Notes under the pieces: model-generated
The model's input: only the letters and a program-made list of their open reading frames with translations
What the model was told of the DNA's origin: nothing
Databases searched by the model: none
Shown: one piece after another, positions 1 to 64,000 of the stretch
How positions within the stretch are numbered: position 1 is the stretch's first letter
Layout: each line of letters starts with the position of its first letter
Position numbers and translations under genes: made by a program
Origin: Rheinheimera texasensis DSM 17496
GTDB lineage: Bacteria > Pseudomonadota > Gammaproteobacteria > Enterobacterales > Alteromonadaceae
Reading direction: 5' to 3'
Assembly: GCF_000711985.1 (NCBI RefSeq)
Contig: NZ_KL544007.1
Coordinates: forward strand, 124,001 to 188,000
DNA: 64,000 bases

Positions 1-3000
1 TGATGCCAGCATTGGCGTTGACCGATCAGATGAACATGTGTGGGCTGGTGCGGTTTTATTCGACGGCGCACGACGCTGGCATTAAACCGATAATCGGCTC
101 CGACTTGTGGGCGCAGCACCCGTTGTTCCCCGGCGAAGCATGCCGTTTGTTAGTGCTGGCCGCCGATAACGACGGTTATCAGAACCTGACCATGTTGTTG
201 TCCAAAGCCTATTTACGTGGGCATGTCGACAACAAACCGCAAATTGATCACGACTGGCTGGCCGAACACCACAAAGGCCTGATTGTGATTTCCGGCGGCA
301 AAGACGGTCCGCTTGGCAAGGCCCTGATCAAAGGCAATCAGGCCAGTACTGATGCGCTGGTGCAGTTTTACCAGCAGTATTTCCCCGACAGCTTTTTCCT
401 TGAGCTCATTCGCACCGGCCGACCGGACGAAGAGTTATACATTCAACATGCCGTCACGCTGGCAGAAAATACCGGCTTGCCGGTGGTGGCGACCAATGAA
501 GTGGTGTTTTTAACACCGGACGATTTCTCTGCACACGAAATTCGCGTCGCCATTCACGATGGTTATACGCTGGAAGACAAACGCCGGCCAAAAAATTACA
601 GTGAATCCCAGTATTTACGTTCAAGTGATGAAATGGCTGCGTTGTTTCACGACATTCCTGAGGCGCTCGCCAACTCAGTCGAAATCGCCAAACGCTGCAA
701 TGTGACTATCCGGCTTGGCGAATATTTTTTACCAGCTTTTCCGACCGGCGGCATGACCGATGCCGACTTCCTGGTGCTGAAATCACGCGAAGGCCTGGAA
801 GATCGAATGAAAATTCTGTTTCCGGACGAAGCAGAGCGGGCGGAAAAACGTGTTCCGTATGATGAACGTCTGCAGATTGAACTCGACGTCATTAATCAGA
901 TGGGTTTCCCGGGTTACTTCCTGGTCGTGATGGAGTTTATCCAGTGGTCGAAGGATAACGATATTCCCGTAGGCCCGGGGCGGGGCTCAGGAGCAGGCTC
1001 GCTGGTGGCGTATGCGCTTAAAATCACCGACCTGGACCCACTCGAATTTGACCTGCTGTTTGAACGTTTCTTAAACCCGGAACGGGTGTCGATGCCGGAC
1101 TTCGACGTCGACTTCTGTATGGACAGGCGCGACGAAGTGATTGAGCACGTCTCGGACATGTATGGCCGCGAAGCGGTGTCGCAGATCATCACCTTCGGTA
1201 CTATGGCGGCCAAGGCCGTTATCCGCGACGTCGGTCGGGTACTGGGCCATCCTTATGGTTTTGTTGACCGCATTTCGAAGCTGATCCCGCCAACGCCGGG
1301 CATGACACTGGAACAGGCTTTTGTAGAAGAGCCACGGCTGCCGGAGCTGTATGCGTCGGACAGCGAAGTCAAAGATCTCATCGATATGGCGCGCCGGCTC
1401 GAAGGCGTGACCCGTAACGCCGGTAAACACGCTGGTGGTGTGGTGATAGCGCCGACCAAAATCACCGATTTTGCGCCGGTGTACTGTGACGCGGAAGGTA
1501 ATAACCCGGTCACCCAGTTTGATAAAAACGATGTGGAATATGCCGGTTTAGTCAAATTCGACTTCCTCGGTTTGCGCACCCTGACTATCCTGCAGTGGGC
1601 GGTCAACATGGTGAATGCGCGCCATAAAAAGACCAACAAGCCGCTGGTGGATATCAATCATATTCCACTGGATGACCGCAAAAGCTACGACATGCTGATG
1701 AAGGCGGAAACCACTGCGGTGTTCCAGCTTGAATCGCGTGGCATGAAGGACTTGATCCGCCGTCTGCAGCCGGACTGTTTCGAAGACATGATTGCGTTGG
1801 TAGCCCTGTTCCGGCCCGGTCCGCTGCAATCGGGTATGGTGGACAACTTCATCGACCGTAAACGTGGCCGCGAAGAAATTTCTTATCCGGATGCGACCTG
1901 GCAGCATGAGTCGCTGAAACCCATTCTGGAACCAACTTACGGCATCATTCTTTATCAAGAGCAGGTGATGCAAATCGCCCAGGTGTTGTCGGGGTATTCG
2001 CTCGGTGGCGCTGACTTATTACGCCGCGCTATGGGTAAAAAGAAACCCGAAGAGATGGCGAAGCAGCGTGACACTTTCCAGAACGGCGCCGCAGCGAACG
2101 GCGTAGATCCGGAACTGGCGATGAAGATCTTCGATTTAGTGGAGAAATTCGCCGGTTACGGTTTTAACAAATCGCACTCTGCTGCTTATGCCTTAGTGTC
2201 GTATCAGACGCTGTGGATGAAAGCGCATTATCCGGCCGAATTTATGGCCGCGGTAATGTCGGCGGATATGGACAATACCGACAAAATCGTCACACTGGTC
2301 GACGAATGCGAAAACATGAAACTGAAGTTGCTGCCGCCGGATGTGAATTCCGGTCAGCACAAGTTTACCGTCAACAATGACGGCCATATTGTCTACGGCA
2401 TCGGCGCCATTAAAGGTGTCGGTGAAGGCCCGATTGAAGCCATTATTGAAGCCCGCGACGCCGGTGGGCCTTTCCACGATTTATTTGATTTCTGCCATCG
2501 TGTTGACATCAAACGGCTGAATAAGCGCGTGATTGAGAAGCTGATTCTGGCCGGCGCCATGGACAAACTGGGGCCGCACCGGGCAGCGATGATGGCGAGC
2601 CTCGAAGAGGCGATGAAAGCGTCGGAACAACAAGCCAAAGCGCAGGCGATGGGGCAGGACGATTTGTTTGGTTCTTTAGCGCCTGAGCCGGAAAACTCTG
2701 CCAAAGCTTTTAAAGTGGTGCCGCCCTGGCCGGACGAAGTCTGGCTGGAAGGGGAACGGGAAACGCTTGGGCTTTATCTAACGGGACACCCGATAAATCG
2801 GTATCTCGCCGAAATCCACCATTATGCCACGGCGCGGTTAGTCGACTTTACGCCGACCCGGCGCGACCAGACGGTGCACGCCTGTGGTCTGGTTGTTAAT
2901 GTGCGGGTATTGGTCAACAAAAAGGGCCGGCGCTGGGCATTAGTACAGCTGGATGATAAATCGGCGCGCTTAGATGTACGTTTTTTCCCCGAACAGTTCG

Positions 3001-3368
3001 AGAACTTCGAGCATCTGCTGCAAAAAGACAAAGTTTTGGTGGTATCTGGACAGGTCAGCTTTGATGATTTCAGTGGCGGCCTTACAATGACCGGCCGCGA
3101 GGTGGTTGAGATCACCCAGGCCAGGGAAAAATGCCTGAAACATTTGTTTGTCAGTATTGATGCTGACAAACTCAGTCAGGACCGGCTGCAGCAATTGCGG
3201 CAGGTACTGAACGAATTTAAAGCCGGGACAGTGCCGGTTAAATTACGTTACCAGCGCGCGGAAGGCGCGGTGACGCTGGCACTGGGCACCGATTGGTGGA
3301 TCACACCCACAGACGCTTTGTTGCATCAGTTAAAACAATTAGCAACAATACAACTTGAATTTAATTAG
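1..3368 (+). CDS. dnaE: DNA polymerase III subunit alpha (5'-truncated by window edge)
   Basis: Catalytic alpha subunit of the replicative DNA polymerase III holoenzyme. The reading frame is open from the window edge and begins inside the PHP domain (visible residues start [15 protein letters not shown]). About 35 N-terminal residues are missing, judging from the offset to the E. coli catalytic aspartates. The polymerase core shows the [10 protein letters not shown] motif and the catalytic PDFDVDF motif (visible residues 365-371). An internal beta-clamp binding motif QDDLF lies near visible residue 885. It is followed by the C-terminal OB-fold ([14 protein letters not shown] onwards). The visible 1121 residues plus the missing part match the usual length of about 1160. 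accA follows 17 bp downstream on the same strand, a common gammaproteobacterial arrangement. Confidence 0.97.
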
Positions 3369-3385
3369 GTAGGTAGTGACAGTCG

Positions 3386-4342
3386 ATGATGCTGAATTAT
3401 TTAGAGTTTGAGCAACCGATTGCGGAACTTGAAGCAAAAATAGAAGAACTGCGCAAAGTCAGCCGTAACGGTGAGTTTGACCTGGGCCTCGAAGAGGAGG
3501 TCAACAAGCTCAAAGAGAAAAGTCTGACGCTGACCAAAAAGATTTTTGCTGAGTTAGGTCCATGGCAGGTCGCCCAGTTAGCCCGCCATCCGCTGCGTCC
3601 TTATACGCTGGACTATATCAAACATATTTTTACCGATTTTGACGAGCTGGCCGGTGACCGGGCTTTTGCCAATGACCCGGCGATTGTCTGTGGCACCGCC
3701 CGTTTAGGCGACCGTCCGGTGATGGTGATTGGCCACCAGAAAGGCCGTGACACCGCAGAAAAAATCAAACGTAATTTCGGCATGCCAAAACCTGAAGGCT
3801 ACCGCAAAGCACTGCGCATGTATGAAATGGCAGAACGCTTTAACATGCCGATCATCACTTTTATCGACACGCCGGGCGCTTATCCTGGCATCGGTGCGGA
3901 AGAACGCGGTCAGAGTGAAGCCATTGCCCGTAACCTTAAGGTGATGGCTGGCCTGAAAGTACCAGTTCTGTGTACAGTGATCGGTGAAGGTGGTTCTGGT
4001 GGCGCTTTGGCCATTGGTGTCGGCGATCAGGTTAACATGCTGCAATACAGCACCTATTCGGTGATTTCACCGGAAGGTTGTGCGTCTATTCTGTGGAAAA
4101 GCGCGGAAAAAGCGCCGCTCGCTGCCGAGGCGATGGGCGTGACAGCACCACGCATCAAAGAGCTGGGGCTGATTGATGAAATCATCAATGAACCGCTGGG
4201 TGGCGCGCATCGTTCTCACGAGCAAATTGCTCAGGGCGTTAAAGCCGCGTTGTTACGCGACTTAGCCAAGCTGGATAAGCTCTCAGTGGCCGAACTGCTG
4301 GACCGGCGTTATAAACGTCTGATGTCCTTCGGTTATTGTTGA
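3386..4342 (+). CDS. accA: Acetyl-CoA carboxylase carboxyltransferase subunit alpha
   Basis: Alpha subunit of the carboxyltransferase half of acetyl-CoA carboxylase. With AccD (encoded at 60192-61064 in this window) it transfers CO2 from biotin to acetyl-CoA, making malonyl-CoA for fatty acid synthesis in the cytoplasm. At 318 aa it matches the E. coli protein (319 aa). The N-terminal helix [18 protein letters not shown] and the crotonase-like core with the glycine-rich oxyanion stretch [15 protein letters not shown] are clear. Two ATG codons lie in tandem at 3386 and 3389, so the first or second methionine may be used. It follows dnaE closely and ends in an intrinsic terminator. Confidence 0.97.
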
Positions 4343-4355
4343 TAAAGCGCAAAGG

Positions 4356-4381
4356 AAAGCCGCCGTCAGGCGGCTTTTTTA
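4356..4381 (+). terminator. Intrinsic terminator after accA
   Basis: A perfect 7-bp stem AGCCGCC/GGCGGCT with a GTCA loop (4358-4375) is followed by six T. It lies between the accA stop codon and the tilS start codon. Confidence 0.85.
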
Positions 4382-4386
4382 TCTCA

Positions 4387-5757
4387 ATGCCACTGAGCCC
4401 TGAATTTCACTTCACACCACAATCACTGCAGCAACGGCTGCAGCAGGCGGTGCTGACAGTGTTGAATGCCGCCGCAAAGCCAAGGCTATTGCTGGCGCTC
4501 AGTGGCGGGCTGGATTCAATGGTATTGCTGCATGTGCTGGCCGGCTTGCGCGAAACTGCCGACTTTGTGCTGAGTGCTGCATATGTGCATCACGGTTTGC
4601 AGAAGCAGGCGGATGAGTGGGCGGCTTTTTGTCAGGTGCAGACCGCTGGATTGCAGGTTGATTTTCAGGTTTGCCATGTTGAGCTCACAGAACCCGGCCG
4701 CAATATCGAACAACAAGCCCGGACGTTACGTTATCAGGCGCTGGCGGCTTTGTTGGATGCCGACACTGCACTGCTGACTGCGCATCACGCTGACGATCAG
4801 CTGGAAACCATTTTACTGGCACTCAAACGCGGCAGCGGATTAACCGGGCTCAGTGGCATTGCTGCGCAGAAGCCTTTTGCCGGTACTGTGCTATTGCGGC
4901 CACTACTGGCTTTTAGCCGCGCTGAGCTTGAGCAATATGCCAGCGCCAACCAGCTGAGTTATGTCACAGATCCAAGCAATCTGGATGACAGCTTTGACCG
5001 CAATTTTCTGCGCCAGCATGTATTGCCGTTGTTGCAGCAACGTTTTCCGGCGATCAGTCAGACTACTGCGCGCAGTTGCCAGCTGTTGCAGCAAAGCCTG
5101 GACTATCAACGGCAACAGCTGGCCGTTGAATTACCGGCAGTGCTGCGACAACAACAACTGGATTTAGCCCGGCTGGCAGAACGACGGGAGCCACAACGTA
5201 CATTGTTGCTGCGCAGTTTTCTGCGTCGTTATGACTTAGCGCCATCGGCCGAACAATGCCGCGAGTTTGTGCAGGTGTTCCTTGAGTCTGCGCCAGATGC
5301 ACAGCCACTACTGCAATGGGGTGACTGGCAATTACGCCGTTTTAATGGTTTGTTGTATCTGCTCGATGCCAGCGAACAACTCGGTTTAAACACAGCGCCG
5401 GCATCTGGTATCAGGCTGCTGCCGGAACAACAGCAACAGTGGCAGCACTGGCAGTTCTGCTGGAGTCTGTCCGCTCAGGCACCAGCAGCAGATTGGAGCA
5501 GCCTGCCGCTGGCGCTGGATATCTCATCACAGCTGGAAATTCGCACCGGACAGCTGAATCAGCGCTTCAAACCAGCTGGAGCTAGTCACAGTAAAGCGTT
5601 AAAAGACTGGTGTAAGTTGTGGGAAGTGCCGCCCTGGCGACGTGGCTCCATGCCGTTTATCATCGCCGGACAGCAAAAACAGATAGTCGCAGTGCCGGAG
5701 TTTGCCAGCCACTGCAGCGCAGCCGAAGCGCAAAGCTGGCTGCACTATAAAAAGTAA
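4387..5757 (+). CDS. tilS: tRNA(Ile)-lysidine synthase
   Basis: Ligates lysine to C34 of the tRNA-Ile CAU anticodon using ATP, so that the tRNA reads AUA and is charged with isoleucine. The N-terminal PP-loop ATP-binding motif LALSGGLDSMVLLH is intact, followed by the TilS substrate-binding and C-terminal domains (TGQLNQRFKPAG, LKDWCKLWEVPPWRR). The frame is open upstream to a TTG at 4336, but that stretch contains the accA terminator, so I chose ATG 4387 (MPLSPEFHF, 456 aa). No good ribosome-binding site precedes it. The gene ends 6 bp from the convergent diguanylate cyclase gene with no obvious terminator between. Confidence 0.93.
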   Translation: MPLSPEFHFTPQSLQQRLQQAVLTVLNAAAKPRLLLALSGGLDSMVLLHVLAGLRETADFVLSAAYVHHGLQKQADEWAAFCQVQTAGLQVDFQVCHVELTEPGRNIEQQARTLRYQALAALLDADTALLTAHHADDQLETILLALKRGSGLTGLSGIAAQKPFAGTVLLRPLLAFSRAELEQYASANQLSYVTDPSNLDDSFDRNFLRQHVLPLLQQRFPAISQTTARSCQLLQQSLDYQRQQLAVELPAVLRQQQLDLARLAERREPQRTLLLRSFLRRYDLAPSAEQCREFVQVFLESAPDAQPLLQWGDWQLRRFNGLLYLLDASEQLGLNTAPASGIRLLPEQQQQWQHWQFCWSLSAQAPAADWSSLPLALDISSQLEIRTGQLNQRFKPAGASHSKALKDWCKLWEVPPWRRGSMPFIIAGQQKQIVAVPEFASHCSAAEAQSWLHYKK

Positions 5758-5763
5758 TCAGCC

Positions 5764-6702
5764 TCAGCCGTTCATCACATCAGCTACAGTCGTAATTTGT
5801 TGCGATGCCGTCCGCACCACATTCTTACCGTTTTGTTTTGCGTCATACAAAGCCGCGTCAGCGCGATTAAATATCGCTTTGGCGGATTCATCGTTAAGGT
5901 GGGACGCCAAACCGGCACTGGCGGACACGCCGAATTTCACGCAGATATGATGTTGGCTGATCGCCTTCACCAGCCGGTGAGCCACCAGCTCGGCGCTTTG
6001 GGCATCTTCGGCCGTTAACAGTACTGCAAATTCGTCACCGCCAAAGCGGAACAGATTATCGCTGGCGCGCAGCGTGCTGCGCATGGCGTCAGCGACTGCC
6101 AATAACACATCATCTCCGGCGTGGTGGCCAAAGTTGTCGTTCACCTGTTTAAAGTTGTCCAGATCCAACAGGATCAACACCAGCGGCTGCTGTTTGCGTT
6201 CGGTCAGTTGCAAGGCTTTATGGATCGCATCGTCAAAAAAACGACGGTTGCCAAGGCCTGTCAGGGTATCGCGCAGCGCCAGCTGTTGTAGGCGGGTAAC
6301 AATCAGCGCGTTACGCAACGGAAACAACCATTGCTGCTCCAGTTCCAGCAATTTGCGCTGCTGCATCGGCGTAACAGGATGTTCGCTTTGATAAACCAAC
6401 TCAGCCAGACATTGCTCATTGAGTACCAGCATGCTGCGGTATTCATGTGGGCCTGTGTAAGAACCGGCAGCCTTATATTCACCGACCGCCGTTAGCAGTG
6501 TCAGTGCCGTCACCGGCAATATTTTGCCAACAGCCATCGAAAACATCTGTAGCTGTTGAGCCAGCTCCAGTGTGGTCTGTAATTGCTCCGGCAAAGCCGC
6601 GCCCAGTTTGCTGGTCGCACCAGACCAGATTGGAGAACTGGTGATGCCAGCGTAGCTGGGTACATGTTGTAATGACATATCGGAAAAGCTGAAAAGTTCC
6701 AT
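5764..6702 (-). CDS. Diguanylate cyclase (GGDEF)
   Basis: Predicted to make cyclic di-GMP from two GTP. The C-terminal GGDEF domain (about residues 140-300 of 312) has an intact active-site GGDEF at 221-225. An allosteric inhibitory site RASD lies at 212-215, exactly five residues upstream, so both catalysis and product inhibition should work. The N-terminal 130 residues form a soluble-looking helical region with no transmembrane segment, similar to the input region of GGDEF proteins that carry no named sensor; I cannot name its signal. It stands alone between convergent tilS and the patatin gene. Confidence 0.92.
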   Translation of the reverse strand: MELFSFSDMSLQHVPSYAGITSSPIWSGATSKLGAALPEQLQTTLELAQQLQMFSMAVGKILPVTALTLLTAVGEYKAAGSYTGPHEYRSMLVLNEQCLAELVYQSEHPVTPMQQRKLLELEQQWLFPLRNALIVTRLQQLALRDTLTGLGNRRFFDDAIHKALQLTERKQQPLVLILLDLDNFKQVNDNFGHHAGDDVLLAVADAMRSTLRASDNLFRFGGDEFAVLLTAEDAQSAELVAHRLVKAISQHHICVKFGVSASAGLASHLNDESAKAIFNRADAALYDAKQNGKNVVRTASQQITTVADVMNG

Positions 6703-6841
6703 CAGCGACTCCCTGAAGCGAATGATAATTCAGCAAAGCAGGTTTTGTGCCATTGATAGTAAGTGATTGTTATAAAATAACTAATGTATCTTTACGTGGG
6801 CAGAAAGCTGGGCGAGGGCGGCAGCTTGCTGCCGCATCTGA

Positions 6842-7981
6842 CTATTCTTTGGCGCTCAGAAATGCCATTAAAGAATCCATTTGGACCATTGCATCCTGAT
6901 AACCCAATTCAATCAGGCGTTTGGTGAAGCTTTTTTCAAATAACAGATAACTGGCCAGACTGGAATCTGAGTGCTGTTTGATGCCAATAGTGCGCAGCAA
7001 GGAGCGGATGGCCATCGGCAGGGCCAGAAAATGTTCACTGGCCAGTGCGTTAAAATTGGTGGAGGGGTTAATCAGGTAGCTGTGCACCGGTTTCAGTTCA
7101 GAGCTGATTTGATGTTGTTGTAAGGTCTCCAGTGTTTTGTTAACCCGTTGCATCCGCTCTAAGTCGGCATTGAGCGTGTCGGAAAAGATGCTGTCGAGCA
7201 AATGGCCGGCGATAGTCGACATATTGGGGTGATGCGGCATTTGCTGCAGATGTTCACGCCGCCTTGGCTGTTCCAGCCCAACGATCAGAATGCGATCGGC
7301 ACCAAGATGAATGGGGGCGCTGAGCGGTGCCAGCTGATTGACCGAGCCATCGCCGAAATATTGTTGATTGATCCGCACCGAGGGCATCACCAGCGGAATG
7401 GCCGCAGAAGCCATTAAGTGATGAATGCCTAATAAAGTTCTTTGGCCGCAGCGACGGGAACGTTGCCATTCTTTTGCCTCACGGCTTTGGAAAAAAGTGA
7501 TGGAATCGCCGCTGTTGTAGCAGCTGGCGGTCACCGACACGCTGTCGAGATAGCCGCCCATGATATTGCGGTCAAGCCGTTTTAAATCGAGCATTTCGTT
7601 CAGCAGATGTTTCAGCGGCTTGCTGTCGAGCATAGACACGGGCTTATGGTTGGCATAGTCAGCCTGAAAGGCGCTCAAAAAACCGCGAACCAAATGCCAG
7701 GTGGCGCGAACATAATCGGAATAATAGACCTGGCCGGTATGAAAGTTCTTCCACACCCATTCCAGCTTTTTTACGCCAAGCTGGAAACAACTGGCATAGC
7801 AAGCAATGGCAGTGCCGTTGATAGCTCCGGCCGAAGTACCGCAGACAATCTGAAACGGGATCCTGCTATTACGCGGATATTGTTGGGCAATCGCTTTGAG
7901 CACACCGACCTGATAAGCAGCACGGGCGCCGCCGCCGGTTAATAAAATCGCTGTTTTGGCGGATTTTGTATTATCTGTCAT
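6842..7981 (-). CDS. Patatin-like phospholipase
   Basis: Serine lipid acyl hydrolase of the patatin family, 379 aa. The glycine-rich oxyanion loop TGGGARAAYQVGVL (about 15-28) and nucleophile elbow GTSAG (Ser50) are present. The dyad aspartate lies in FGDGS (Asp211). No signal peptide is visible, so it is probably cytoplasmic or peripheral at the inner membrane. The C-terminal 150 residues, with a helical SYLLFEKSFTKRLIELGYQDA segment, match the long bacterial patatins seen in Alteromonadales and Pseudomonas. It is divergent from the DUF3014 gene. The substrate is unknown. Confidence 0.88.
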   Translation of the reverse strand: MTDNTKSAKTAILLTGGGARAAYQVGVLKAIAQQYPRNSRIPFQIVCGTSAGAINGTAIACYASCFQLGVKKLEWVWKNFHTGQVYYSDYVRATWHLVRGFLSAFQADYANHKPVSMLDSKPLKHLLNEMLDLKRLDRNIMGGYLDSVSVTASCYNSGDSITFFQSREAKEWQRSRRCGQRTLLGIHHLMASAAIPLVMPSVRINQQYFGDGSVNQLAPLSAPIHLGADRILIVGLEQPRRREHLQQMPHHPNMSTIAGHLLDSIFSDTLNADLERMQRVNKTLETLQQHQISSELKPVHSYLINPSTNFNALASEHFLALPMAIRSLLRTIGIKQHSDSSLASYLLFEKSFTKRLIELGYQDAMVQMDSLMAFLSAKE

Positions 7982-8167
7982 AGAGATAACAACATACGTC
8001 TGAATTGCCTAACTATTAACGATTGATTGCTATCTTGCAATGCCCTGAACAGGCAGCTTTATAGCTTTCGATGAGAAAATTGAAACTTTTCAATATGTCA
8101 GCGCACTAAAAACAGCAAGTCTGCGGTAAAGTAAACCAGATCCGACTAAGAAGGAGTCGCCCACACT

Positions 8168-9028
8168 ATGTCTAATCAAGCCTCGCCCAGCTCAACCGGC
8201 TGGATTGCCCCAGTCATCGTTTTAGTGATTATTGCTGCTGCAGCCTGGTATTTATTAAAGCCGGCACCACCAGCACCAGCGCCTGTGACTCCGGTGGCGA
8301 CAGCGCCGGCGGTAGTCGAAACTAAAGCTGCTGAGCCTGCAGACAAACTGCTCCCACCACCAACCGCGGATGACAAGCTGGCCGAAGCTGCTGACGATGC
8401 CGGTGTCGATGTTGGTGCCGAAACTGAAGTGACTGCCGCAGCGTCGCTGCCACCATTGGACCAGTCTGATGAAGTGGTACGTGCCGCGTTTTTCGGCTTG
8501 AAATGGAAACCGGGTTTGTCGTCGCTGTTTTTAAACGAAGAGATGATCCGCCGTTTTGTCGTGCAGGTCGACAATATTGCTCAGGGCCGGTTGATTGCTG
8601 AACAGTCGTTGTTGAAAGGACTGAGAAAAGATTTTGCCGCCAAAACCAAAGGACAGGGCTATCAGCTGGATAATGCGAACTATCAACGCTATCACCCGTA
8701 TCTGGATTTATTGGAAAGTGTGCCACCGCAGCAGGTCGCCGCTTTGTACAAACAGTTTTATCCGCTGCTGCAAGCGGCTTATCTGGAGCTTGGTTACCCT
8801 GACCAGCAGTTCGATGATCGGCTGCAACAGGCGATCAAAGTGTTGTTAAGTGCGCCTGAGATCACCGATGAGCCAGATCTGACGCTTTCTTCAGTGCATT
8901 ATTCCTTTGCCGATGCTGAGATTGAACAGTTGGGCCTTGCGCAAAAACAAATGATTCGGTTAGGTCAGGCCAATCAGCAACGGCTGAAACTGTTGTTAGT
9001 GCAGTATCAGGCTGTGCTAAAACGGTGA
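8168..9028 (+). CDS. DUF3014 family membrane-anchored protein
   Basis: A 286-aa protein of unknown function that matches the DUF3014 family by recall. It has a short cytoplasmic N-terminus, one membrane segment (about residues 13-29, WIAPVIVLVIIAAAAWYLL), a Pro/Ala-rich spacer (30-80) and a conserved domain (about 95-286). Typical family stretches are FFGLKWKPGLSSLFLNEEMIRRFV and YQRYHPYLDLLESV. The topology places the domain in the periplasm. A ribosome-binding site (AAGGAG) lies 12 bp before the ATG. The stop overlaps the GTG start of the next gene (GTGA), so the two are probably translationally coupled. Confidence 0.85.
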   Translation: MSNQASPSSTGWIAPVIVLVIIAAAAWYLLKPAPPAPAPVTPVATAPAVVETKAAEPADKLLPPPTADDKLAEAADDAGVDVGAETEVTAAASLPPLDQSDEVVRAAFFGLKWKPGLSSLFLNEEMIRRFVVQVDNIAQGRLIAEQSLLKGLRKDFAAKTKGQGYQLDNANYQRYHPYLDLLESVPPQQVAALYKQFYPLLQAAYLELGYPDQQFDDRLQQAIKVLLSAPEITDEPDLTLSSVHYSFADAEIEQLGLAQKQMIRLGQANQQRLKLLLVQYQAVLKR

Positions 9029-9615
9029 GTGCTGCAATCCCGGAATTACCCGGGGCGTTACCACGCCATGATAGCAACCGAGCCCAACGTCTCGGTTGCT
9101 GGGTGTTGTTACGCCTCGGCTGGCAAATCCGCGGTGAGTTGCCAGCGGTGCCGAAACTGGTCGCTGCTGTAGCGCCACATACTTCGAACTGGGACTTTAT
9201 CGTGGCTTTTGCTGCCAGTCTGGCGTTGGGTTTAAAGATTTCATTTCTGGGTAAACACAGCATTTTTGTCTGGCCCATTCGCAATTTTCTGCTGCGCTTT
9301 GGCGGTATTCCGGTGGAGCGCAGCCAACGTCACGGCATAGTGCCGCAGCTGGTGGCGACCTTTGCCCGCGAGCCGAAACTATTGCTCGGCATCGCGCCGG
9401 AAGGTACCCGCAAAAAAGTCGCGCAGTGGAAATCCGGCTTCTGGCAAATTGCTAAACAGTCAGGCGTGCCTATTCAGTTAATTGGGCTCGATTTTGCCAG
9501 CAAATCTATTGTGTTTGGGCCGTTACTGCAGCCTGGTGAGAGTTTCGAAGCCGATTATCCGTTGATGCGAGCCTTTTTTGCGCAAATGCAGCCGCGGATC
9601 CCGGAGAATTTTTGA
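9025..9615 (+). CDS. Lysophospholipid acyltransferase family protein (PlsC-like)
   Basis: A 196-aa protein of the PlsC/LPLAT acyltransferase family. Both hallmark motifs are present: HTSNWD (an H-x4-D catalytic pair) and APEGTRKK (the EGTR phosphate-binding motif). It is shorter than true PlsC and resembles the small 1-acyl-glycerol-3-phosphate acyltransferase-like proteins of marine gammaproteobacteria, so the exact acceptor is uncertain. The start is GTG at 9025, overlapping the DUF3014 stop codon. Confidence 0.85.
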   Translation: MSAAIPELPGALPRHDSNRAQRLGCWVLLRLGWQIRGELPAVPKLVAAVAPHTSNWDFIVAFAASLALGLKISFLGKHSIFVWPIRNFLLRFGGIPVERSQRHGIVPQLVATFAREPKLLLGIAPEGTRKKVAQWKSGFWQIAKQSGVPIQLIGLDFASKSIVFGPLLQPGESFEADYPLMRAFFAQMQPRIPENF

Positions 9616-9740
9616 CGTTATATCTGGTTGCCTTGTGGCAGTTTGCGCAACTTTTGTCCGCTGGCGCGGCTTTTTAGCGTAGCCGGCTGATTTTCGGTTG
9701 CAGGGCATGGCGCTTTTGCGCATAATGCCGCCGCACTCAT

Positions 9741-9758
9741 TGTTGACGCCTGTCAACA
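9741..9758. repeat. 7-bp inverted repeat just upstream of ffs
   Basis: TGTTGAC-GCCT-GTCAACA, a perfect 7-bp inverted repeat ending 6 bp before the 4.5S RNA 5' end. It has the spacing of an FNR/CRP-family half-site pair (TTGAC-N4-GTCAA), but differs from the FNR consensus at the innermost bases. Role unknown. Confidence 0.4.
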
Positions 9759-9764
9759 ACACTA

Positions 9765-9879
9765 TGGTGGCCTTATTGGTCCTCCCGCAATAGTAGTTCG
9801 TGAACCCGGTCAGGTCCGGAAGGAAGCAGCCGCAGCGAATGATCTATGTGCCGGGATGTGGCTGGTAAGGCTACCACCC
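9765..9879 (+). ncRNA. ffs: 4.5S RNA of the signal recognition particle
   Basis: Bacterial small SRP RNA, which binds Ffh and targets inner-membrane proteins to the translocon. The universally conserved Ffh-binding hairpin reads GTCAGGTCCGGAAGGAAGCA with its GGAA tetraloop, and the asymmetric-loop partner strand CCGGGATGTGGCTGG lies downstream. The 5' GGTGG-CC-TTA pairs with the 3' TAAGG-CT-ACCACC to close the long hairpin. Length is about 114 nt, like E. coli. The exact ends are inferred from the closing stem; no clean terminator is evident. Confidence 0.95.
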
Positions 9880-9936
9880 AAATTCTCCCAGCTTTTTATG
9901 TGTTCCAAAACCAACCTTTTGCAGACTGGTGTCGGT

Positions 9937-10113
9937 TTATTGCTGCGCTTGTTGCTGCATTTGCAATTTTCGCTGGAAATCTTTGGTGACTATCGGTAAT
10001 GCTGCCAGCACAACAGCCGGATCAAGCTGGTGTTGTTCCAGCAGCATAATCAGGTCGACCGCCAGTTTCACTGCTGGCGGTGCCTGATCTAATGGTGGAT
10101 TTTTAGCATTCAT
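9937..10113 (-). CDS. ybaM: YbaM-like small protein (DUF2496)
   Basis: A 58-aa protein beginning MNAKNPPLDQAPPAVKLAVD. The stretch VKLAVDLIMLLEQHQLDPAVV followed by ALPIVTKDFQRKL closely resembles E. coli YbaM, a small protein of unknown function encoded next to priC. Here priC lies 2.5 kb away. The ATG overlaps the stop codon of the upstream comFB-like gene (ATGA), so the two are co-translated. Confidence 0.8.
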   Translation of the reverse strand: MNAKNPPLDQAPPAVKLAVDLIMLLEQHQLDPAVVLAALPIVTKDFQRKLQMQQQAQQ

Positions 10114-10409
10114 GCTTCGGCAGGGGCGACCGCATCAGCTTTTTTATTATCCGGGCTGTCGAGGAAAGCGCGGGCTTTGGCCACGGCGTCTTTGACCCGG
10201 GTCACCATCTCAAAACGTTCGGTTTGTGGCAGGTAAAACGCCATATCTACTTCATAACGAATATATTTACACGGCAACTGATTGAGCACAATGCAGCACA
10301 AATCAGCCAGATATTCATTGTCGTGTTCGTCGTCGAGGCCGAGCTCGGTTAAATGGTCCAGCATCAGTTTTTCGTAATAGTTATGGATATCATCATGTAA
10401 TTTCATCAA
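10110..10409 (-). CDS. ComFB-like late competence domain protein
   Basis: A 99-aa protein resembling the ComFB family (PF10719 by recall): a helical N-terminus DDIHNYYEKLMLDHL, then DLCCIVLNQLPCKYIRYEVDM. The family norm is C-x-x-D-I-x-A-L-A-L-N-x-L-P-P-x-Y, which fits with substitutions. In other families this domain has been linked to c-di-GMP signalling and natural competence; its function here is not known. It is the first gene of a two-gene unit with ybaM, with a leftward promoter presumably in 10410-10593, divergent from the tryptophan dioxygenase gene. Confidence 0.65.
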   Translation of the reverse strand: MMKLHDDIHNYYEKLMLDHLTELGLDDEHDNEYLADLCCIVLNQLPCKYIRYEVDMAFYLPQTERFEMVTRVKDAVAKARAFLDSPDNKKADAVAPAEA

Positions 10410-10593
10410 CTACTCCCGTGTGTTGAGTAAATGCTGCAAAGAGGCAAAGGGTATGCAGCCAGCATAACCATTAGTTGGCAAAAACGCCACCGGACTGACC
10501 AGCGCCGCGGTACCGCTGCTACCAGCTGACAGCCGGCGATGTGCACGTTAGACTAGCCCGTCTTCCTCAGGGCCCCGGGCCGGAATTATAACA

Positions 10594-11694
10594 ATGCAAA
10601 AAAATACCACTCCCTGCTATTACGGCGATTATCTGCAACTGGACAAAATTCTGGCGGCGCAGGCGCCGGAAAGCGCGCGTTATGGCAACGAAGCGCACGA
10701 TGAAACCTTGTTTATTGTGGTGCATCAGGTCTATGAACTCTGGTTCAAACAAATCCTACATGAATTAAAAGCGGTACTGATGGTGTTTGCTGAGCCCGTC
10801 GTCCACGACCAGCAGCTGACCGGTGTGGTGCATAAACTCAAGCGGGTGATCACGATTCAGCAGTTGCTGAACCAGCAGATTGGCGTGATGGAAACGATGA
10901 CGCCGCAGGACTTTATGTCGTTTCGCGATTATCTGGTACCGGCGTCCGGTTTTCAGTCGGTGCAGTTTAAAATGCTGGAAATTGGCCTTGGCCTTAAAAG
11001 CGAATTCCGCATCGATTTTGATAAAAACTCATTTTATAACCGCCTCAATGACAAAGACCGCGAGTTCCTGCAGAGCTTTGAAACCCTGCCATCGTTATTT
11101 GAACGGGTGCAGGCCTGGCTGGAGCGGATGCCATTTTTGGAATTCGGCGATTTCAGTTTCTGGCAGATGTATCAGCAGGTGACGGCGCAAATGCTGGATG
11201 AAGATCAGCAGACGGTGTTATCCATCGAAGCGCTGGCCGCCCCCGAACGGCAATTACAGCTTGATGAAATCGAACGCACCCGCGCTAAATTCAGCGCCTT
11301 ATTAGACGGTGAGAAGTATGCCGAGTTACAGCAGCAGGGTAGTTTCCGCTTAAGCCAGCGCGCGATGCTCGGTGCTTTGTTTATCAGCCTGTATCAGGAA
11401 GAGCCGGTGTTTAACCTGCCATTCCAGGTGCTAACCTGCCTGACTGAAATTGATGAGAATCTGACGATCTGGCGTTACAAACACGCGATGATGGTGCAGC
11501 GCATGCTTGGAACCAAAATTGGCACCGGCGGCTCCAGCGGCCACGATTATTTAAAACGCACTACGGAAAAAAACCGCATTTTCACTGACTTGTTCCATAT
11601 GGCCACCTTTTTGGTGCCAAAAGCCAGTTTGCCGGTGTTACCAGCGCCGGTGCGCCGCCAGCTGGGTTTTTACTTCTCCGGTGATCACAACTAA
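10594..11694 (+). CDS. Tryptophan 2,3-dioxygenase family protein
   Basis: Heme dioxygenase that opens the indole ring of L-tryptophan to N-formylkynurenine. The substrate-binding histidine stretch FIVVHQVYELWFKQ, the axial-heme histidine region WRYKHAMMVQRMLG and the substrate loop GTGGSSGHDYL are all present. At 366 aa it is longer than the typical bacterial enzyme (about 280-300 aa); the extra length lies mainly in the middle. No kynureninase or formamidase gene is nearby, so the pathway context is missing. It is monocistronic, and its stop codon overlaps that of the convergent HDAC gene (CTAA). Confidence 0.9.
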   Translation: MQKNTTPCYYGDYLQLDKILAAQAPESARYGNEAHDETLFIVVHQVYELWFKQILHELKAVLMVFAEPVVHDQQLTGVVHKLKRVITIQQLLNQQIGVMETMTPQDFMSFRDYLVPASGFQSVQFKMLEIGLGLKSEFRIDFDKNSFYNRLNDKDREFLQSFETLPSLFERVQAWLERMPFLEFGDFSFWQMYQQVTAQMLDEDQQTVLSIEALAAPERQLQLDEIERTRAKFSALLDGEKYAELQQQGSFRLSQRAMLGALFISLYQEEPVFNLPFQVLTCLTEIDENLTIWRYKHAMMVQRMLGTKIGTGGSSGHDYLKRTTEKNRIFTDLFHMATFLVPKASLPVLPAPVRRQLGFYFSGDHN

Positions 11695-12620
11695 CCAGAC
11701 CAGTTCAGTGCCTGCGCCGGCGAATAAACCGCGCAGGCCGCCTGAAACAGTTGGCTGTGCACTTGTATCAGTTTGCTGATGTCGCGTTGATAACCGCCGC
11801 CAATCACTGCCGCGACCGGAGTATGCAGGTCGTGGCAGCGTTTTAAGACAAAAAAGTCACGCTGATACACGCCATCGGTGCTGATTTGCAGCAGGCCTAA
11901 ATCGTCATCCTGATGAATATCCACGCCGGCGTCATATAGTACTAAGTCGGGCTGATGCAGCCGCAGCAGATAGTCGAAACTGCTGTACAGCGAATCGAGG
12001 TAAGCGCTGTCCTGGCATTGGGTTGGCAAGCCAATATCCCAGTCTGAATGCTGTTTGCGTGCCGGGAAATTTTTTTCGCCGTGCAGCGATGCGGTGACTA
12101 CCCGAGGTTCGTCAGCAAATAACAACGCCGTGCCATCGCCCTGATGCACATCGCAATCAAAGATCAGCACTTTATCGACGCCTTGCTGCAAGGCCACCGC
12201 TGCAGCCACGGCCAGGTCGTTAAACAGACAAAATCCGGCCCCCTCGCCGGCAAAGGCATGGTGATAGCCGCCGCTGAGATGCAGTGCTATGCCGTGCTGC
12301 AGTGCCAGCTGCATCGTGCGGATTGTACCGCCAACCGATTGCAGGCTGCGCTTGATGAGAAATTCTGACCAGGGAAAACCAATCCGCCGCATCGATTTAT
12401 CGTCGAGCGCGCCTTGGCACAAAGCTTTGATATATTCGGGTTGATGCACCAGCGCGAGCTGTGCAGTCGTTGCCGGTGCCGCATGGCAGTCGAACCAGTT
12501 GTCGGGGATGCCCGCCTGCAATAGATGCTGATACAAAGCGCGATATTTACCGATCGGATAACGATGCCGCTCCGGCAGAACTAAATCGCTGTAACAGTCG
12601 TGGTAAACCAGCGGCAGCAT
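11691..12620 (-). CDS. Histone deacetylase family hydrolase
   Basis: Zinc-dependent deacetylase of the class II/AcuC-like family, 309 aa. The fold landmarks are YHDCYSDLVLPERHRYP at the N-terminus, GGYHHAFAGEGAGFCLFND (catalytic His pair), DCDVHQGDG (zinc Asp and His) and YDAGVDIHQDDDLG (second zinc Asp). Bacterial members act on small acetylated molecules such as polyamines or on proteins; the substrate cannot be told. It is the last gene of the dinG-TSUP-priC operon: its ATG shares one base with the priC stop codon (TGATG). Confidence 0.88.
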   Translation of the reverse strand: MLPLVYHDCYSDLVLPERHRYPIGKYRALYQHLLQAGIPDNWFDCHAAPATTAQLALVHQPEYIKALCQGALDDKSMRRIGFPWSEFLIKRSLQSVGGTIRTMQLALQHGIALHLSGGYHHAFAGEGAGFCLFNDLAVAAAVALQQGVDKVLIFDCDVHQGDGTALLFADEPRVVTASLHGEKNFPARKQHSDWDIGLPTQCQDSAYLDSLYSSFDYLLRLHQPDLVLYDAGVDIHQDDDLGLLQISTDGVYQRDFFVLKRCHDLHTPVAAVIGGGYQRDISKLIQVHSQLFQAACAVYSPAQALNWSG

Positions 12621-13225
12621 CAGGATTTGCGACCCCGCTGTTCATACCATTGGATCTCGGCTTCCAGCGCACTAATCGCTTTGCGGCAGCGGCCCAGACG
12701 GGCATGCAAAGCGAGCTGGACCGCCGGCGGTTGTTGCTGCTGTGCTGACTCTTGCACCATGTCCTGCAAACGGCGTTCAAAACCGCGGTACTCGGCCAGC
12801 TGCTGATGCATGGCCTGCGCGGTGCCACCGAGCTGTGCCAGCAGCTGACCGGCCTGATGCCGGTTGCTGGTGTCGGCCGGCGTTTTGCTGCGTGAGGTAC
12901 GCCATTTTGGTGCTTGTTCTTTTTTTCGCACGTCCTGACTGGCAAAGGCTTGCATCAGCGCCTGCAGCTGCGCGGCCAGCTTTTCGCACAATAACTGTTG
13001 CGATTGCATGACCTGCGGCTTGCCCTGATAAGATTTAATGCGCTGGCACAGCTGCATACTTTCCTGGACATAATCAAGCAGATGGCGGGAGCGGGTCTGA
13101 AACAGTTGCGAAGAAAAACAATCGCGTTGTTGCCAGTCCGGCAGCTGTTGATCCAGCTTACCGGCGCGGGCGGCCAGTGTCAGCAGTTGCTGTTCAAGTT
13201 GTTGCAGCAGCTGCTCAGTCGCCAT
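12620..13225 (-). CDS. priC: Primosomal replication protein PriC
   Basis: Probable PriC, which recognises stalled forks with gapped leading strands and reloads DnaB. The 201-aa protein is Gln-rich and helical, with typical PriC stretches (LAARAGKLDQ, CFSSQLFQTRSRHLLDYVQES, EYRGFERRLQDMV). Start: the frame extends upstream to 13249, but two tandem ATGs sit on the TSUP stop codon; I chose 13225, which gives the same TGATG coupling as the next gene. E. coli priC is adjacent to ybaM, and both are in this neighbourhood. Confidence 0.78.
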   Translation of the reverse strand: MATEQLLQQLEQQLLTLAARAGKLDQQLPDWQQRDCFSSQLFQTRSRHLLDYVQESMQLCQRIKSYQGKPQVMQSQQLLCEKLAAQLQALMQAFASQDVRKKEQAPKWRTSRSKTPADTSNRHQAGQLLAQLGGTAQAMHQQLAEYRGFERRLQDMVQESAQQQQPPAVQLALHARLGRCRKAISALEAEIQWYEQRGRKS

Positions 13226-14004
13226 CATGCTGCACTCCATTGTTGCCACAATAAACGGCAGGCGATAGCCATGACCATCAGAATAAACAAGGGTTTGATT
13301 AATTTACTGCCAAAGCGAATTGCGGTATGGGCACCCAGATAAGAGCCAGCCATCAGACAGATGCCCATCGCAATGCCGAGTTGATAATGAATGTGGCCGA
13401 GCAGACCAAAAGTGACTAACGCCACGCCGTTGGAGATAAAATTCATCGTACGCGCCAAGCCGCTCGTCAGCAGCAGGTTAATTTTGTATAGCGCCATACT
13501 GGAAACCATCCAGAACGAGCCGGTGCCGGGTCCGGCGATGCCATCGTAAAAGCCCAGAACAAAACCCTGTGTTCGTTGCGTCCAGATGTGTTTTTGGCTT
13601 TGTACCGGCAATTGTTGCTGGTCATCCCGCGGTACTTTGGCAAATAAACTATAAATGGCCGCCAGTAAAATCAGTATCGGTAACACTTTTTCCAATGTCG
13701 TTTTACTGATTTGGTCAACGACCAGCACGCCAATACAGGCGCCAACTGCGGTTGCGAATAAGGCATGGCGCCAGAACATCGGGTCAAACAGTTTTTTCTT
13801 GTAATAAGTGTAAGAGGCCGTCACAGAGCCAAAAGTCGCGGCCAGTTTGTTAGTCCCAAGGACCAGATGGGGCGGCAGTCCCGCAGTGAGTAGTGCAGGG
13901 ACTGTAAGCAAACCTCCGCCACCGGCAATCGCATCGATAAAACCTGCGGCAAAAGCGACGGCACACAGCAGCGCCAGTGTGACCGGGTCGAGCAGAACTT
14001 CCAT
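13225..14004 (-). CDS. TSUP family (TauE/SafE) membrane transporter
   Basis: A 259-aa integral membrane protein of the sulfite exporter TauE/SafE (TSUP) family, YfcA-like. Duplicated hallmark loops are present: AGFIDAIAGGGGLLTVPALL near the N-terminus and LGFYDGIAGPGTGSFWM in the second half, within about eight hydrophobic segments. Family members move sulfite, sulfonates or other organic anions; the substrate is unknown. The ATG lies 2 bp after the dinG stop codon, and the stop overlaps priC. Confidence 0.88.
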   Translation of the reverse strand: MEVLLDPVTLALLCAVAFAAGFIDAIAGGGGLLTVPALLTAGLPPHLVLGTNKLAATFGSVTASYTYYKKKLFDPMFWRHALFATAVGACIGVLVVDQISKTTLEKVLPILILLAAIYSLFAKVPRDDQQQLPVQSQKHIWTQRTQGFVLGFYDGIAGPGTGSFWMVSSMALYKINLLLTSGLARTMNFISNGVALVTFGLLGHIHYQLGIAMGICLMAGSYLGAHTAIRFGSKLIKPLFILMVMAIACRLLWQQWSAA

Positions 14005-14006
14005 AG

Positions 14007-16037
14007 TTATTGATCTATTTGACGTTGAAAGGGCGGCAACGCATTGAGCATGGCGCTGCCATAAGATTTTGTCACCAGGCGGCGGTCCAGAATAATGATG
14101 CGGCCGTGGTCCTGTTCTTGTCGCAGAAGTCTACCACAGGCCTGCACCAGTTTGCGTGCGGTGGCCGGTACCGTCAGTGTCAAAAAAGCGTTGCCGCCAC
14201 GTTTGGTGATGGCTTCTGCCATCGCCTCTTCAAACGGCGAGGTTGGCACGGCAAAAGGCAGTTTGGTGATCACCAGGTTAGTCAGTAACTTGCCGGGTAA
14301 ATCCAAACCTTCGGAAAAACTCTGGGTACCAAACAAAATGCTGCCGTTGCCACCGTCGATTTTGCTTTTATGTAAATCCAGTAGTGCCTGACGACTGGCT
14401 TCACCCTGCACCAGCAAACTATGGCCTTGTTGCCGCAGTGCTGCGGCGACCTGTTCCATTTGCCAGTACGAGGCAAATAACACCAGATTACCTTCAGACG
14501 GCCGCAGAAAATCAGCCAAGCGCCGGCACAGTTCGTCGGTAAAAGCGTCGTCAGTCGGTTCTGTTTTTAGTTTCGGAATGTGAATAAGCCCGCGTTCCCG
14601 ATAGGCAAATGGCGAGGCCACTTCGAGCCGGCGTAAACCCGGGTGTTCGGTCAGACCTAAATCGCGGCTGATGTGGTCAAAACTGCCCAGCGTTTTTAAC
14701 GTCGCAGAACAGAGCAACACTGCATGCGCCTGACTGAATAATAGATCTTCCAGCTGAAAGCTCACTGACAACGGGCTGGCGTGACCGGAAATATGCGGGC
14801 CGTCGGCTTCCAGCCAGCGCGCCTGACTGACATGTTGCTGACTCTGCGACCAACAGGCCCAAAGCTCTGCCTGGTTGCTGAATTTCTGCTGCAGCTGACT
14901 CAGTTCCTGCTGCAGACCAGCTAGTTGTGTGGTGCTGAGTTTGCCGTCGTTGGCGCTTTCCAATAGCAGCTGAAACAGTTTATCAATACAGTTCAGGACT
15001 TTTTGACTGCTGTCGCGCAGCGGTTCGCTCTGGCGTTGTAACAGTTCCGGCAGTACCGCGTCGGCGAAACGCAAATGCCCTTCACCTTTACTCTGCTGGC
15101 GGAACAGCTCAGCAATTTGGCGTTGCACCGGCTGAAACTGGCTGAAAAATTCGTCGGTGGCGTCGGCCAGTCTTAATAATTCACTGATGGCGGCATGTTG
15201 CGATAAGGCCTTATTTAACAATTGTTTCAGCTTTTGCACTTTGTCCTGCCACAGGCTCGCCTCGCTGGTGAGCAAAGCGCGGGCAGAGAAATAATCCCGG
15301 CCGACATCGGCCAGATGGTGCGCTTCATCAATCACATAAATGCAGTCTTCCGGTGACGGCAACACACTGCTGCCGGCGTCTAAGTCGGCGAGCAACAGTG
15401 CATGATTGACGACCAGCACCTGACTGTCATCAATTTCCGCGCGGGCCAGATGAAAAGGGCAGTTCCGGTGGGCGGCGTGCTGACGCGGGCAATGATAGGC
15501 ATCCGCCTGGATCAGCTGCCAGCTTTGTTCTGGTAAGGCTTCTGACAGAGAATCGCGATCGCCGAGCCATTTGCGGCTCTTCCATTGTTCCTGCATGGCA
15601 GCAAACTGACTCACCTGAGCCTGCGCAAACAACTCCGGTTGCTGAATTTGCTGGGTCAGGCGTTGGATACAGGCATAGCGTTGGCGGCCTTTTACCAGAC
15701 TGAATTGAAAGTCGAGCCCGCTATGGGTCTGAAAAAACGGTAAGTCTTTGTTCACCAGCTGTTCCTGCAACGCCACTGTTGCTGTGGCTATCACCAGCGT
15801 CTTTTTCTGCGCCAGCGCGAGTGGGATAGCCGCCATCAGGTAAGCCAGCGATTTACCGGTCCCGGTGCCAGCTTCAACCAGGCCAATCCGGTCATAGCTG
15901 TGGTAGCTGCCGGCAACAATGTTTGCCATCTCTGCCACCAACTGATTTTGCCCGGGCCGCGGCTGATAGCCAGGCAGGTTTGTTTTCATTTGTTGGTGAA
16001 TAGCCCGGATTTGGGATTTTAGCGTGTCGCTCAGCAT
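14007..16037 (-). CDS. dinG: ATP-dependent DNA helicase DinG
   Basis: An XPD-like 5'-3' superfamily 2 helicase that resolves R-loops and G-quadruplexes and is usually SOS-linked. 676 aa. Walker A is EAGTGTGKS (55-63) and the DEAH box is VIDEAH (about 235-240). C-terminal motifs are SEGLDLPG and QACGRLLRQEQDHG, ending in the DinG-typical YGSAMLNALPPF. The iron-sulfur region has cysteines at 123, 183 and 193, but His187 occupies the place of the third of the usual four cysteines (E. coli C-x4-C-x5-C; here C-x3-H-x5-C). It heads a leftward operon with TSUP, priC and HDAC. I see no clear LexA box upstream. Confidence 0.93.
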   Translation of the reverse strand: MLSDTLKSQIRAIHQQMKTNLPGYQPRPGQNQLVAEMANIVAGSYHSYDRIGLVEAGTGTGKSLAYLMAAIPLALAQKKTLVIATATVALQEQLVNKDLPFFQTHSGLDFQFSLVKGRQRYACIQRLTQQIQQPELFAQAQVSQFAAMQEQWKSRKWLGDRDSLSEALPEQSWQLIQADAYHCPRQHAAHRNCPFHLARAEIDDSQVLVVNHALLLADLDAGSSVLPSPEDCIYVIDEAHHLADVGRDYFSARALLTSEASLWQDKVQKLKQLLNKALSQHAAISELLRLADATDEFFSQFQPVQRQIAELFRQQSKGEGHLRFADAVLPELLQRQSEPLRDSSQKVLNCIDKLFQLLLESANDGKLSTTQLAGLQQELSQLQQKFSNQAELWACWSQSQQHVSQARWLEADGPHISGHASPLSVSFQLEDLLFSQAHAVLLCSATLKTLGSFDHISRDLGLTEHPGLRRLEVASPFAYRERGLIHIPKLKTEPTDDAFTDELCRRLADFLRPSEGNLVLFASYWQMEQVAAALRQQGHSLLVQGEASRQALLDLHKSKIDGGNGSILFGTQSFSEGLDLPGKLLTNLVITKLPFAVPTSPFEEAMAEAITKRGGNAFLTLTVPATARKLVQACGRLLRQEQDHGRIIILDRRLVTKSYGSAMLNALPPFQRQIDQ

Positions 16038-16457
16038 CTGAAGATCTGTATGAAATTACAGTGCTGACAGTCTAATGCGTGAGCTTGCCCGGCTGCAAAC
16101 AATATCGTCGGAAAGGAAAGATCAGACCAGCTTTGGCTACGGAAATTTACTGACGTAAAAGTATTAAAAATGTAGAAAAAATGAAAATAGCCGGACTGGT
16201 TGCAGCAATTTAACTTGCTGATCTGAAATGAGTATTTTTTGTGGTCACGATAAGTCTGTCAGATGTTAACTGAAGTATAAAAACATCGGCCGACCATCGG
16301 GATGCGATGAAGTTCCCGGTAAAAGCATTGACCGGCAAAAAAAAATCCGATATTTATGCTGCCAGTATTGTGTTAAGTCCCGATACTTTTCGTTAATACG
16401 CCGGTATTAACTTTACAAATAGAATCACTTTCCTTAAGTGGTCCAGGGAGAAAATCG
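16038..16457 (+). other. Intergenic region and leader of TonB receptor 1
   Basis: A 420-bp region between divergent dinG and TonB receptor 1 without a supportable gene. It contains AAGTTCCCGG (16310-16319), the promoter below, and a leader of about 100 nt that ends in TAAGTGGTCCAGGGAGA (16435-16451). All three sequence elements recur upstream of TonB receptor 2. The AT-rich part (16140-16260) shows no recognisable signal, including no clear Fur box. Confidence 0.7.
16328..16356 (+). promoter_or_regulatory. Probable promoter of TonB receptor 1
   Basis: -35 TTGACC (16328-16333), 17-bp A-rich spacer, -10 TATTTA (16351-16356), which is a weak -10 match. The block AAAAGC-(n1-2)-TTGACC-(n2-4)-GCAAAAAAA is shared with the receptor 2 promoter. 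It predicts a leader of about 95 nt. Confidence 0.5.
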
Positions 16458-19403
16458 ATGTTTACAAATACCAAAGTTACCCACGCGGTTCGTTTGGCAC
16501 TGGTATTCGGTGCCGCGTCGACTGCTGCAATGAGCGCAACTGCTGTTGCTCAGGAAGCAGAAGAAGCAAAAAAAGTAGAACGTATTGAAGTGACAGGTTC
16601 ACGTATCAAACGTACTGATATGGAAACTGCCCAACCAGTTCTGGCTATCAGCCAGGAAGATATTGCTCGTTCAGGTCTGGTCAGCGTTGGCGATGTATTA
16701 AAAGAAATTTCAACCAACGGTGCTGCTTTAGGTCTGCAAACTAACAACGGTAACACTACCGGTGTTAGCCGTGTCAACCTGCGTAACTGTGGTTCAAACC
16801 GCACGCTGGTGCTGGTGAACGGTCGCCGTTGGGTTGCCGATTTAGGTGGTGCAGTTGACGTATCAACAATCCCACTGGCTGCGATCCGTTCTATCGAAGT
16901 ATTGAAAGATGGCGCATCTTCAGTCTACGGTACCGATGCAATCTGTGGTGTTGTCAACGTTATCACCAAAAACGATTTCGAAGGCGCAGAGGTTTCTGCT
17001 TACAACGGTCAGACTTCATTTGAAGACGGCAAACGTGAAACTTACTCTGTCACTTTCGGTACTTCTACTGAGAAATCAAACGTATTACTGAACGTCAGCT
17101 ACACCAAACAAGAACCAATTATGGGTGGCGACCGTGAGATTTCTTCAGTACCAATTTATGGTCTGCCAGCTGAAGTATCAGCAGCCGGTGGTCGTGCATC
17201 TCCGACTACTCCATGGGGGCAGTTCTCTGTAGGCGGCGTGTCTTATACCCGTAAACGTGATGCTGCAGGTTGTGCACCGAATCAGGTTTGCGCTGCGTCT
17301 AAAGTGTCTGACTTTAAAGTTTATGACGGCAACACAGATGGTTATAACTTCGCACCTGTGAACTATATCCAGCAGCCGTCTGAAACATTGTCGATGTATG
17401 CGCAGGGTGCTTATGCCATCACTGATACGCTGAACTGGAAAACAGAAGTACTGTTCAACGAGCGGACTTCAGAAGCTCAGTTAGCAGCTCAGCCTTTAGG
17501 TGGCCTGGCAATTTCTGCCAACAACATCTACAACCCATTCAAAGCTAACATCGTGGGTGGTTCTTTCCGTCCAATCGTGTCGCCACGCTCTTACGGCGCC
17601 GAAGTGGACACCTGGCGTTTTGGCACCAGCTTAGATGGCGAGTTCGAATTAGTTGACCGCACTTTCACCTGGGATGCTGCAGCAACTTATTCTGACAACT
17701 CGTTAATCGCGCTGAAAAAAGGCTTCTTCCATGCAGGTCGTTTTGCTGAAGCCATTGGCCCAAGCCAAATCAACAGCTCAGGCGTTGCACAGTGTTTGAC
17801 TTCTACTGGCGCAGTTATTGCCGGTTGCGTGCCGTTTAACGTATTCGGCGGCCCGGAAGGCGTAACTCAGGCGATGCTGGACTATGTAACAGTAGCTCCA
17901 CGTGACCTGGCTTATGCCAAAATGTGGGACTACTCAGGCAACATCTCTACTGACCTGTTTGAACTGCCAGCCGGTATGGTTGCAGTGAACGTTGGTACGG
18001 AAATTCGCCGTGAATCAGGTTACACCAGCCCGGAACCTCTGACTGTATTAGGTCAGGTTTTAGGTGACAACGCTGCAACTCCAACTGTTGGTGGTTTCAA
18101 CTTAAAAGAAGTTTACGCAGAAGCCCGTATTCCGCTGTTAGCTGATATGGACTATGTGAAGAGCCTGGATCTTGAAGTGTCTACCCGTTATTCAGACTAC
18201 TCAAGCTTTGGTGACACGACCAACAACAGTTACAAACTGACTTACCGTCCAACAGATGAACTGATGTTCCGCGCCAGCCTGAACGAAGGTTTCCGCGCGC
18301 CATCAATTGCTGAACTGTACCAAGGCCAGAACGACAGCCGCCCATCAGCGACTGACCCATGTTCAGTGAATTCAACAGCTTACAAAACCATTCCTGGTGT
18401 AGCTGCGCGTTGTGCTGCTGCTGGCGTATCTGCGACTTTCACTCAGAAAGACCCGCAAATCCGTGCAAAAGTTGGTGGTAACCCGGATACACAACCAGAA
18501 ACGTCAGAATCAACATCTGTTGGTTTTGTTTACAGCCCAGAGTTCATCGATGGTCTGAGCATGACAATGGACTGGTTCAAAGTTGAAATTGAAAATGCTA
18601 TCGGTAGTCGTGGTGCTGCAACCATCATGAACCGTTGCTACGTTCAGGGTATTACCGGTGACTGTTCATTGATCACCCGTGATTTCACTGGGACGCTGAA
18701 CGGTAACCCAGGTGAGATTTCTAATATTACTTCTCTGGGCATGAACTTCTTAGGTGGTCTGCACACTGAAGGCGTCGACGTAAACGTTGACTACCGGTTC
18801 GAAACCAATGTCGGTACCTGGCGTGTGAACTGGGATAACGCCTACATGATTTATCAGGGCGACCTGGGTAAACTGACACGTGGTGAACTGACGCGTGATG
18901 GCACTATTTCTGGCGGTAACGGTGTTGGCTTCCTGGCAGCAGGTGCATCAGGTGGTGGTACGACTTTCCGTCTGAAATCAAACCTGACCCTGAGCTGGTC
19001 AAAAGACGACTGGTCAGCATCTGTAACAGCACAGTATCTGTCTAAACAGATTGAAGACTGTTCTGGTATCGTCACAGCGGCAACAGGCCTGAAACGTCCT
19101 GAACTGCGTAACCTGTGTTCTGATCCAGACTTCATGGATTCAACATTCACTTTCGCGCCAGGTACAACCAATATTGTTCAAGGTCCGAATGCGTCTGCAC
19201 CTCGTAACGAGTTAGACCCAACTGTGTACTTCGATGGTCAGATCGGCTGGACATCGCCATGGAACAGCGACATCACTGTCGGTGTGCGTAACCTGCTGGA
19301 CAAAGATCCTCCACTGGCTTACTCAGCGTTCTCAAACACCTTCGACCCGAACTATCGTACACCGGGCCGTTTCTACTACGTAAGCTTCACTCAGAAGTTC
19401 TAA
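16458..19403 (+). CDS. TonB-dependent receptor 1
   Basis: An outer-membrane, TonB-driven transporter of 981 aa. The signal peptide ends near SATAVAQ (about residue 32). It is followed by KKVERIEVTGSRIKR, the plug domain (LVLVNGRRW, IRSIEVLKDGASSVYGTDA) and a 22-strand type barrel ending in the aromatic beta-signal YYVSFTQKF. There is no FecA-like signalling domain. Unusual plug cysteines occur at NLRNCGSNRT and DAICGVVNV, where related receptors usually have Leu or Gly and Ala. The codon choice (GGT, CGT, AAC, GTT) is that of a highly expressed gene. The ligand is unknown. It is followed by a terminator and the related receptor 2. Confidence 0.93.
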   Translation: MFTNTKVTHAVRLALVFGAASTAAMSATAVAQEAEEAKKVERIEVTGSRIKRTDMETAQPVLAISQEDIARSGLVSVGDVLKEISTNGAALGLQTNNGNTTGVSRVNLRNCGSNRTLVLVNGRRWVADLGGAVDVSTIPLAAIRSIEVLKDGASSVYGTDAICGVVNVITKNDFEGAEVSAYNGQTSFEDGKRETYSVTFGTSTEKSNVLLNVSYTKQEPIMGGDREISSVPIYGLPAEVSAAGGRASPTTPWGQFSVGGVSYTRKRDAAGCAPNQVCAASKVSDFKVYDGNTDGYNFAPVNYIQQPSETLSMYAQGAYAITDTLNWKTEVLFNERTSEAQLAAQPLGGLAISANNIYNPFKANIVGGSFRPIVSPRSYGAEVDTWRFGTSLDGEFELVDRTFTWDAAATYSDNSLIALKKGFFHAGRFAEAIGPSQINSSGVAQCLTSTGAVIAGCVPFNVFGGPEGVTQAMLDYVTVAPRDLAYAKMWDYSGNISTDLFELPAGMVAVNVGTEIRRESGYTSPEPLTVLGQVLGDNAATPTVGGFNLKEVYAEARIPLLADMDYVKSLDLEVSTRYSDYSSFGDTTNNSYKLTYRPTDELMFRASLNEGFRAPSIAELYQGQNDSRPSATDPCSVNSTAYKTIPGVAARCAAAGVSATFTQKDPQIRAKVGGNPDTQPETSESTSVGFVYSPEFIDGLSMTMDWFKVEIENAIGSRGAATIMNRCYVQGITGDCSLITRDFTGTLNGNPGEISNITSLGMNFLGGLHTEGVDVNVDYRFETNVGTWRVNWDNAYMIYQGDLGKLTRGELTRDGTISGGNGVGFLAAGASGGGTTFRLKSNLTLSWSKDDWSASVTAQYLSKQIEDCSGIVTAATGLKRPELRNLCSDPDFMDSTFTFAPGTTNIVQGPNASAPRNELDPTVYFDGQIGWTSPWNSDITVGVRNLLDKDPPLAYSAFSNTFDPNYRTPGRFYYVSFTQKF

Positions 19404-19420
19404 GTAGAGTCCTTGCCTGA

Positions 19421-19449
19421 AAAAGCCCGCATCGCGGGCTTTTTTTTTG
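19421..19449 (+). terminator. Intrinsic terminator after TonB receptor 1
   Basis: Stem AGCCCGC/GCGGGCT with an ATC loop, extended by A/T pairs to about 10 bp, followed by nine T (19440-19448). Confidence 0.9.
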
Positions 19450-19771
19450 TGTAATTTGGCCGGATTGTGCAGGAGCAACTGCCGGAACCCTGCGCTTTTG
19501 GTTAAAAACTGCCAGAAAGCACTGTATGAAAAAATTTACGTGGTTAAATTGTGCGCGATCAGTTCGACTGAGTAATGTTGGTTTATTACCACACTCAATT
19601 GGTGTATTTAACCTAATATGCGCTGATGTTTTTCATTTAATAAACATATTTACCTGAAGCAGTTTTCTTTTGACCAAAACATTTCCAAAGTGGCAGAAAA
19701 TTGCACGACTGCAAGGGTTGCAATAAGTTCCCGGCGTTCATGCAAATGACCAGTAATTTGTGTAAAAGCGG

Positions 19772-19801
19772 TTGACCCATGCAAAAAAATACTCTTATTA
19801 T
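19772..19801 (+). promoter_or_regulatory. Probable promoter of TonB receptor 2
   Basis: -35 TTGACC (19772-19777), 18-bp spacer, -10 TATTAT (19796-19801, five of six consensus bases). It predicts a leader of about 110 nt. It is similar in sequence to the receptor 1 promoter. Confidence 0.6.
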
Positions 19802-19917
19802 CCAGTGGTCAGTTTCCGCACATCGCGGGAAAAATTGCCCGAACTACCGGTATTACGGGCGATGTCAGTTGACTTACAGACAACAAAATCACTGCTAAGT
19901 GGTCCAGGGAGATAATA

Positions 19918-22782
19918 ATGTTTAGTAACAATAAAACAGCAAATGCCGTGCGTATTGCCCTTGCATTCGGTGCTGCTTCTACTGCGGCTTTTACCTCAGC
20001 CTCAGTGTCTGCCCAAGAGCAGACAGAAGAAGCAAAAGATAAAGTTGAACGTATTGAAGTAACAGGTTCGCGGATTAAACGTGTTGACGTTGAAACTGCC
20101 AGCCCGGTTCAAATCACTTCTTCTGAAGAAATCAAACTGTCAGGTTTCACCAAAATCGAAGACCTGATGAACAGCCTGCCACAAATCGAAGCTTCTGAAA
20201 CTTCTTTCCAGGCAAACGGCGCTTCTGGTAACGCGACACTGGACTTACGTGGTCTGGGTGCACAGCGTACCTTAGTACTGGTCAACGGTCGCCGTCTGCA
20301 ACCGGGCGGTATCTACAACGCCGGTGCTGCTGACGTTAACCAAATCCCTTCAGCCCTGGTTGAGCGCGTCGAAGTGCTGACCGGTGGTGGTTCTGCAACT
20401 TATGGTGCAGACGCTGTTGCGGGTGTTGTGAACTTCGTAATGAAAAAAGATTTCGAAGGCATGGAACTGACTTTAGGTGGTTCAGGTTACCAGCACGACA
20501 ACGACAACAAATATATTCAGGGTCTGATGGACAAACGTAAGTTTGAGTACCCTACAGGCAGCTCAGGTATTGACGGTAAAACCGGCAATATCGACCTGAC
20601 CATGGGTGGTTCATTAGGTTCTAAAGGTCATGTGACTGCTTATGCGACTTGGCGTCAGGTTGACGAGCTGCGTCAGTCAGCCCGTGACTATTCAAGCTGT
20701 GCGCTGAACGATCCAGGTACAGGTTGTGGTGGTTCTGGTAACGCCATCGTGCCTAACTTCTACTTCTACCCGGTAGTGGACGGTGAAACTGACTACGGTC
20801 AGGAACAGTTCTGGACTCTGAATTCAAGCAGCCAGTTCATTCCATCAGTTGGTAACATCTACAACTACGCACCAATCAACCACTTCATGCGTCCGGACGA
20901 GCGTTACACTTTAGGTGCGTTCGCCAACTATGAAATCAGTGAATATGTTCGTCCGTACTTAGAAGTGTCGTTCATGAACGACCGTACTGTGGCACAAATC
21001 GCCGAATCAGGTACTTTCTATGCGGAAGAATATCACTTAGATATCAATAACCCGCTGTTCAGCGATGCTCAACGTGCTCAGTTCCGTTCCGCATTCGGTA
21101 ATGATATTGAAACTATTGCTGCATACATTGGTAAACGGAACGTTGAAGGCGGCCCACGTCAATCAGACCTGGAACACACTTCTTTCCGTATCGTGACTGG
21201 TACTGAAGGTATCATCAATGACACATGGTCTTATGACGTGTCATTCCAACACGGTGTGACTACTTCAGGCGTTTCTTACCTGAACGACTTCTTCGGTCCA
21301 CGTATCGCTCAGGCGTTAAGTGCTGAAGGTGCTGATCCATGTACTGGCTCATGTATCCCTTACCAAGTGTTTAAATATCAGGGTATCACTTCAGCTCAGG
21401 CAGCTAACCTGACTGGTACTGCGGTCATGAAAGGTGTGACTTCAGAAACTATCCTGAACGGTTTCGCCTCTGGTGAGCTGGGCTTTAACCTGCCATCACA
21501 CTCTATGCCGGTTGCAGCTGTAATCGGTGTTGAACACCGTGAAAACAAATTCGAACGTACTGCGGACGAAGTTTTCGCTAAAGGCTTACTGTTAGGTCAG
21601 GGCGGTCAGACTCCTTCTATCGAAGGTGGTTACACCGTGAAAGAAGTATTCGGCGAATTAAGCATTCCGCTGGTTGAAGATTTCGGTATCTTCAAAGACG
21701 TGACTTTAGGTCTGGGCGGTCGTTACTCTGATTACTCAACTTCAGGCAGTGAGCCAACGTACAAAGCTGAACTGGACTGGACACCGGTTGATGACTGGAA
21801 AATCCGCGCCAGCTACAACCGCGCTGTACGTGCTCCAAACGTTGGCGAGTTGTTCTCTCCACAAACCAACGGTCTGTGGGGCGGTACTGATGGCTGTTCA
21901 GGCGCATCGCCGAAGTATACTGCTGCACAATGTGCTAATACTGGTGTGTCTGCCGCACAATATGGCAAAATCTCTGCAAGCCCTGCTGGTCAGTACAACG
22001 GCGTGTTCGGTGGTAACCCGGAGCTGAAACCAGAAGTTGCTGACACTATGTCATTTGGTGTTGTTGGCCAGCCACTGGACAACCTGAACCTGTCAATTGA
22101 CTACTGGGATATCCAGCTGGACGAAGTTATCGGTGCAGTGTCTGCTCAGTTAACTGTTGACCAGTGTGCGCTGACCGGCGTTGCAGCTTTCTGTAACAAC
22201 GTGGTACGTGCCCCGAACGGCAGCCTGTGGTTAGGTACTGCTGGTTACGTTCAAGCGACGAACATCAACTTAGCCAGCCGTCACTGGCGTGGTATCGACG
22301 TCAGCTCTAACTACGAACAGGAAGTGTTCGGTGGTAAGCTGACCGTGAAGATGATCGGCTCTGTCAACATGAAGAAAGAGTACGAGTCTCTGCCAGGCAA
22401 CGCATCAGCAACTTATGACTGTTCTGGTAACGTCAGTGTTGACTGTTTCGCTCAGCCGAAATGGCGTCACACGCTGTCAGCCAGCTACACTACTGGTGAC
22501 TGGTGGTCAGCAACGGCGAAATGGCGTTACTACGGCAAAGTGGACTACAAAGGTACTACTGACAAGCTGATCCCGAACGGTATCAGTGCTCAGAGCTACC
22601 TGGACTTAGTTGGTTCATTTGACGTGAACGACCATGTCAGCTTACTGGCTGGTGTGAACAACGTACTGGACAAAGAGCCACCAATGGTTGGTCTGACTCT
22701 GTCTACAAACGCGAACACCGTATCAGGTTACTACGACACACTGGGTCGTTACCTGCACGCCAGCGTAACAGTTCGCTTCTAA
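19918..22782 (+). CDS. TonB-dependent receptor 2
   Basis: An outer-membrane TonB-dependent transporter of 954 aa. The signal peptide ends around ASVSAQ, followed by KVERIEVTGSRIKR, which is identical to receptor 1 in 14 residues. The plug has DLRGLGAQRTLVLVNGRR and LVERVEVLTGGGSATYGADAVAGVVN. The barrel ends with YLHASVTVRF, an outer-membrane terminal aromatic signal. The two receptors are clear paralogues in leader, signal peptide and plug but diverge strongly in the barrel and loops, so they probably take up different ligands. The codon bias is that of a highly expressed gene. The ligand is unknown. Confidence 0.93.
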   Translation: MFSNNKTANAVRIALAFGAASTAAFTSASVSAQEQTEEAKDKVERIEVTGSRIKRVDVETASPVQITSSEEIKLSGFTKIEDLMNSLPQIEASETSFQANGASGNATLDLRGLGAQRTLVLVNGRRLQPGGIYNAGAADVNQIPSALVERVEVLTGGGSATYGADAVAGVVNFVMKKDFEGMELTLGGSGYQHDNDNKYIQGLMDKRKFEYPTGSSGIDGKTGNIDLTMGGSLGSKGHVTAYATWRQVDELRQSARDYSSCALNDPGTGCGGSGNAIVPNFYFYPVVDGETDYGQEQFWTLNSSSQFIPSVGNIYNYAPINHFMRPDERYTLGAFANYEISEYVRPYLEVSFMNDRTVAQIAESGTFYAEEYHLDINNPLFSDAQRAQFRSAFGNDIETIAAYIGKRNVEGGPRQSDLEHTSFRIVTGTEGIINDTWSYDVSFQHGVTTSGVSYLNDFFGPRIAQALSAEGADPCTGSCIPYQVFKYQGITSAQAANLTGTAVMKGVTSETILNGFASGELGFNLPSHSMPVAAVIGVEHRENKFERTADEVFAKGLLLGQGGQTPSIEGGYTVKEVFGELSIPLVEDFGIFKDVTLGLGGRYSDYSTSGSEPTYKAELDWTPVDDWKIRASYNRAVRAPNVGELFSPQTNGLWGGTDGCSGASPKYTAAQCANTGVSAAQYGKISASPAGQYNGVFGGNPELKPEVADTMSFGVVGQPLDNLNLSIDYWDIQLDEVIGAVSAQLTVDQCALTGVAAFCNNVVRAPNGSLWLGTAGYVQATNINLASRHWRGIDVSSNYEQEVFGGKLTVKMIGSVNMKKEYESLPGNASATYDCSGNVSVDCFAQPKWRHTLSASYTTGDWWSATAKWRYYGKVDYKGTTDKLIPNGISAQSYLDLVGSFDVNDHVSLLAGVNNVLDKEPPMVGLTLSTNANTVSGYYDTLGRYLHASVTVRF

Positions 22783-22798
22783 TCCGAAGTTGAACCCG

Positions 22799-22828
22799 AA
22801 AAAAGCCGGCTTTCGCCGGCTTTTTTTT
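22799..22828 (+). terminator. Intrinsic terminator after TonB receptor 2
   Basis: Stem AGCCGGC/GCCGGCT with a TTTC loop, flanked by A on the left and followed by eight T (22821-22828). Confidence 0.9.
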
Positions 22829-22842
22829 CAGGAATTTTTATC

Positions 22843-22882
22843 GTCCCGACATGCGCCTGTTGCTTGCGGCGCATGTCGGGAC
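22843..22882. repeat. 15-bp perfect inverted repeat upstream of sulfotransferase gene
   Basis: GTCCCGACATGCGCC (22843-22857) and its exact complement GGCGCATGTCGGGAC (22868-22882) are separated by 10 bases. No T-run follows, so it is not a standard terminator. It lies 14 bp after the receptor 2 terminator and 35 bp before the start codon of the next gene, where it could fold in the mRNA leader or act as an operator. Confidence 0.8.
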
Positions 22883-22917
22883 ATCAGCAATACCGTCTTT
22901 CCTCAGTTGGAATTTGT

Positions 22918-24516
22918 ATGTCTTCAGAAGTGTTGTCGTCTTTTCTCCGTTATTTGCCGCAAGCCTATCAGGCATTACGCCAGCAGCAGTTTCAGTGGGT
23001 AGATGGTTTTTTACAGCAATATCAGCTGGACCATCCGCAGTGGCGACAGCTGGCGCTGGAATTAGCACTGCAGCGGCATGATGATTCGAGAGTTTTGCAA
23101 GTGTTTGCTTTGATTTGCCGTCATGCTGACGAACAGGGGCCGGCCGCACTGCGGCTGGCCCAGTATTATCTGGCGGAGCGGCGCCGACAGGATTGTCGGC
23201 AGGCGCTGGCTTTAGTGACAGAGACACCGGTGCAGGATGCTGGTTTTTATCGTGCGGTAGCGGCGGTCTTCAGTGGGTTGGACGACCCGGCAGCAGCTTT
23301 ACCCTGGCTGGAACAGGCAGTGGCCTGGGCACCGCAACATACCGGCCTGCGATTTGATTTAGCTCTGGCGCAGTTTTTCTTAAATCAAATGACAGCGTCG
23401 CGCAGTAATCTGGCACTGGTGCTGGAACAACTACCTCTGGCCGGCAACGTGTTGCATCTGCGGTCAGCGACACAGACAGCTACTGCTGAACACAATCACA
23501 TCGCAGATCTACGCCAGCGACTGGCGCAGCCTTCATTACAGCCGAAAGATGCCGTAGGCGCAGGCTATGCGCTGGCGAAGGAACTGGAAGATACTGGGCA
23601 ATATGCCGCAGCATTTGCCGCCCTGCGTCAGGCAGCCACCCTAAAGCGTCAGCAGTTGCAGTACGACGCCGCGACAGAGTTCGCTACTTTTGCTGCAATG
23701 CGCCAGCATTTTAATGAAGACTTTTTTGCCCACTCCGAACCAGTCTCTGCCGCTGATACAACGTCAACGCTGCGGCCGATTTTTATTCTGGGCATGCCAC
23801 GCACCGGCACGACTTTGGTTGAACGTATTCTTGGCCAACACCCTGACGTGGTGTCTATTGGCGAGTTCCCGGATTTCCCGCTGGAAGTGGCGCTGGCGGC
23901 GCGGCAGGTACAAGGCCGGCAGTCACTGGTGGAAGCCGCGCTGCAGCTGGATTATCCGGCACTCGGCGAGCGTTATCTGCACCAGGCTGCGTCAATGGCG
24001 CAGGGTAAGCCTATTTTCATCGATAAACTGCCGTTTAACTTTATTTATGCCGGCCTGATTAAAAAGGCGTTGCCACATGCGCGGATCATTCATTTAGTCC
24101 GAGATCCACTCGACACCTGTTTTGCCATTTATAAAACTTTGTTTAATCAGGTTTATTCGTTTTCATATCAGCTCGACGAACTGGCTGATTATTTTATCGA
24201 ATACAAAAAGCTGATGGCGCACTGGCATCAGGTACTGCCAGGACAGATACTCGATGTGCATTATGAACAGGTTGTTGCAGCGCCTGAGCAGCAGGCAAAA
24301 CGCATTCTGGATTGGTGTGGATTGCCGTGGCAGCAGGATTTGCTGGCCTTTCACCAGGCGAAATCCGCTTCCACTACGGCCAGTGCTGCTCAGGTGCGTC
24401 AACCCATTCATCAAAAGTCCGTGCAAAAGTGGCGGCAATTTGCTGATGAACTACAGCCAGTGCGCGAGCGCCTGTTTGCCGCAGGTTTGATTGATGCAGA
24501 GGGCAATCCGGTCTGA
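22918..24516 (+). CDS. TPR-repeat sulfotransferase family protein
   Basis: A 532-aa protein with an N-terminal tetratricopeptide-like helical region (about 1-250) and a C-terminal sulfotransferase domain (PF13469-like). The PAPS 5'-phosphosulfate loop is PIFILGMPRTGTTLVERIL (GMPRTGTT at 292-299) and the 3'-phosphate motif is HLVRDPLDTC (Arg395). No signal peptide is visible. Family members transfer sulfate from PAPS to tyrosine, sugars or other acceptors; the acceptor is unknown. The frame opens earlier at 22864 inside the inverted repeat; I chose ATG 22918 (MSSEVLSSFL). The neighbours are two TonB receptors and a convergent 2OG oxygenase, whose stop lies 6 bp away. Confidence 0.88.
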   Translation: MSSEVLSSFLRYLPQAYQALRQQQFQWVDGFLQQYQLDHPQWRQLALELALQRHDDSRVLQVFALICRHADEQGPAALRLAQYYLAERRRQDCRQALALVTETPVQDAGFYRAVAAVFSGLDDPAAALPWLEQAVAWAPQHTGLRFDLALAQFFLNQMTASRSNLALVLEQLPLAGNVLHLRSATQTATAEHNHIADLRQRLAQPSLQPKDAVGAGYALAKELEDTGQYAAAFAALRQAATLKRQQLQYDAATEFATFAAMRQHFNEDFFAHSEPVSAADTTSTLRPIFILGMPRTGTTLVERILGQHPDVVSIGEFPDFPLEVALAARQVQGRQSLVEAALQLDYPALGERYLHQAASMAQGKPIFIDKLPFNFIYAGLIKKALPHARIIHLVRDPLDTCFAIYKTLFNQVYSFSYQLDELADYFIEYKKLMAHWHQVLPGQILDVHYEQVVAAPEQQAKRILDWCGLPWQQDLLAFHQAKSASTTASAAQVRQPIHQKSVQKWRQFADELQPVRERLFAAGLIDAEGNPV

Positions 24517-24522
24517 CTGGAT

Positions 24523-26352
24523 TCAGACCGGCATGATGTCGCAGGGGGCGGTCATGCGGTAACTGTTGCCTGCAGCGCTTTTAAACGGATAGGTGCCATG
24601 CCAGACAAAACTGGGGAATAACACCACCAGGCCCGGTTCCGGGCAAATCGCCTGCGCCACTTGTTCATGCTCACCAAGGTGCAGGGAAGTTTCGCCAAGT
24701 TTTAACCAGCCTTGCCGGTGCAGGTCGTCCGGCCGGATGCAGTCCGGTAAGTCGAGATAGGTACATGCTGACAACCAACCTTGCGGATGCACATGGTTGG
24801 TATGAAAGCCCTCATTGCCAAGACGCACTGACCAGCTGCCGGAGAAACGAAACTTGCCGGTGTTACGGCAAAGTAGTGGATGTTGCGCGTCAATTGGCAG
24901 CCGCCGGAGATACTCGTTGATGCGTTGTTCCAGTGCGGCGCGAAATTGCTGGATCACCGGATCAGGCTCTGCTAACAGCCTGCCGAGCGTTTGAGTTCCG
25001 CCGCGCACACTCTGATCTAAAGGCTGACGTGTGCTGGTGTGCAGTCGCCGGATCACCGGGTTTAGGACCGCCAGAAATTCTGCCAGATTTTGATAACCGG
25101 CTGGTGTCGGCAACGGCCTTGCGTCGATCAATGAAGAGTAGTTATTCAGCCAGTGGTTTTTTTCATCGCCCTGTAAGCGCCAGCATGTACCTAAATAGGC
25201 CCAGATCTCCTGGTCGTGTGGACTGAGCTCTTTAGCCTGTTGCAACAGCTGTTCAGCCTGCGCCGGTTGCTGTTGCCGGATAGCGTAATTGGCGGCGTCT
25301 ATCAATGCCCGAACCCGAAATGCCGGTGGCATCTGCTGTTGTAAGGCTTCAGCGGTCAATACGGCTGCACCTGCCAAATCACCTTGTTTTGCCAGCTGAA
25401 CGCCGAGTGCATGCAGCAAATCCGCCTGCCGGCCATGCAATACGATGCCATCCTGTAACAGCTGCGTGGCCGCCGGATCGTCACCAGACTGAATTAATAG
25501 TGTGGCCAGGGCGTAACGCAGGTTCAATGCTTGCGGATTTGCTGCCAGTGTCTGTCGGGTTAGTTGCAGGAATTTCGCCAGATCTTGCTGCTGCCAGTAC
25601 AGCTGATTCAGTGCTTCGTGCGCACCGATATGCAGCGGTTGCAGGGTTATCGTCTGCAATAGCGCTGCTTCGGCGCCTGCGTCATTGCCTAAATCATGTT
25701 GCAGACAACCCGCCATAAAATGGAATTCGGCCTGTTCTGGTGTAGTCGTCAGCAGCTGATTAATAATGTCTGCTGAAGCCGCGGCTTGTAGACTTTCCCG
25801 CAGCAGCTGGGCTTTTTGCCAGAGTAGCTGTGTCTGTGCCGGCCAGCGTGTCAGCGCTTGGTCCAGCAGCTGCAATGCGGCATTGACCTGTTCAAGCTGT
25901 GCCAGGCAACTGGCCAGTGGTGCATAACAACGTGAGTCATCCGGGCGCAGTTGCAGTGCTTTTTGCAGTCTGTCTTTAGCCAGTTGCGGTTGTTGCTGAC
26001 GCATTGCCAGCAGACCGGCATTGAGCCAGCTGTCGGCCTGATTTGGTGCAAGTTGCAGGGCCCGCTGATAGGCCTGCTCTGCGGCTTCATGTTGTTCAAG
26101 CTGTTGTAACAAATTGCCGTAATTCGACCAGACCGCACTTTGTGTGGGCGCGGCCTGCAGACTGCGTTTGAAATATTGCAGCGCCTGATCGGGCTGGCCT
26201 TGCTGCCGGGCACACAGCGCCAGCAGATGCAGCGCATCCGGCTGTTCCGGCTGCAACTGTAACGCCTGCAGCGCTAACTGCATGGCACGGGCCTGCTGGC
26301 CCTGGCTAAAAGCGGCAACTGCCGCCTGGAGGATTTGCTGAGCGTGCATCAT
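24523..26352 (-). CDS. TPR-repeat 2OG-Fe(II) oxygenase family protein
   Basis: A 609-aa cytoplasmic-looking protein. About 400 residues of Gln/Ala/Leu-rich tetratricopeptide repeats (for example NYGNLLQQLEQHEAAEQAYQ) lead into a C-terminal domain of the putative 2OG-Fe(II) oxygenase type (PF13759-like, about 490-609). Candidate iron and cofactor residues are the GFHTNHVHPQGW cluster (His517-His522), His585 in FVWHG and Arg599 in SYRMTAP; which of the clustered histidines binds iron is not settled by sequence. Likely activity is hydroxylation of a protein or small molecule. It is convergent with, and probably functionally paired with, the TPR-sulfotransferase. Confidence 0.85.
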   Translation of the reverse strand: MMHAQQILQAAVAAFSQGQQARAMQLALQALQLQPEQPDALHLLALCARQQGQPDQALQYFKRSLQAAPTQSAVWSNYGNLLQQLEQHEAAEQAYQRALQLAPNQADSWLNAGLLAMRQQQPQLAKDRLQKALQLRPDDSRCYAPLASCLAQLEQVNAALQLLDQALTRWPAQTQLLWQKAQLLRESLQAAASADIINQLLTTTPEQAEFHFMAGCLQHDLGNDAGAEAALLQTITLQPLHIGAHEALNQLYWQQQDLAKFLQLTRQTLAANPQALNLRYALATLLIQSGDDPAATQLLQDGIVLHGRQADLLHALGVQLAKQGDLAGAAVLTAEALQQQMPPAFRVRALIDAANYAIRQQQPAQAEQLLQQAKELSPHDQEIWAYLGTCWRLQGDEKNHWLNNYSSLIDARPLPTPAGYQNLAEFLAVLNPVIRRLHTSTRQPLDQSVRGGTQTLGRLLAEPDPVIQQFRAALEQRINEYLRRLPIDAQHPLLCRNTGKFRFSGSWSVRLGNEGFHTNHVHPQGWLSACTYLDLPDCIRPDDLHRQGWLKLGETSLHLGEHEQVAQAICPEPGLVVLFPSFVWHGTYPFKSAAGNSYRMTAPCDIMPV

Positions 26353-26439
26353 CTACACTGAATTCAAAACAGAATGGCACTAAATTAACAGAAAAACAGC
26401 CAGAGCGGCCAGCGCGTCGCGCCGCCCTTATGCAGGATG

Positions 26440-26817
26440 TCAGCAACAGGCCCGGTTCCTGCTCTCCTGTTGCAAGCGTTCACAACGTGCGCAACGTTGC
26501 CGCGCCGGGTCTTGCTGCAACAGTTCGCGTTCGATCCGGGCTTCGCAGTCGGAGCACAGGCCGTATAGTCCCATATCCATTTGACTGAGCGCAGCCTGCA
26601 CCAGCTCCAGCCGGCGGGTTTTCTGTTCCAGCTCTGGTGTCAGCCAATGCCTTAGTAGCTCAGGCCAGTGGCTGAGCGCCTGATGTTCTAATTGCAGTAA
26701 CAGGTGGTCAAATTCGCCGGCATGGTCACGTTGCAGATAGGCAAAAATGTCCTGACGCAGCTGCTGAAGTTCCTGCTGTAACTGACCACGTAATTCCGGA
26801 ACGAGCGACTTATGCAT
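26440..26817 (-). CDS. TraR/DksA-type zinc-finger protein
   Basis: A 125-aa protein with a helical coiled-coil-like N-terminal two thirds and a C-terminal C4 zinc finger of the DksA/TraR family: GLCSDCEARI then QRCARCERLQQE (C-x2-C ... C-x2-C). It is shorter than DksA (about 150 aa) and its N-terminal region is divergent, so it is a DksA-like paralogue rather than DksA itself. Such proteins bind the RNA polymerase secondary channel. It is divergent from the hvfA-like gene; they share a 284-bp promoter region. Confidence 0.85.
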   Translation of the reverse strand: MHKSLVPELRGQLQQELQQLRQDIFAYLQRDHAGEFDHLLLQLEHQALSHWPELLRHWLTPELEQKTRRLELVQAALSQMDMGLYGLCSDCEARIERELLQQDPARQRCARCERLQQESRNRACC

Positions 26818-27038
26818 AACATCCTCAGCGGTGAAAGAAGAATGAACCTGCAGTGTGGCAAAAGCCGATGGTTGTTGTGCTGATGCAGATCAAAGCAGGT
26901 TACGGTAGCCGTAAAATTTCTGCTGTCGCCTTTCGTCACGGCCTGCTCCCCGCTGAGCGCGTGGTAAAGCTTCCTTGCATTGCAAAATTTTACTATGCTC
27001 GGCGGAAATAAATTCCACATAACCACGGTCTGGTGTGA

Positions 27039-27061
27039 TATCGGTCGGTCATAAACCGATA
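27039..27061. repeat. 7-bp inverted repeat in hvfA leader region
   Basis: TATCGGT-N9-ACCGATA, 41 bp before the hvfA start codon. It could be an operator or a leader hairpin. No regulator could be assigned. Confidence 0.3.
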
Positions 27062-27101
27062 AAACAAACCAAATGAGTGATACAACAAAAGGATAAAGCA
27101 G

Positions 27102-27470
27102 ATGAATCAACAGCAAAAAGTCAAAGCAGCCTTAGGTGGTCTGATGTTGTCAGCCCTTGCCGGTTTAAGTGGTACAGCACAGGCGTTTCAGGCGACTGAA
27201 CTGAGCGCCGGATATCAGCAAACGCCGGATGGTGCAGCGCAACAGGCCTCAGATCCAAAAGCAGCTGAAGAAAAAGCCAAAGAAGGTAAATGTGGCGAAG
27301 GCAAGTGTGGCGAAGGCAAATGCGGTGGCGATAAAAAAGCAGCTGCGGGTGCTGACAAAGCCAAAGAAGGGAAGTGTGGTGAAGGGAAGTGCGGCGAAGG
27401 TAAATGTGGTGGCGATAAAAAAGCGGCCACTGATAAATCCAAAGAAGGCAAATGCGGTGGCATGAATTAA
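27102..27470 (+). CDS. hvfA: HvfA-like EGKCG-repeat copper-binding peptide precursor
   Basis: Precursor of a ribosomally made, post-translationally modified peptide, 122 aa. The Sec signal peptide cleaves around AQA/FQ (residue 28). A conserved ATELSAGYQ stretch follows and may be the recognition element. A Lys/Ala/Glu linker then leads to seven EGKCG motifs in groups of 3, 3 and 1 (Cys64, 69, 74, 92, 97, 102, 118). All seven cysteines of the protein lie in these motifs. In Haemophilus HvfA, the DUF692 enzyme converts such cysteines into copper-binding oxazolone/thioamide groups. The modifying genes follow 1 bp and 0 bp downstream. Ribosome-binding site AAGGATAAAG precedes the ATG. Confidence 0.9.
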   Translation: MNQQQKVKAALGGLMLSALAGLSGTAQAFQATELSAGYQQTPDGAAQQASDPKAAEEKAKEGKCGEGKCGEGKCGGDKKAAAGADKAKEGKCGEGKCGEGKCGGDKKAATDKSKEGKCGGMN

Positions 27471-27471
27471 G

Positions 27472-28314
27472 ATGCCAAAACTAAAAGGGGTGGGGCTGGG
27501 GCTTCGGCGCGAGTTGCTCGCCCCTTTATTACAAAGCGGACAACAAAGTGGGCACGGCATCGATTTTATCGAAGTGGCGCCGGAAAACTGGATCCCCTTC
27601 GGCGGCTCGCTGCGCCGCCAGTTTACTGAGATTGCATCGCACTACCCACTGATCTGCCACGGTCTGTCTTTGTCGATCGCCGGGCCTGATCCTTTGGATC
27701 TGCAGTTTTTGGCGCAGCTGAAGCAGTTTTTCCGTCAGCATCAGGTACTGCTTTATAGCGAGCACCTGAGTTACTGCTCCGGACAGGGCCATTTGTATGA
27801 TCTGATGCCGGTGCCGTTTTGCCCGCAAGCCATTGATTATCTGGTGCCACGCATCCGGCAGGTACAGGATGTGCTGGAACAGGAGCTGGTGCTGGAGAAT
27901 ATTTCTTATTACGCCACGCCAGAGTCGACCATGACTGAGCTGGAGTTTTTGACTGAGGTGTTAGAAAGGGCCGACTGTGGCCTGCTGCTGGACGTCAATA
28001 ATATCTATGTCAATTCCATCAACCACGGTTATGACGCCACCGCGTTTTTGCGGGCGCTGCCAACCAAGCGCATCCGTTATGGCCATGTCGCCGGTCACCT
28101 GCAGCAAAGCTCGGATTTGTTAATTGATACCCACGGCAGCGCAGTCAATGACCCGGTCTGGGCGTTACTCGCCGAAGCATACCGCTGTCATGGCGTGTTT
28201 CCGACGCTGCTGGAGCGTGATTTTAATCTGCCGCCGCTGGCTGAATTACTAACTGAGCTCACGCAGATCCGTCAGCTGCAGCAAGAGAATGCTATGACGC
28301 TGGGAGCATGTTGA
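27472..28314 (+). CDS. hvfB: HvfB-like DUF692 multinuclear non-heme iron oxidative enzyme (MNIO)
   Basis: A 280-aa TIM-barrel enzyme of the DUF692/MNIO family (MbnB, BufB, HvfB), which binds two to three irons and four-electron-oxidises cysteine in a peptide substrate. Family landmarks are GVGLGLRRELL, IDFIEVAPENW, HGLSLSIAG, YSEHLSY, LENISYY, LLLDVNNIYVNS, YGHVAGH, DTHGSAV and LLERDFN; these carry the His/Asp/Glu/Asn iron ligands. Its ATG is 1 bp after the precursor stop codon. The EGKCG precursor places it in the Hvf (oxazolone/thioamide) branch rather than the bufferin or methanobactin branches. Confidence 0.93.
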   Translation: MPKLKGVGLGLRRELLAPLLQSGQQSGHGIDFIEVAPENWIPFGGSLRRQFTEIASHYPLICHGLSLSIAGPDPLDLQFLAQLKQFFRQHQVLLYSEHLSYCSGQGHLYDLMPVPFCPQAIDYLVPRIRQVQDVLEQELVLENISYYATPESTMTELEFLTEVLERADCGLLLDVNNIYVNSINHGYDATAFLRALPTKRIRYGHVAGHLQQSSDLLIDTHGSAVNDPVWALLAEAYRCHGVFPTLLERDFNLPPLAELLTELTQIRQLQQENAMTLGAC

Positions 28315-29051
28315 TGCAGGAATTTCAGCAACAACAACTGGCGTTTATCCGCCGGATTAAAGACCCGTCAGCGCCACTGCCCCCCGGCATCAGGCCGGAA
28401 CGAATGGCTGTTTACGAAGAGCTGTTTTTCAACAACGTGCAGAATTTTGTCAGCAGCGCTTTTCCTGTGTTGCGCTCCTTGTTGCCAGACACACAATGGC
28501 AAGCACTGTGCAGGCAGTTTTTCCGCGACGCACAGTTACACAGCCCGTATTTTCTCGATATTTCCAAAGCATTTTTGCTGTGGTTGCCAGAGGCGGCCTC
28601 GCAGTTGCCTGGCTTTGCGCTGCAGCTGGCCGAATACGAATGGCTGGAGCTGGCACTGGCGACAGATCTGGCAGTCGCACCTGTGGGGTGGTCATTTGAT
28701 CCCGACCGTATTTTAGCGATGTCGCCACTGGTACGACTCTGTTGTTATCAATATCCGGTGCAGCAAATTTCCTTGCAGTTTCAACCCACAGAGCCTGCCG
28801 CGCAGCCGGTGTTTTTGCTGTTGTACCGCGATGAACAGGACAGAGTCCGCTTTTTGCAACTCAATGCCTGGAGCGCTGCTTTGTTGCAGTTGATCACAGC
28901 AGAGCCGGGCCAGCATCTTGGCACTTACATCGACTGGTTGCAGCCTTATGTACCAGAGTGGAACAACCAGCAGCTGTTATCACAGGCCACCCCGCTGTTG
29001 AGCGATTTTGCCGCCCGTGGCATTGTTGTCACAGCGGATGGAAAATCCTAG
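28314..29051 (+). CDS. hvfC: HvfC-like DUF2063 partner protein
   Basis: A 245-aa DUF2063-type protein that partners the DUF692 enzyme, probably delivering the precursor. Typical features are the N-terminal QQQLAFIRRIKDP, the MAVYEELFFNNVQNFVSSAFPVL region and SPYFLDISKAFLLWL. Start: ATGs at 28308 and 28314 are in frame; GGGAG (28302-28306) is well spaced only for 28314, which also gives TGATG coupling with hvfB. No DoxX-like membrane gene (HvfD/BufD) follows; instead there is a 133-bp gap and a 41-aa membrane protein. Confidence 0.88.
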   Translation: MQEFQQQQLAFIRRIKDPSAPLPPGIRPERMAVYEELFFNNVQNFVSSAFPVLRSLLPDTQWQALCRQFFRDAQLHSPYFLDISKAFLLWLPEAASQLPGFALQLAEYEWLELALATDLAVAPVGWSFDPDRILAMSPLVRLCCYQYPVQQISLQFQPTEPAAQPVFLLLYRDEQDRVRFLQLNAWSAALLQLITAEPGQHLGTYIDWLQPYVPEWNNQQLLSQATPLLSDFAARGIVVTADGKS

Positions 29052-29184
29052 CCACAACGAGCGCAAGCACCGGGAGTTCCGGTTGATTTTTTTCGGCGAA
29101 AAATGCCGCCGCTGACACCTACAAGCACTGGCTATTGCCAATGTTTTTCATTAAAATCGAGCCCCCTTATTTTGCACTGGAAAG

Positions 29185-29310
29185 ATGTCGATGGCAGACG
29201 AGAATTTTAAAGAATCCTTCAGCGTGTGGCATTTGTTAGGCTTTGTCGCTGTGTTTGTATTGCTGTTGTGCCAGCCACCACTGGTCACCTGGTTACGCAT
29301 CTTAGGCTAA
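29185..29310 (+). CDS. Small single-pass membrane protein (41 aa), unknown
   Basis: A reading frame of 41 codons, beginning MSMADENFKESFSVWHLLGF and ending in LVTWLRILG. It has a charged N-terminus, one hydrophobic helix (about residues 15-31) and a short tail. Two starts are possible (29185 and 29191). A ribosome-binding-like GGAAAG lies just upstream, and an intrinsic terminator follows 18 bp after the stop, which supports a real short transcript. It sits between hvfC and apt. I do not recognise the family. Confidence 0.55.
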   Translation: MSMADENFKESFSVWHLLGFVAVFVLLLCQPPLVTWLRILG

Positions 29311-29327
29311 GCCGGCTAACCAGACCG

Positions 29328-29353
29328 AAAAACCGCCTGCAGGCGGTTTTTTT
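29328..29353 (+). terminator. Intrinsic terminator after 41-aa gene
   Basis: AACCGCC-TGCA-GGCGGTT stem-loop preceded by A and followed by seven T (29347-29353). It separates the hvf/small-protein region from apt. Confidence 0.88.
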
Positions 29354-29379
29354 ATCGAATTGAATAAAGAGATTTTTCC

Positions 29380-29928
29380 ATGACGCATACCGAATTAAGC
29401 CGCGTACTTGAGCAAGTCATCAAGTCAGTACAGGACTATCCGAAGCCAGGTATTTTATTTCGTGACGTAACCAGTCTGATGCAGGACGGCGCTGCCTTTG
29501 CTGCTGTAATCGACCATTTGAAACAGCATTATAGTGGCCATGGCATTACGAAAATTGTCGGCACTGAATCGCGTGGTTTTATTTTTGGCGCACCTCTGGC
29601 TTATGCTATGGGCGTGGCTTTTGTGCCGGTACGTAAACCTGGCAAACTGCCCCGTGAAACCATTGCGGAAAGTTATCAGCTGGAATATGGTCAGGACACC
29701 CTGGAAATTCATCTGGATGCCATTACACCAGAAGATAAAGTCCTGTTAGTTGACGATTTATTGGCGACTGGTGGTACTATTGATGCCACAACCAAACTGG
29801 TACGTCGATTAGGTGGTCAGGTTGCAGACGCGACTTTTGTGGTGAATCTGCCGGATTTAGGTGGCCAGCAAAGGTTGGAAGCACTGGGTCTGACCATCCA
29901 CAGCCTGGTTGATTTTCCGGGTCATTAA
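29380..29928 (+). CDS. apt: Adenine phosphoribosyltransferase
   Basis: Purine salvage enzyme converting adenine and PRPP to AMP. At 182 aa it matches the family. The N-terminal [15 protein letters not shown] and the PRPP-binding motif [16 protein letters not shown] are intact. It opens the classical apt-dnaX-ybaB-recR gene order, with dnaX 53 bp downstream. Confidence 0.97.
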
Positions 29929-29981
29929 ACCCGGCCAGGCTGCAGGCACAAAGCCGGCGCAATTTCCGACAAGGTGAACAG

Positions 29982-32279
29982 ATGAGTTATCAGGTGCTGG
30001 CGCGTAAATGGCGGCCGCAAAACTTTGGTCAGCTGGTGGGGCAGGAGCATGTCAAAACTGCGCTGACACACGCGCTGACGCAAAACCGACTGCACCACGC
30101 TTATTTGTTTACCGGCACCCGCGGCGTGGGTAAAACCACCATAGCCCGCATCTTTGCCAAAAGCCTCAATTGCGAACAGGGCGTCACTGCGACGCCTTGT
30201 GGCATTTGCAGTGCCTGCACCGAAATCGACAAAGGCTTTTTCGTTGATTTAATGGAAATTGACGCTGCCAGCCGGACCAAAGTCGAAGATACCCGCGACT
30301 TGCTGGACAACGTGCAATACGCACCAACCCGCGGTCGTTACAAGGTTTATCTCATCGACGAAGTGCATATGCTGTCTAAACACAGCTTTAATGCGCTGCT
30401 GAAAACGCTGGAAGAACCGCCGCCGCATGTGAAGTTTTTGCTGGCGACCACTGATCCGCAAAAGCTGCCGATCACCGTGCTGTCGCGGTGCCTGCAGTTT
30501 AGCTTAAAAGCCTTATCGCAAAGCCAGATTAAGCAGCATCTGAGCTATATCCTCGGCCAGGAAGGCATTGCTGCCGAAGAAGAAGCGCTGGCCTTGCTGG
30601 CGCGTGCCGCCAAAGGCAGTTTGCGGGACTCGTTGAGCCTGACTGATCAGGCTATCGCCCAGACCAACGGCGACATCCGCCTTGGTGCCGTGCGCGAGAT
30701 GCTTGGCTTCCTCGAGCAAAGCTGGGCCGAAATTCTGCTGCAGGATGTACTGAACCGCGATTTAGCCGCAATGCAGGCGCATTTGCAGCAGCTTGTCAGC
30801 AGCCACAGCCATTTTCAGGCGGTGCTGGATGACATGTTGTCCTTGCTGCATCTGGCGGCGTTGTCACAGTATCAATTAAGTGCTTCTGAGCTGGCACTGA
30901 CTGAATCAGCTTTTGTCCGCGCTGTGGCGAAAACGCATGCGCCGGAAACTATTCAGTTGTATTACCAGTTATTGTTATCCGGCAAACGCGATCTGCCTTA
31001 TGCGCCAGAGCCGCGCATTGGCCTGGAAATGGCGTTATTACGCGCTATTGCCTTTGTGCCGGCCAAAGCCGGTGCTGTGCCGGAGGTGAGTGCAGGGCGC
31101 GCTGCTGCGTTGTCTGCTGCAATGTCGACAGCACAGCCGACTGCTGTGCCAGAGCAGGTGACTGCTGTAGTTGCGCCGGAAGCGAGAGCTCCGCAGCTGC
31201 AGGTCGCTCAACTGCAGCCGGAACCAGCGGTGGTTCCGCCAGTAGCCGAGTTGCCACCAGTTGTGCCTGAAGCTGAGCCAGTTGTAGTTCCAACATCAGA
31301 GAGCGGCATTGATTCGGTGACCGCCAGTATTCTGGCCCGTCGTGGTCTGCAACGCGCGGCGTCGAACGAGCCAAAAAAGTCTGAGCGCCAGCAGGCGCCA
31401 GTTTCATTACCACCCAGAGCGGCCATTGCGCCGGCAGTGCAGGCACAGCCTGTTTTATCTGCTGAGCCAACTGCAGTTGTCGCTGCTGTGCCGGCCCCGG
31501 TTGTTGCCAGCCTTGCGCTGACAAGCCCTGCAGAGATCCCGCCCTGGGAGGAATTGCCGGTAGAGCCTGCCGCGAGCGATATGGTTGAACTGCTGGACGA
31601 TGATGAGCCACAGCCTGCTGCACTGCTTATCGCAACCGCCACAGACGAAGACACAGATCCGGCCGACGGCAGCGAAACCACTGACAGCACTGAGCTGTGG
31701 CAATGGCAGCAGGACTATACGCCAGCACCGGTGCAGCCGATCCGCCACGCCTTGCTGGAAAGCCTGGCCGTACCGGACGAGCCGGACAATCTGGATTTTG
31801 CCAGTGAAGCCATTGCCGAAGTGGAAACGGTTGCTTCAACAGATGCTGATTTGCGGTTTGACGGCGAGATCCATGCCGGTAACTTTGCCGTACGCAGCAG
31901 CAGTCAGGTGGACGCATGGGCCAAGCGTATCGACAGTCTGCGTATCGGTGGGCTGATGCGGTTATTTTTACTGCACAGCAGCATGCAACTGACAGACGAT
32001 CATTTAGTGTTACAGGTCAACGCGACACAAAAACATCTGGATTCAGAGCGCAACAGAGCCCAGTTGCAGACGGTGTTGTCCGAATCTTTTGGCAGGCTAC
32101 TGACGGTGCAGGTGGAGTTTGTCGATGAAGTCCCGACCAGCCCGCAAGCGCTGCAACAACGCATCGATGCAGCGCGCCGGCGTTATGTGCACCAGCTGCT
32201 GCAGCGGGATCCGGCTTTATGCGGCCTGATGCAGGACTTTGCTGCCGAATGGCTGCCTGACAGCCTGGAAGTATTTTAA
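29982..32279 (+). CDS. dnaX: DNA polymerase III subunits tau and gamma
   Basis: Clamp-loader ATPase of 765 aa (tau form). Walker A is GTRGVGKTT, the zinc module is CEQGVTATPCGICSACTEI, and the DExx and sensor motifs are DEVHMLS and LSRCLQF. Domains I-III span about 1-365. A long Pro/Ala/Val/Glu-rich linker (about 365-635) follows, then the C-terminal DnaE/DnaB-binding domains. It is longer than E. coli tau (643 aa), mostly in the linker. An A AAA AAG slippery site at codons 464-466 predicts the shorter gamma form (about 467 aa). The gene lies within the apt-dnaX-ybaB-recR cluster. Confidence 0.96.
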   Translation: MSYQVLARKWRPQNFGQLVGQEHVKTALTHALTQNRLHHAYLFTGTRGVGKTTIARIFAKSLNCEQGVTATPCGICSACTEIDKGFFVDLMEIDAASRTKVEDTRDLLDNVQYAPTRGRYKVYLIDEVHMLSKHSFNALLKTLEEPPPHVKFLLATTDPQKLPITVLSRCLQFSLKALSQSQIKQHLSYILGQEGIAAEEEALALLARAAKGSLRDSLSLTDQAIAQTNGDIRLGAVREMLGFLEQSWAEILLQDVLNRDLAAMQAHLQQLVSSHSHFQAVLDDMLSLLHLAALSQYQLSASELALTESAFVRAVAKTHAPETIQLYYQLLLSGKRDLPYAPEPRIGLEMALLRAIAFVPAKAGAVPEVSAGRAAALSAAMSTAQPTAVPEQVTAVVAPEARAPQLQVAQLQPEPAVVPPVAELPPVVPEAEPVVVPTSESGIDSVTASILARRGLQRAASNEPKKSERQQAPVSLPPRAAIAPAVQAQPVLSAEPTAVVAAVPAPVVASLALTSPAEIPPWEELPVEPAASDMVELLDDDEPQPAALLIATATDEDTDPADGSETTDSTELWQWQQDYTPAPVQPIRHALLESLAVPDEPDNLDFASEAIAEVETVASTDADLRFDGEIHAGNFAVRSSSQVDAWAKRIDSLRIGGLMRLFLLHSSMQLTDDHLVLQVNATQKHLDSERNRAQLQTVLSESFGRLLTVQVEFVDEVPTSPQALQQRIDAARRRYVHQLLQRDPALCGLMQDFAAEWLPDSLEVF
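31373..31398 (+). other. dnaX: Programmed -1 ribosomal frameshift site in dnaX
   Basis: The slippery heptamer A AAA AAG (31373-31379) is in the same phase as in E. coli dnaX. After a -1 slip the next codons are GTC and TGA (stop at 31382-31384), giving gamma of about 467 aa. A 5-bp hairpin GCGCC-AGCA-GGCGC (31385-31398) starts 5 nt downstream. The Shine-Dalgarno-like stimulator seen in E. coli is not evident. Confidence 0.8.
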
Positions 32280-32377
32280 TTCGACAGTCTGTGCCTTGCG
32301 TACAGGCGAAATCTTGTAATTTTGCGGCTTTGTGATTATCTTGGCCGCCATTATCAATACAGCTGAGAGTAAAGATT

Positions 32378-32704
32378 ATGTTTAAAGGTGGCATGGGTAA
32401 CATCATGAAACAGGCGCAGGCGATGCAGGAAAAAATGCAGCGTGCGCAGGAAGAAATCGCCCGGCTGGAAGTGACCGGTGAAGCCGGCGCCGGCATGGTG
32501 AAAGTCACAATGACGGGCAATCACAACGTACGCCGCATCAGCATCGATGACAGCCTGATGGCTGACGACAAAGAAATGCTGGAAGACTTAATCGCTGCAG
32601 CCATTAACGATGCGGTGCGTCGCGTCGAAGAAACCAGCAAAGAGCGGATGGCCTCTGTCACTGGCGGCATGCAGTTACCACCAGGCTTTAAAATGCCATT
32701 CTAA
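32378..32704 (+). CDS. ybaB: YbaB/EbfC family nucleoid-associated protein
   Basis: A small DNA-binding protein of 108 aa that coats DNA in the nucleoid. The N-terminal [21 protein letters not shown] helix, the central [18 protein letters not shown] and the C-terminal LPPGFKMPF are typical. It lies between dnaX and recR, as in most gammaproteobacteria. Confidence 0.95.
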
Positions 32705-32727
32705 GCAGTTGCGGGCTGAGGTTATTG

Positions 32728-33330
32728 ATGGGTAAACATACGCCGCTGGTGCAAAAGCTGATTGATGCGTTACGGGTCCTGCCGTCGGTCGGGCCAAAAT
32801 CAGCGCAGCGGATGGCCTATCAGTTGCTCGAACGCAATCGCGAAGCGGGCCTGCAGCTGGCGGATGCACTGCAGGCGGCCATGAGTAAAGTCGGGCATTG
32901 CCAGCGTTGCCGGACTTTTTGTGAGGGCCAGATCTGCCAGATCTGCGCCCATCCCATTCGCGGGCAGAGTTCTGTGCTCTGTATCGTCGCCAGTGCCGCA
33001 GATTTGTTTGCTATTGAACAAACCGGTTTATTCGCAGGCCGTTACTTCGTCTTACGCGGCCAGCTGTCACCACTTGATGGCGTGGGGCCGGCAGAGCTTG
33101 GCCTCGATGCTTTGTCACAACAACTGGTACAAGGCAAAATCGAAGAAGTGATCCTGGCTACCAATCCGACGGTTGAAGGTGAAGCTACCGCGTTTTATAT
33201 CGCCGAACTGTGCCGGAAACACAATATTCAGGTCTCGCGCCTCGCGCAGGGCATGCCGGTTGGCGGTGAGCTGGAGTACCTCGACGGCAGTACCTTGTCT
33301 TATGCGCTGAGCGGCCGCAAACCGTTTTAA
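32728..33330 (+). CDS. recR: Recombination protein RecR
   Basis: Forms the RecFOR/RecOR complex that loads RecA at single-stranded gaps. 200 aa. Features are the helix-hairpin-helix region [17 protein letters not shown], the C4 zinc finger [16 protein letters not shown] and the Toprim domain ([29 protein letters not shown]). The frame includes an upstream TTG at 32725; ATG 32728 is preferred. Confidence 0.96.
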
Positions 33331-33410
33331 ATCCCCACGAATCTGATTGCAGCCTTCCGGCTGGTGGTTATTCGTTTATCCTCTGTTGTTGGGCCTTCTC
33401 AGTCAAAGCC

Positions 33411-33439
33411 CTTGAAAAAAAATCCCCCGACCTCATATC
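33411..33439 (+). promoter_or_regulatory. Sigma-32-type heat-shock promoter of htpG
   Basis: -35 CTTGAAA (33411-33417), 13-nt spacer, -10 CCTCATAT (33431-33438; consensus CCCCATNT). It lies 87 bp before the htpG start codon, and htpG is a known sigma-32 target in E. coli. Confidence 0.75.
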
Positions 33440-33525
33440 TGAAGCCGAATGAACAGGCTCGCTGGTGCGCGGTGTTCGCCGTTGCCAGTGCCAGGCCGAA
33501 GAATTGAGTGTGAAAGGAGCGGTAG

Positions 33526-35448
33526 ATGACTGAAACAACACAAAAACAAACCCATGGCTTTCAGGCCGAAGTCAAACAGTTGCTGCAACTGATGATCCAT
33601 TCTTTGTATTCCAACAAAGAAATTTTCCTGCGTGAATTGATCTCCAACGCGTCTGATGCTGCTGACAAACTACGTTTCCTGGCCTTATCGGACAGCAGCC
33701 TGTACGGCAATGACGGTGATTTACGCGTCCGCGTGACTCTGGATGAAGCGGCCAAAACCATTACCATCAGCGACAATGGTATTGGTATGACGCGGGATGA
33801 AGTGATCAGTCACTTAGGTACTATTGCCAAATCCGGTACTAAAGAATTTTTCTCGCAGTTAAGCGGCGACCAGAGCAAAGATTCCAAGTTAATTGGTCAG
33901 TTCGGTGTTGGTTTTTATTCGGCATTTATCGTCGCCGACAAAGTCACAGTACGCACGTTAAAAGCTGGTGCCGCGCCGGACAGCGCAGTGGAATGGGAAT
34001 CAGCCGGTGAAGGCGATTACACATTGGCACCAGCGGACAAAACCAGCCGCGGGACCGACATTATCCTGCACCTGCGCGAAGGCGAGTCCGAGTTTTTAAG
34101 CAAGTGGAAAGTCGAAAGTATCATCACTAAATATTCTGATCACATCTCCATCCCGGTTGAAATGTGGGAAGAAGGCACTCCAGCGCGGGAAGAAGACGGC
34201 GAGACCATCCCGGCGACCGAAGGCAGCTGGAAAGCCGTTAACAAAGCGACTGCCCTGTGGATGCGGGATAAATCTGAAATCAGTGACGACGAATACAACG
34301 AATTCTACAAGCACATTTCCCACGACTGGACAGAGCCACTGAGCTGGAGCCACAACAAAGTTGAAGGCAATACCAACTACACCAGCCTGTTATATGTGCC
34401 GAAAAAAGCGCCGTTTGACCTGTGGAACCGCGACGCCCGTCATGGCCTGAAACTCTATGTACAGCGTGTCTTTATCATGGATGACGCCGAGCAGTTTATG
34501 CCAAGCTACTTGCGTTTTATCAAAGGCGTACTGGACTCCAGCGATCTGCCACTGAACGTATCGCGTGAAATTCTGCAGGATACTAAAGTGACTCAGAGCC
34601 TGCGCAAGGGCTGCACTTCGCGCGTGCTGAAAATGCTGGAAAAAATGGCCAAAGCTGAAGACCAAAGCGAATATCAGACGTTCTGGACTGAATTTGGTCA
34701 GGTGTTAAAAGAAGGCCCGGCTGAAGATCATGCGAATAAAGAAAGCATCGCCAAGCTGCTGCGGTTTGCTTCAACGCACGAAGACAGCGCAACACAAAGC
34801 GTTGGTTTAGAGGCTTATGTCAGCCGGATGAAAGAAGGTCAGGACGAGATTTATTTCCTGGTCGCCGACAGCTACGAAGCCGCGAAACACAGTCCGCATT
34901 TGGAAGTGTTCCGCAAAAAAGGCCTCGAAGTGCTGCTGTTATCCGATCGTATCGACGAATGGCTGATGCAGCACCTCACTGAATTTGACGGTAAAAAACT
35001 GCGTTCAGTGGCCAAAGGCGGCTTAGATCTGTCGAAGCTGGATGACGAAGACACCAAAAAAGCCCAGGAAGAGTCAGAAAAACAATTTGCCGCCGTGGCA
35101 GAGCGTTTTAAAACAGCACTGGGCGACCAGGTGAAAGATGTCAAAGTCAGTCATCGTTTGACCGACAGCCCGGCTTGCGTCGTCACCGACGAGTTTGATA
35201 TGAGCACGCAGATGATCAAACTGATGGAATCTGTTGGCCAGAAAGTACCGGAAGTGAAACCGATTTTTGAACTGAATCCGGAGCATCAGCTGGTGCGCCA
35301 TGTGGCGGACGTGCAGGACGAAGCACAGTTTAAGCAATGGGCCGAAGTACTGTTTGAACAGGCGCTGCTGGCCGAGCGCGGCAGCCTGAAAAACCCGGCG
35401 ACATTTGTCACGCGGTTAAACAGCCTGTTGATGTCGCTGGCGAAATAG
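33526..35448 (+). CDS. htpG: Chaperone protein HtpG (Hsp90)
   Basis: ATP-dependent Hsp90-family chaperone of 640 aa (E. coli 624). GHKL ATPase motifs are present: [45 protein letters not shown] and [10 protein letters not shown]. The middle domain ([31 protein letters not shown]) and the C-terminal dimer region follow. Ribosome-binding site AAAGGAG precedes the ATG. It is preceded by a sigma-32-type promoter and followed by a strong terminator. Confidence 0.97.
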
Positions 35449-35466
35449 TACACAGTGCAATACTGA

Positions 35467-35500
35467 CAAAACCCGGTTTTATGCCGGGTTTTGTTTATTT
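35467..35500 (+). terminator. Intrinsic terminator after htpG
   Basis: Perfect 10-bp stem CAAAACCCGG/CCGGGTTTTG with a 7-nt loop (35467-35493), followed by a T-rich run. Confidence 0.88.
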
Positions 35501-35659
35501 GCCGTGCAACTATCGTCGAATAGTGTTTAGCCGGCATTTTTGTGCATACTGCGGTTAGACCGGAGTTAGTACTAAAGTCGGCTTGCCGCTGGCTGCTCTG
35601 AGCAGCCGACAAATTCCTTGTCTGCTGACTGACATTATGTAAAGATCCAGCGCTTATAA

Positions 35660-36340
<681 letters not shown>

Positions 36341-36370
36341 ACCCAGCGCAGCAGGATTGCAGAATACAGA

Positions 36371-36402
36371 CAAAGCCCACGCCAGTGGGCTTTGTTGTTT
36401 TT
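36371..36402 (+). terminator. Intrinsic terminator after adk
   Basis: Perfect 10-bp stem CAAAGCCCAC/GTGGGCTTTG with a GCCA loop, then TTGTTTTT. Confidence 0.88.
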
Positions 36403-36580
36403 GCCGGCAAGACGCGGTCATTTGCATGGCCGGGGTGATTGCTAAATGACGGCCTTGTTTACACGCCGGTTGGTCTGCAACGTTTTTTTCGCGGCAACTG
36501 AACGGTTTTTTCTGCTTTCTCATTGATGCGAAAATGGTAGACTTTGAGCCAATTTCGCATAATTTCCAAGAGTTTATGCC

Positions 36581-37573
36581 ATGTTAGAACGTGCAGTCTC
36601 TGAATACGCGGTGGTTCTGGTCAATCTGGGCACGCCAGATGAACCGACAGTGCCTGCGGTGCAGCGTTATCTGAAACAATTTTTGTCTGATCAACGTGTT
36701 GTCGATTATCCGGCGATTTTATGGCAGTGCATTCTGCGCGGTATTATCCTGCCGTTTCGTGGCCGTCGTGTGGCGAAGCTTTATCAGTCGATCTGGTGGG
36801 AACAAGGCTCGCCACTGCGGGTGATCACTGAGCGTCAGACCGAAGCGCTGGCCAAACGCCTGGAATTAAGTGATACACCGGTACAAGTGCGTTACGCCAT
36901 GACTTATGGCTCGCCATCGATTGCGTCGGTGCTGGATGATTTGACTGCGCACGGCGTCAGCCGTTTTGTAGTGATACCGCTGTATCCGCAATATTCGGCC
37001 ACGACCACAGCGGCTATTTCCGACCAAATCGCGTTGTATCAGCAGCAACGCCGTGATATTGCCGAAATCCGCCTGGTCAAACACTATCACCACACGGCGG
37101 TCTATCGCAAAGCTCTGGCAGGTTCGGTGCAAATGTTCTGGCAGCAACATGGTCAGGCCGACAAATTGCTGTTGTCCTTCCACGGCATCCCGGAGCGTTT
37201 TGTCCGTCTGGGCGACCCCTATGAGCGGCATTGCCGCGAAACTGCCGCCAATCTGGCAGAGGACCTGGGCTTAACGCCGGAGCAGGTGCTGGTCAGCTTC
37301 CAGTCGCGTGTCGGCAAAGAAAAATGGCTGCAGCCTTATACCGATGAATTACTGGAGAAATTACCAGCGCAGGGTGTGAAACGATTGCAGGTGTTGTGTC
37401 CGGCGTTTGCGGCGGATTGTTTGGAAACTCTGGAAGAAATCGCCGTTGAAAATAAAGAAGTATTTTTGCACGCCGGTGGCACTGATTATCAATATATTCC
37501 GGCGCTGAACTCGGCGCCATGCCATATTCGGGTGTTTCAGCAACTAGTCCAACAACAATTATCGGGGTGGTAA
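36581..37573 (+). CDS. hemH: Ferrochelatase
   Basis: Inserts Fe2+ into protoporphyrin IX to make heme. 330 aa. VLVNLGTPDEPTVPAVQRYL opens the protein. The metal-binding SFHGIPERF histidine and the CPAFAADCLETLEEI stretch with its conserved glutamates are present. The position after adk is as in E. coli. Its stop codon shares a base with the next ATG (TAATG), coupling it to the MAPEG gene. Confidence 0.96.
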   Translation: MLERAVSEYAVVLVNLGTPDEPTVPAVQRYLKQFLSDQRVVDYPAILWQCILRGIILPFRGRRVAKLYQSIWWEQGSPLRVITERQTEALAKRLELSDTPVQVRYAMTYGSPSIASVLDDLTAHGVSRFVVIPLYPQYSATTTAAISDQIALYQQQRRDIAEIRLVKHYHHTAVYRKALAGSVQMFWQQHGQADKLLLSFHGIPERFVRLGDPYERHCRETAANLAEDLGLTPEQVLVSFQSRVGKEKWLQPYTDELLEKLPAQGVKRLQVLCPAFAADCLETLEEIAVENKEVFLHAGGTDYQYIPALNSAPCHIRVFQQLVQQQLSGW

Positions 37574-37950
37574 TGATCACAGCAATCTATGCGGCCATTT
37601 TGGCCGTGATGTATGTCGTGCTGGCGTTAGCGGTGGTGCGTCAGCGCTTTAAACTGCGCGTTGGCTTAGGCGATGGTCAACAACCGGAACTGATTAAAGC
37701 TATCCGCATCCATGGCAACTTCGCCGAATATGTACCGCTTTTGTTGGTGATTATGTTGATTGCCGAGCAACAGCAGGCTGCCTCCTGGCAAATACATCTG
37801 TTAGGCGTGTTGACTTTGGGTGGTCGCTTGTTGCATTTAACCGGATTAAGCCGGTCCAGCGGCACCTCAATTCCCCGCTTTTTAGGCATGATTGCGACTT
37901 TCATTGCCTTGTTGTGTGGTGCAGCATTTTTGCTGCTCAATACATGGTAA
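37573..37950 (+). CDS. MAPEG family inner-membrane protein
   Basis: A 125-aa protein with four hydrophobic segments and the MAPEG pattern (RVGLGDGQQPELIKAIRIHGNFAEYVPL). It is related to microsomal glutathione S-transferase-like proteins; members are membrane-bound and often of unknown substrate. Start ATG 37573 overlaps the hemH stop codon; the upstream extension of the frame is hemH sequence. The next gene overlaps by 7 bp. Confidence 0.88.
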   Translation: MITAIYAAILAVMYVVLALAVVRQRFKLRVGLGDGQQPELIKAIRIHGNFAEYVPLLLVIMLIAEQQQAASWQIHLLGVLTLGGRLLHLTGLSRSSGTSIPRFLGMIATFIALLCGAAFLLLNTW

Positions 37951-38711
37951 AACAACTGGGCAGCGGCAGGCCGGTTTTATTACTGCACAGTTCGATGTCC
38001 AGCCATCGGCAGTGGCTTGGCCTTGTCAGCGAACTTTCTGCCAATAGGCAGTGTTTGTTGCCGGATTTGACTGGTTATGGCGGCACTGATTTACCCCGGC
38101 AGCAACCCTGGTCTTTGGCTGCAGAAGCACAAGCTTTACTGCAAAAGGTTCCGGCAGAGCTCAGAGAACAGCCGGTTGACCTGGTGGGGCACTCCTATGG
38201 CGGAGCGTTGGCACTACATCTGGCACGTTGCCAACAGCTAAAAATCAACAAGCTTGTGCTGTTTGAGCCAGTGGCTTTTCATTTATTGCCGCAACTACCC
38301 GATGCCAGCAGTTTATGGCAGGAAGTGCGGACTCTGGCTGATGCTTTACCCAACTTGCCTGATGAGGCTGCCGCGCAGCGTTTTATCGATTATTGGCAGC
38401 AGGATGGTTTTTTCGCTGCCTTACCGCAGCGAATGCAACAACAAATGGCAGCTCAGGTCGCAAAGGTGACACTGGATTTCCAGGCGCTCAGTCAGGAACC
38501 TGCGAGCTTTGCTGACTATGCTGGCGCAATACCAGATAAAGTGTTGATGTTGACGGGGCGCAGAAGCCGGGCGCCAGCACAGCGTATTGCGCGGGCATTA
38601 GCTGACGCGTTGCCGCAGGCCGAATTAGTCACGCTCAATTGCGGTCATATGGGGCCTGTGACTGATCCTCAGCTGGTTAATCCGCTTATTTTGCAGTTTT
38701 TGCAGGGGTAA
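37944..38711 (+). CDS. Alpha/beta hydrolase
   Basis: A 255-aa alpha/beta-hydrolase fold enzyme. The oxyanion region is VLLLHSSMSSHRQW, the nucleophile elbow is DLVGHSYGGALAL, and the catalytic histidine lies in LNCGHMGPV. No signal peptide is visible. The substrate is unknown. It is translationally coupled to the MAPEG gene and ends in a strong bidirectional terminator shared with convergent ibpA. Confidence 0.85.
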   Translation: MVKQLGSGRPVLLLHSSMSSHRQWLGLVSELSANRQCLLPDLTGYGGTDLPRQQPWSLAAEAQALLQKVPAELREQPVDLVGHSYGGALALHLARCQQLKINKLVLFEPVAFHLLPQLPDASSLWQEVRTLADALPNLPDEAAAQRFIDYWQQDGFFAALPQRMQQQMAAQVAKVTLDFQALSQEPASFADYAGAIPDKVLMLTGRRSRAPAQRIARALADALPQAELVTLNCGHMGPVTDPQLVNPLILQFLQG

Positions 38712-38716
38712 AAACA

Positions 38717-38750
38717 GATAAAGCCGCAGAATGCGGCTTTATCTTTTATT
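38717..38750. terminator. Bidirectional terminator between hydrolase and ibpA
   Basis: Perfect 12-bp stem GATAAAGCCGCA/TGCGGCTTTATC with a GAA loop (38717-38743), with T-rich sequence on the right and A-rich sequence on the left. Confidence 0.9.
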
Positions 38751-38757
38751 AAATTGT

Positions 38758-39264
38758 TTAATTGGTGCCGGTCGGCAGAACCACTGCATCCTGCACCAGT
38801 TCAGTGTTGGCTGCTGGTTGCTGGGGCAGCACTGCGGTTGGCTGGCCGGTCTGGATGGCAATCTTACGTGGTTTTAACGCATCCGGAATTTCGCGCAGCA
38901 GTTCGATATGCAATAAACCATGATGCACTGTGGCGCCTGTCACGCGGACATAATCCGACAACTGGAATTTGCGTTCAAAATTGCGCTCGGCAATGCCCTG
39001 ATGCAGGAAACGACGGTCTTCGGTTTTGTCGCTCTTCTGCCCGCGGACAAACAATGTATTGCGCTCAGTATCAATGCTGAGTTCGTGCGGTTCAAAACCT
39101 GCCACAGCCATGGTGATGCGGTATTGATCTTCCCCGGTGACTTCAATATTGTATGGCGGATAAGCCGGTTGTTTTTCATTGCGGGCGGCTGCATCCATCA
39201 GGTTGGCCAGGTGATCAAAACCGATAAATGAACGGTAAAAAGGGCTGAAATCAAAAGCGTGCAT
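38758..39264 (-). CDS. ibpA: Small heat-shock protein Hsp20 (IbpA-like)
   Basis: An ATP-independent holdase of the IbpA/B type, 168 aa. The alpha-crystallin domain (about 35-130) includes YNIEVTGEDQYRITMAVAGF, the beta-strand LFVRGQK, the GIAERNFERKFQLSDYV signature and LLHIELLREIP. The C-terminal IxI-like tail is PRKIAIQ. An in-frame TTG upstream (39270) is less likely than ATG 39264. A sigma-32-type promoter lies about 110 bp upstream, and the leader has a possible ROSE-like pairing over the ribosome-binding site. Confidence 0.93.
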   Translation of the reverse strand: MHAFDFSPFYRSFIGFDHLANLMDAAARNEKQPAYPPYNIEVTGEDQYRITMAVAGFEPHELSIDTERNTLFVRGQKSDKTEDRRFLHQGIAERNFERKFQLSDYVRVTGATVHHGLLHIELLREIPDALKPRKIAIQTGQPTAVLPQQPAANTELVQDAVVLPTGTN

Positions 39265-39373
39265 AGTCAAACCTCACTAATTTCTTTGTTAAGCAAATCA
39301 GACAGTTAATGGCCAACCCAATTGGCGGAGGCCGGGATATAACAAGCCGCGTCGCGGCCTTGCCATATCCCTT

Positions 39374-39401
39374 TAATAAGGTTTGTCAGTCTTTTTTCAA
39401 G
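39374..39401 (-). promoter_or_regulatory. Sigma-32-type heat-shock promoter of ibpA
   Basis: Read on the minus strand: -35 CTTGAAA (39401-39395), 13-nt spacer, -10 CCTTATTA (39381-39374; consensus CCCCATNTA). The spacer length is the same as at the htpG promoter. It lies immediately downstream of the tpx-like gene. Confidence 0.6.
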
Positions 39402-39409
39402 CGGTGGAA

Positions 39410-40012
39410 TTAAGATTTTTTACCGGCAAATTGCTTCAGTGTACTCAAGGCTGCGGTGTAATCCGGCTCTTCAGACAGTTTGGGCACCAGCTGCTGGTAC
39501 ACCAGTTTGCCGTTGCGATCAACAATCAGCACGGCGCGGGTTAATAAGCCCATGTCTTTTATCCGCAAGCCATAACTGGAACCGAAATCACCCCAAACTG
39601 CATCGGACAACACCAACAATTTGTCGACCTGTTCTTTCTGGCAGAAGCGTTTCTGCGCAAAAGGTAAATCGTTGGAAATGGTCAGAATCACCACGTCGGC
39701 CGGTAATGCGCTGACTTCCTGATTAAATTTTTTCGTTTGAATTGAGCAGACACCGGTGTCCAGGCTTGGGACTGTACTGATCAGCACGGTTTTACCGGCA
39801 AAATCGCTCAGTTTAACCGGTTTAAAGCTGGCATCCGCCACTTTAAAATCTGGTGCCAGGGTTTGTAATGCGACTGGTGTGCCTTGCAATTCCAGTGGCC
39901 GCTCGCCGGCTTTAACTTCAGACAGCCTAACCGGCAGGTTGGCGGTTAAATCAGCCGCCAACAGCAGGGGACTACTTAGCAACAAAAATGCAGAGGCTAC
40001 AGCTTTTAACAT
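39410..40012 (-). CDS. tpx: Thiol peroxidase (Tpx-like) with signal peptide
   Basis: An atypical 2-Cys peroxiredoxin that reduces hydroperoxides. 200 aa. The peroxidatic cysteine lies in SLDTGVCSIQTKKF and the resolving cysteine in AQKRFCQKEQ. The N-terminus MLKAVASAFLLLSSPLLLAAD is a signal peptide or lipid-exported leader, so the enzyme should be periplasmic. The frame is open upstream to 40123, but ATG 40012 has the only good ribosome-binding site (AAAGGA) and starts the signal peptide. Confidence 0.88.
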   Translation of the reverse strand: MLKAVASAFLLLSSPLLLAADLTANLPVRLSEVKAGERPLELQGTPVALQTLAPDFKVADASFKPVKLSDFAGKTVLISTVPSLDTGVCSIQTKKFNQEVSALPADVVILTISNDLPFAQKRFCQKEQVDKLLVLSDAVWGDFGSSYGLRIKDMGLLTRAVLIVDRNGKLVYQQLVPKLSEEPDYTAALSTLKQFAGKKS

Positions 40013-40147
40013 AGGAGTTCCTTTTAAAAAAGTATGGAATACAGAGACTAACAGTGAAAAATTCATCCGGCAAAAGCCGGGACAGGTTCGCATATTACGA
40101 CCGTAGGCGCTACACTGGTTCATATCCCTCTGCGTTGTGAGTCTTGA

Positions 40148-41182
40148 ATGGTAGCAGCTGTCCTAATCTGTGATGATTCAAATTTAGCCCGAAAGCAAAT
40201 GGCCCGTAGTCTGCCGGCAGACTGGCAGGATAAAGTCAGTTTTGCCGGTCATGGCCAGGAAGCGATGGAGGTGCTGAAACGCCAACCCATCGATTTGCTA
40301 TTCCTCGATTTAAATATGCCAATTCTGGATGGATATGGCGTGTTACAGGCCATTCAGGCTCAACAAATTCCGGTGAAAGTGGTGGTCGTCTCCGGCGACA
40401 TCCAACCAGAAGCCCGCGAACGGGTGTTGGCATTTGGCGCCCTCGATTTTATTAAAAAACCCGTGTCGGCGGAAAAACTGCAGGAAGTGCTGCAACAGTT
40501 CAACGCGGTTCATACGGTGCAGGACAGCCAGAAAGTGCTGGATCGCGCCTTTGCCGCCAACCATCACAGCAGTGCCAATTTTGCATTAGATCCGGTGTTA
40601 CGTGATGTGTTTCAGGAATTGACCAACGTAGCGATGGGGCAGGCTGGCGATTTGCTGGCGCGACTGCTGAAAGTCTTCGTGAAACTGCCAATCCCGAATG
40701 TAAACGTGATTGAAGTCAGTGAGTTACATATGGCGATCGCGTCAGTGGAACAAAAACAAACTACATCCGCTGTTTGTCAGGGGTTTATCGGTGGTGGCGT
40801 GTCCGGTGAAGCGCTGTTGATTTTGAATGACTCCAGCTTCGCTGACATTGCTAAATTGCTGAAATACGAAGGGAAGTTAACTTCGAAAACAGAACTCGAG
40901 TTGCTGATGGATATCGGCAATATTCTGATTGGTGCTGTACTCAAAGGCCTCGCTGAACAAATTGATATGTCGTTCAGTCAGGGGCACCCGGTGGTGCTGG
41001 GCCAACATGCACCGGTCAGTGAAATGATTAAAGCAAATGCAAGGCGTTGGAAACGCACCCTTGCGATTGAAATCAGCTATGGCATCGAGAACTACAACAT
41101 CAATTGTGATTTGCTGCTGCTGTTTACCGAAGACAGTATTAAAACACTGAATTACAAAGTCGAATTCCTGTTAGAAGAGTAA
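40148..41182 (+). CDS. Response regulator with CheC-like phosphatase domain
   Basis: A 344-aa two-domain signalling protein. The receiver domain (1-120) has acidic Asp9/Asp10, phosphoacceptor Asp54 in FLDLNMP and Lys104 in IKKP. The C-terminal domain (about 150-344) is CheC/CheX-like, with phosphatase motifs FQELTNVAMGQAGD (E-x2-N) and LLMDIGNILIGAVLKGL (D-x2-N). Such proteins dephosphorylate CheY or themselves. It is 2 bp upstream of the PAS-GGDEF gene, so the pair likely forms one signalling unit linking phosphorelay and c-di-GMP. Confidence 0.88.
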   Translation: MVAAVLICDDSNLARKQMARSLPADWQDKVSFAGHGQEAMEVLKRQPIDLLFLDLNMPILDGYGVLQAIQAQQIPVKVVVVSGDIQPEARERVLAFGALDFIKKPVSAEKLQEVLQQFNAVHTVQDSQKVLDRAFAANHHSSANFALDPVLRDVFQELTNVAMGQAGDLLARLLKVFVKLPIPNVNVIEVSELHMAIASVEQKQTTSAVCQGFIGGGVSGEALLILNDSSFADIAKLLKYEGKLTSKTELELLMDIGNILIGAVLKGLAEQIDMSFSQGHPVVLGQHAPVSEMIKANARRWKRTLAIEISYGIENYNINCDLLLLFTEDSIKTLNYKVEFLLEE

Positions 41183-41184
41183 CT

Positions 41185-42144
41185 ATGCAAAATATCAGTC
41201 CCGAAGTTGCCGAGGTGCATTGGCTGCTCGATATGTTCCAGACCGTGGATGTGGGCCTGGTTGTACTCACAGCTGATTATAAAATTCAGGTGTGGAACGG
41301 CTTTATGGAAAACCACAGCGGCCTGACCCCGCGGCAGGTGCGAGATCGCTATCTGTTTGATTTGTTCTCAGAAATTGATGAAGACTGGCTCAGACGTAAA
41401 TGTGACCCGGTGATCCTGCTGAAAAACCGCGCTTTTACAATCTGGGAACAGCGGCCCTTTATTTTTAAATTCCGCAACTATCGGCCTATCACCGGTGTTG
41501 CCGACTACATGTATCAGAACAGCACGATTTTCCCGATCACGGACCTGCGTGGCGTGGTGACGCACCTGTGCATGATTATTTATGACGTGACCGATGTCGC
41601 CACTAGCCGCTTGGAACTGGAGTCTATGAATGGTCAGTTGCGTCAGCTGTCAAAAACTGATTTTCTCACCGAGCTGAACAATCGCGGCACCTGGGAAGAG
41701 GCGCTGCAAAATGAATTTAAGCGCTTAAAACGCAGCGGGCACCAGGGCACTTTGTTGATGTGCGATATCGATCACTTTAAGCGCATTAATGACAACTATG
41801 GTCATGCCGCCGGCGACGTGGTGATCCGTCAGGTCGCACAAGCGGTGAAAAAGAATCTGCGTGAAACGGATGTAGCAGGCCGTTATGGTGGCGAAGAGTT
41901 TGCCGTTTTGCTGGTTGATACCTCTGCAGATCAGGCGCTGTATTTCGCCGAACGCTTGCGTAAAACTGTGGAGGGGCTGTCGATGGAGTTTAATCAGCAG
42001 CTGCTGAAGGCTACCGTCAGTGTCGGGATCGCTGAATATAAAGCTGACATGCTTGAACACAGGCAGTGGATTGAAGCCGCAGACAAAGCGTTGTACACCT
42101 CTAAGGCTGAAGGCCGCAACCGGGTGACGGTTGCCGACAAATAG
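41185..42144 (+). CDS. PAS-GGDEF diguanylate cyclase
   Basis: A 319-aa cyclase predicted to make c-di-GMP. The N-terminal PAS-like sensor domain (about 10-140) has GLVVLTADYKIQVWNGFMEN and ends in a PAC-like THLCMIIYDVTD. The GGDEF domain (about 155-315) has an intact GGEEF active site (235-239) and the inhibitory RETD site (226-229), five residues before it. No transmembrane segment is visible. It is directly downstream of the Rec-CheC gene and closes with a bidirectional terminator. Confidence 0.93.
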   Translation: MQNISPEVAEVHWLLDMFQTVDVGLVVLTADYKIQVWNGFMENHSGLTPRQVRDRYLFDLFSEIDEDWLRRKCDPVILLKNRAFTIWEQRPFIFKFRNYRPITGVADYMYQNSTIFPITDLRGVVTHLCMIIYDVTDVATSRLELESMNGQLRQLSKTDFLTELNNRGTWEEALQNEFKRLKRSGHQGTLLMCDIDHFKRINDNYGHAAGDVVIRQVAQAVKKNLRETDVAGRYGGEEFAVLLVDTSADQALYFAERLRKTVEGLSMEFNQQLLKATVSVGIAEYKADMLEHRQWIEAADKALYTSKAEGRNRVTVADK

Positions 42145-42161
42145 TGCTGCGTCAGAAAAAC

Positions 42162-42195
42162 ATAAATCAGGCCGGCGTTTGCCGGCCTGATTTAT
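42162..42195. terminator. Bidirectional terminator between PAS-GGDEF and spoVR
   Basis: Perfect 15-bp stem ATAAATCAGGCCGGC/GCCGGCCTGATTTAT with a GTTT loop (42162-42195). It overlaps the spoVR stop codon. Confidence 0.88.
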
Positions 42196-43697
42196 TCCGG
42201 TGGCATCATACCTAAAATTTTACTGCTGTTATCGTCGTTCAGTTGTTCTAACCGGACGGTAAAGCCCCACAACCGGTGTAAATGCTTCAACACTTGCGGA
42301 AAATTATCCGCCAGCGGCACCCGTTGATTGGGCACAAACCGCAGCGTCAGAGAACGATCTCCCGTTACATCGACGTTATACACTTGAATATTCGGTTCGA
42401 TGTTACTGAGGTTATATTGCGCGGACAGCATTTGCCGCACTTTCTGATAACCGGCACTGTTGTGAATAGCGGCGACCTCAAGCTGCTGTTCTTTGTCGTC
42501 ATCGACAATACCAAACAGATGAAAATCCCGAATCACTTTGGGCGACAAATACTGGCTGATAAAACTCTCGTCTTTAAAGTTCTGCATGGCAAAATGCAAA
42601 GTTTCTACCCAGTCCGAGCCGGCGATATCCGGGAACCATTCTTTGTCTTCGGCGGTTGGTGTTTCACAGATCCGGCGAAGGTCGGTAAACATGGCAAACC
42701 CGAGCGCATAAGGGTTGATACCGGAGTAATATTTTGAATTGTAGGGTGGCTGATACACCACATTGGTGTGGTTATGCAGTACTTCCAGCATAAACTTATC
42801 ACTGACCAGCCCTTCGTTATACAGATGCTGCAGAATGTTGTAGTGCCAGAAAGTTGCCCAGCCTTCATTCATCACCTGGGTTTGTTTTTGCGGATAAAAG
42901 TACTGCGAGATTTTGCGCACGATCCGCACAATTTCGCGCTGCCAGGGTTTGAGCAAAGGAGCATTTTTTTCGATGAAATACAGGATATTTTCCTGCGGCT
43001 CTTTTGGATAATGTTGCTCAACTGGCTGATTCACCGATTCTTTATTCGGGATAGTACGCCACAGCTGATTGACTTGCGATTGCAGATATTTTTCCCGGTC
43101 CTGCTGGCGGCGTTGCTCTTCATCCATCGAGATTTTTTGCGGTCTTTTATAGCGGTCGACGCCGTAGTTCATCAGGGCATGGCAGGAATCCAGAATGTCT
43201 TCGACTTCGTTCAGGCCGTATTTCTCTTCACAATCACTGATGTATTTTTTCGCAAACACCAGGTAGTCGATAATCGATGACGCGTCCGTCCAGGTTTTGA
43301 ATAAATAGTTGTTTTTAAAGAATGAATTGTGGCCGTAACAGGCATGCGCCATCACTAGAGCCTGCATAGTGATGGTATTTTCTTCCATCAGATAGGCGAT
43401 GCAGGGATTGGAGTTAATCACGATTTCATAGGCCAGCCCCATGTGGCCGCGTTTGTAGTTTTGTTCGGTCTGGATAAATTTTTTGCCGTATGACCAGTGG
43501 TTATAACCAATGGGCATGCCTACGCTGGAATATGCGTCCATCATCTGTTCGGCTGTAATGATTTCTATCTGATTGGGGTAATAATCCAGTTTGTAAAAAC
43601 GGGCGACCCGTTCAATTTCAGTCTGATACTGCGTCAGCAGCTCAAAACTCCAGTCCGGACCATCTGATAACGGCTGTACTTTCTTTTTTGCCGACAT
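42192..43697 (-). CDS. SpoVR family protein (YcgB)
   Basis: A 501-aa protein of the SpoVR/YcgB family, conserved in stress and sporulation contexts but biochemically undefined. N-terminal stretches GPDWSFELLTQYQTEIERVAR and YDYYPNQIE-like (YKLDYYPNQIEIITAEQM) and the NEGWATFWHYNIL region with its conserved glutamate and histidine are typical. Third gene of the prkA-yeaH-spoVR operon, 16 bp after yeaH. In E. coli, ycgB is separate from yeaGH. Confidence 0.93.
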   Translation of the reverse strand: MSAKKKVQPLSDGPDWSFELLTQYQTEIERVARFYKLDYYPNQIEIITAEQMMDAYSSVGMPIGYNHWSYGKKFIQTEQNYKRGHMGLAYEIVINSNPCIAYLMEENTITMQALVMAHACYGHNSFFKNNYLFKTWTDASSIIDYLVFAKKYISDCEEKYGLNEVEDILDSCHALMNYGVDRYKRPQKISMDEEQRRQQDREKYLQSQVNQLWRTIPNKESVNQPVEQHYPKEPQENILYFIEKNAPLLKPWQREIVRIVRKISQYFYPQKQTQVMNEGWATFWHYNILQHLYNEGLVSDKFMLEVLHNHTNVVYQPPYNSKYYSGINPYALGFAMFTDLRRICETPTAEDKEWFPDIAGSDWVETLHFAMQNFKDESFISQYLSPKVIRDFHLFGIVDDDKEQQLEVAAIHNSAGYQKVRQMLSAQYNLSNIEPNIQVYNVDVTGDRSLTLRFVPNQRVPLADNFPQVLKHLHRLWGFTVRLEQLNDDNSSKILGMMPPE

Positions 43698-43713
43698 AAA
43701 AATCTCCTTCTAT

Positions 43714-44982
43714 TCAGGCGGCCTGTTTTTTAAACAGCGTTCTGAACACCGGGTAAATATCACTGACCTGGCGAATAGGCTGGATGGCAAAATTTTCAAA
43801 ACTGCTGAGCAGTTTTTCATATTCAACCCACAGGCTCTGATGTGGGCGTTGGGTGATTTCGATATAAGCGTAATAACGCACCCACGGCAGCAATTGCTCG
43901 GCCAAAAGCTGCGAGCACTGTGGGCTGTCGTCGGCCCAGTTGTCGCCGTCGGACGCCTGAGCCGCGTAGATATTCCACTCGGTCGGGTCGTAGCGTTCTT
44001 TAACGACCTCAGCCATCAACTTCAGGGCGCTGGACACAATGGTGCCGCCAGTTTCCTGCGAATAAAAAAACTCGTGTTCATCGACTTCTTTGGCCTGGGT
44101 GTGGTGGCGGATATACACCACTTCGACATTTTTATAGCTGCGGCTTAAAAACATGTAGAGCAAAATGTAAAAACGTTTGGCCATATCTTTGGTGGCCTGA
44201 TCCATAGAACCCGACACATCCATCAGGCAAAACATCACGGCTTTGCTGGTCGGTTCCGGTCTTTTGGCGAAATTGCGAAAGCGCAGGTCAAAGCTGTCAA
44301 TAAAAGGTACTGCGTCAATGCGGCGACGGAGCTCATCCGCCTCTGTGTTTAACAGCTGCAATCGTTGCATATCCGGCAGGGCGGATGCTTCCAGTTCGGT
44401 AATTTCCTGTTCTATCTCATGCAGTTGTTTCTTCTTGCCTGCTGTCATGGCGACCCGGCGCGCCAGCGAGCCCTGTAAGGAGCGGACTATGTCGATATTG
44501 CTGGGCACGCCCTCAGAGCGATAACCGGCGCGGACATTTTTATATTGCACCAGTTTATCCAGCTGGTTTTTGCGCAGATTCGGTAGTTCTAAATCTTCGA
44601 ACAACAAATCCAGGTATTCGTCTTTTGAAATCGAAAAGACAAATTCGTCTTCGCCTTCACCGTCTACACTGGCATCACCCTGACCGGAGCCGCCGCCCTG
44701 GCCACCCAGCGGCCTTTTGATGCGGTCGCCTTCGCTGAACTGATCATTGCCCGGATGCACGCGCTCACGGTGGCCACCGCTGCCCTGATGAAAAAACGGC
44801 TCCGTGATGTCGCGCCCTGGGATTGAAACACTCTCACCTTTGTCGATATCAGTGACGCTGCGTTTACTGATCGCATCAGACACTGCTTGTTTGATTTGTT
44901 GTTTATAGCGGCGGATGAACCGTTGCCGGTTCACCGCGCTTTTGTTTTTGCCGTTCAGGCGTCGATCGATAAAATGCGCCAT
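43714..44982 (-). CDS. yeaH: YeaH/DUF444 family protein with VWA-like domain
   Basis: A 422-aa DUF444 protein. [20 protein letters not shown] at the N-terminus, a Gly-rich acidic linker (about 80-110), and a C-terminal von Willebrand A-like fold with the metal site [12 protein letters not shown] (D-x-S-x-S). It partners the PrkA/YeaG kinase in nitrogen-starvation and stationary-phase responses in E. coli; its direct role is unknown. Middle gene of the operon. Confidence 0.94.
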
Positions 44983-45006
44983 AGTACCTCCGCCTCAACC
45001 CCGGCC

Positions 45007-46929
45007 TCATTGTGACTTCCGGACCCGCAGGTACCACTCAGACAACAAACGCACCTGTTTGCGCGTATAGCCTTTTTCCATCATCCGGTCGACAAAATCG
45101 TCGTGTTTTTTCTGATCATCGGTCGAAGTTTTGGCATTAAACGAAATCACCGGCAGCAGCTCTTCAGTACTGGAGAACATTTTTTTCTCGATGACAGTAC
45201 GCAGCTTCTCGTAGCTGGTCCAGGTCGGATTTTTGCCATTGTTTTTCGCTTTGGCGCGCAGTACAAAGTTGACGATTTCGTTGCGGAAATCTTTTGGATT
45301 GCTGATGCCGGCTGGTTTTTCAATTTTTTCCAGTTCAGCATTCAGCGCCGCCCTGTCAAACAACTGACCGGTTTCCGGGTCGCGGTATTCTTGGTCCTGG
45401 ATCCAGAAATCGGCGTAGATCACGTAACGATCGAAGATGTTTTGCCCATATTCTGAGTAACTCTCTAAATAGGCCGTCTGAATTTCTTTACCGATAAACT
45501 CAACGTATTTCGGGATCAGATAGCCTTTTAAATGTTCCAGATAACGCTCAGCCACATCAGCCGGGAATTGCTCCCGCTCAATTTGTTGTTCCAGCACGTA
45601 AAACAGATGGACCGGGTTGGCGGCCACTTCAGTGGTATCAAAGTTAAATACCCTGGACAAAATCTTAAATGCAAAGCGTGTCGACAAGCCGGTCATGCCT
45701 TCGTCGACGCCGGCATAGTCACGATACTCCTGATAGGACTTGGCTTTGGGATCAGTGTCTTTCAGGCTTTCGCCATCGTAAACACGCATTTTGGAATACA
45801 TGCTGGAGTTTTCCGGGTTTTTCAGCCGGGACAACACGGCAAACTGCGCCAGTGAAGTCAGAGTACCAGGCGCACAAGGGGCTGTTTTCAGCTCACTGTG
45901 CTCCAGCAATTTTTCGTAGATCCGTACTTCTTCCGACACGCGAAGGCAATAAGGCACCTTGACGATATAAACCCGGTCGAGAAAGGCCTCATTGTTTTTA
46001 TTATTGCGGAAGGTCTGCCATTCAGACTCGTTGCTGTGCGCCAGAATTATGCCTTCAAATGGCAGCGCGGCCAGGCCCTCTGTGCCGTTGTAATTGCCTT
46101 CCTGCGTTGCAGTCAGCAAAGGATGCAGCACTTTAATCGGGGCTTTAAACATCTCGACGAATTCCATCAGACCCTGGTTGGCGCGGCACAAAGCGCCTGA
46201 GTAGCTGTAAGCGTCGGGGTCGTTTTGAGCAAAATGCTCAAGCATGCGGATGTCGACTTTACCAACCAATGAAGCTATATCCTGATTGTTTTCATCGCCG
46301 GGTTCGGTTTTAGCGATGGCTACCTGATCGAGAATGGACGGATACTTTTTCACCACGCGGAACTGACTGATATCGCCGTTAAATTCGTGCAGGCGTTTAC
46401 TGGCCCAGGGCGACATAATGGTTTTAAGATAGCGTTTTGGAATGCCGTATTCCTGCAACAGGATGTTGCCGTCTTCATTGAGGTCAAACAGGCACAGCGG
46501 GTGATCGTACACCGGTGAGCCTTTCAGGTAATAAATCGGCACTTGTTGCATTAAAGATTTGAGTTTCTCTGCCAGCGAGGATTTACCGCCACCGACCGGG
46601 CCGAGCAAATAAAGGATTTGCTTGCGCTCTTCGAGGCCCTGCGCCGAATGTTTCAGATAAGAGACGATTTGCTCAACCGCGTCTTCCATGCCGTAAAATT
46701 CGGAAAACGCCGGATAACGTGCGATGACACGGTTGGAGAATAACCGGCTGAGTTTAGGGTCTTGCGCGGTATCAGTCAGTTCCGGCTGACCTATCGCCAT
46801 TAGCAACCGCTCGGCGGCACTGGCGTAACAACTTTTGTCGTTTTTGCACAGCTGGAGATACTCCGAAATGCTGTATTCCTCTTCGCGTGCTGCTTCGTAA
46901 CGAGACTTGTAGTGCTCAAAAATGCCCAT
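45007..46929 (-). CDS. PrkA/YeaG family serine protein kinase
   Basis: A 640-aa AAA+/kinase protein of the PrkA family. The ATPase P-loop is GPVGGGKSSLAEKL and the N-terminus MGIFEHYKSRYEAAREEEYS matches YeaG. The C-terminal kinase-like PrkA domain follows. Of two tandem ATGs, 46929 is best spaced (5 nt) from the GGAGGT ribosome-binding site. It heads the leftward prkA-yeaH-spoVR operon, the usual order in Proteobacteria outside the enterics. Confidence 0.94.
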   Translation of the reverse strand: MGIFEHYKSRYEAAREEEYSISEYLQLCKNDKSCYASAAERLLMAIGQPELTDTAQDPKLSRLFSNRVIARYPAFSEFYGMEDAVEQIVSYLKHSAQGLEERKQILYLLGPVGGGKSSLAEKLKSLMQQVPIYYLKGSPVYDHPLCLFDLNEDGNILLQEYGIPKRYLKTIMSPWASKRLHEFNGDISQFRVVKKYPSILDQVAIAKTEPGDENNQDIASLVGKVDIRMLEHFAQNDPDAYSYSGALCRANQGLMEFVEMFKAPIKVLHPLLTATQEGNYNGTEGLAALPFEGIILAHSNESEWQTFRNNKNNEAFLDRVYIVKVPYCLRVSEEVRIYEKLLEHSELKTAPCAPGTLTSLAQFAVLSRLKNPENSSMYSKMRVYDGESLKDTDPKAKSYQEYRDYAGVDEGMTGLSTRFAFKILSRVFNFDTTEVAANPVHLFYVLEQQIEREQFPADVAERYLEHLKGYLIPKYVEFIGKEIQTAYLESYSEYGQNIFDRYVIYADFWIQDQEYRDPETGQLFDRAALNAELEKIEKPAGISNPKDFRNEIVNFVLRAKAKNNGKNPTWTSYEKLRTVIEKKMFSSTEELLPVISFNAKTSTDDQKKHDDFVDRMMEKGYTRKQVRLLSEWYLRVRKSQ

Positions 46930-47110
46930 CATGCACCTCCACAAACAAACTCATATAAAAACGGGTCGCAATTAAAGGTTAGTCAGGAAAAAATGAACTC
47001 GCCGCTCTAATTACAAGAATTTTCAGCAATTTTCGACGAGATACATTTGCCTGTTTGATTCGCTGCGCTAAGCGTAGTTCAGCAATACGGGCAAATGGGC
47101 GGGGCAGATG

Positions 47111-47141
47111 GAAAAGAAAAACCCGGCGAAAGCCGGGTTTT
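47111..47141 (-). terminator. Intrinsic terminator after sodB
   Basis: Perfect 10-bp stem AAAACCCGGC/GCCGGGTTTT with a GAAA tetraloop (47118-47141). On the minus strand it is followed by a T-rich run. Confidence 0.85.
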
Positions 47142-47161
47142 CAGTAACTGGCAAGGAATCG

Positions 47162-47746
47162 TTACTTGGCAAAGTTTGCGCTGGCGAATTCCCAGTTTAC
47201 CAGAGCCCAGAAGGCATTCAGGTAAGTTGGGCGCGCATTGCGGAAATCGATGTAATAAGCGTGTTCCCACAGGTCAACGGTCAGCAGAGCAGTCACGCTG
47301 CTGTCGGTCAGCGGTGTGCCGGCATTTGACGTGTTGACGATATCCAGAGTGCCGTCCGCCTTTTTCACCAGCCAGGTCCAGCTTGAACCGAAGTTGTTAA
47401 CTGCTTTGTCGTTAAAAGCGGTCTGGAAAGCTGCAAATGAACCCCATTTGGCGTTGATAGCATCAGCTAATGCGCCAGTTGGTTCACCGCCACCTTGTGG
47501 TGACAGGCAGTGCCAGTAGAAAGTGTGGTTCCAGATTTGTGCCGCGTTGTTGAACACCGGGCCTTCTGAAGTTTTGATGATGTCTTCCAGTGATTTGCCG
47601 GCAAACGCAGTGCCTTCAATCAATGAGTTCAGTTTGACCACGTAAGCGTTGTGGTGCTTGCCATGGTGGAATTCCAGAGTTTCAGCGGAAATGTGCGGTG
47701 CTAAAGCGTCTTTAGCATATGGTAATGCTGGTAATTCAAAAGCCAT
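47162..47746 (-). CDS. sodB: Superoxide dismutase [Fe]
   Basis: Converts superoxide to hydrogen peroxide and oxygen. 194 aa. Metal ligands lie in LEFHHGKHHNAYV, WNHTFYWHCL and VDLWEHAYYIDF. The FWALVNW and SPQGGGEP context is that of iron-type SodB rather than manganese SodA. It is cytoplasmic. It is transcribed leftward, divergent from grxD, with an IscR-like palindrome 51 bp upstream of the start codon. Confidence 0.96.
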   Translation of the reverse strand: MAFELPALPYAKDALAPHISAETLEFHHGKHHNAYVVKLNSLIEGTAFAGKSLEDIIKTSEGPVFNNAAQIWNHTFYWHCLSPQGGGEPTGALADAINAKWGSFAAFQTAFNDKAVNNFGSSWTWLVKKADGTLDIVNTSNAGTPLTDSSVTALLTVDLWEHAYYIDFRNARPTYLNAFWALVNWEFASANFAK

Positions 47747-47796
47747 TCTATTTCTCCATCGGCGTTGTTTAGTGGTTCTGCATCGCGTAGACTACA

Positions 47797-47821
47797 AAAC
47801 CCGAGTAAATTACTCAAGTTT
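47797..47821. promoter_or_regulatory. IscR-like palindrome between sodB and grxD
   Basis: A 25-bp near-perfect palindrome AAAC-CC-GAGTAA-A-TTACTC-AA-GTTT. It fits the IscR type 1 pattern (YYGACT-R-WWW-Y-AGTCRR) except for symmetric C/G exchanges in the half-sites and the outer T/A pair. It lies between genes for an iron enzyme and a Fe-S-handling glutaredoxin. Confidence 0.5.
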
Positions 47822-47981
47822 TACCAGCGGATTGTCTGCACAAATACCCGATGGCCAGCCTCGCGTTGAGGTTTTGTTCTGCAGCCAGAGTTTTTGGGGC
47901 AAATCGGCAGATCTCAAGTGGCGACCGGCAATTCCTTTGGTAAAATGTGGCAAATTTTTTAGCGCTCCTGCAGAGGTCCTG

Positions 47982-48323
47982 ATGGAAACTATCGACAAAA
48001 TCAAACAACAACTGGCGGATAACCCAATCATCATTTACATGAAAGGTTCGCCAAAACTGCCAAGCTGTGGTTTTTCTGCGCAGGCTTCACAAGCGCTGAT
48101 TGCTTGTGGTGAGCCGTTTGCCTTTGTAGATATTCTGCAAAACCCGGATATCCGCGCTGAATTACCGGCGTACGCCAACTGGCCAACGTTCCCGCAACTG
48201 TGGGTAGAAGGCGAGCTGATTGGCGGTTGCGACATTATGCTGGAGATGTTCCAGCGCGGTGAGTTACAGCCGTTGATCAAAGAAACGGCGGCCAAATACA
48301 AAAAAGACGACGGCGCAGAATAA
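47982..48323 (+). CDS. grxD: Monothiol glutaredoxin (Grx4 type)
   Basis: Fe-S cluster carrier and iron-sensing monothiol glutaredoxin, 113 aa. The active site is the CGFS motif in LPSCGFSAQAS, and the glutathione-binding WPTFPQLWVEGELIGGCDI is present. The frame opens far upstream (47649) through sodB and intergenic sequence; ATG 47982 (METIDKIKQQL) with the AGAGGT ribosome-binding site is the family start. Confidence 0.95.
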   Translation: METIDKIKQQLADNPIIIYMKGSPKLPSCGFSAQASQALIACGEPFAFVDILQNPDIRAELPAYANWPTFPQLWVEGELIGGCDIMLEMFQRGELQPLIKETAAKYKKDDGAE

Positions 48324-48339
48324 TTTCTAAAGCTGATAA

Positions 48340-48366
48340 AACAAAACCGCCGCGGCGGTTTTGTTG
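48340..48366. terminator. Bidirectional terminator between grxD and rnt
   Basis: A 26-bp perfect palindrome with half-site AACAAAACCGCCG (48340-48365), flanked by T-rich sequence on the right. It serves the convergent grxD and rnt genes. Confidence 0.8.
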
Positions 48367-48376
48367 TTTCTGCAGG

Positions 48377-49045
48377 TTATTCGGTGTCAGCGTCCTGCGC
48401 TTCGGTGTCGGTATCCAGAAACGGCGGCGGCCAGCCGCCAAGTGTCTGCCAGCGATTGACGATATGGCAAAATAACTCAGCGGTCCGTTCTGTGTCATAA
48501 AGCGCGCTGTGCGCTTCTTTGCCGTCGAACGGAATACCTGCAGCCTGACAAGCTTTGGCCAGTACCGTTTGCCCCAGCGCCAGCGCGGCCAACGTGGTGG
48601 TATCAAAAGACACAAAAGCGTGGAATGGCGAACGTTTGATGTTATTGCGCTCGACCGCTGCGTTGACAAAGCCCTGATCAAAAGCGGCGTTATGTGCAAC
48701 CAATACGGCGCGCTGACAGCCAGCATCTTTCTGGCCTTTACGCACTACTTTAAACATTTCGGTCAGCGCTTCCCGTTCATGCACGGCGCCACGCAGCGGG
48801 TTATAGGGATCGATACCATTAAACGCCAAAGAGCTTGGATTGAGCACTGCACCTTCGAAAGGCTCCACATGAAAATGCACCGTCTGATCAATGCTGAGCA
48901 AACCTTGCTCGTCCATTTTCAGTGTGCAGGCGGCGATCTCTAACAAGGCGTCCGTTTGTGCATTAAAACCGGCCGTTTCGACGTCGATCACAACCGGAAA
49001 ATAACCGCGAAAACGTTGGGCGAATAAAGTGGTAGTCTGGCTCAT
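48377..49045 (-). CDS. rnt: Ribonuclease T
   Basis: A DEDD-family 3'-5' exoribonuclease that trims tRNA and other stable RNA 3' ends. 222 aa. ExoI is [21 protein letters not shown], ExoII is [12 protein letters not shown] and ExoIII is [14 protein letters not shown]. In-frame ATGs are at 49054 and 49045; MSQTTTLF at 49045 matches the family start. Its place divergent from motY is conserved in Vibrio and Alteromonadales. Confidence 0.94.
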
Positions 49046-49240
49046 GAACCGCATTCAGTCAGAAAAAAGAGCCGCAGTATGCCAAAAAAAATGCAACTCG
49101 TCTTGCCGTCGGCATAAGCTTTGCTAATTGTTTTGACAGAGAAGGTGCTGTGTTCTTGGTTTGCAGTGATGCACAAGCAAACAACAAACCACAAATTTGT
49201 AGGCAAAGTGCTTGGATCCTAAGCAGTTAATGGTCATTGA

Positions 49241-50170
49241 ATGATGAAAACAGCCATACAACTAGCCGCTTTGTGCTGTGCGCTGCTACTGAACAGTGCG
49301 GGTGAAGCGGCAATAAACCGGCAAGAAATGCGGCAAAGTGTGCGGCAATATGCTGCCACCCTGGACAATTCTGCCTGGTCGGTGAAAACGTCGACGGCCC
49401 TGCGCTGTGAATTGGTCCATGCAATTCCGCAATTTGGTGAAGCCCGTTTTGTCAGCACTGCCAGTAAAGAGTCTAATCTGTTATTCCAGCTGAAAATGCA
49501 GCGTCAGCCGGACGGGTACAGTCTGGCCGAAGTGTTGTCAATACCGCCGGGCTGGCGGGCCGGTGAACAAGCTAAAGCGTTGGCCGATATGAAGCTGTTA
49601 AAACAATTTGATGGCGACTTACCGAAACAGCAGGCCTGGACCATGCTGACTGAACTGGAGCAGGGCTTTAGTCCGACTTTCTATTTTGACGACTGGCACA
49701 GTCCTTATGACAAAATCGCAGCTCAGCTCAATCCAATCCATTTCGGCCTGCCTTATCAGCAATTTAATGCCTGCATGGCCGGTTTGTTGCGGTTTACTTT
49801 TGACGATATTGCGCTGACTGTGCTGAATTATCAAAGTAACAGCGATGCGCTGACACGGGAATCTGAGGCGCGTTTACAACAAATTGCCGAATACCTGAAA
49901 CACGACAAAGCTATTGCTTCGGTTGATATTGATACCTACACCGACAGTTATGGCGGTCGTTGGATCAACGAAGAGTTATCGCGCAAAAGAGCCAAGGCAC
50001 TTAAAGCATTTTTAGTCAGCGCCGGGATTGATGAAAAAGTGATCCGCACTGAAGGTTTTGGTGAAAAGCGCCACGTGGCACCGAATGACACCTTACGCGG
50101 CCGCGCGACGAACCGTCGGGCTGTGGTGCAGTTGGTGCGGGCGGAAGCGCCCAGGCTAACAATCCAATAA
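49241..50170 (+). CDS. motY: Sodium-driven flagellar protein MotY
   Basis: T-ring component of the sodium-driven polar flagellar motor in the periplasm; with MotX it holds the PomA/B stator. 309 aa, with a signal peptide (MKTAIQLAALCCALLLNSAGEA). The N-terminal domain has VRQYAATLDNSAW, IPQFGEARF and FYFDDWHSPYDKIA, all close to Vibrio MotY. The OmpA-like peptidoglycan-binding domain (about 190-305) has DTYTDSYGGRWINEELSRKRA and GFGEKRHVAPNDT. Two tandem ATGs (49241, 49244). Confidence 0.93.
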   Translation: MMKTAIQLAALCCALLLNSAGEAAINRQEMRQSVRQYAATLDNSAWSVKTSTALRCELVHAIPQFGEARFVSTASKESNLLFQLKMQRQPDGYSLAEVLSIPPGWRAGEQAKALADMKLLKQFDGDLPKQQAWTMLTELEQGFSPTFYFDDWHSPYDKIAAQLNPIHFGLPYQQFNACMAGLLRFTFDDIALTVLNYQSNSDALTRESEARLQQIAEYLKHDKAIASVDIDTYTDSYGGRWINEELSRKRAKALKAFLVSAGIDEKVIRTEGFGEKRHVAPNDTLRGRATNRRAVVQLVRAEAPRLTIQ

Positions 50171-50175
50171 ATCGT

Positions 50176-50205
50176 AAAAGAGCCCTGAATGTCAGGGCTT
50201 TTTTG
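50176..50205. terminator. Bidirectional terminator between motY and mnmC
   Basis: 8-bp stem AGCCCTGA/TCAGGGCT with an ATG loop (50181-50199), A-rich on the left and TTTTTT on the right. It ends 2 bp before the mnmC stop codon. Confidence 0.88.
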
Positions 50206-50206
50206 C

Positions 50207-52087
50207 TTAACTTTGGCGTAACTTATCAAAGCGTGACGCACTGACGAGCTGTTCGAGCTCGTCTTGCAGCGGTGACGGCTGCTGACACAATACTGAGGCT
50301 AAATGTTCTGCCAGCAATGGCGCGAACAGCAGTCCACGGGCACCAAGACCGCCCAGCACATACAAATCTTCGGCAACACGCCCGGCAATAGGCAGATGAT
50401 CCGGTACCGTTGCGCGCAGCCCGGTTTTTGATGATTTTACTGTCGCATCAGCAAACCAGGCTGGTTGCTGCAGCGCTGCATTCACCAATGCCAGGTTGGC
50501 GGAGTCGTCTGTTGCAGTACTGATGGTATTGCGATTGTCCCGGTCAAAAGTCGCGCCGACACAATGCTCACCATTAAATTCCGCCGTATCGGCCGGCGTG
50601 ATATAGCCCTGATGACAAACCACGGTGCGCAGTGCCGCCATCTGCGGTGCATGTACATGGGACACCTGACCACGCACCTGATTGAGTGGCAAATGCTGGG
50701 TGGGTGCGAACTGCGTCAGATCGACACCATTACAAAGCACCAGCTGGCTGCTGCCTATTGGGCCGGATGATGTAGAAAGCTCCCAACCATTGGAGCCACG
50801 TTGTAACGCCGTCACTTCGGTATTGGCACAAAATTTAAAACTGGGCTGTTGTAAAAGCCAGTCAAGCGCCGCCTGACAAAAACGCTGAGGTGCGACCCAA
50901 CCACCATCCGGGTAAAACAAGCCGCCGTACGGCATAGGCAAGCCCGCCAGTTCACTGCTCTCTTTTGCGTCCAGCACCTGAAAAAAGCCCGACGGCCAGG
51001 CGCTTTCCTGCTGGATTTTACTCTGGCGCAGCGCCAGGGCTTCGGTGCAAGCTAACGTCAGCACACCGCAAAACTGCTGCGGGAAATCAAATTGCCGGGA
51101 TAGTTCCCGGTAGCGGCGACAAGCAAAACCATAAGCGGAGGCGTGAAAACGCGACACCGGGCTAAAGCTGGTTTGCAGCTGCGGGTACAAGGCACCTTGT
51201 CGGTTGTGCGAGGCACCCAAGGCGACGGTATCGTCTTTACATAGCAAACGCACCTGGCGGCCACGCTGCACCAGGGCCAATGCGGTTAAGACCGCTGCGA
51301 TACCACCGCCGACCAGCGTGACGATGTCTTCGGGGGCGGAGGACGTAAAGGCAGACGGCTCTTCAGGGATAACACCCACCGCCATCTCGCGTTTGCGGCC
51401 AAAACCTTTGACCTTCTTTACCAAAAAACCAGCGCTTTGCAGGCCGCGCCGCACGATGCCGGCACTGGTAAAAGTGGCGACTGTGGTACCGGGGCCGCTT
51501 AACCGATCCATACCTTCGAACAAGCTGTCCTGCCACATATCCGGATTTTTACTGGGGGCAAAACCATCCAAAAACCAGGCATCGGCGCGGTTCGGCAGCG
51601 GCAACGCCGGCAGATTGTCTTTGATATCCCCGAGCCATAAGTCCAGCGTCACCGCGCCCTGGTCAAACTGCAGTCGATGACAGCCAGCAAAAGGCCGTGG
51701 ATATTGCGCCAACAGCTCAGCGATGAGTGGCTGTAACGTTGGCCAGGCGGTTAATGCCTGCGTCAAATCATTGAGAGTTAACGGGAATTTTTCGAAAGTG
51801 GAGAAATGCAGCTGCTGGCAAGTTGCGTCAGGCTGCGCCGCCCGAAACTGACGAAACGCCTGCCAGCACACCAGAAAGTTCAGCCCGGTACCAAAACCGG
51901 TTTCGATCACATGAAAACAACGTTTGGGCAACTGCAGCCAGCGTTCTGGTAATTGATTGTTGTGCAAAAACACAAACTGCGTCTCGTCGAGGCCACTTTC
52001 ATTAGAAAAATAAACATCATCAAAAACGTTCGAAACCGGCGTGCCTTGTTCGTTGTAACGCAAGGTGGCGGATTGGATCTGACTCAT
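50207..52087 (-). CDS. mnmC: Bifunctional tRNA mnm5s2U biosynthesis protein MnmC
   Basis: Completes the mnm5s2U34 wobble modification. The C-terminal FAD oxidoreductase removes the carboxymethyl group and the N-terminal SAM methyltransferase methylates the product. 626 aa. The N-domain (about 1-240) has YFSNESGLDETQFVFL, ETGFGTGLNFL and WFLDGFAPSKNPDMW. The C-domain starts at IVTLVGGGIAAVLTALAL (FAD GxGxxG-type) and ends with LGGLGARGLLFAPLLAE. The start at 52087 (MSQIQSATL) is chosen by family; the frame extends upstream without support. It is divergent from fabB. Confidence 0.93.
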   Translation of the reverse strand: MSQIQSATLRYNEQGTPVSNVFDDVYFSNESGLDETQFVFLHNNQLPERWLQLPKRCFHVIETGFGTGLNFLVCWQAFRQFRAAQPDATCQQLHFSTFEKFPLTLNDLTQALTAWPTLQPLIAELLAQYPRPFAGCHRLQFDQGAVTLDLWLGDIKDNLPALPLPNRADAWFLDGFAPSKNPDMWQDSLFEGMDRLSGPGTTVATFTSAGIVRRGLQSAGFLVKKVKGFGRKREMAVGVIPEEPSAFTSSAPEDIVTLVGGGIAAVLTALALVQRGRQVRLLCKDDTVALGASHNRQGALYPQLQTSFSPVSRFHASAYGFACRRYRELSRQFDFPQQFCGVLTLACTEALALRQSKIQQESAWPSGFFQVLDAKESSELAGLPMPYGGLFYPDGGWVAPQRFCQAALDWLLQQPSFKFCANTEVTALQRGSNGWELSTSSGPIGSSQLVLCNGVDLTQFAPTQHLPLNQVRGQVSHVHAPQMAALRTVVCHQGYITPADTAEFNGEHCVGATFDRDNRNTISTATDDSANLALVNAALQQPAWFADATVKSSKTGLRATVPDHLPIAGRVAEDLYVLGGLGARGLLFAPLLAEHLASVLCQQPSPLQDELEQLVSASRFDKLRQS

Positions 52088-52173
52088 CAGCAAGTCCGTA
52101 TTAGAAAAAAATTGCACAAAGTTGCGCATTTTAACTTGTTTGTCATGCTGGCGGCTAATAGTGTGAGCAGGTG

Positions 52174-52191
52174 AGTGTACAACTGTGCGCT
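52174..52191. promoter_or_regulatory. FabR-like operator upstream of fabB
   Basis: AGTGTACAACTGTGCGCT is an 18-bp interrupted palindrome close to the FabR site upstream of E. coli fabA/fabB (AGCGTACA-N2-TGTTCGCT by recall). It lies 32 bp upstream of a -10-like TACAAT (52223-52228), in front of fabB. Confidence 0.5.
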
Positions 52192-52263
52192 GAAATTGGA
52201 CCAGTTGACGGGAAAAAGCCCGTACAATGGCCGCGAACACTATTTTTTTACGCTGGAGTCAGA

Positions 52264-53478
52264 ATGAAAAGAGCGGTAATCACCGGATTGGGCATAGTTT
52301 CAAGTATCGGTAACAACAAAGCAGAAGTATTGGCCTCCCTGCAGGAAGGCCGTTCCGGTATCAGCTTTGCGCAGGAATTTGCCGATTTTGGGCTGCGTTC
52401 TCAGGTCTGGGGTCAAATCAACATTGACACTGCTGCTCTGATTGATCGTAAAGCGTTGCGTTTTATGGGCGACGCCGCTGCTTATGCGTACATCTCAATG
52501 GCCCAGGCCATTGCAGATGCAGGTTTGACGCCAGAGCAAGTCTCCAATCCACGTACCGGTCTGGTCGTGGGCTCTGGCGGTGCTTCGTCAAAAACACAAA
52601 TTGAAGCCGCAGATATTCTGCGTGAAAAAGGCGTCAAACGCGTTGGCCCTTATGCTGTGCCAAAAACTATGTCATCGACTTGTTCTGCCTGCTTAGCAAC
52701 GCCGTTTGAAATCAAAGGCGTGAACTATTCCATCAGCTCTGCCTGCGCCACCAGCGCGCATTGTATTGGCCATGCGGTGGAACTGATCCAGCTCGGTAAA
52801 CAAGACGTGATTTTCGCCGGCGGCGGTGAAGAAGTGCACTGGACACTGGCAATGGAATTCGACGCCATGGGCGCGTTGTCGAGCAAATACAACGACACGC
52901 CAACTCAGGCTTCACGCACTTATGACGCGAACCGCGATGGTTTTGTTATCTCCGGTGGTGGCGGTATTCTGGTGATTGAAGAGCTGGAACATGCCTTAGC
53001 CCGTGGCGCGAAAATTTATGCCGAAGTGGTGGGTTACGGCGCGACTTCAGATGGTTACGACATGGTGGCGCCAAGTGGTGAAGGCGCGGTGCGTTGTATG
53101 CAAATGGCGCTGGCCGATGTGAAAGCGCCAATTGACTACCTGAACACTCATGGTACCAGTACACCGGTCGGTGACGTCAAAGAACTCGGTGCTATTCAAC
53201 AAGTGTTTGGCGGTAAGAGCCCGGCGATTAGCGCGACTAAAGCGATGACCGGTCACGCTTTGGGTGCTGCGGGTGTGCATGAAGCGATTTATTCATTGCT
53301 GATGATGGAACATGGTTTTATTGCACCGTCTATCAACATCGGTGAGCTGGATGCGGCGGCAGAAGGCCTGAACATCATCACCAAGCCAACCGCTGCGAAC
53401 TTAAACACTGTAATGTCGAATAGCTTTGGTTTTGGTGGCACCAATGCCACGCTGGTGATGCAAAAATTTAACGGCTAA
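52264..53478 (+). CDS. fabB: Beta-ketoacyl-ACP synthase I
   Basis: Condensing enzyme needed for unsaturated fatty acid elongation. 404 aa. The catalytic cysteine lies in [12 protein letters not shown], the histidines in [11 protein letters not shown] and [14 protein letters not shown], and the glycine-rich [14 protein letters not shown] is present. The frame opens at 52171, but ATG 52264 ([10 protein letters not shown]) has a GGAG ribosome-binding site and the family start. A FabR-like palindrome lies about 75 bp upstream. Confidence 0.96.
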
Positions 53479-53498
53479 GCCGGTCAGACCATTGAAAT

Positions 53499-53521
53499 AA
53501 AGCCACCTACGGGTGGCTTTG
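53499..53521 (+). terminator. Intrinsic terminator after fabB
   Basis: 9-bp stem AAAGCCACC/GGTGGCTTT with a TACG loop. The T-run after it is short, so termination may be partial. Confidence 0.65.
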
Positions 53522-53624
53522 TCGCTTCTGGCACGATGAAATCTGCCGACTACATGGCGCAGAGTTGGTGTTCTGACATAGAATGCGGCGCAGTTTGTTA
53601 TGCCTGTGCTGACCGGAGTTGCCG

Positions 53625-54734
53625 ATGAAAATTTATGCCGATGACAATATGCCGCTGGCCCGGGAGTTTTTCGCCGATTTAGGCGACGTCACCTTGTTTT
53701 CTGGTCGCAATGCCGAGGCTGCGGAGTTGGCAGATGCGGATATTCTGCTGGTGCGCTCTGTGACCAAAGTCAATGCTGCGCTGCTGGATGCCAATCCCAA
53801 TATTCGTTTTGTCGGGACCGCCACCATCGGCACTGATCATCTGGATCTGGCGTATTTGCAGACGCGTGGCATAACCCACACCAACGCGCCGGGTTGTAAT
53901 GCGCAGTCGGTGGTGGAATATGTACTGAGCTGCCTGTTTATCCTGGCGGAGCAACAAGATAAACCACTCACTGAATTCAGCGTTGGTGTCGTTGGCGTCG
54001 GTCAAATCGGTAAACGACTGGTGGCGGCGTTGCTGGCGCTAGGCGTCTGCGTGCTGCAAAATGACCCCTTGCGGGCGGCTGAAGCTGATTTTCCTCATCT
54101 TGACCTCGATACTTTATTAGCAAGCGCCGATGTGGTCAGTTTGCATGTACCGCTGGTGCGTAGCGGCGCTTATCCGACTTTTCATTTATTAGATGCCAAA
54201 CGGCTGGCGGCCTTACCGGCCACAACAGCACTGATTAATGCCTGTCGCGGTGAAGTGGTTGATAACCAGGCGCTGTTGGCGCAAGCCCGTGCCGGCGTGC
54301 GCCGGCCTTTGTTTCTCGATGTCTGGGAAAACGAGCCGGCGATTGAACAGGCGCTGCTGCCGTATTGTGATATTGCCACTGCGCATATTGCCGGTCACAG
54401 TGTTGAAGGCAAAGCCCGCGGCACTGAAATGTTGTATCAGGCGGTGTGCCAGTTGCTGGGCGTGACGCCAACCAAGACCCTGGCCGAGTTTTTACCGGCC
54501 GCCGCCATTGAAAAGCTGCAAATTTCGCCAAATTTTAGACTTTTAGATGTCCAAAATCTCTGCCGTATGTTATATGATGTCCGGCGTGACGATGCATTGT
54601 TCAGACGGCATCTGGTCACGCATGGGTTTGACTGGCTCAGAAAAACCTACCCGCCGCGGCGGGAATTCAGTTCAGTGTGCCTGCAGGGGCAGGTGCCAGA
54701 TTATTTAATTCGTTTAGGTTTCAGCCAGAAATAA
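53625..54734 (+). CDS. pdxB: Erythronate-4-phosphate dehydrogenase
   Basis: Second step of pyridoxal 5'-phosphate synthesis in the DXP-dependent route, converting 4-phosphoerythronate to its 2-oxo form. 369 aa. The D-2-hydroxyacid dehydrogenase core has GVVGVGQIGKRLVA, NACRGEVVDNQALL and the acid/histidine pair near IATAHIAGHSVEGKARG. It also has the PdxB-specific C-terminal dimer domain (about 285-369). ATG 53625 is preferred to the upstream TTG. asd follows 15 bp later, as in many relatives. Confidence 0.95.
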   Translation: MKIYADDNMPLAREFFADLGDVTLFSGRNAEAAELADADILLVRSVTKVNAALLDANPNIRFVGTATIGTDHLDLAYLQTRGITHTNAPGCNAQSVVEYVLSCLFILAEQQDKPLTEFSVGVVGVGQIGKRLVAALLALGVCVLQNDPLRAAEADFPHLDLDTLLASADVVSLHVPLVRSGAYPTFHLLDAKRLAALPATTALINACRGEVVDNQALLAQARAGVRRPLFLDVWENEPAIEQALLPYCDIATAHIAGHSVEGKARGTEMLYQAVCQLLGVTPTKTLAEFLPAAAIEKLQISPNFRLLDVQNLCRMLYDVRRDDALFRRHLVTHGFDWLRKTYPPRREFSSVCLQGQVPDYLIRLGFSQK

Positions 54735-54749
54735 AGGGGAACAAACCAA

Positions 54750-55769
54750 ATGGCTCAGCAATTTGACGTCGCAGTATTAGGCGCTACAGGTTTGGTCGGT
54801 CAGCATTTGATCGAAATTCTGCAGCAGCGCGATTTTCCGGTACGCAATCTTTACCCATTGGCCAGTAAACGCTCTGCCGGTGGCACAGTGACATTTCATG
54901 GTAAACAGGTAGAAGTGCTGGATGCTGAGACCTTTGACTGGACCAAAGCGCAAATTGGTTTGTTCTCAGCTGGCGGCAGTGTGTCGGCAGTTTATGCGCC
55001 AAAAGCGGCCGATGCTGGTTGTATCGTCATCGACAACACTTCACATTACCGCTACGAAGCGGATATCCCGTTAGTAGTGCCTGAAGTCAATGCCCATGCG
55101 ATTGCCGATTACCGCAACCGCAACATCATCGCCAACCCGAATTGTTCAACTATCCAGATGCTGGTGGCGTTAAAGCCAATCCATGATGCCGTTGGTATTA
55201 CCCGCGTCAACGTGGCGACCTATCAGTCAGTGAGCGGCGCCGGTCAGCAGGGCATTGAAGCTTTAGCATCTGAAACAGCACAGCTGCTGAATGGTCGTCC
55301 GATTGAATCGACCGGCAAGTTTTCACGTCAGATCGCTTTTAACGTTATTCCGCAAATCGATGTCTTTATGGACAACGGTTACACCAAAGAAGAAATGAAA
55401 ATGCACTGGGAAACCCAGAAAATCATGGGTGATGACAGCATTTCGGTAAACGCCACCGCAGTGCGGGTGCCGGCGTTTTATGGCCACGCCGAAGCGGTGC
55501 ATATCGAAACCCGTTCGCCAATCAGTGTCGAAGAAGTTAAAGCACTGCTGGCGCAAGCGCCGGGCGTGGTGTTGTTAGAAGACAACGCCGAATTCCCGAC
55601 CCAGGTCAGCCATGCCCAAGGTCAGGATGATGTGTTTGTTGGCCGTATTCGCAAAGACCTGTCGCATGAACATGGGTTAAATCTCTGGGTAGTGGCCGAC
55701 AACGTGCGTAAAGGCGCCGCGACGAACAGCATTCAAATTGCTGAACATCTGATCCGCGATTATTTGTAA
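54750..55769 (+). CDS. asd: Aspartate-semialdehyde dehydrogenase
   Basis: NADPH-dependent reduction of aspartyl phosphate to aspartate semialdehyde, for lysine, threonine, methionine and diaminopimelate. 339 aa. Rossmann motif VLGATGLVGQHLIEIL, catalytic cysteine in IANPNCSTIQM, and SVSGAGQQGIEAL. It is the class of Asd found next to fimV in Pseudomonas and Shewanella (the E. coli Usg position). Ribosome-binding site AAAGGGGA precedes the ATG. Confidence 0.94.
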   Translation: MAQQFDVAVLGATGLVGQHLIEILQQRDFPVRNLYPLASKRSAGGTVTFHGKQVEVLDAETFDWTKAQIGLFSAGGSVSAVYAPKAADAGCIVIDNTSHYRYEADIPLVVPEVNAHAIADYRNRNIIANPNCSTIQMLVALKPIHDAVGITRVNVATYQSVSGAGQQGIEALASETAQLLNGRPIESTGKFSRQIAFNVIPQIDVFMDNGYTKEEMKMHWETQKIMGDDSISVNATAVRVPAFYGHAEAVHIETRSPISVEEVKALLAQAPGVVLLEDNAEFPTQVSHAQGQDDVFVGRIRKDLSHEHGLNLWVVADNVRKGAATNSIQIAEHLIRDYL

Positions 55770-55786
55770 ATTCCGCTGATGTTAAC

Positions 55787-55815
55787 AAAGGCCCTTAGGG
55801 GCCTTTTTTGTTTTT
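55787..55815 (+). terminator. Intrinsic terminator after asd
   Basis: 8-bp stem AAAGGCCC/GGGCCTTT with a TTAG loop, followed by TTTTTTGTTTTT. Confidence 0.9.
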
Positions 55816-56067
55816 GCTGAGCCTGGTTCTGGCGCCATATTAATCAAGTGCCTGACTGTCGACAGGGTGTGACAGGCAAGTTGGAGCCTGTCGCAGCATC
55901 AATTCTGCACCTTTTGGCTAATCTGGTTTAGAATCTGCTGAAAGAGCCGCAAATTGTGGAACATTGTTTGCAGAGCGACTATATCCAATGGCGGATACAG
56001 CACTCAGGCGTTCAGTCCGGATGCAATGGGCATCCAGCTGGATCCAATGGTTGTTAGGGAATATTGC

Positions 56068-59000
56068 ATGCTTCTGATGCGAATTTTGCTCATTCTGTTT
56101 ACCGTCAATTTTATGACGGCAGCCTGGGCTGAATCGACGGCGCGCTTACGCGGTCCAAAAGAATTTGATACACCGGCAGTGACCCGGCTGGGACCATTGT
56201 CGGCGCAGGACACTTTGTGGCGCCTGGCAGAACAGGCGAGACCAGATAAACGCGTCAACATGTATCAGATGATGTTTGCGCTGTATCAGCGCAACCCTGA
56301 CGCCTTCCTCGACGATAACTTTAATCATCTGAAACCGGGCGCTTTCCTCGAAGTGCCCGGCATTCGCGACATTCTGGCAATTGACCCGGTGATGGCACAG
56401 CGTAAGTCTGAAAATGACGACCGTGTCTGGGCAGAAAAAATCCGCAAAGCTGCGCAGTTGAAACCGGAAGACCATTCCGCCAAACAGGTTGATATCGCTA
56501 AAGCGCAACAAGAAATTACCGATGAGTTGAACCGGGTGGAGGCGCAGCAGACCGAGCAAATGTCTGATTTGCGTGACCGGCTCGGTGCATCTATGGCCAA
56601 CGTCGAAACCATAGTGCAGGAAAATACCGCGCTGAAGAAACAGCTCGACACTGTGGTTTCAGAACTGTCGAATGTGAAGCAGCAACTGGACAAAGACAGT
56701 GAGATCCAGACCCAGCTGCAACAGTTGCTGCAGCAACAAACCGAAATGCTGGAACAGCAGCGTGAACAGATCCGCAAACAGCAGGAAGGGTTTAACTTTG
56801 CCGAGACCTGGCAAAATCTTGCCAACAGCCCGGCCGGTTGGATCCTGGCGGCGGCATTGCCGGCTGCGCTGGTGTTGTTTGGGGTGGTGTTACTCATTCG
56901 CCGTAAGAGCAAAAAAGCTGCCGCAGCAGTGTCAGCAGCCACTGCCAGCCCGGCGCTGGATCCAAATTATAAATCGCCATTGCCACCGCTCGATGACAGT
57001 CTTGATTTTGATGAAAGCAGTCTGATTAACCTGGATGATTCTTTACTCAATGACAATCTGAGCAGCGGCATCCGGCTGGACGACGATTTCGACCGGACGC
57101 CTGCCAGAAAACCGGCGATGGCCAGTTTTGATGATGATGATTTGCTGGATGATCATTTGGATCTGGGCTCCGATAACAGTAAAACTGCCGGCGCTTTTGG
57201 CCTGGACGATTTACTGGACGATCCACTGGAGCCGCCGCCGGCACCAGCGAAGGCAGAACCTTTTGACCCGGACAATATTTTATCCGGCGATGCGCTGAGC
57301 AACTTACTGGATGCTGACGAGCCAGCCTTTGAAGCCAAGCAGGCCTTTGATCCAAATAATATTCTTTCTGGCAACGAGCTCAGTTCGCTGTTTGATAATC
57401 TGGCAGACGATGATGATGATCCGGATGCGATTTTTAATCAGGCTTTAGCGGCACAACAGGCCAAGCCTGAGGTGACAGCTGAAGCTGAGCCTGAATCCGA
57501 CTTGTTGACGGACCCGCAGGTGTCGGCAGCAGCGCTGGCCTTTGCAGCAGCGGAAGCCGCTGAATCAGACGAGTTGCTGGAAGAAATCGAGTTGGATTTA
57601 CCTGGCGAAGAGCCAGTCGCTACCTCGGCTGTGGCATTAGATGATGATGACTTTGATATTGATGCGCTGGTCGCTCAGACTCAGGCTGGCGCCGGTGCAG
57701 CGGCCGCCGAGCCTGTTGCGGCAGCGCCGTTACCGGCTGATGACAGCGACGACTTTGATATCGACGCATTATTAGATATGACACAAGCCACTGAAGCCAC
57801 AGTGCCAGTTTCGGCTGAAGTTGAATCGGAAGCGCCGCAACAGGCTTTCGACAGCTCTGAATTAGAAGCATTTGCTGAATCGCTGGCCGAAGAGCAGCTT
57901 GCTGTAGAGCAGACAGTTGAAGATTTACCGGTCACTGCGTCGGAAGAGGAAGCACTGGAGGCCGCAGAGGCCTTTGAGTCTGACGAGCTGCTGGCGGCAG
58001 ACGACGAATCAGGTCTGTTGGATGAACTGGATGAGATCCTCAACGAAGTTGCCGAGATCCGGGCACAATCACAACAGGCGAAACAATCACTGCAAGAGCT
58101 TGAATTACCTGAAGATGCAGTGACGCAGGCGTCTGCCGACATCGCAAATGCTGAGCTTAGTCTGGCCGATTTCAGCGCTATGTTAACAGAGCCATCTGCA
58201 GAGGATGAACCCGCCGAAGCTGAACTGGCGCCGGCGGCAGTCGCAGCAGCTGAAGCAGACGCTGCGCCAGCCGATGATTTTATCGATATCGAAGAGCTGA
58301 TGCTCGAGGATGGTGCCGGCACTGAAATTGAGGCAGAGCTGGCGGCTGAAACTGCGGCAGAAACAGAATATTTGTCCGAATTCGCCGGTTTGGAAGAAAT
58401 GGCAACAGAAATGCCGGACCTGGGCCTGTCGGACGATAACTCGGTCGCCCGGGTTTATGAAGGCATTTCGTCGGTAGAGAGACCAAGCAAAGTGCTGGAC
58501 GAGTATCCGGATTTACAACTCGACGATGCGGAACAGGCGGCGATTTTTCCGGAAGAGTTGATCGATACCGCTGAAGAGCCAGCCCTGACTGCTGAACAAT
58601 CTGAGTTACATCAGCTGGATGATGTGAACTTTGATGAGTTGTTGTCGGGCCTCGATGAATTCGCATCACCAGTTGCAGATCCGTTGGCGGATCAGCATAA
58701 AGCCGCAGAAGTGCTGGCGGAGCTTGAACAGTTACAACAAAGCCAAAGCCGTTATAGTCCCGAAACCGAGCCAGTTGAATTGCCGGATTTTGTCAATATC
58801 GACAAGTTACTGGCGGCGACGGAAGACCAGCTTGAGCCTGATGCTGAACTAAAAACGCTGAATATCGATGTAGGTCTGGCCGATTTTGAAGATTTGATTG
58901 CTGCTGACGAGGTTGGTGATGTCGACCATGCTGACGGCGGATTTGCCGGACAACTGGATTTAGTCCGCGCCTATATCGAGATTGGTGATGCGGACAGCGC

Positions 59001-59079
59001 TAATCATCTGATAAAAGAGATTATGGCGTCCGAAGCACCGGCGCATGTAAAACAAGAAGCTGCGGCTTTGCTGTCGTAA
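56068..59079 (+). CDS. fimV: FimV/HubP-type polar landmark protein
   Basis: A 1003-aa inner-membrane polar organiser (FimV in Pseudomonas, HubP in Vibrio/Shewanella) that recruits flagellar, chemotaxis and chromosome-partitioning factors. The signal peptide ends near AAWAES. A periplasmic FimV N-terminal/LysM-like region follows (LSAQDTLWRLAEQ to FLEVPG), then a coiled coil (about 150-245) and a membrane segment (about 257-279). A very acidic cytoplasmic region has repeats (FDPDNILSG-, DDFDIDALL-). The conserved C-terminal FimV motif is QLDLVRAYIEIGDADSANHL. The frame opens at 55954; ATG 56068 with an AGGGA site starts the signal peptide. It is flanked by asd and truA. Confidence 0.93.
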   Translation: MLLMRILLILFTVNFMTAAWAESTARLRGPKEFDTPAVTRLGPLSAQDTLWRLAEQARPDKRVNMYQMMFALYQRNPDAFLDDNFNHLKPGAFLEVPGIRDILAIDPVMAQRKSENDDRVWAEKIRKAAQLKPEDHSAKQVDIAKAQQEITDELNRVEAQQTEQMSDLRDRLGASMANVETIVQENTALKKQLDTVVSELSNVKQQLDKDSEIQTQLQQLLQQQTEMLEQQREQIRKQQEGFNFAETWQNLANSPAGWILAAALPAALVLFGVVLLIRRKSKKAAAAVSAATASPALDPNYKSPLPPLDDSLDFDESSLINLDDSLLNDNLSSGIRLDDDFDRTPARKPAMASFDDDDLLDDHLDLGSDNSKTAGAFGLDDLLDDPLEPPPAPAKAEPFDPDNILSGDALSNLLDADEPAFEAKQAFDPNNILSGNELSSLFDNLADDDDDPDAIFNQALAAQQAKPEVTAEAEPESDLLTDPQVSAAALAFAAAEAAESDELLEEIELDLPGEEPVATSAVALDDDDFDIDALVAQTQAGAGAAAAEPVAAAPLPADDSDDFDIDALLDMTQATEATVPVSAEVESEAPQQAFDSSELEAFAESLAEEQLAVEQTVEDLPVTASEEEALEAAEAFESDELLAADDESGLLDELDEILNEVAEIRAQSQQAKQSLQELELPEDAVTQASADIANAELSLADFSAMLTEPSAEDEPAEAELAPAAVAAAEADAAPADDFIDIEELMLEDGAGTEIEAELAAETAAETEYLSEFAGLEEMATEMPDLGLSDDNSVARVYEGISSVERPSKVLDEYPDLQLDDAEQAAIFPEELIDTAEEPALTAEQSELHQLDDVNFDELLSGLDEFASPVADPLADQHKAAEVLAELEQLQQSQSRYSPETEPVELPDFVNIDKLLAATEDQLEPDAELKTLNIDVGLADFEDLIAADEVGDVDHADGGFAGQLDLVRAYIEIGDADSANHLIKEIMASEAPAHVKQEAAALLS

Positions 59080-59097
59080 GTCGCACTTCCCTCTGAC

Positions 59098-59127
59098 ACA
59101 AAGCGCTTTCGGGCGCTTTGTTGTTTT
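59098..59127 (+). terminator. Intrinsic terminator after fimV
   Basis: Stem ACAAAGCGC/GCGCTTTGT with a TTTCGG loop (59098-59121), followed by TGTTTT. Confidence 0.85.
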
Positions 59128-59206
59128 CTGTGGTCTGGCTTTTGCCGCAGTACGGCGGCTTTGTTATACTCGCCGCCGCTGAATGAGTGGTGCCCTTGGA
59201 GTCAGA

Positions 59207-59992
59207 ATGCGTATTGCGATGGGGATTGAGTACGACGGAACCGGCTATTTCGGCTGGCAACGTCAGCGGGAAGTGAACAGCATTCAGGGCGAGCTGGAAA
59301 AAGCCTTGAGCCAGGTCGCTAACGCGCCGGTGGAGATTTTTTGCGCCGGACGTACTGACGCCGGCGTGCATGGCACCGGTCAGGTCATTCACTTTGATAC
59401 TGATGCAGTGCGCGATATGCGCGGCTGGATCATGGGCACCAATTCCAACTTGCCGACTGGCATTGCGGTGCGCTGGGCACAGCCGGTACCGGATGACTTT
59501 CATGCCCGTTTTTCTGCCACTGCGCGACGTTATCGGTACGTGATTTATAACCGAAAATTCCGCCCGGCGATTTTAGGTGCAGGTCTTAGTCATTATCATC
59601 AGGAGATTGACGTCAGCCTGATGCAGCAGGCGGCGCCGGTGCTTTTGGGCGAGCAGGATTTTTCGTCCTTCCGCGCTATTCAATGCCAGTCCAACACACC
59701 ATTTCGCAACGTGATGCACCTGCAAATCAACAGGTTTGGCGACTACATTGTGCTGGATATCAAAGCCAATGCGTTTTTGCATCATATGGTGCGCAACATC
59801 ACCGGCAGCTTATTAGAAGTTGGCATGGGGCGCCGGTCACCGCAGTGGATTGCCGAATTGCTGGCAGCAAAAGACCGGACTCTGGCCGCTGCGACTGCCA
59901 AAGCTGAAGGCCTGTATTTGGTTGATGTCGATTATCCGGCACATTTTGCTATACCAAAATCGCCGTTAGGCCCGTTATTTTTACCTGATTAA
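59207..59992 (+). CDS. truA: tRNA pseudouridine(38-40) synthase
   Basis: Converts U38, U39 and U40 of tRNA anticodon stems to pseudouridine. 261 aa. The catalytic aspartate lies in [14 protein letters not shown], with the [16 protein letters not shown]-terminal strand and [17 protein letters not shown] motif. ATG 59207 follows TTGGAG; the upstream extension from 59183 is not needed. accD follows after 199 bp with its own ribosome-binding site. Confidence 0.96.
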
Positions 59993-60191
59993 CCGGTGGA
60001 ACTCTGGCGTTCTGGCCTTGTCGTATCTGCCGGGCGCACAGTTGCTGCGCGCAACTACTAAGACCAGTTTTTGGTATTCTGTGTTTGGGCTTTGTGTTTT
60101 AATAACCGCCGTTTGCGTCAATTTCGCTGAAATTCTGTTATTTTCAGCAGAACTGCACAGAAAATAATCGCAGTCAGATATAGGAATTCTT

Positions 60192-61064
60192 ATGAGTTGG
60201 TTAGAAAAAATCCTGCCCCGCACTTCGTCATCTGCCCGTCGCAACATTCCGGAAGGGGTCTGGACCAAATGCACCGCTTGTGACGCAGTCTTATATAAAG
60301 CTGATTTGGATCGCCAGTTAGGTGTCTGTCCAAAATGTGACCATCATATGCGGGTCAGTGCCCGCACGCGCTTAACCCAATTCTTTGATGTCAACACCAC
60401 TGTTGAACTGGCGGCAGAGCTGGAACCACAAGACGTGCTGAAATTTAAAGACAGCAAACGTTACAAAGACCGGATTGTCGCCGCACAAAAAGACACCAAT
60501 GAAAAAGACGCCATGGTGGTGATGCGTGGCTCGCTCAAAGGCATGCCGGTAGTCGCGGCCAGCTTTGAGTTCGAGTTTATGGGCGGTTCTATGGCGTCTG
60601 TGGTCGGTGCCAAGTTTGTCAAAGGCGTCGAGTTTGCGCTGGAGCACAAAATTCCGTTTATCTGTTTCTCCGCTTCAGGCGGCGCGCGGATGCAGGAGGC
60701 CCTGTTCTCGCTGATGCAAATGGCGAAAACCAGCGCCGCGCTGGCAAAACTGAGCGAAGCCGGCCTGCCGTACATTTCTGTGCTGACTGACCCGACGATG
60801 GGTGGGGTGTCGGCCTCACTGGCGATGCTCGGTGATATCAATATCGGTGAACCAAAAGCGCTGATCGGTTTTGCCGGTCCACGCGTCATTGAACAGACAG
60901 TGCGTGAAAAGCTGCCGGAAGGCTTCCAGCGCAGTGAATTCCTGTTAGAGCATGGTGCAATCGACATGATTGTTGACCGTCGGCAAATGCGCGATACAAT
61001 TGCGCGATTAGTAGCAAAATTCATGCGGCTGCCGGCTCCGGACCAGGAGCATCGCGTCGCTTAA
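60192..61064 (+). CDS. accD: Acetyl-CoA carboxylase carboxyltransferase subunit beta
   Basis: Beta subunit of acetyl-CoA carboxylase carboxyltransferase, partner of AccA. 290 aa. The N-terminal C4 zinc ribbon is [11 protein letters not shown] ... [12 protein letters not shown]. The crotonase-fold carboxyltransferase has [13 protein letters not shown] and [16 protein letters not shown]. Start ATG 60192 follows AGGA. folC begins 6 bp after its stop codon. Confidence 0.97.
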
Positions 61065-61070
61065 GGCGTT

Positions 61071-62348
61071 ATGACTTCCACTGCGTTACTGCAAAGCCAA
61101 TCGTGCCACAGCCTGGCAGATTGGCTTTGTTACATTGAACAATCCCATCCTATTGAAAAAATTGAACTTGGCCTTGGCCGGGTGCAGTCGGTTGCCGAAC
61201 GTGCTGCGCTGGCGCAATTGCCAGGCATAGTGATTTTGATTGCTGGCACCAACGGCAAAGGCACCACAGCCCGCACGCTGGAGCAATTATTGCTGGCGCA
61301 GGGCCTGAGTGTTGGTGTCTACAGCTCACCCCATTTGCTGCGGTTTAACGAGCGGCTGCGCATCAATGGCGTCGATGTCGCCGATGAGCTGTGGGTTGAA
61401 GGCCTCAAGCAAGTCGAGGCCCTGCGCGCGGATATTGCGCTGACGTATTTTGAATTCACCACTTTGGCGGCCTTTGCCATCCTGAAATCGCAGGCACCAC
61501 AGATTTGCCTGATTGAGGTGGGGTTAGGCGGCCGGCTGGATGCGACCAACATTGTCGATCCGGCGCTGAGCATTATCACTACAGTCGATTTGGATCATCA
61601 GGACTGGCTCGGCAATGACCGGGAAACCATAGGCCGGGAAAAAGCCGGGGTATTCAGAGCGGGTCGGCCGGCAGTGGTGGGGGATTTACAGGTACCGCAG
61701 TCAGTTCGGCAGGTCGCCACCGATATTGGTGCAAACCTAAGCTGCGCCGGTAGCGACTTCCAACTTGATCTGCAGGCACAGACTTTTGCCTGGCATTTTA
61801 CTGACCAACATTATGAGCATTTACCATTGCCGGGTGTGCCGGTGCAGAACGTCGCCACTGCCTTGACCGCGCTGGCGCTGCTGGATTTACTGCCGGATGA
61901 AAACATTTGCGCACAGGTGCTGGCACAGCTTAGTTTACCGGGGCGGATGCAGTGGTTAAGCCGCAAACCAGCTGTGCTGCTGGATGTGGCGCACAATCCG
62001 CAATCGGCCGCTTATCTGGCTTCACAGCTGACGCAATTAAAGAACGGCTATCGCAGAGTTCAGCTGGTGGTTGGCATGCTCAAAGACAAGGATATCCGCG
62101 AAGCGCTGAGCTGTTTTACCGGCCAGGGTTATCACTGGCATCTGGTGTCTTTGCCCGGTGTGCGGGGCGCCAGCAGCGATCTGCTGCAACAGGCCTTGCC
62201 TTCAACTGAACAAAGCTGTCAGTATCCGCAGATGTCCGACGTGTTGGCAACTATTGCCAGCGCGCCGGCTGATGAATTATTTGTAGTATTTGGATCTTTT
62301 GTCACGGTCAGCAGTGTGCTGAGTCTGTGGCCACAGGAAAATGTATGA
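61071..62348 (+). CDS. folC: Bifunctional folylpolyglutamate/dihydrofolate synthase
   Basis: Adds glutamate to dihydropteroate (making dihydrofolate) and to folates. 425 aa. Mur ligase fold with the P-loop IAGTNGKGTTARTLEQLL, LIEVGLGGRLDATNIV, TTVDLDHQDWLG and LLDVAHNPQSAAYL. Its stop overlaps the dedD start (ATGA), as in other folC-dedD operons. Confidence 0.96.
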   Translation: MTSTALLQSQSCHSLADWLCYIEQSHPIEKIELGLGRVQSVAERAALAQLPGIVILIAGTNGKGTTARTLEQLLLAQGLSVGVYSSPHLLRFNERLRINGVDVADELWVEGLKQVEALRADIALTYFEFTTLAAFAILKSQAPQICLIEVGLGGRLDATNIVDPALSIITTVDLDHQDWLGNDRETIGREKAGVFRAGRPAVVGDLQVPQSVRQVATDIGANLSCAGSDFQLDLQAQTFAWHFTDQHYEHLPLPGVPVQNVATALTALALLDLLPDENICAQVLAQLSLPGRMQWLSRKPAVLLDVAHNPQSAAYLASQLTQLKNGYRRVQLVVGMLKDKDIREALSCFTGQGYHWHLVSLPGVRGASSDLLQQALPSTEQSCQYPQMSDVLATIASAPADELFVVFGSFVTVSSVLSLWPQENV

Positions 62349-63100
62349 CTGCAGTTTTTACCAATCGCCTGATCGGCACCGCTATTCTGATTGTCGCTGC
62401 TGTGGTGTTTTTGCCGGATTTACTCGATGGCCGCAAACAGGTCAGTAAAGATGATTTTAAAGCCATTCCGGAGCGGCCGGAGTTTGCCGAAGTGGCACAA
62501 CCTGCGGTCTTTAGTCAGGATCAACATCAGGCAGCACAAACCGCTGCGATGACGCCGGTGACGGATAATAGCCCGGTGCTGGATGCGCCGTCTGCGGTAA
62601 CACCGGCTGAGCAAACGGCCACTGAGCCGGCTGTGCAAAACGCTGCAACGCCTGCTGGCACGGGCACAGATCCGGATCCAATGACGGATACAAAACCAAC
62701 GCTGACAGAACAGGCAGTACAAGCGCAGGCCGACATTAATCAGGCAAAGAATGTGCAGACAGCAACTTTACCGGCCGAGCCTTTACCTGCTGAGAAAACC
62801 ACCACTGAACAGCCAGCCCCGGTCAAAGTGGAAAAACCTCTGTCACAAGCTGCTTATGTCGTCAAAGTGGGTTCATTCAGCAAAGAACAAAATGCCAATG
62901 CACTGGTCAGTAAACTCAAAGCTGCCGGACATAACGCTTTTACCCGTAAAATCGTCAATAGTCAGGGCACCACTATGGTCAGTGTATTAGTCGGTCCGGA
63001 TCTGAAAAAAGACAAACTCGAAGCAAAATTAACCGAGTTACAACGGTTGGCGCAGGTGCCGAAGTTGAAGGTCAGCAGTTATCAGCCGGTCGAGAACTAA
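62345..63100 (+). CDS. dedD: DedD-like SPOR domain protein
   Basis: A 251-aa septal protein. It has one N-terminal membrane segment (about 8-25), a long Ala/Pro/Thr-rich periplasmic spacer (about 50-170) and a C-terminal SPOR domain (AAYVVKVGSFSKEQNANALVSKL onward, about 172-251) that binds denuded septal peptidoglycan. The start at 62345 overlaps the folC stop codon. Confidence 0.92.
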   Translation: MTAVFTNRLIGTAILIVAAVVFLPDLLDGRKQVSKDDFKAIPERPEFAEVAQPAVFSQDQHQAAQTAAMTPVTDNSPVLDAPSAVTPAEQTATEPAVQNAATPAGTGTDPDPMTDTKPTLTEQAVQAQADINQAKNVQTATLPAEPLPAEKTTTEQPAPVKVEKPLSQAAYVVKVGSFSKEQNANALVSKLKAAGHNAFTRKIVNSQGTTMVSVLVGPDLKKDKLEAKLTELQRLAQVPKLKVSSYQPVEN

Positions 63101-63283
63101 TAAAATGGTGGGGTTGGCAGCGTGCTTTGGCTGCTGCCCCGCTTGATATCGCAATGCCGGCCGGTAGCAGCCGGCGGTCACACCAGCGTAAAATTAATGG
63201 CGGAATGGCAATTGTCGCTAGGCAGTTCTACACCGTATTTGATAGAATGCGCGCCGTCCTCAAGCGTCCTGTTTTGGTAGCAA

Positions 63284-63787
63284 ATGGTTTGGGTTGATTA
63301 CGCCATTCTGGCAATCATCGGATTATCGACATTGATCAGTCTAATCCGCGGCTTCGTGAAAGAAGCCATTTCGTTGATCATCTGGGTACTGGCGTTTTTT
63401 GTGGCCAGTCATTATTATCCCTATCTCTCCCCGTTTTTTTCTAATATAGACAATGCTTTAATCCGTAACGCTGTTGCGATTGGTATCCTGTTTGTGTCCT
63501 GTCTGCTGCTGGGCGGCCTGCTGAATTTTCTGATTGGTAAGCTAGTGCAATCCACCGGCTTAAGTGGCACCGACCGGTTGTTAGGCCTGGTTTTTGGCGC
63601 CCTGCGTGGCGTGCTGGTGGTCAGCGCCTTATTATTTTTCCTCGATGCATTTACACCATCGGCCAGCGCCGAGTGGTGGAAAGCGTCAATTTTGATCCCC
63701 GAATTCGATTTTATCATTGAGTGGTTTTTCACTTATCTGAAAGACAACTCGAGTTTTATGCAACAGACATCTGTTCTGACGAGGTAA
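63284..63787 (+). CDS. cvpA: CvpA family membrane protein
   Basis: A 167-aa inner-membrane protein with four hydrophobic segments, named for a role in colicin V production but broadly linked to envelope stress and purine operons. [24 protein letters not shown] and [18 protein letters not shown] are typical. purF starts 6 bp after its stop codon. No clear PurR box is visible in the 183-bp upstream gap (63101-63283). Confidence 0.94.
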
Positions 63788-63793
63788 GGTTCC

Positions 63794-64000
63794 ATGTGTG
63801 GTATTGTTGGTATCGTAGGTAAATATCCGGTCAATCAGGCGTTGTACGATGGCCTCACCGTCTTACAGCATCGCGGCCAGGACGCTGCCGGCATCGTCAC
63901 GGTGGACCAGAATCGTCTGCGTCTGCGTAAAGCCAATGGCCTGGTTAAAGACGTGTTTGAAGCCCGTCATATGCAGCGCCTTGCCGGTAACATCGGCATC
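63794..64000 (+). CDS. purF: Amidophosphoribosyltransferase (3'-truncated by window edge)
   Basis: First committed step of purine synthesis, making phosphoribosylamine from PRPP and glutamine. Only the first 69 residues are in the window: [20 protein letters not shown] with the N-terminal nucleophile Cys (after Met removal), then [12 protein letters not shown]. This is the class II glutaminase domain. The position after cvpA matches the E. coli cvpA-purF operon. Confidence 0.96.

Follow-up and report, generated by a model that had tools for sequence, protein, structure and literature searches.

The window analysed here, a stretch of 64,000 nucleotides from Rheinheimera texasensis DSM 17496, carries on its forward strand three closely spaced genes that resemble hvfABC. 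The first (27102..27470, +) is an hvfA-like gene for a precursor peptide of 122 amino acids, which scores 48.9 bits against the NCBIfam model NF050137 (KCGExKCG, HvfA-family domain; cut-off 19.5). The translated frame contains seven EGKCG motifs, at residues 61, 66, 71, 89, 94, 99 and 115, and its only cysteines, at positions 64, 69, 74, 92, 97, 102 and 118, all fall inside them, which bears out the initial annotation of a signal-peptide-bearing precursor with its seven cysteines in seven EGKCG motifs. From the sequence, a Sec signal peptide is predicted at the N-terminus (MNQQQKVKAALGGLMLSALAGLSGTAQA/F), comprising residues 1–28 (...GTAQA/F; 27102..27185, +). The repeats of the core region (27282..27458, +) are arranged as 3 + 3 + 1. 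When modelled by AlphaFold2 with a 22-row alignment, HvfA appears disordered (mean pLDDT 46, pTM 0.14), with a single helix at residues 3–20 predicted at low confidence; as no folded structure is obtained, the prediction for this precursor does not recover the published beta-helix.

The DNA copies of the pentapeptide differ on average at 2.5 of their 15 bases, and EGKCG is encoded every time. An 84-base unit (28 residues) is present in about two copies, with nine synonymous codon differences and four non-synonymous ones, every one of the latter in the linker. Because the motif copies vary synonymously only and the non-synonymous changes are confined to the linker, the repeats are not a product of chance; judged from the codons, selection maintains the EGKCG motif. 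Relative to the closest named relative among the best 80 of 577 (L080, MAG: Rheinheimera sp. isolate Bin_57_1, HvfB 94% identical), dN/dS is 0.019 for hvfA, 0.086 for hvfB and 0.121 for hvfC. Runs of at least three EGKCG motifs occur in 16 of the 62 precursors from the GTDB family of the source organism, this one included, doublets being the commonest form.

One base past the hvfA stop begins an hvfB-like gene (27472..28314, +), which encodes a MNIO (DUF692) maturase of 280 amino acids (PF05114, 349 bits; NF003818, 416.5 bits, cut-off 360). The start of the hvfC-like gene (28308..29051, +), encoding a DUF2063/RRE partner of 247 amino acids (NF050145, 260.4 bits, cut-off 142; PF09836, PF22106), lies within hvfB, with an overlap of seven bases. 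Coordinates, Pfam and NCBIfam agree with the 1-bp and overlapping junctions to DUF692 and DUF2063 genes that had been noted earlier. Whole-genome searches returned one EGKCG precursor frame, one MNIO and one HvfC match. HvfB is a relative of structure 3BWW (E 4e-75) and HvfC of structure 3DEE (E 1.7e-11). Four motifs of HvfB, GLRR (10–13), DVNN (174–177), DTH (219–221) and ERDF (248–251), may represent metal-site and substrate-site motifs that have been kept, and the last three align to identical letters in 3BWW. Residues published for HvfB (N175, D242, H244; PMC13419390) and for FonB (Asp249, Arg15, Arg16, Phe250; PMC12668002) are presumably equivalent to residues in these motifs, the correspondence being one of motifs and not of an alignment to either protein.

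A hairpin scan placed a terminator-like hairpin with a T run 17 bases past the hvfC stop (29069..29083, +); with eight such sites in the scanned stretch against 2.9 expected, several of them within genes, it is weak by itself. The next long gene on the same strand starts at 29380 and contains a phosphoribosyltransferase domain (Pfam). We take it to be apt and the gene after it to be dnaX.

Family assignment and related systems

The family models and the EGKCG count support the proposal that this is an HvfABC-like operon with up to seven sites. Whether the precursor belongs to the EGKCG family had been left to a profile search, the outcome of which is divided: HvfA lies inside the KCGExKCG domain family, as given above, and below the strict HvfA equivalog NF050188 (34.4 bits, cut-off 95), and because of the latter score it is not filed as HvfA sensu stricto. 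The MNIO is far under the cut-off of the methanobactin model TIGR04159 (45.3 bits, cut-off 325). The oxazolone/thioamide chemistry that had been assumed for the modified cysteines no longer holds, since the HvfBC product was reassigned to a 5-thiooxazole by the Haemophilus group (PMC13419390) as well as by others (PMC12668002). The predicted four-electron (4 H) loss per modified cysteine stands, as a 5-thiooxazole implies the same loss.

By its sequence, the operon joins the published oxazolin/captophorin family as a new member; about 2,000 EGKCG proteins were collected in published work (PMC12452194). Three genes and seven sites are not new, because fontiphorin and Microbulbifer mmrABC precede. 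The fonABC cluster of Fontimonas thermophila likewise consists of genes for a precursor, a MNIO and a PME1/DUF2063 protein, with EGKCG motifs and seven cysteines (PMC12668002, PMC13097082), and its product fontiphorin carries seven 5-thiooxazoles and binds copper (PMC12668002, published as PMC13097082). LysC fragments of FonA contain two, three and two modified sites (PMC12668002), whereas HvfA shows the 3 + 3 + 1 pattern. The mmrABC cluster also has three genes, with five to eight EGKCG cysteines; bulbicupramide is its copper-binding EGKCG product, for which the thiooxazole assignment is tentative, and the strain of that study has two-cysteine cassettes, unlike the arrangement found here (PMC12538549). 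One Microbulbifer locus that we examined has neither the promoter-like element described below nor an adjoining apt, both of which are present in R. texasensis.

With the hvfABCX cluster of H. influenzae, which yields oxazolin, the operon has in common the HvfB and HvfC families, the EGKCG cysteines and a Sec signal peptide; H. influenzae HvfA differs in having six cysteines in three doublets, and the DoxX-like HvfX encoded there has no counterpart here (PMC13419390, PMC7907618). The bufferins BufA1 and BufA2 have similar features, namely a Sec-exported precursor, a MNIO with DUF2063, and thiooxazole (PMC12452194). Unlike these, the precursor gave no DUF2282 match in the Pfam search, and the MNIO scores 271.6 bits against BufB (NF050167), under the cut-off of 310.

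A conserved leader motif

Immediately past the signal peptide, residues 29–38 (27186..27215, +) read FQATELSAGY. The motif FxxxxLxxGY recurs in the precursors of relatives and is a candidate recognition element for HvfBC. In the search form F-x4-[LM]-x2-[GA]-Y, immediately past the signal peptide, it is present in 126 of 131 hvfBC-associated precursors, i.e. 60 of 62 from the family, source included, and 66 of 69 from named relatives (best 80 of 577), against a background of seven matches in 2,714 other frames (272,116 residues). In the 22-row alignment F29 and Y38 are invariant. Nine of the 70 family loci yielded no precursor, several of them at a contig or flank end. The motif is missing from two family precursors, L020, which was read only in a short form, and L043, where N masks the sequence; the three named ones comprise two short readings and one with GF for GY. 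In the class set (30 loci, the best among 98 matching genomes of 369) the motif is found in 29 of 34 frames, the misses being three short fragments and two cases of F for L.

HvfA lacking its signal sequence was reported to receive <1 modification per peptide (PMC13419390), and fontiphorin tolerates single alanine changes ahead of the core (PMC12668002). This tolerance makes it less likely that any single leader residue is essential. The Microbulbifer study reports a conserved leader, and FxxxxLxxGY was not found named in that paper (PMC12538549).

Genomic context

The absence of a DoxX-type gene after the operon, remarked on earlier, is confirmed by the phosphoribosyltransferase gene in that position; the operon contains no DoxX, and three above-cut-off DoxX matches in the genome are on other contigs (C4, C5). 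Both seeds used in this search came from the source genome, and a remote DoxX could escape them. They do work, since they recover DoxX at nine of the 80 named loci and in one of the 71 family rows; L081, with a DoxX 2 kb off, is outside the nine named positives (best 80 of 577).

A match to HvfC is present in 102 of the 147 genomes of the source's GTDB family, above the cut-off in 70. In the 71 rows formed by 70 family loci and the source, apt lies within 1 kb after the operon in 62 and DoxX follows in one, the flank being only about 1.5 kb for 30 of the 70 family loci. Among the named relatives (best 80 of 577), 51 loci are apt-adjacent, nine DoxX-adjacent, none both and 20 neither, and DoxX in 0 of the 51 apt-adjacent loci corresponds to a Fisher p of 4e-5, uncorrected for kinship. 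The apt-adjacent loci belong to Rheinheimera, Pseudoalteromonas, Shewanella, Ferrimonas, Neiella, Paraglaciecola, Planctobacterium and one Marinobacter-labelled record. Absence of DoxX is usual in the source's lineage, where the operon mostly precedes apt-dnaX. Because apt-adjacency and DoxX absence recur across relatives, the DoxX-less operon ahead of apt-dnaX looks like an old, mostly vertically inherited arrangement. A word search of the Microbulbifer mmr paper (PMC12538549) gave no mention of phosphoribosyltransferase or DNA polymerase. In its hvf-apt-dnaX layout the record titled Marinobacter nauticus DP3N21-5 (L103) closely resembles Ferrimonas balearica DP5N7-6 (L102); a mislabelled record or a transfer is possible.

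A promoter-like element and the possible trigger

Upstream of hvfA lies the element GGAAAT-N17-GGTCT (27004..27031, +), which is kept in relatives. Of 104 hvfA upstream regions, source included, each with a leader-motif precursor and at least 300 bases upstream, 69 contain the form GAAA-N16-18-GGTC; 20 shuffles gave a mean of 1.4 and a maximum of 4, and the reverse strand gave 0. These counts are not independent, since some species may be in both the named and the unnamed set. Positions that were not part of the search are also kept, with T preceding GAAA in 63 of 69 and following GGTC in 65 of 69. The element is rare upstream of other genes (apt 0/51, hvfB 0/71, hvfC 0/80, dnaX 3/51), and among the named relatives (best 80 of 577) with a readable region it occurs in 40 of 44 apt-adjacent loci versus 4 of 24 others. 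With its two fixed boxes and a variable spacer the element resembles an ECF promoter, and the sequence suggests that the element is a promoter for an ECF sigma factor.

Within the source genome, none of the 14 sigma-70 region 2 loci could be linked to the element: a looser GTC match lies within 350 bases upstream of three, GGTC upstream of none. Across this genome the promoter pattern, in a form looser than the one given next, shows no enrichment (19 matches versus 47 in the reversed control); besides the hvfA site, four matches (L270, L272, L278, L279) are outside same-strand long frames. A stricter form, TGAAAT-N16/17-GGTCTA, likewise gave 97 matches versus 93 in the reversed control over 59 family genomes, in 47 of which it occurs. 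Of 40 listed sites of this form that were cross-tabulated, six are within 4 kb of an hvfC; the cross-table lacks two sites of G022, both >400 kb from the hvfC of that genome. The source site (GGAAAT...GGTCTG) itself is outside the stricter form. Rfam gave no match in 26000–30000, and in 26800–29400 the sigma-70 consensus gave two sites on the minus strand (2.1 expected by chance) and none on the plus strand upstream of hvfA.

The H. influenzae hvf cluster is dependent on the ECF factor RpoE2 and induced by hypochlorite (PMC7907618), and Caulobacter DUF692/DUF2063 genes are under ECF sigma-F (PMC3511200); neisserial sigma-E has a different -35 and spacing, with CGTCTAA as -10 (PMC2893595). The Microbulbifer mmr cluster, which is without DoxX, was undetected in proteomes with or without added copper, and its authors are hesitant about a copper-protection role (PMC12538549). 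Copper stress, the inducer originally suggested for an expression test, may therefore be the wrong one, given RpoE2 and hypochlorite in H. influenzae, the undetected Microbulbifer products and the ECF-like element here.

Proposed function

We propose that these three genes are an HvfABC-type RiPP cluster for a Sec-exported, Cu(I)-binding thiooxazole peptide whose synthesis is driven by an ECF factor, and estimate the probability of this explanation as a whole at about 0.85. HvfA would be made as a Sec signal peptide followed by the FQATELSAGY recognition motif and the seven EGKCG sites. The leader would be bound in the cytoplasm by HvfC (RRE domain) together with HvfB, a putative multinuclear iron oxidase, and the two proteins would convert as many as seven cysteines into 5-thiooxazoles by oxidation, each site losing 4 H (~4 Da), for a total of ~28 Da. 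The product would then be exported and probably bind Cu(I) in the envelope. Transcription would probably depend on an ECF sigma factor that senses oxidative or metal stress of the envelope, not on a dedicated copper regulator. Homology supports the family and the expected chemistry well; the copper handling and the trigger are what we infer beyond this.

Orphan EGKCG proteins

An EGKCG protein might also work unmodified, as a thiol-rich periplasmic sink for metals or oxidants, with modification by HvfBC being optional. The 147 family genomes include 110 with the EGKCG domain and 108 with a MNIO, and 22 have the domain without a MNIO (no PF05114 match at E up to 0.001). At least 90% completeness applies to 18 of these 22 genomes; the other four are less complete, which counts against the idea. 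Thirty orphan loci were read, 22 from the MNIO-free genomes and 8 from the 20 genomes with some MNIO and no above-cut-off HvfC; since the latter hold some MNIO, modification in trans is possible in these eight. The orphan precursors retain the repeats and a signal-peptide-like N-terminus, N/T/S-PF is found in 28 of 30, and all but one of the 30 loci have the promoter-like element (29 of 30; 50 shuffles: mean 0.3, maximum 2). The leader motif was found in 0 of 30 precursors, two of them masked by N, hence in 0 of 28 readable ones. The set, picked by protein domain, took no part in defining the element, although one member, G012, was first noticed through the element. The orphan loci (L309-L338, L303-L306) have no adjoining hvfBC, lack the leader motif and have the same element. 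The precursor is at the apt site in 13 of 30 orphan genomes examined; away from this site, the element travels with the orphan gene.

A DnaX tree was built from 32 of the 40 long-flank hvf loci plus the source, 26 of the 30 orphan loci and 14 chosen loci without precursor. Left out were four orphan loci with too little DnaX, the 30 short-flank hvf loci and eight long-flank ones, six of which are not apt-adjacent and two of which (L052, L058) are apt-adjacent but were dropped; compared with the orphan set used for the element and leader counts, G013, G061 and G001 replace G057, G076 and G120. With midpoint rooting, 26 orphan and two precursor-less rows form one branch (100/100), which joins the source's clade less firmly (96/79). 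Since the orphans form one DnaX branch, their clade may reflect a single enzyme loss, the direction of which depends on the root.

For R. texasensis itself the unmodified sink is unlikely. The orphan genomes, being 26 of the 28 rows of one branch, perhaps record one evolutionary event, and modification is to be expected here because purifying selection acts on an intact hvfBC and the precursor has the leader motif. Earlier work found EGKCG without MNIO in 67 of 2,583 genomes and considered that such precursors may be unmodified (PMC12452194); an orphan clade, a kept promoter and a lost leader motif were not found described in that source. A broader idea, for and against which we see even odds, is that EGKCG proteins lead two lives under one stress promoter. 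In most lineages FxxxxLxxGY, at the mature N-terminus, would recruit HvfBC as the docking site for HvfC, and the cysteines would become thiooxazoles. In one large related clade the enzymes would have been lost, probably once, the motif would have decayed, and many genera would have kept an unmodified thiol protein under this ECF-type promoter; the smallest unit with a function would then be the thiol repeat itself and not the thiooxazole.

Taken alone, the operon adds another captophorin cluster to those known. The conserved ECF-like element offers a testable handle on what activates such clusters when copper does not, FxxxxLxxGY, missing where the enzymes are missing, one on maturase recognition, and the naturally enzyme-free EGKCG proteins a control for what the modification contributes.

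That the product is a released chalkophore for copper acquisition, comparable to methanobactin, is highly improbable: EGKCG products do bind Cu(I) (PMC12668002) and the methanobactin MNIO is a distant relative of HvfB (45 bits; structure 7DZ9, E 1e-14), but the TIGR04159 score is far too low, the operon is without a further gene fit as transporter, receptor or protease, and in published cases such clusters are induced by metal excess or by oxidants (PMC12668002, PMC7907618, PMC3511200).

Neighbouring open reading frames

An unannotated frame at 29185-29310 (+) encodes a 41-residue membrane protein with a single helix and an FK-E/D-x-F motif; it has no Pfam match and one NCBIfam match far under cut-off. 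In the apt-adjacent named relatives listed, hvfC and apt flank it, as they would a fourth operon gene replacing DoxX, but a profile built on it matches 127 of 147 family genomes versus 70 with above-cut-off HvfC, and the terminator-like hairpin separates it from hvfC. Moreover, apt adjoins it in 30 of 30 loci, eight of them without hvfB/C, and then in 20 of 20 further loci without hvfB/C. Because of this adjacency even where hvf is missing, the frame belongs to the apt-dnaX site, and a role as DoxX substitute, for which we see hardly any chance, was rejected.

Some further observations concern neighbouring or related loci. A same-genus genome (G111) contains a second hvf locus (L071, 5758-6408, -) with four EGKCG motifs in its precursor, the C-terminal part of which reads as EF-hand-like (DTDDDS..., DVDQNG...), like a published fusion type (PMC12452194). 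Upstream of the operon in the window, a divergent TraR/DksA-type zinc-finger protein, under family cut-offs, is encoded at 26440-26817 (-), and a TPR-sulfotransferase gene (22864-24516, +) converges with a gene for a TPR/2OG-Fe(II) oxygenase (24523-26352, -).
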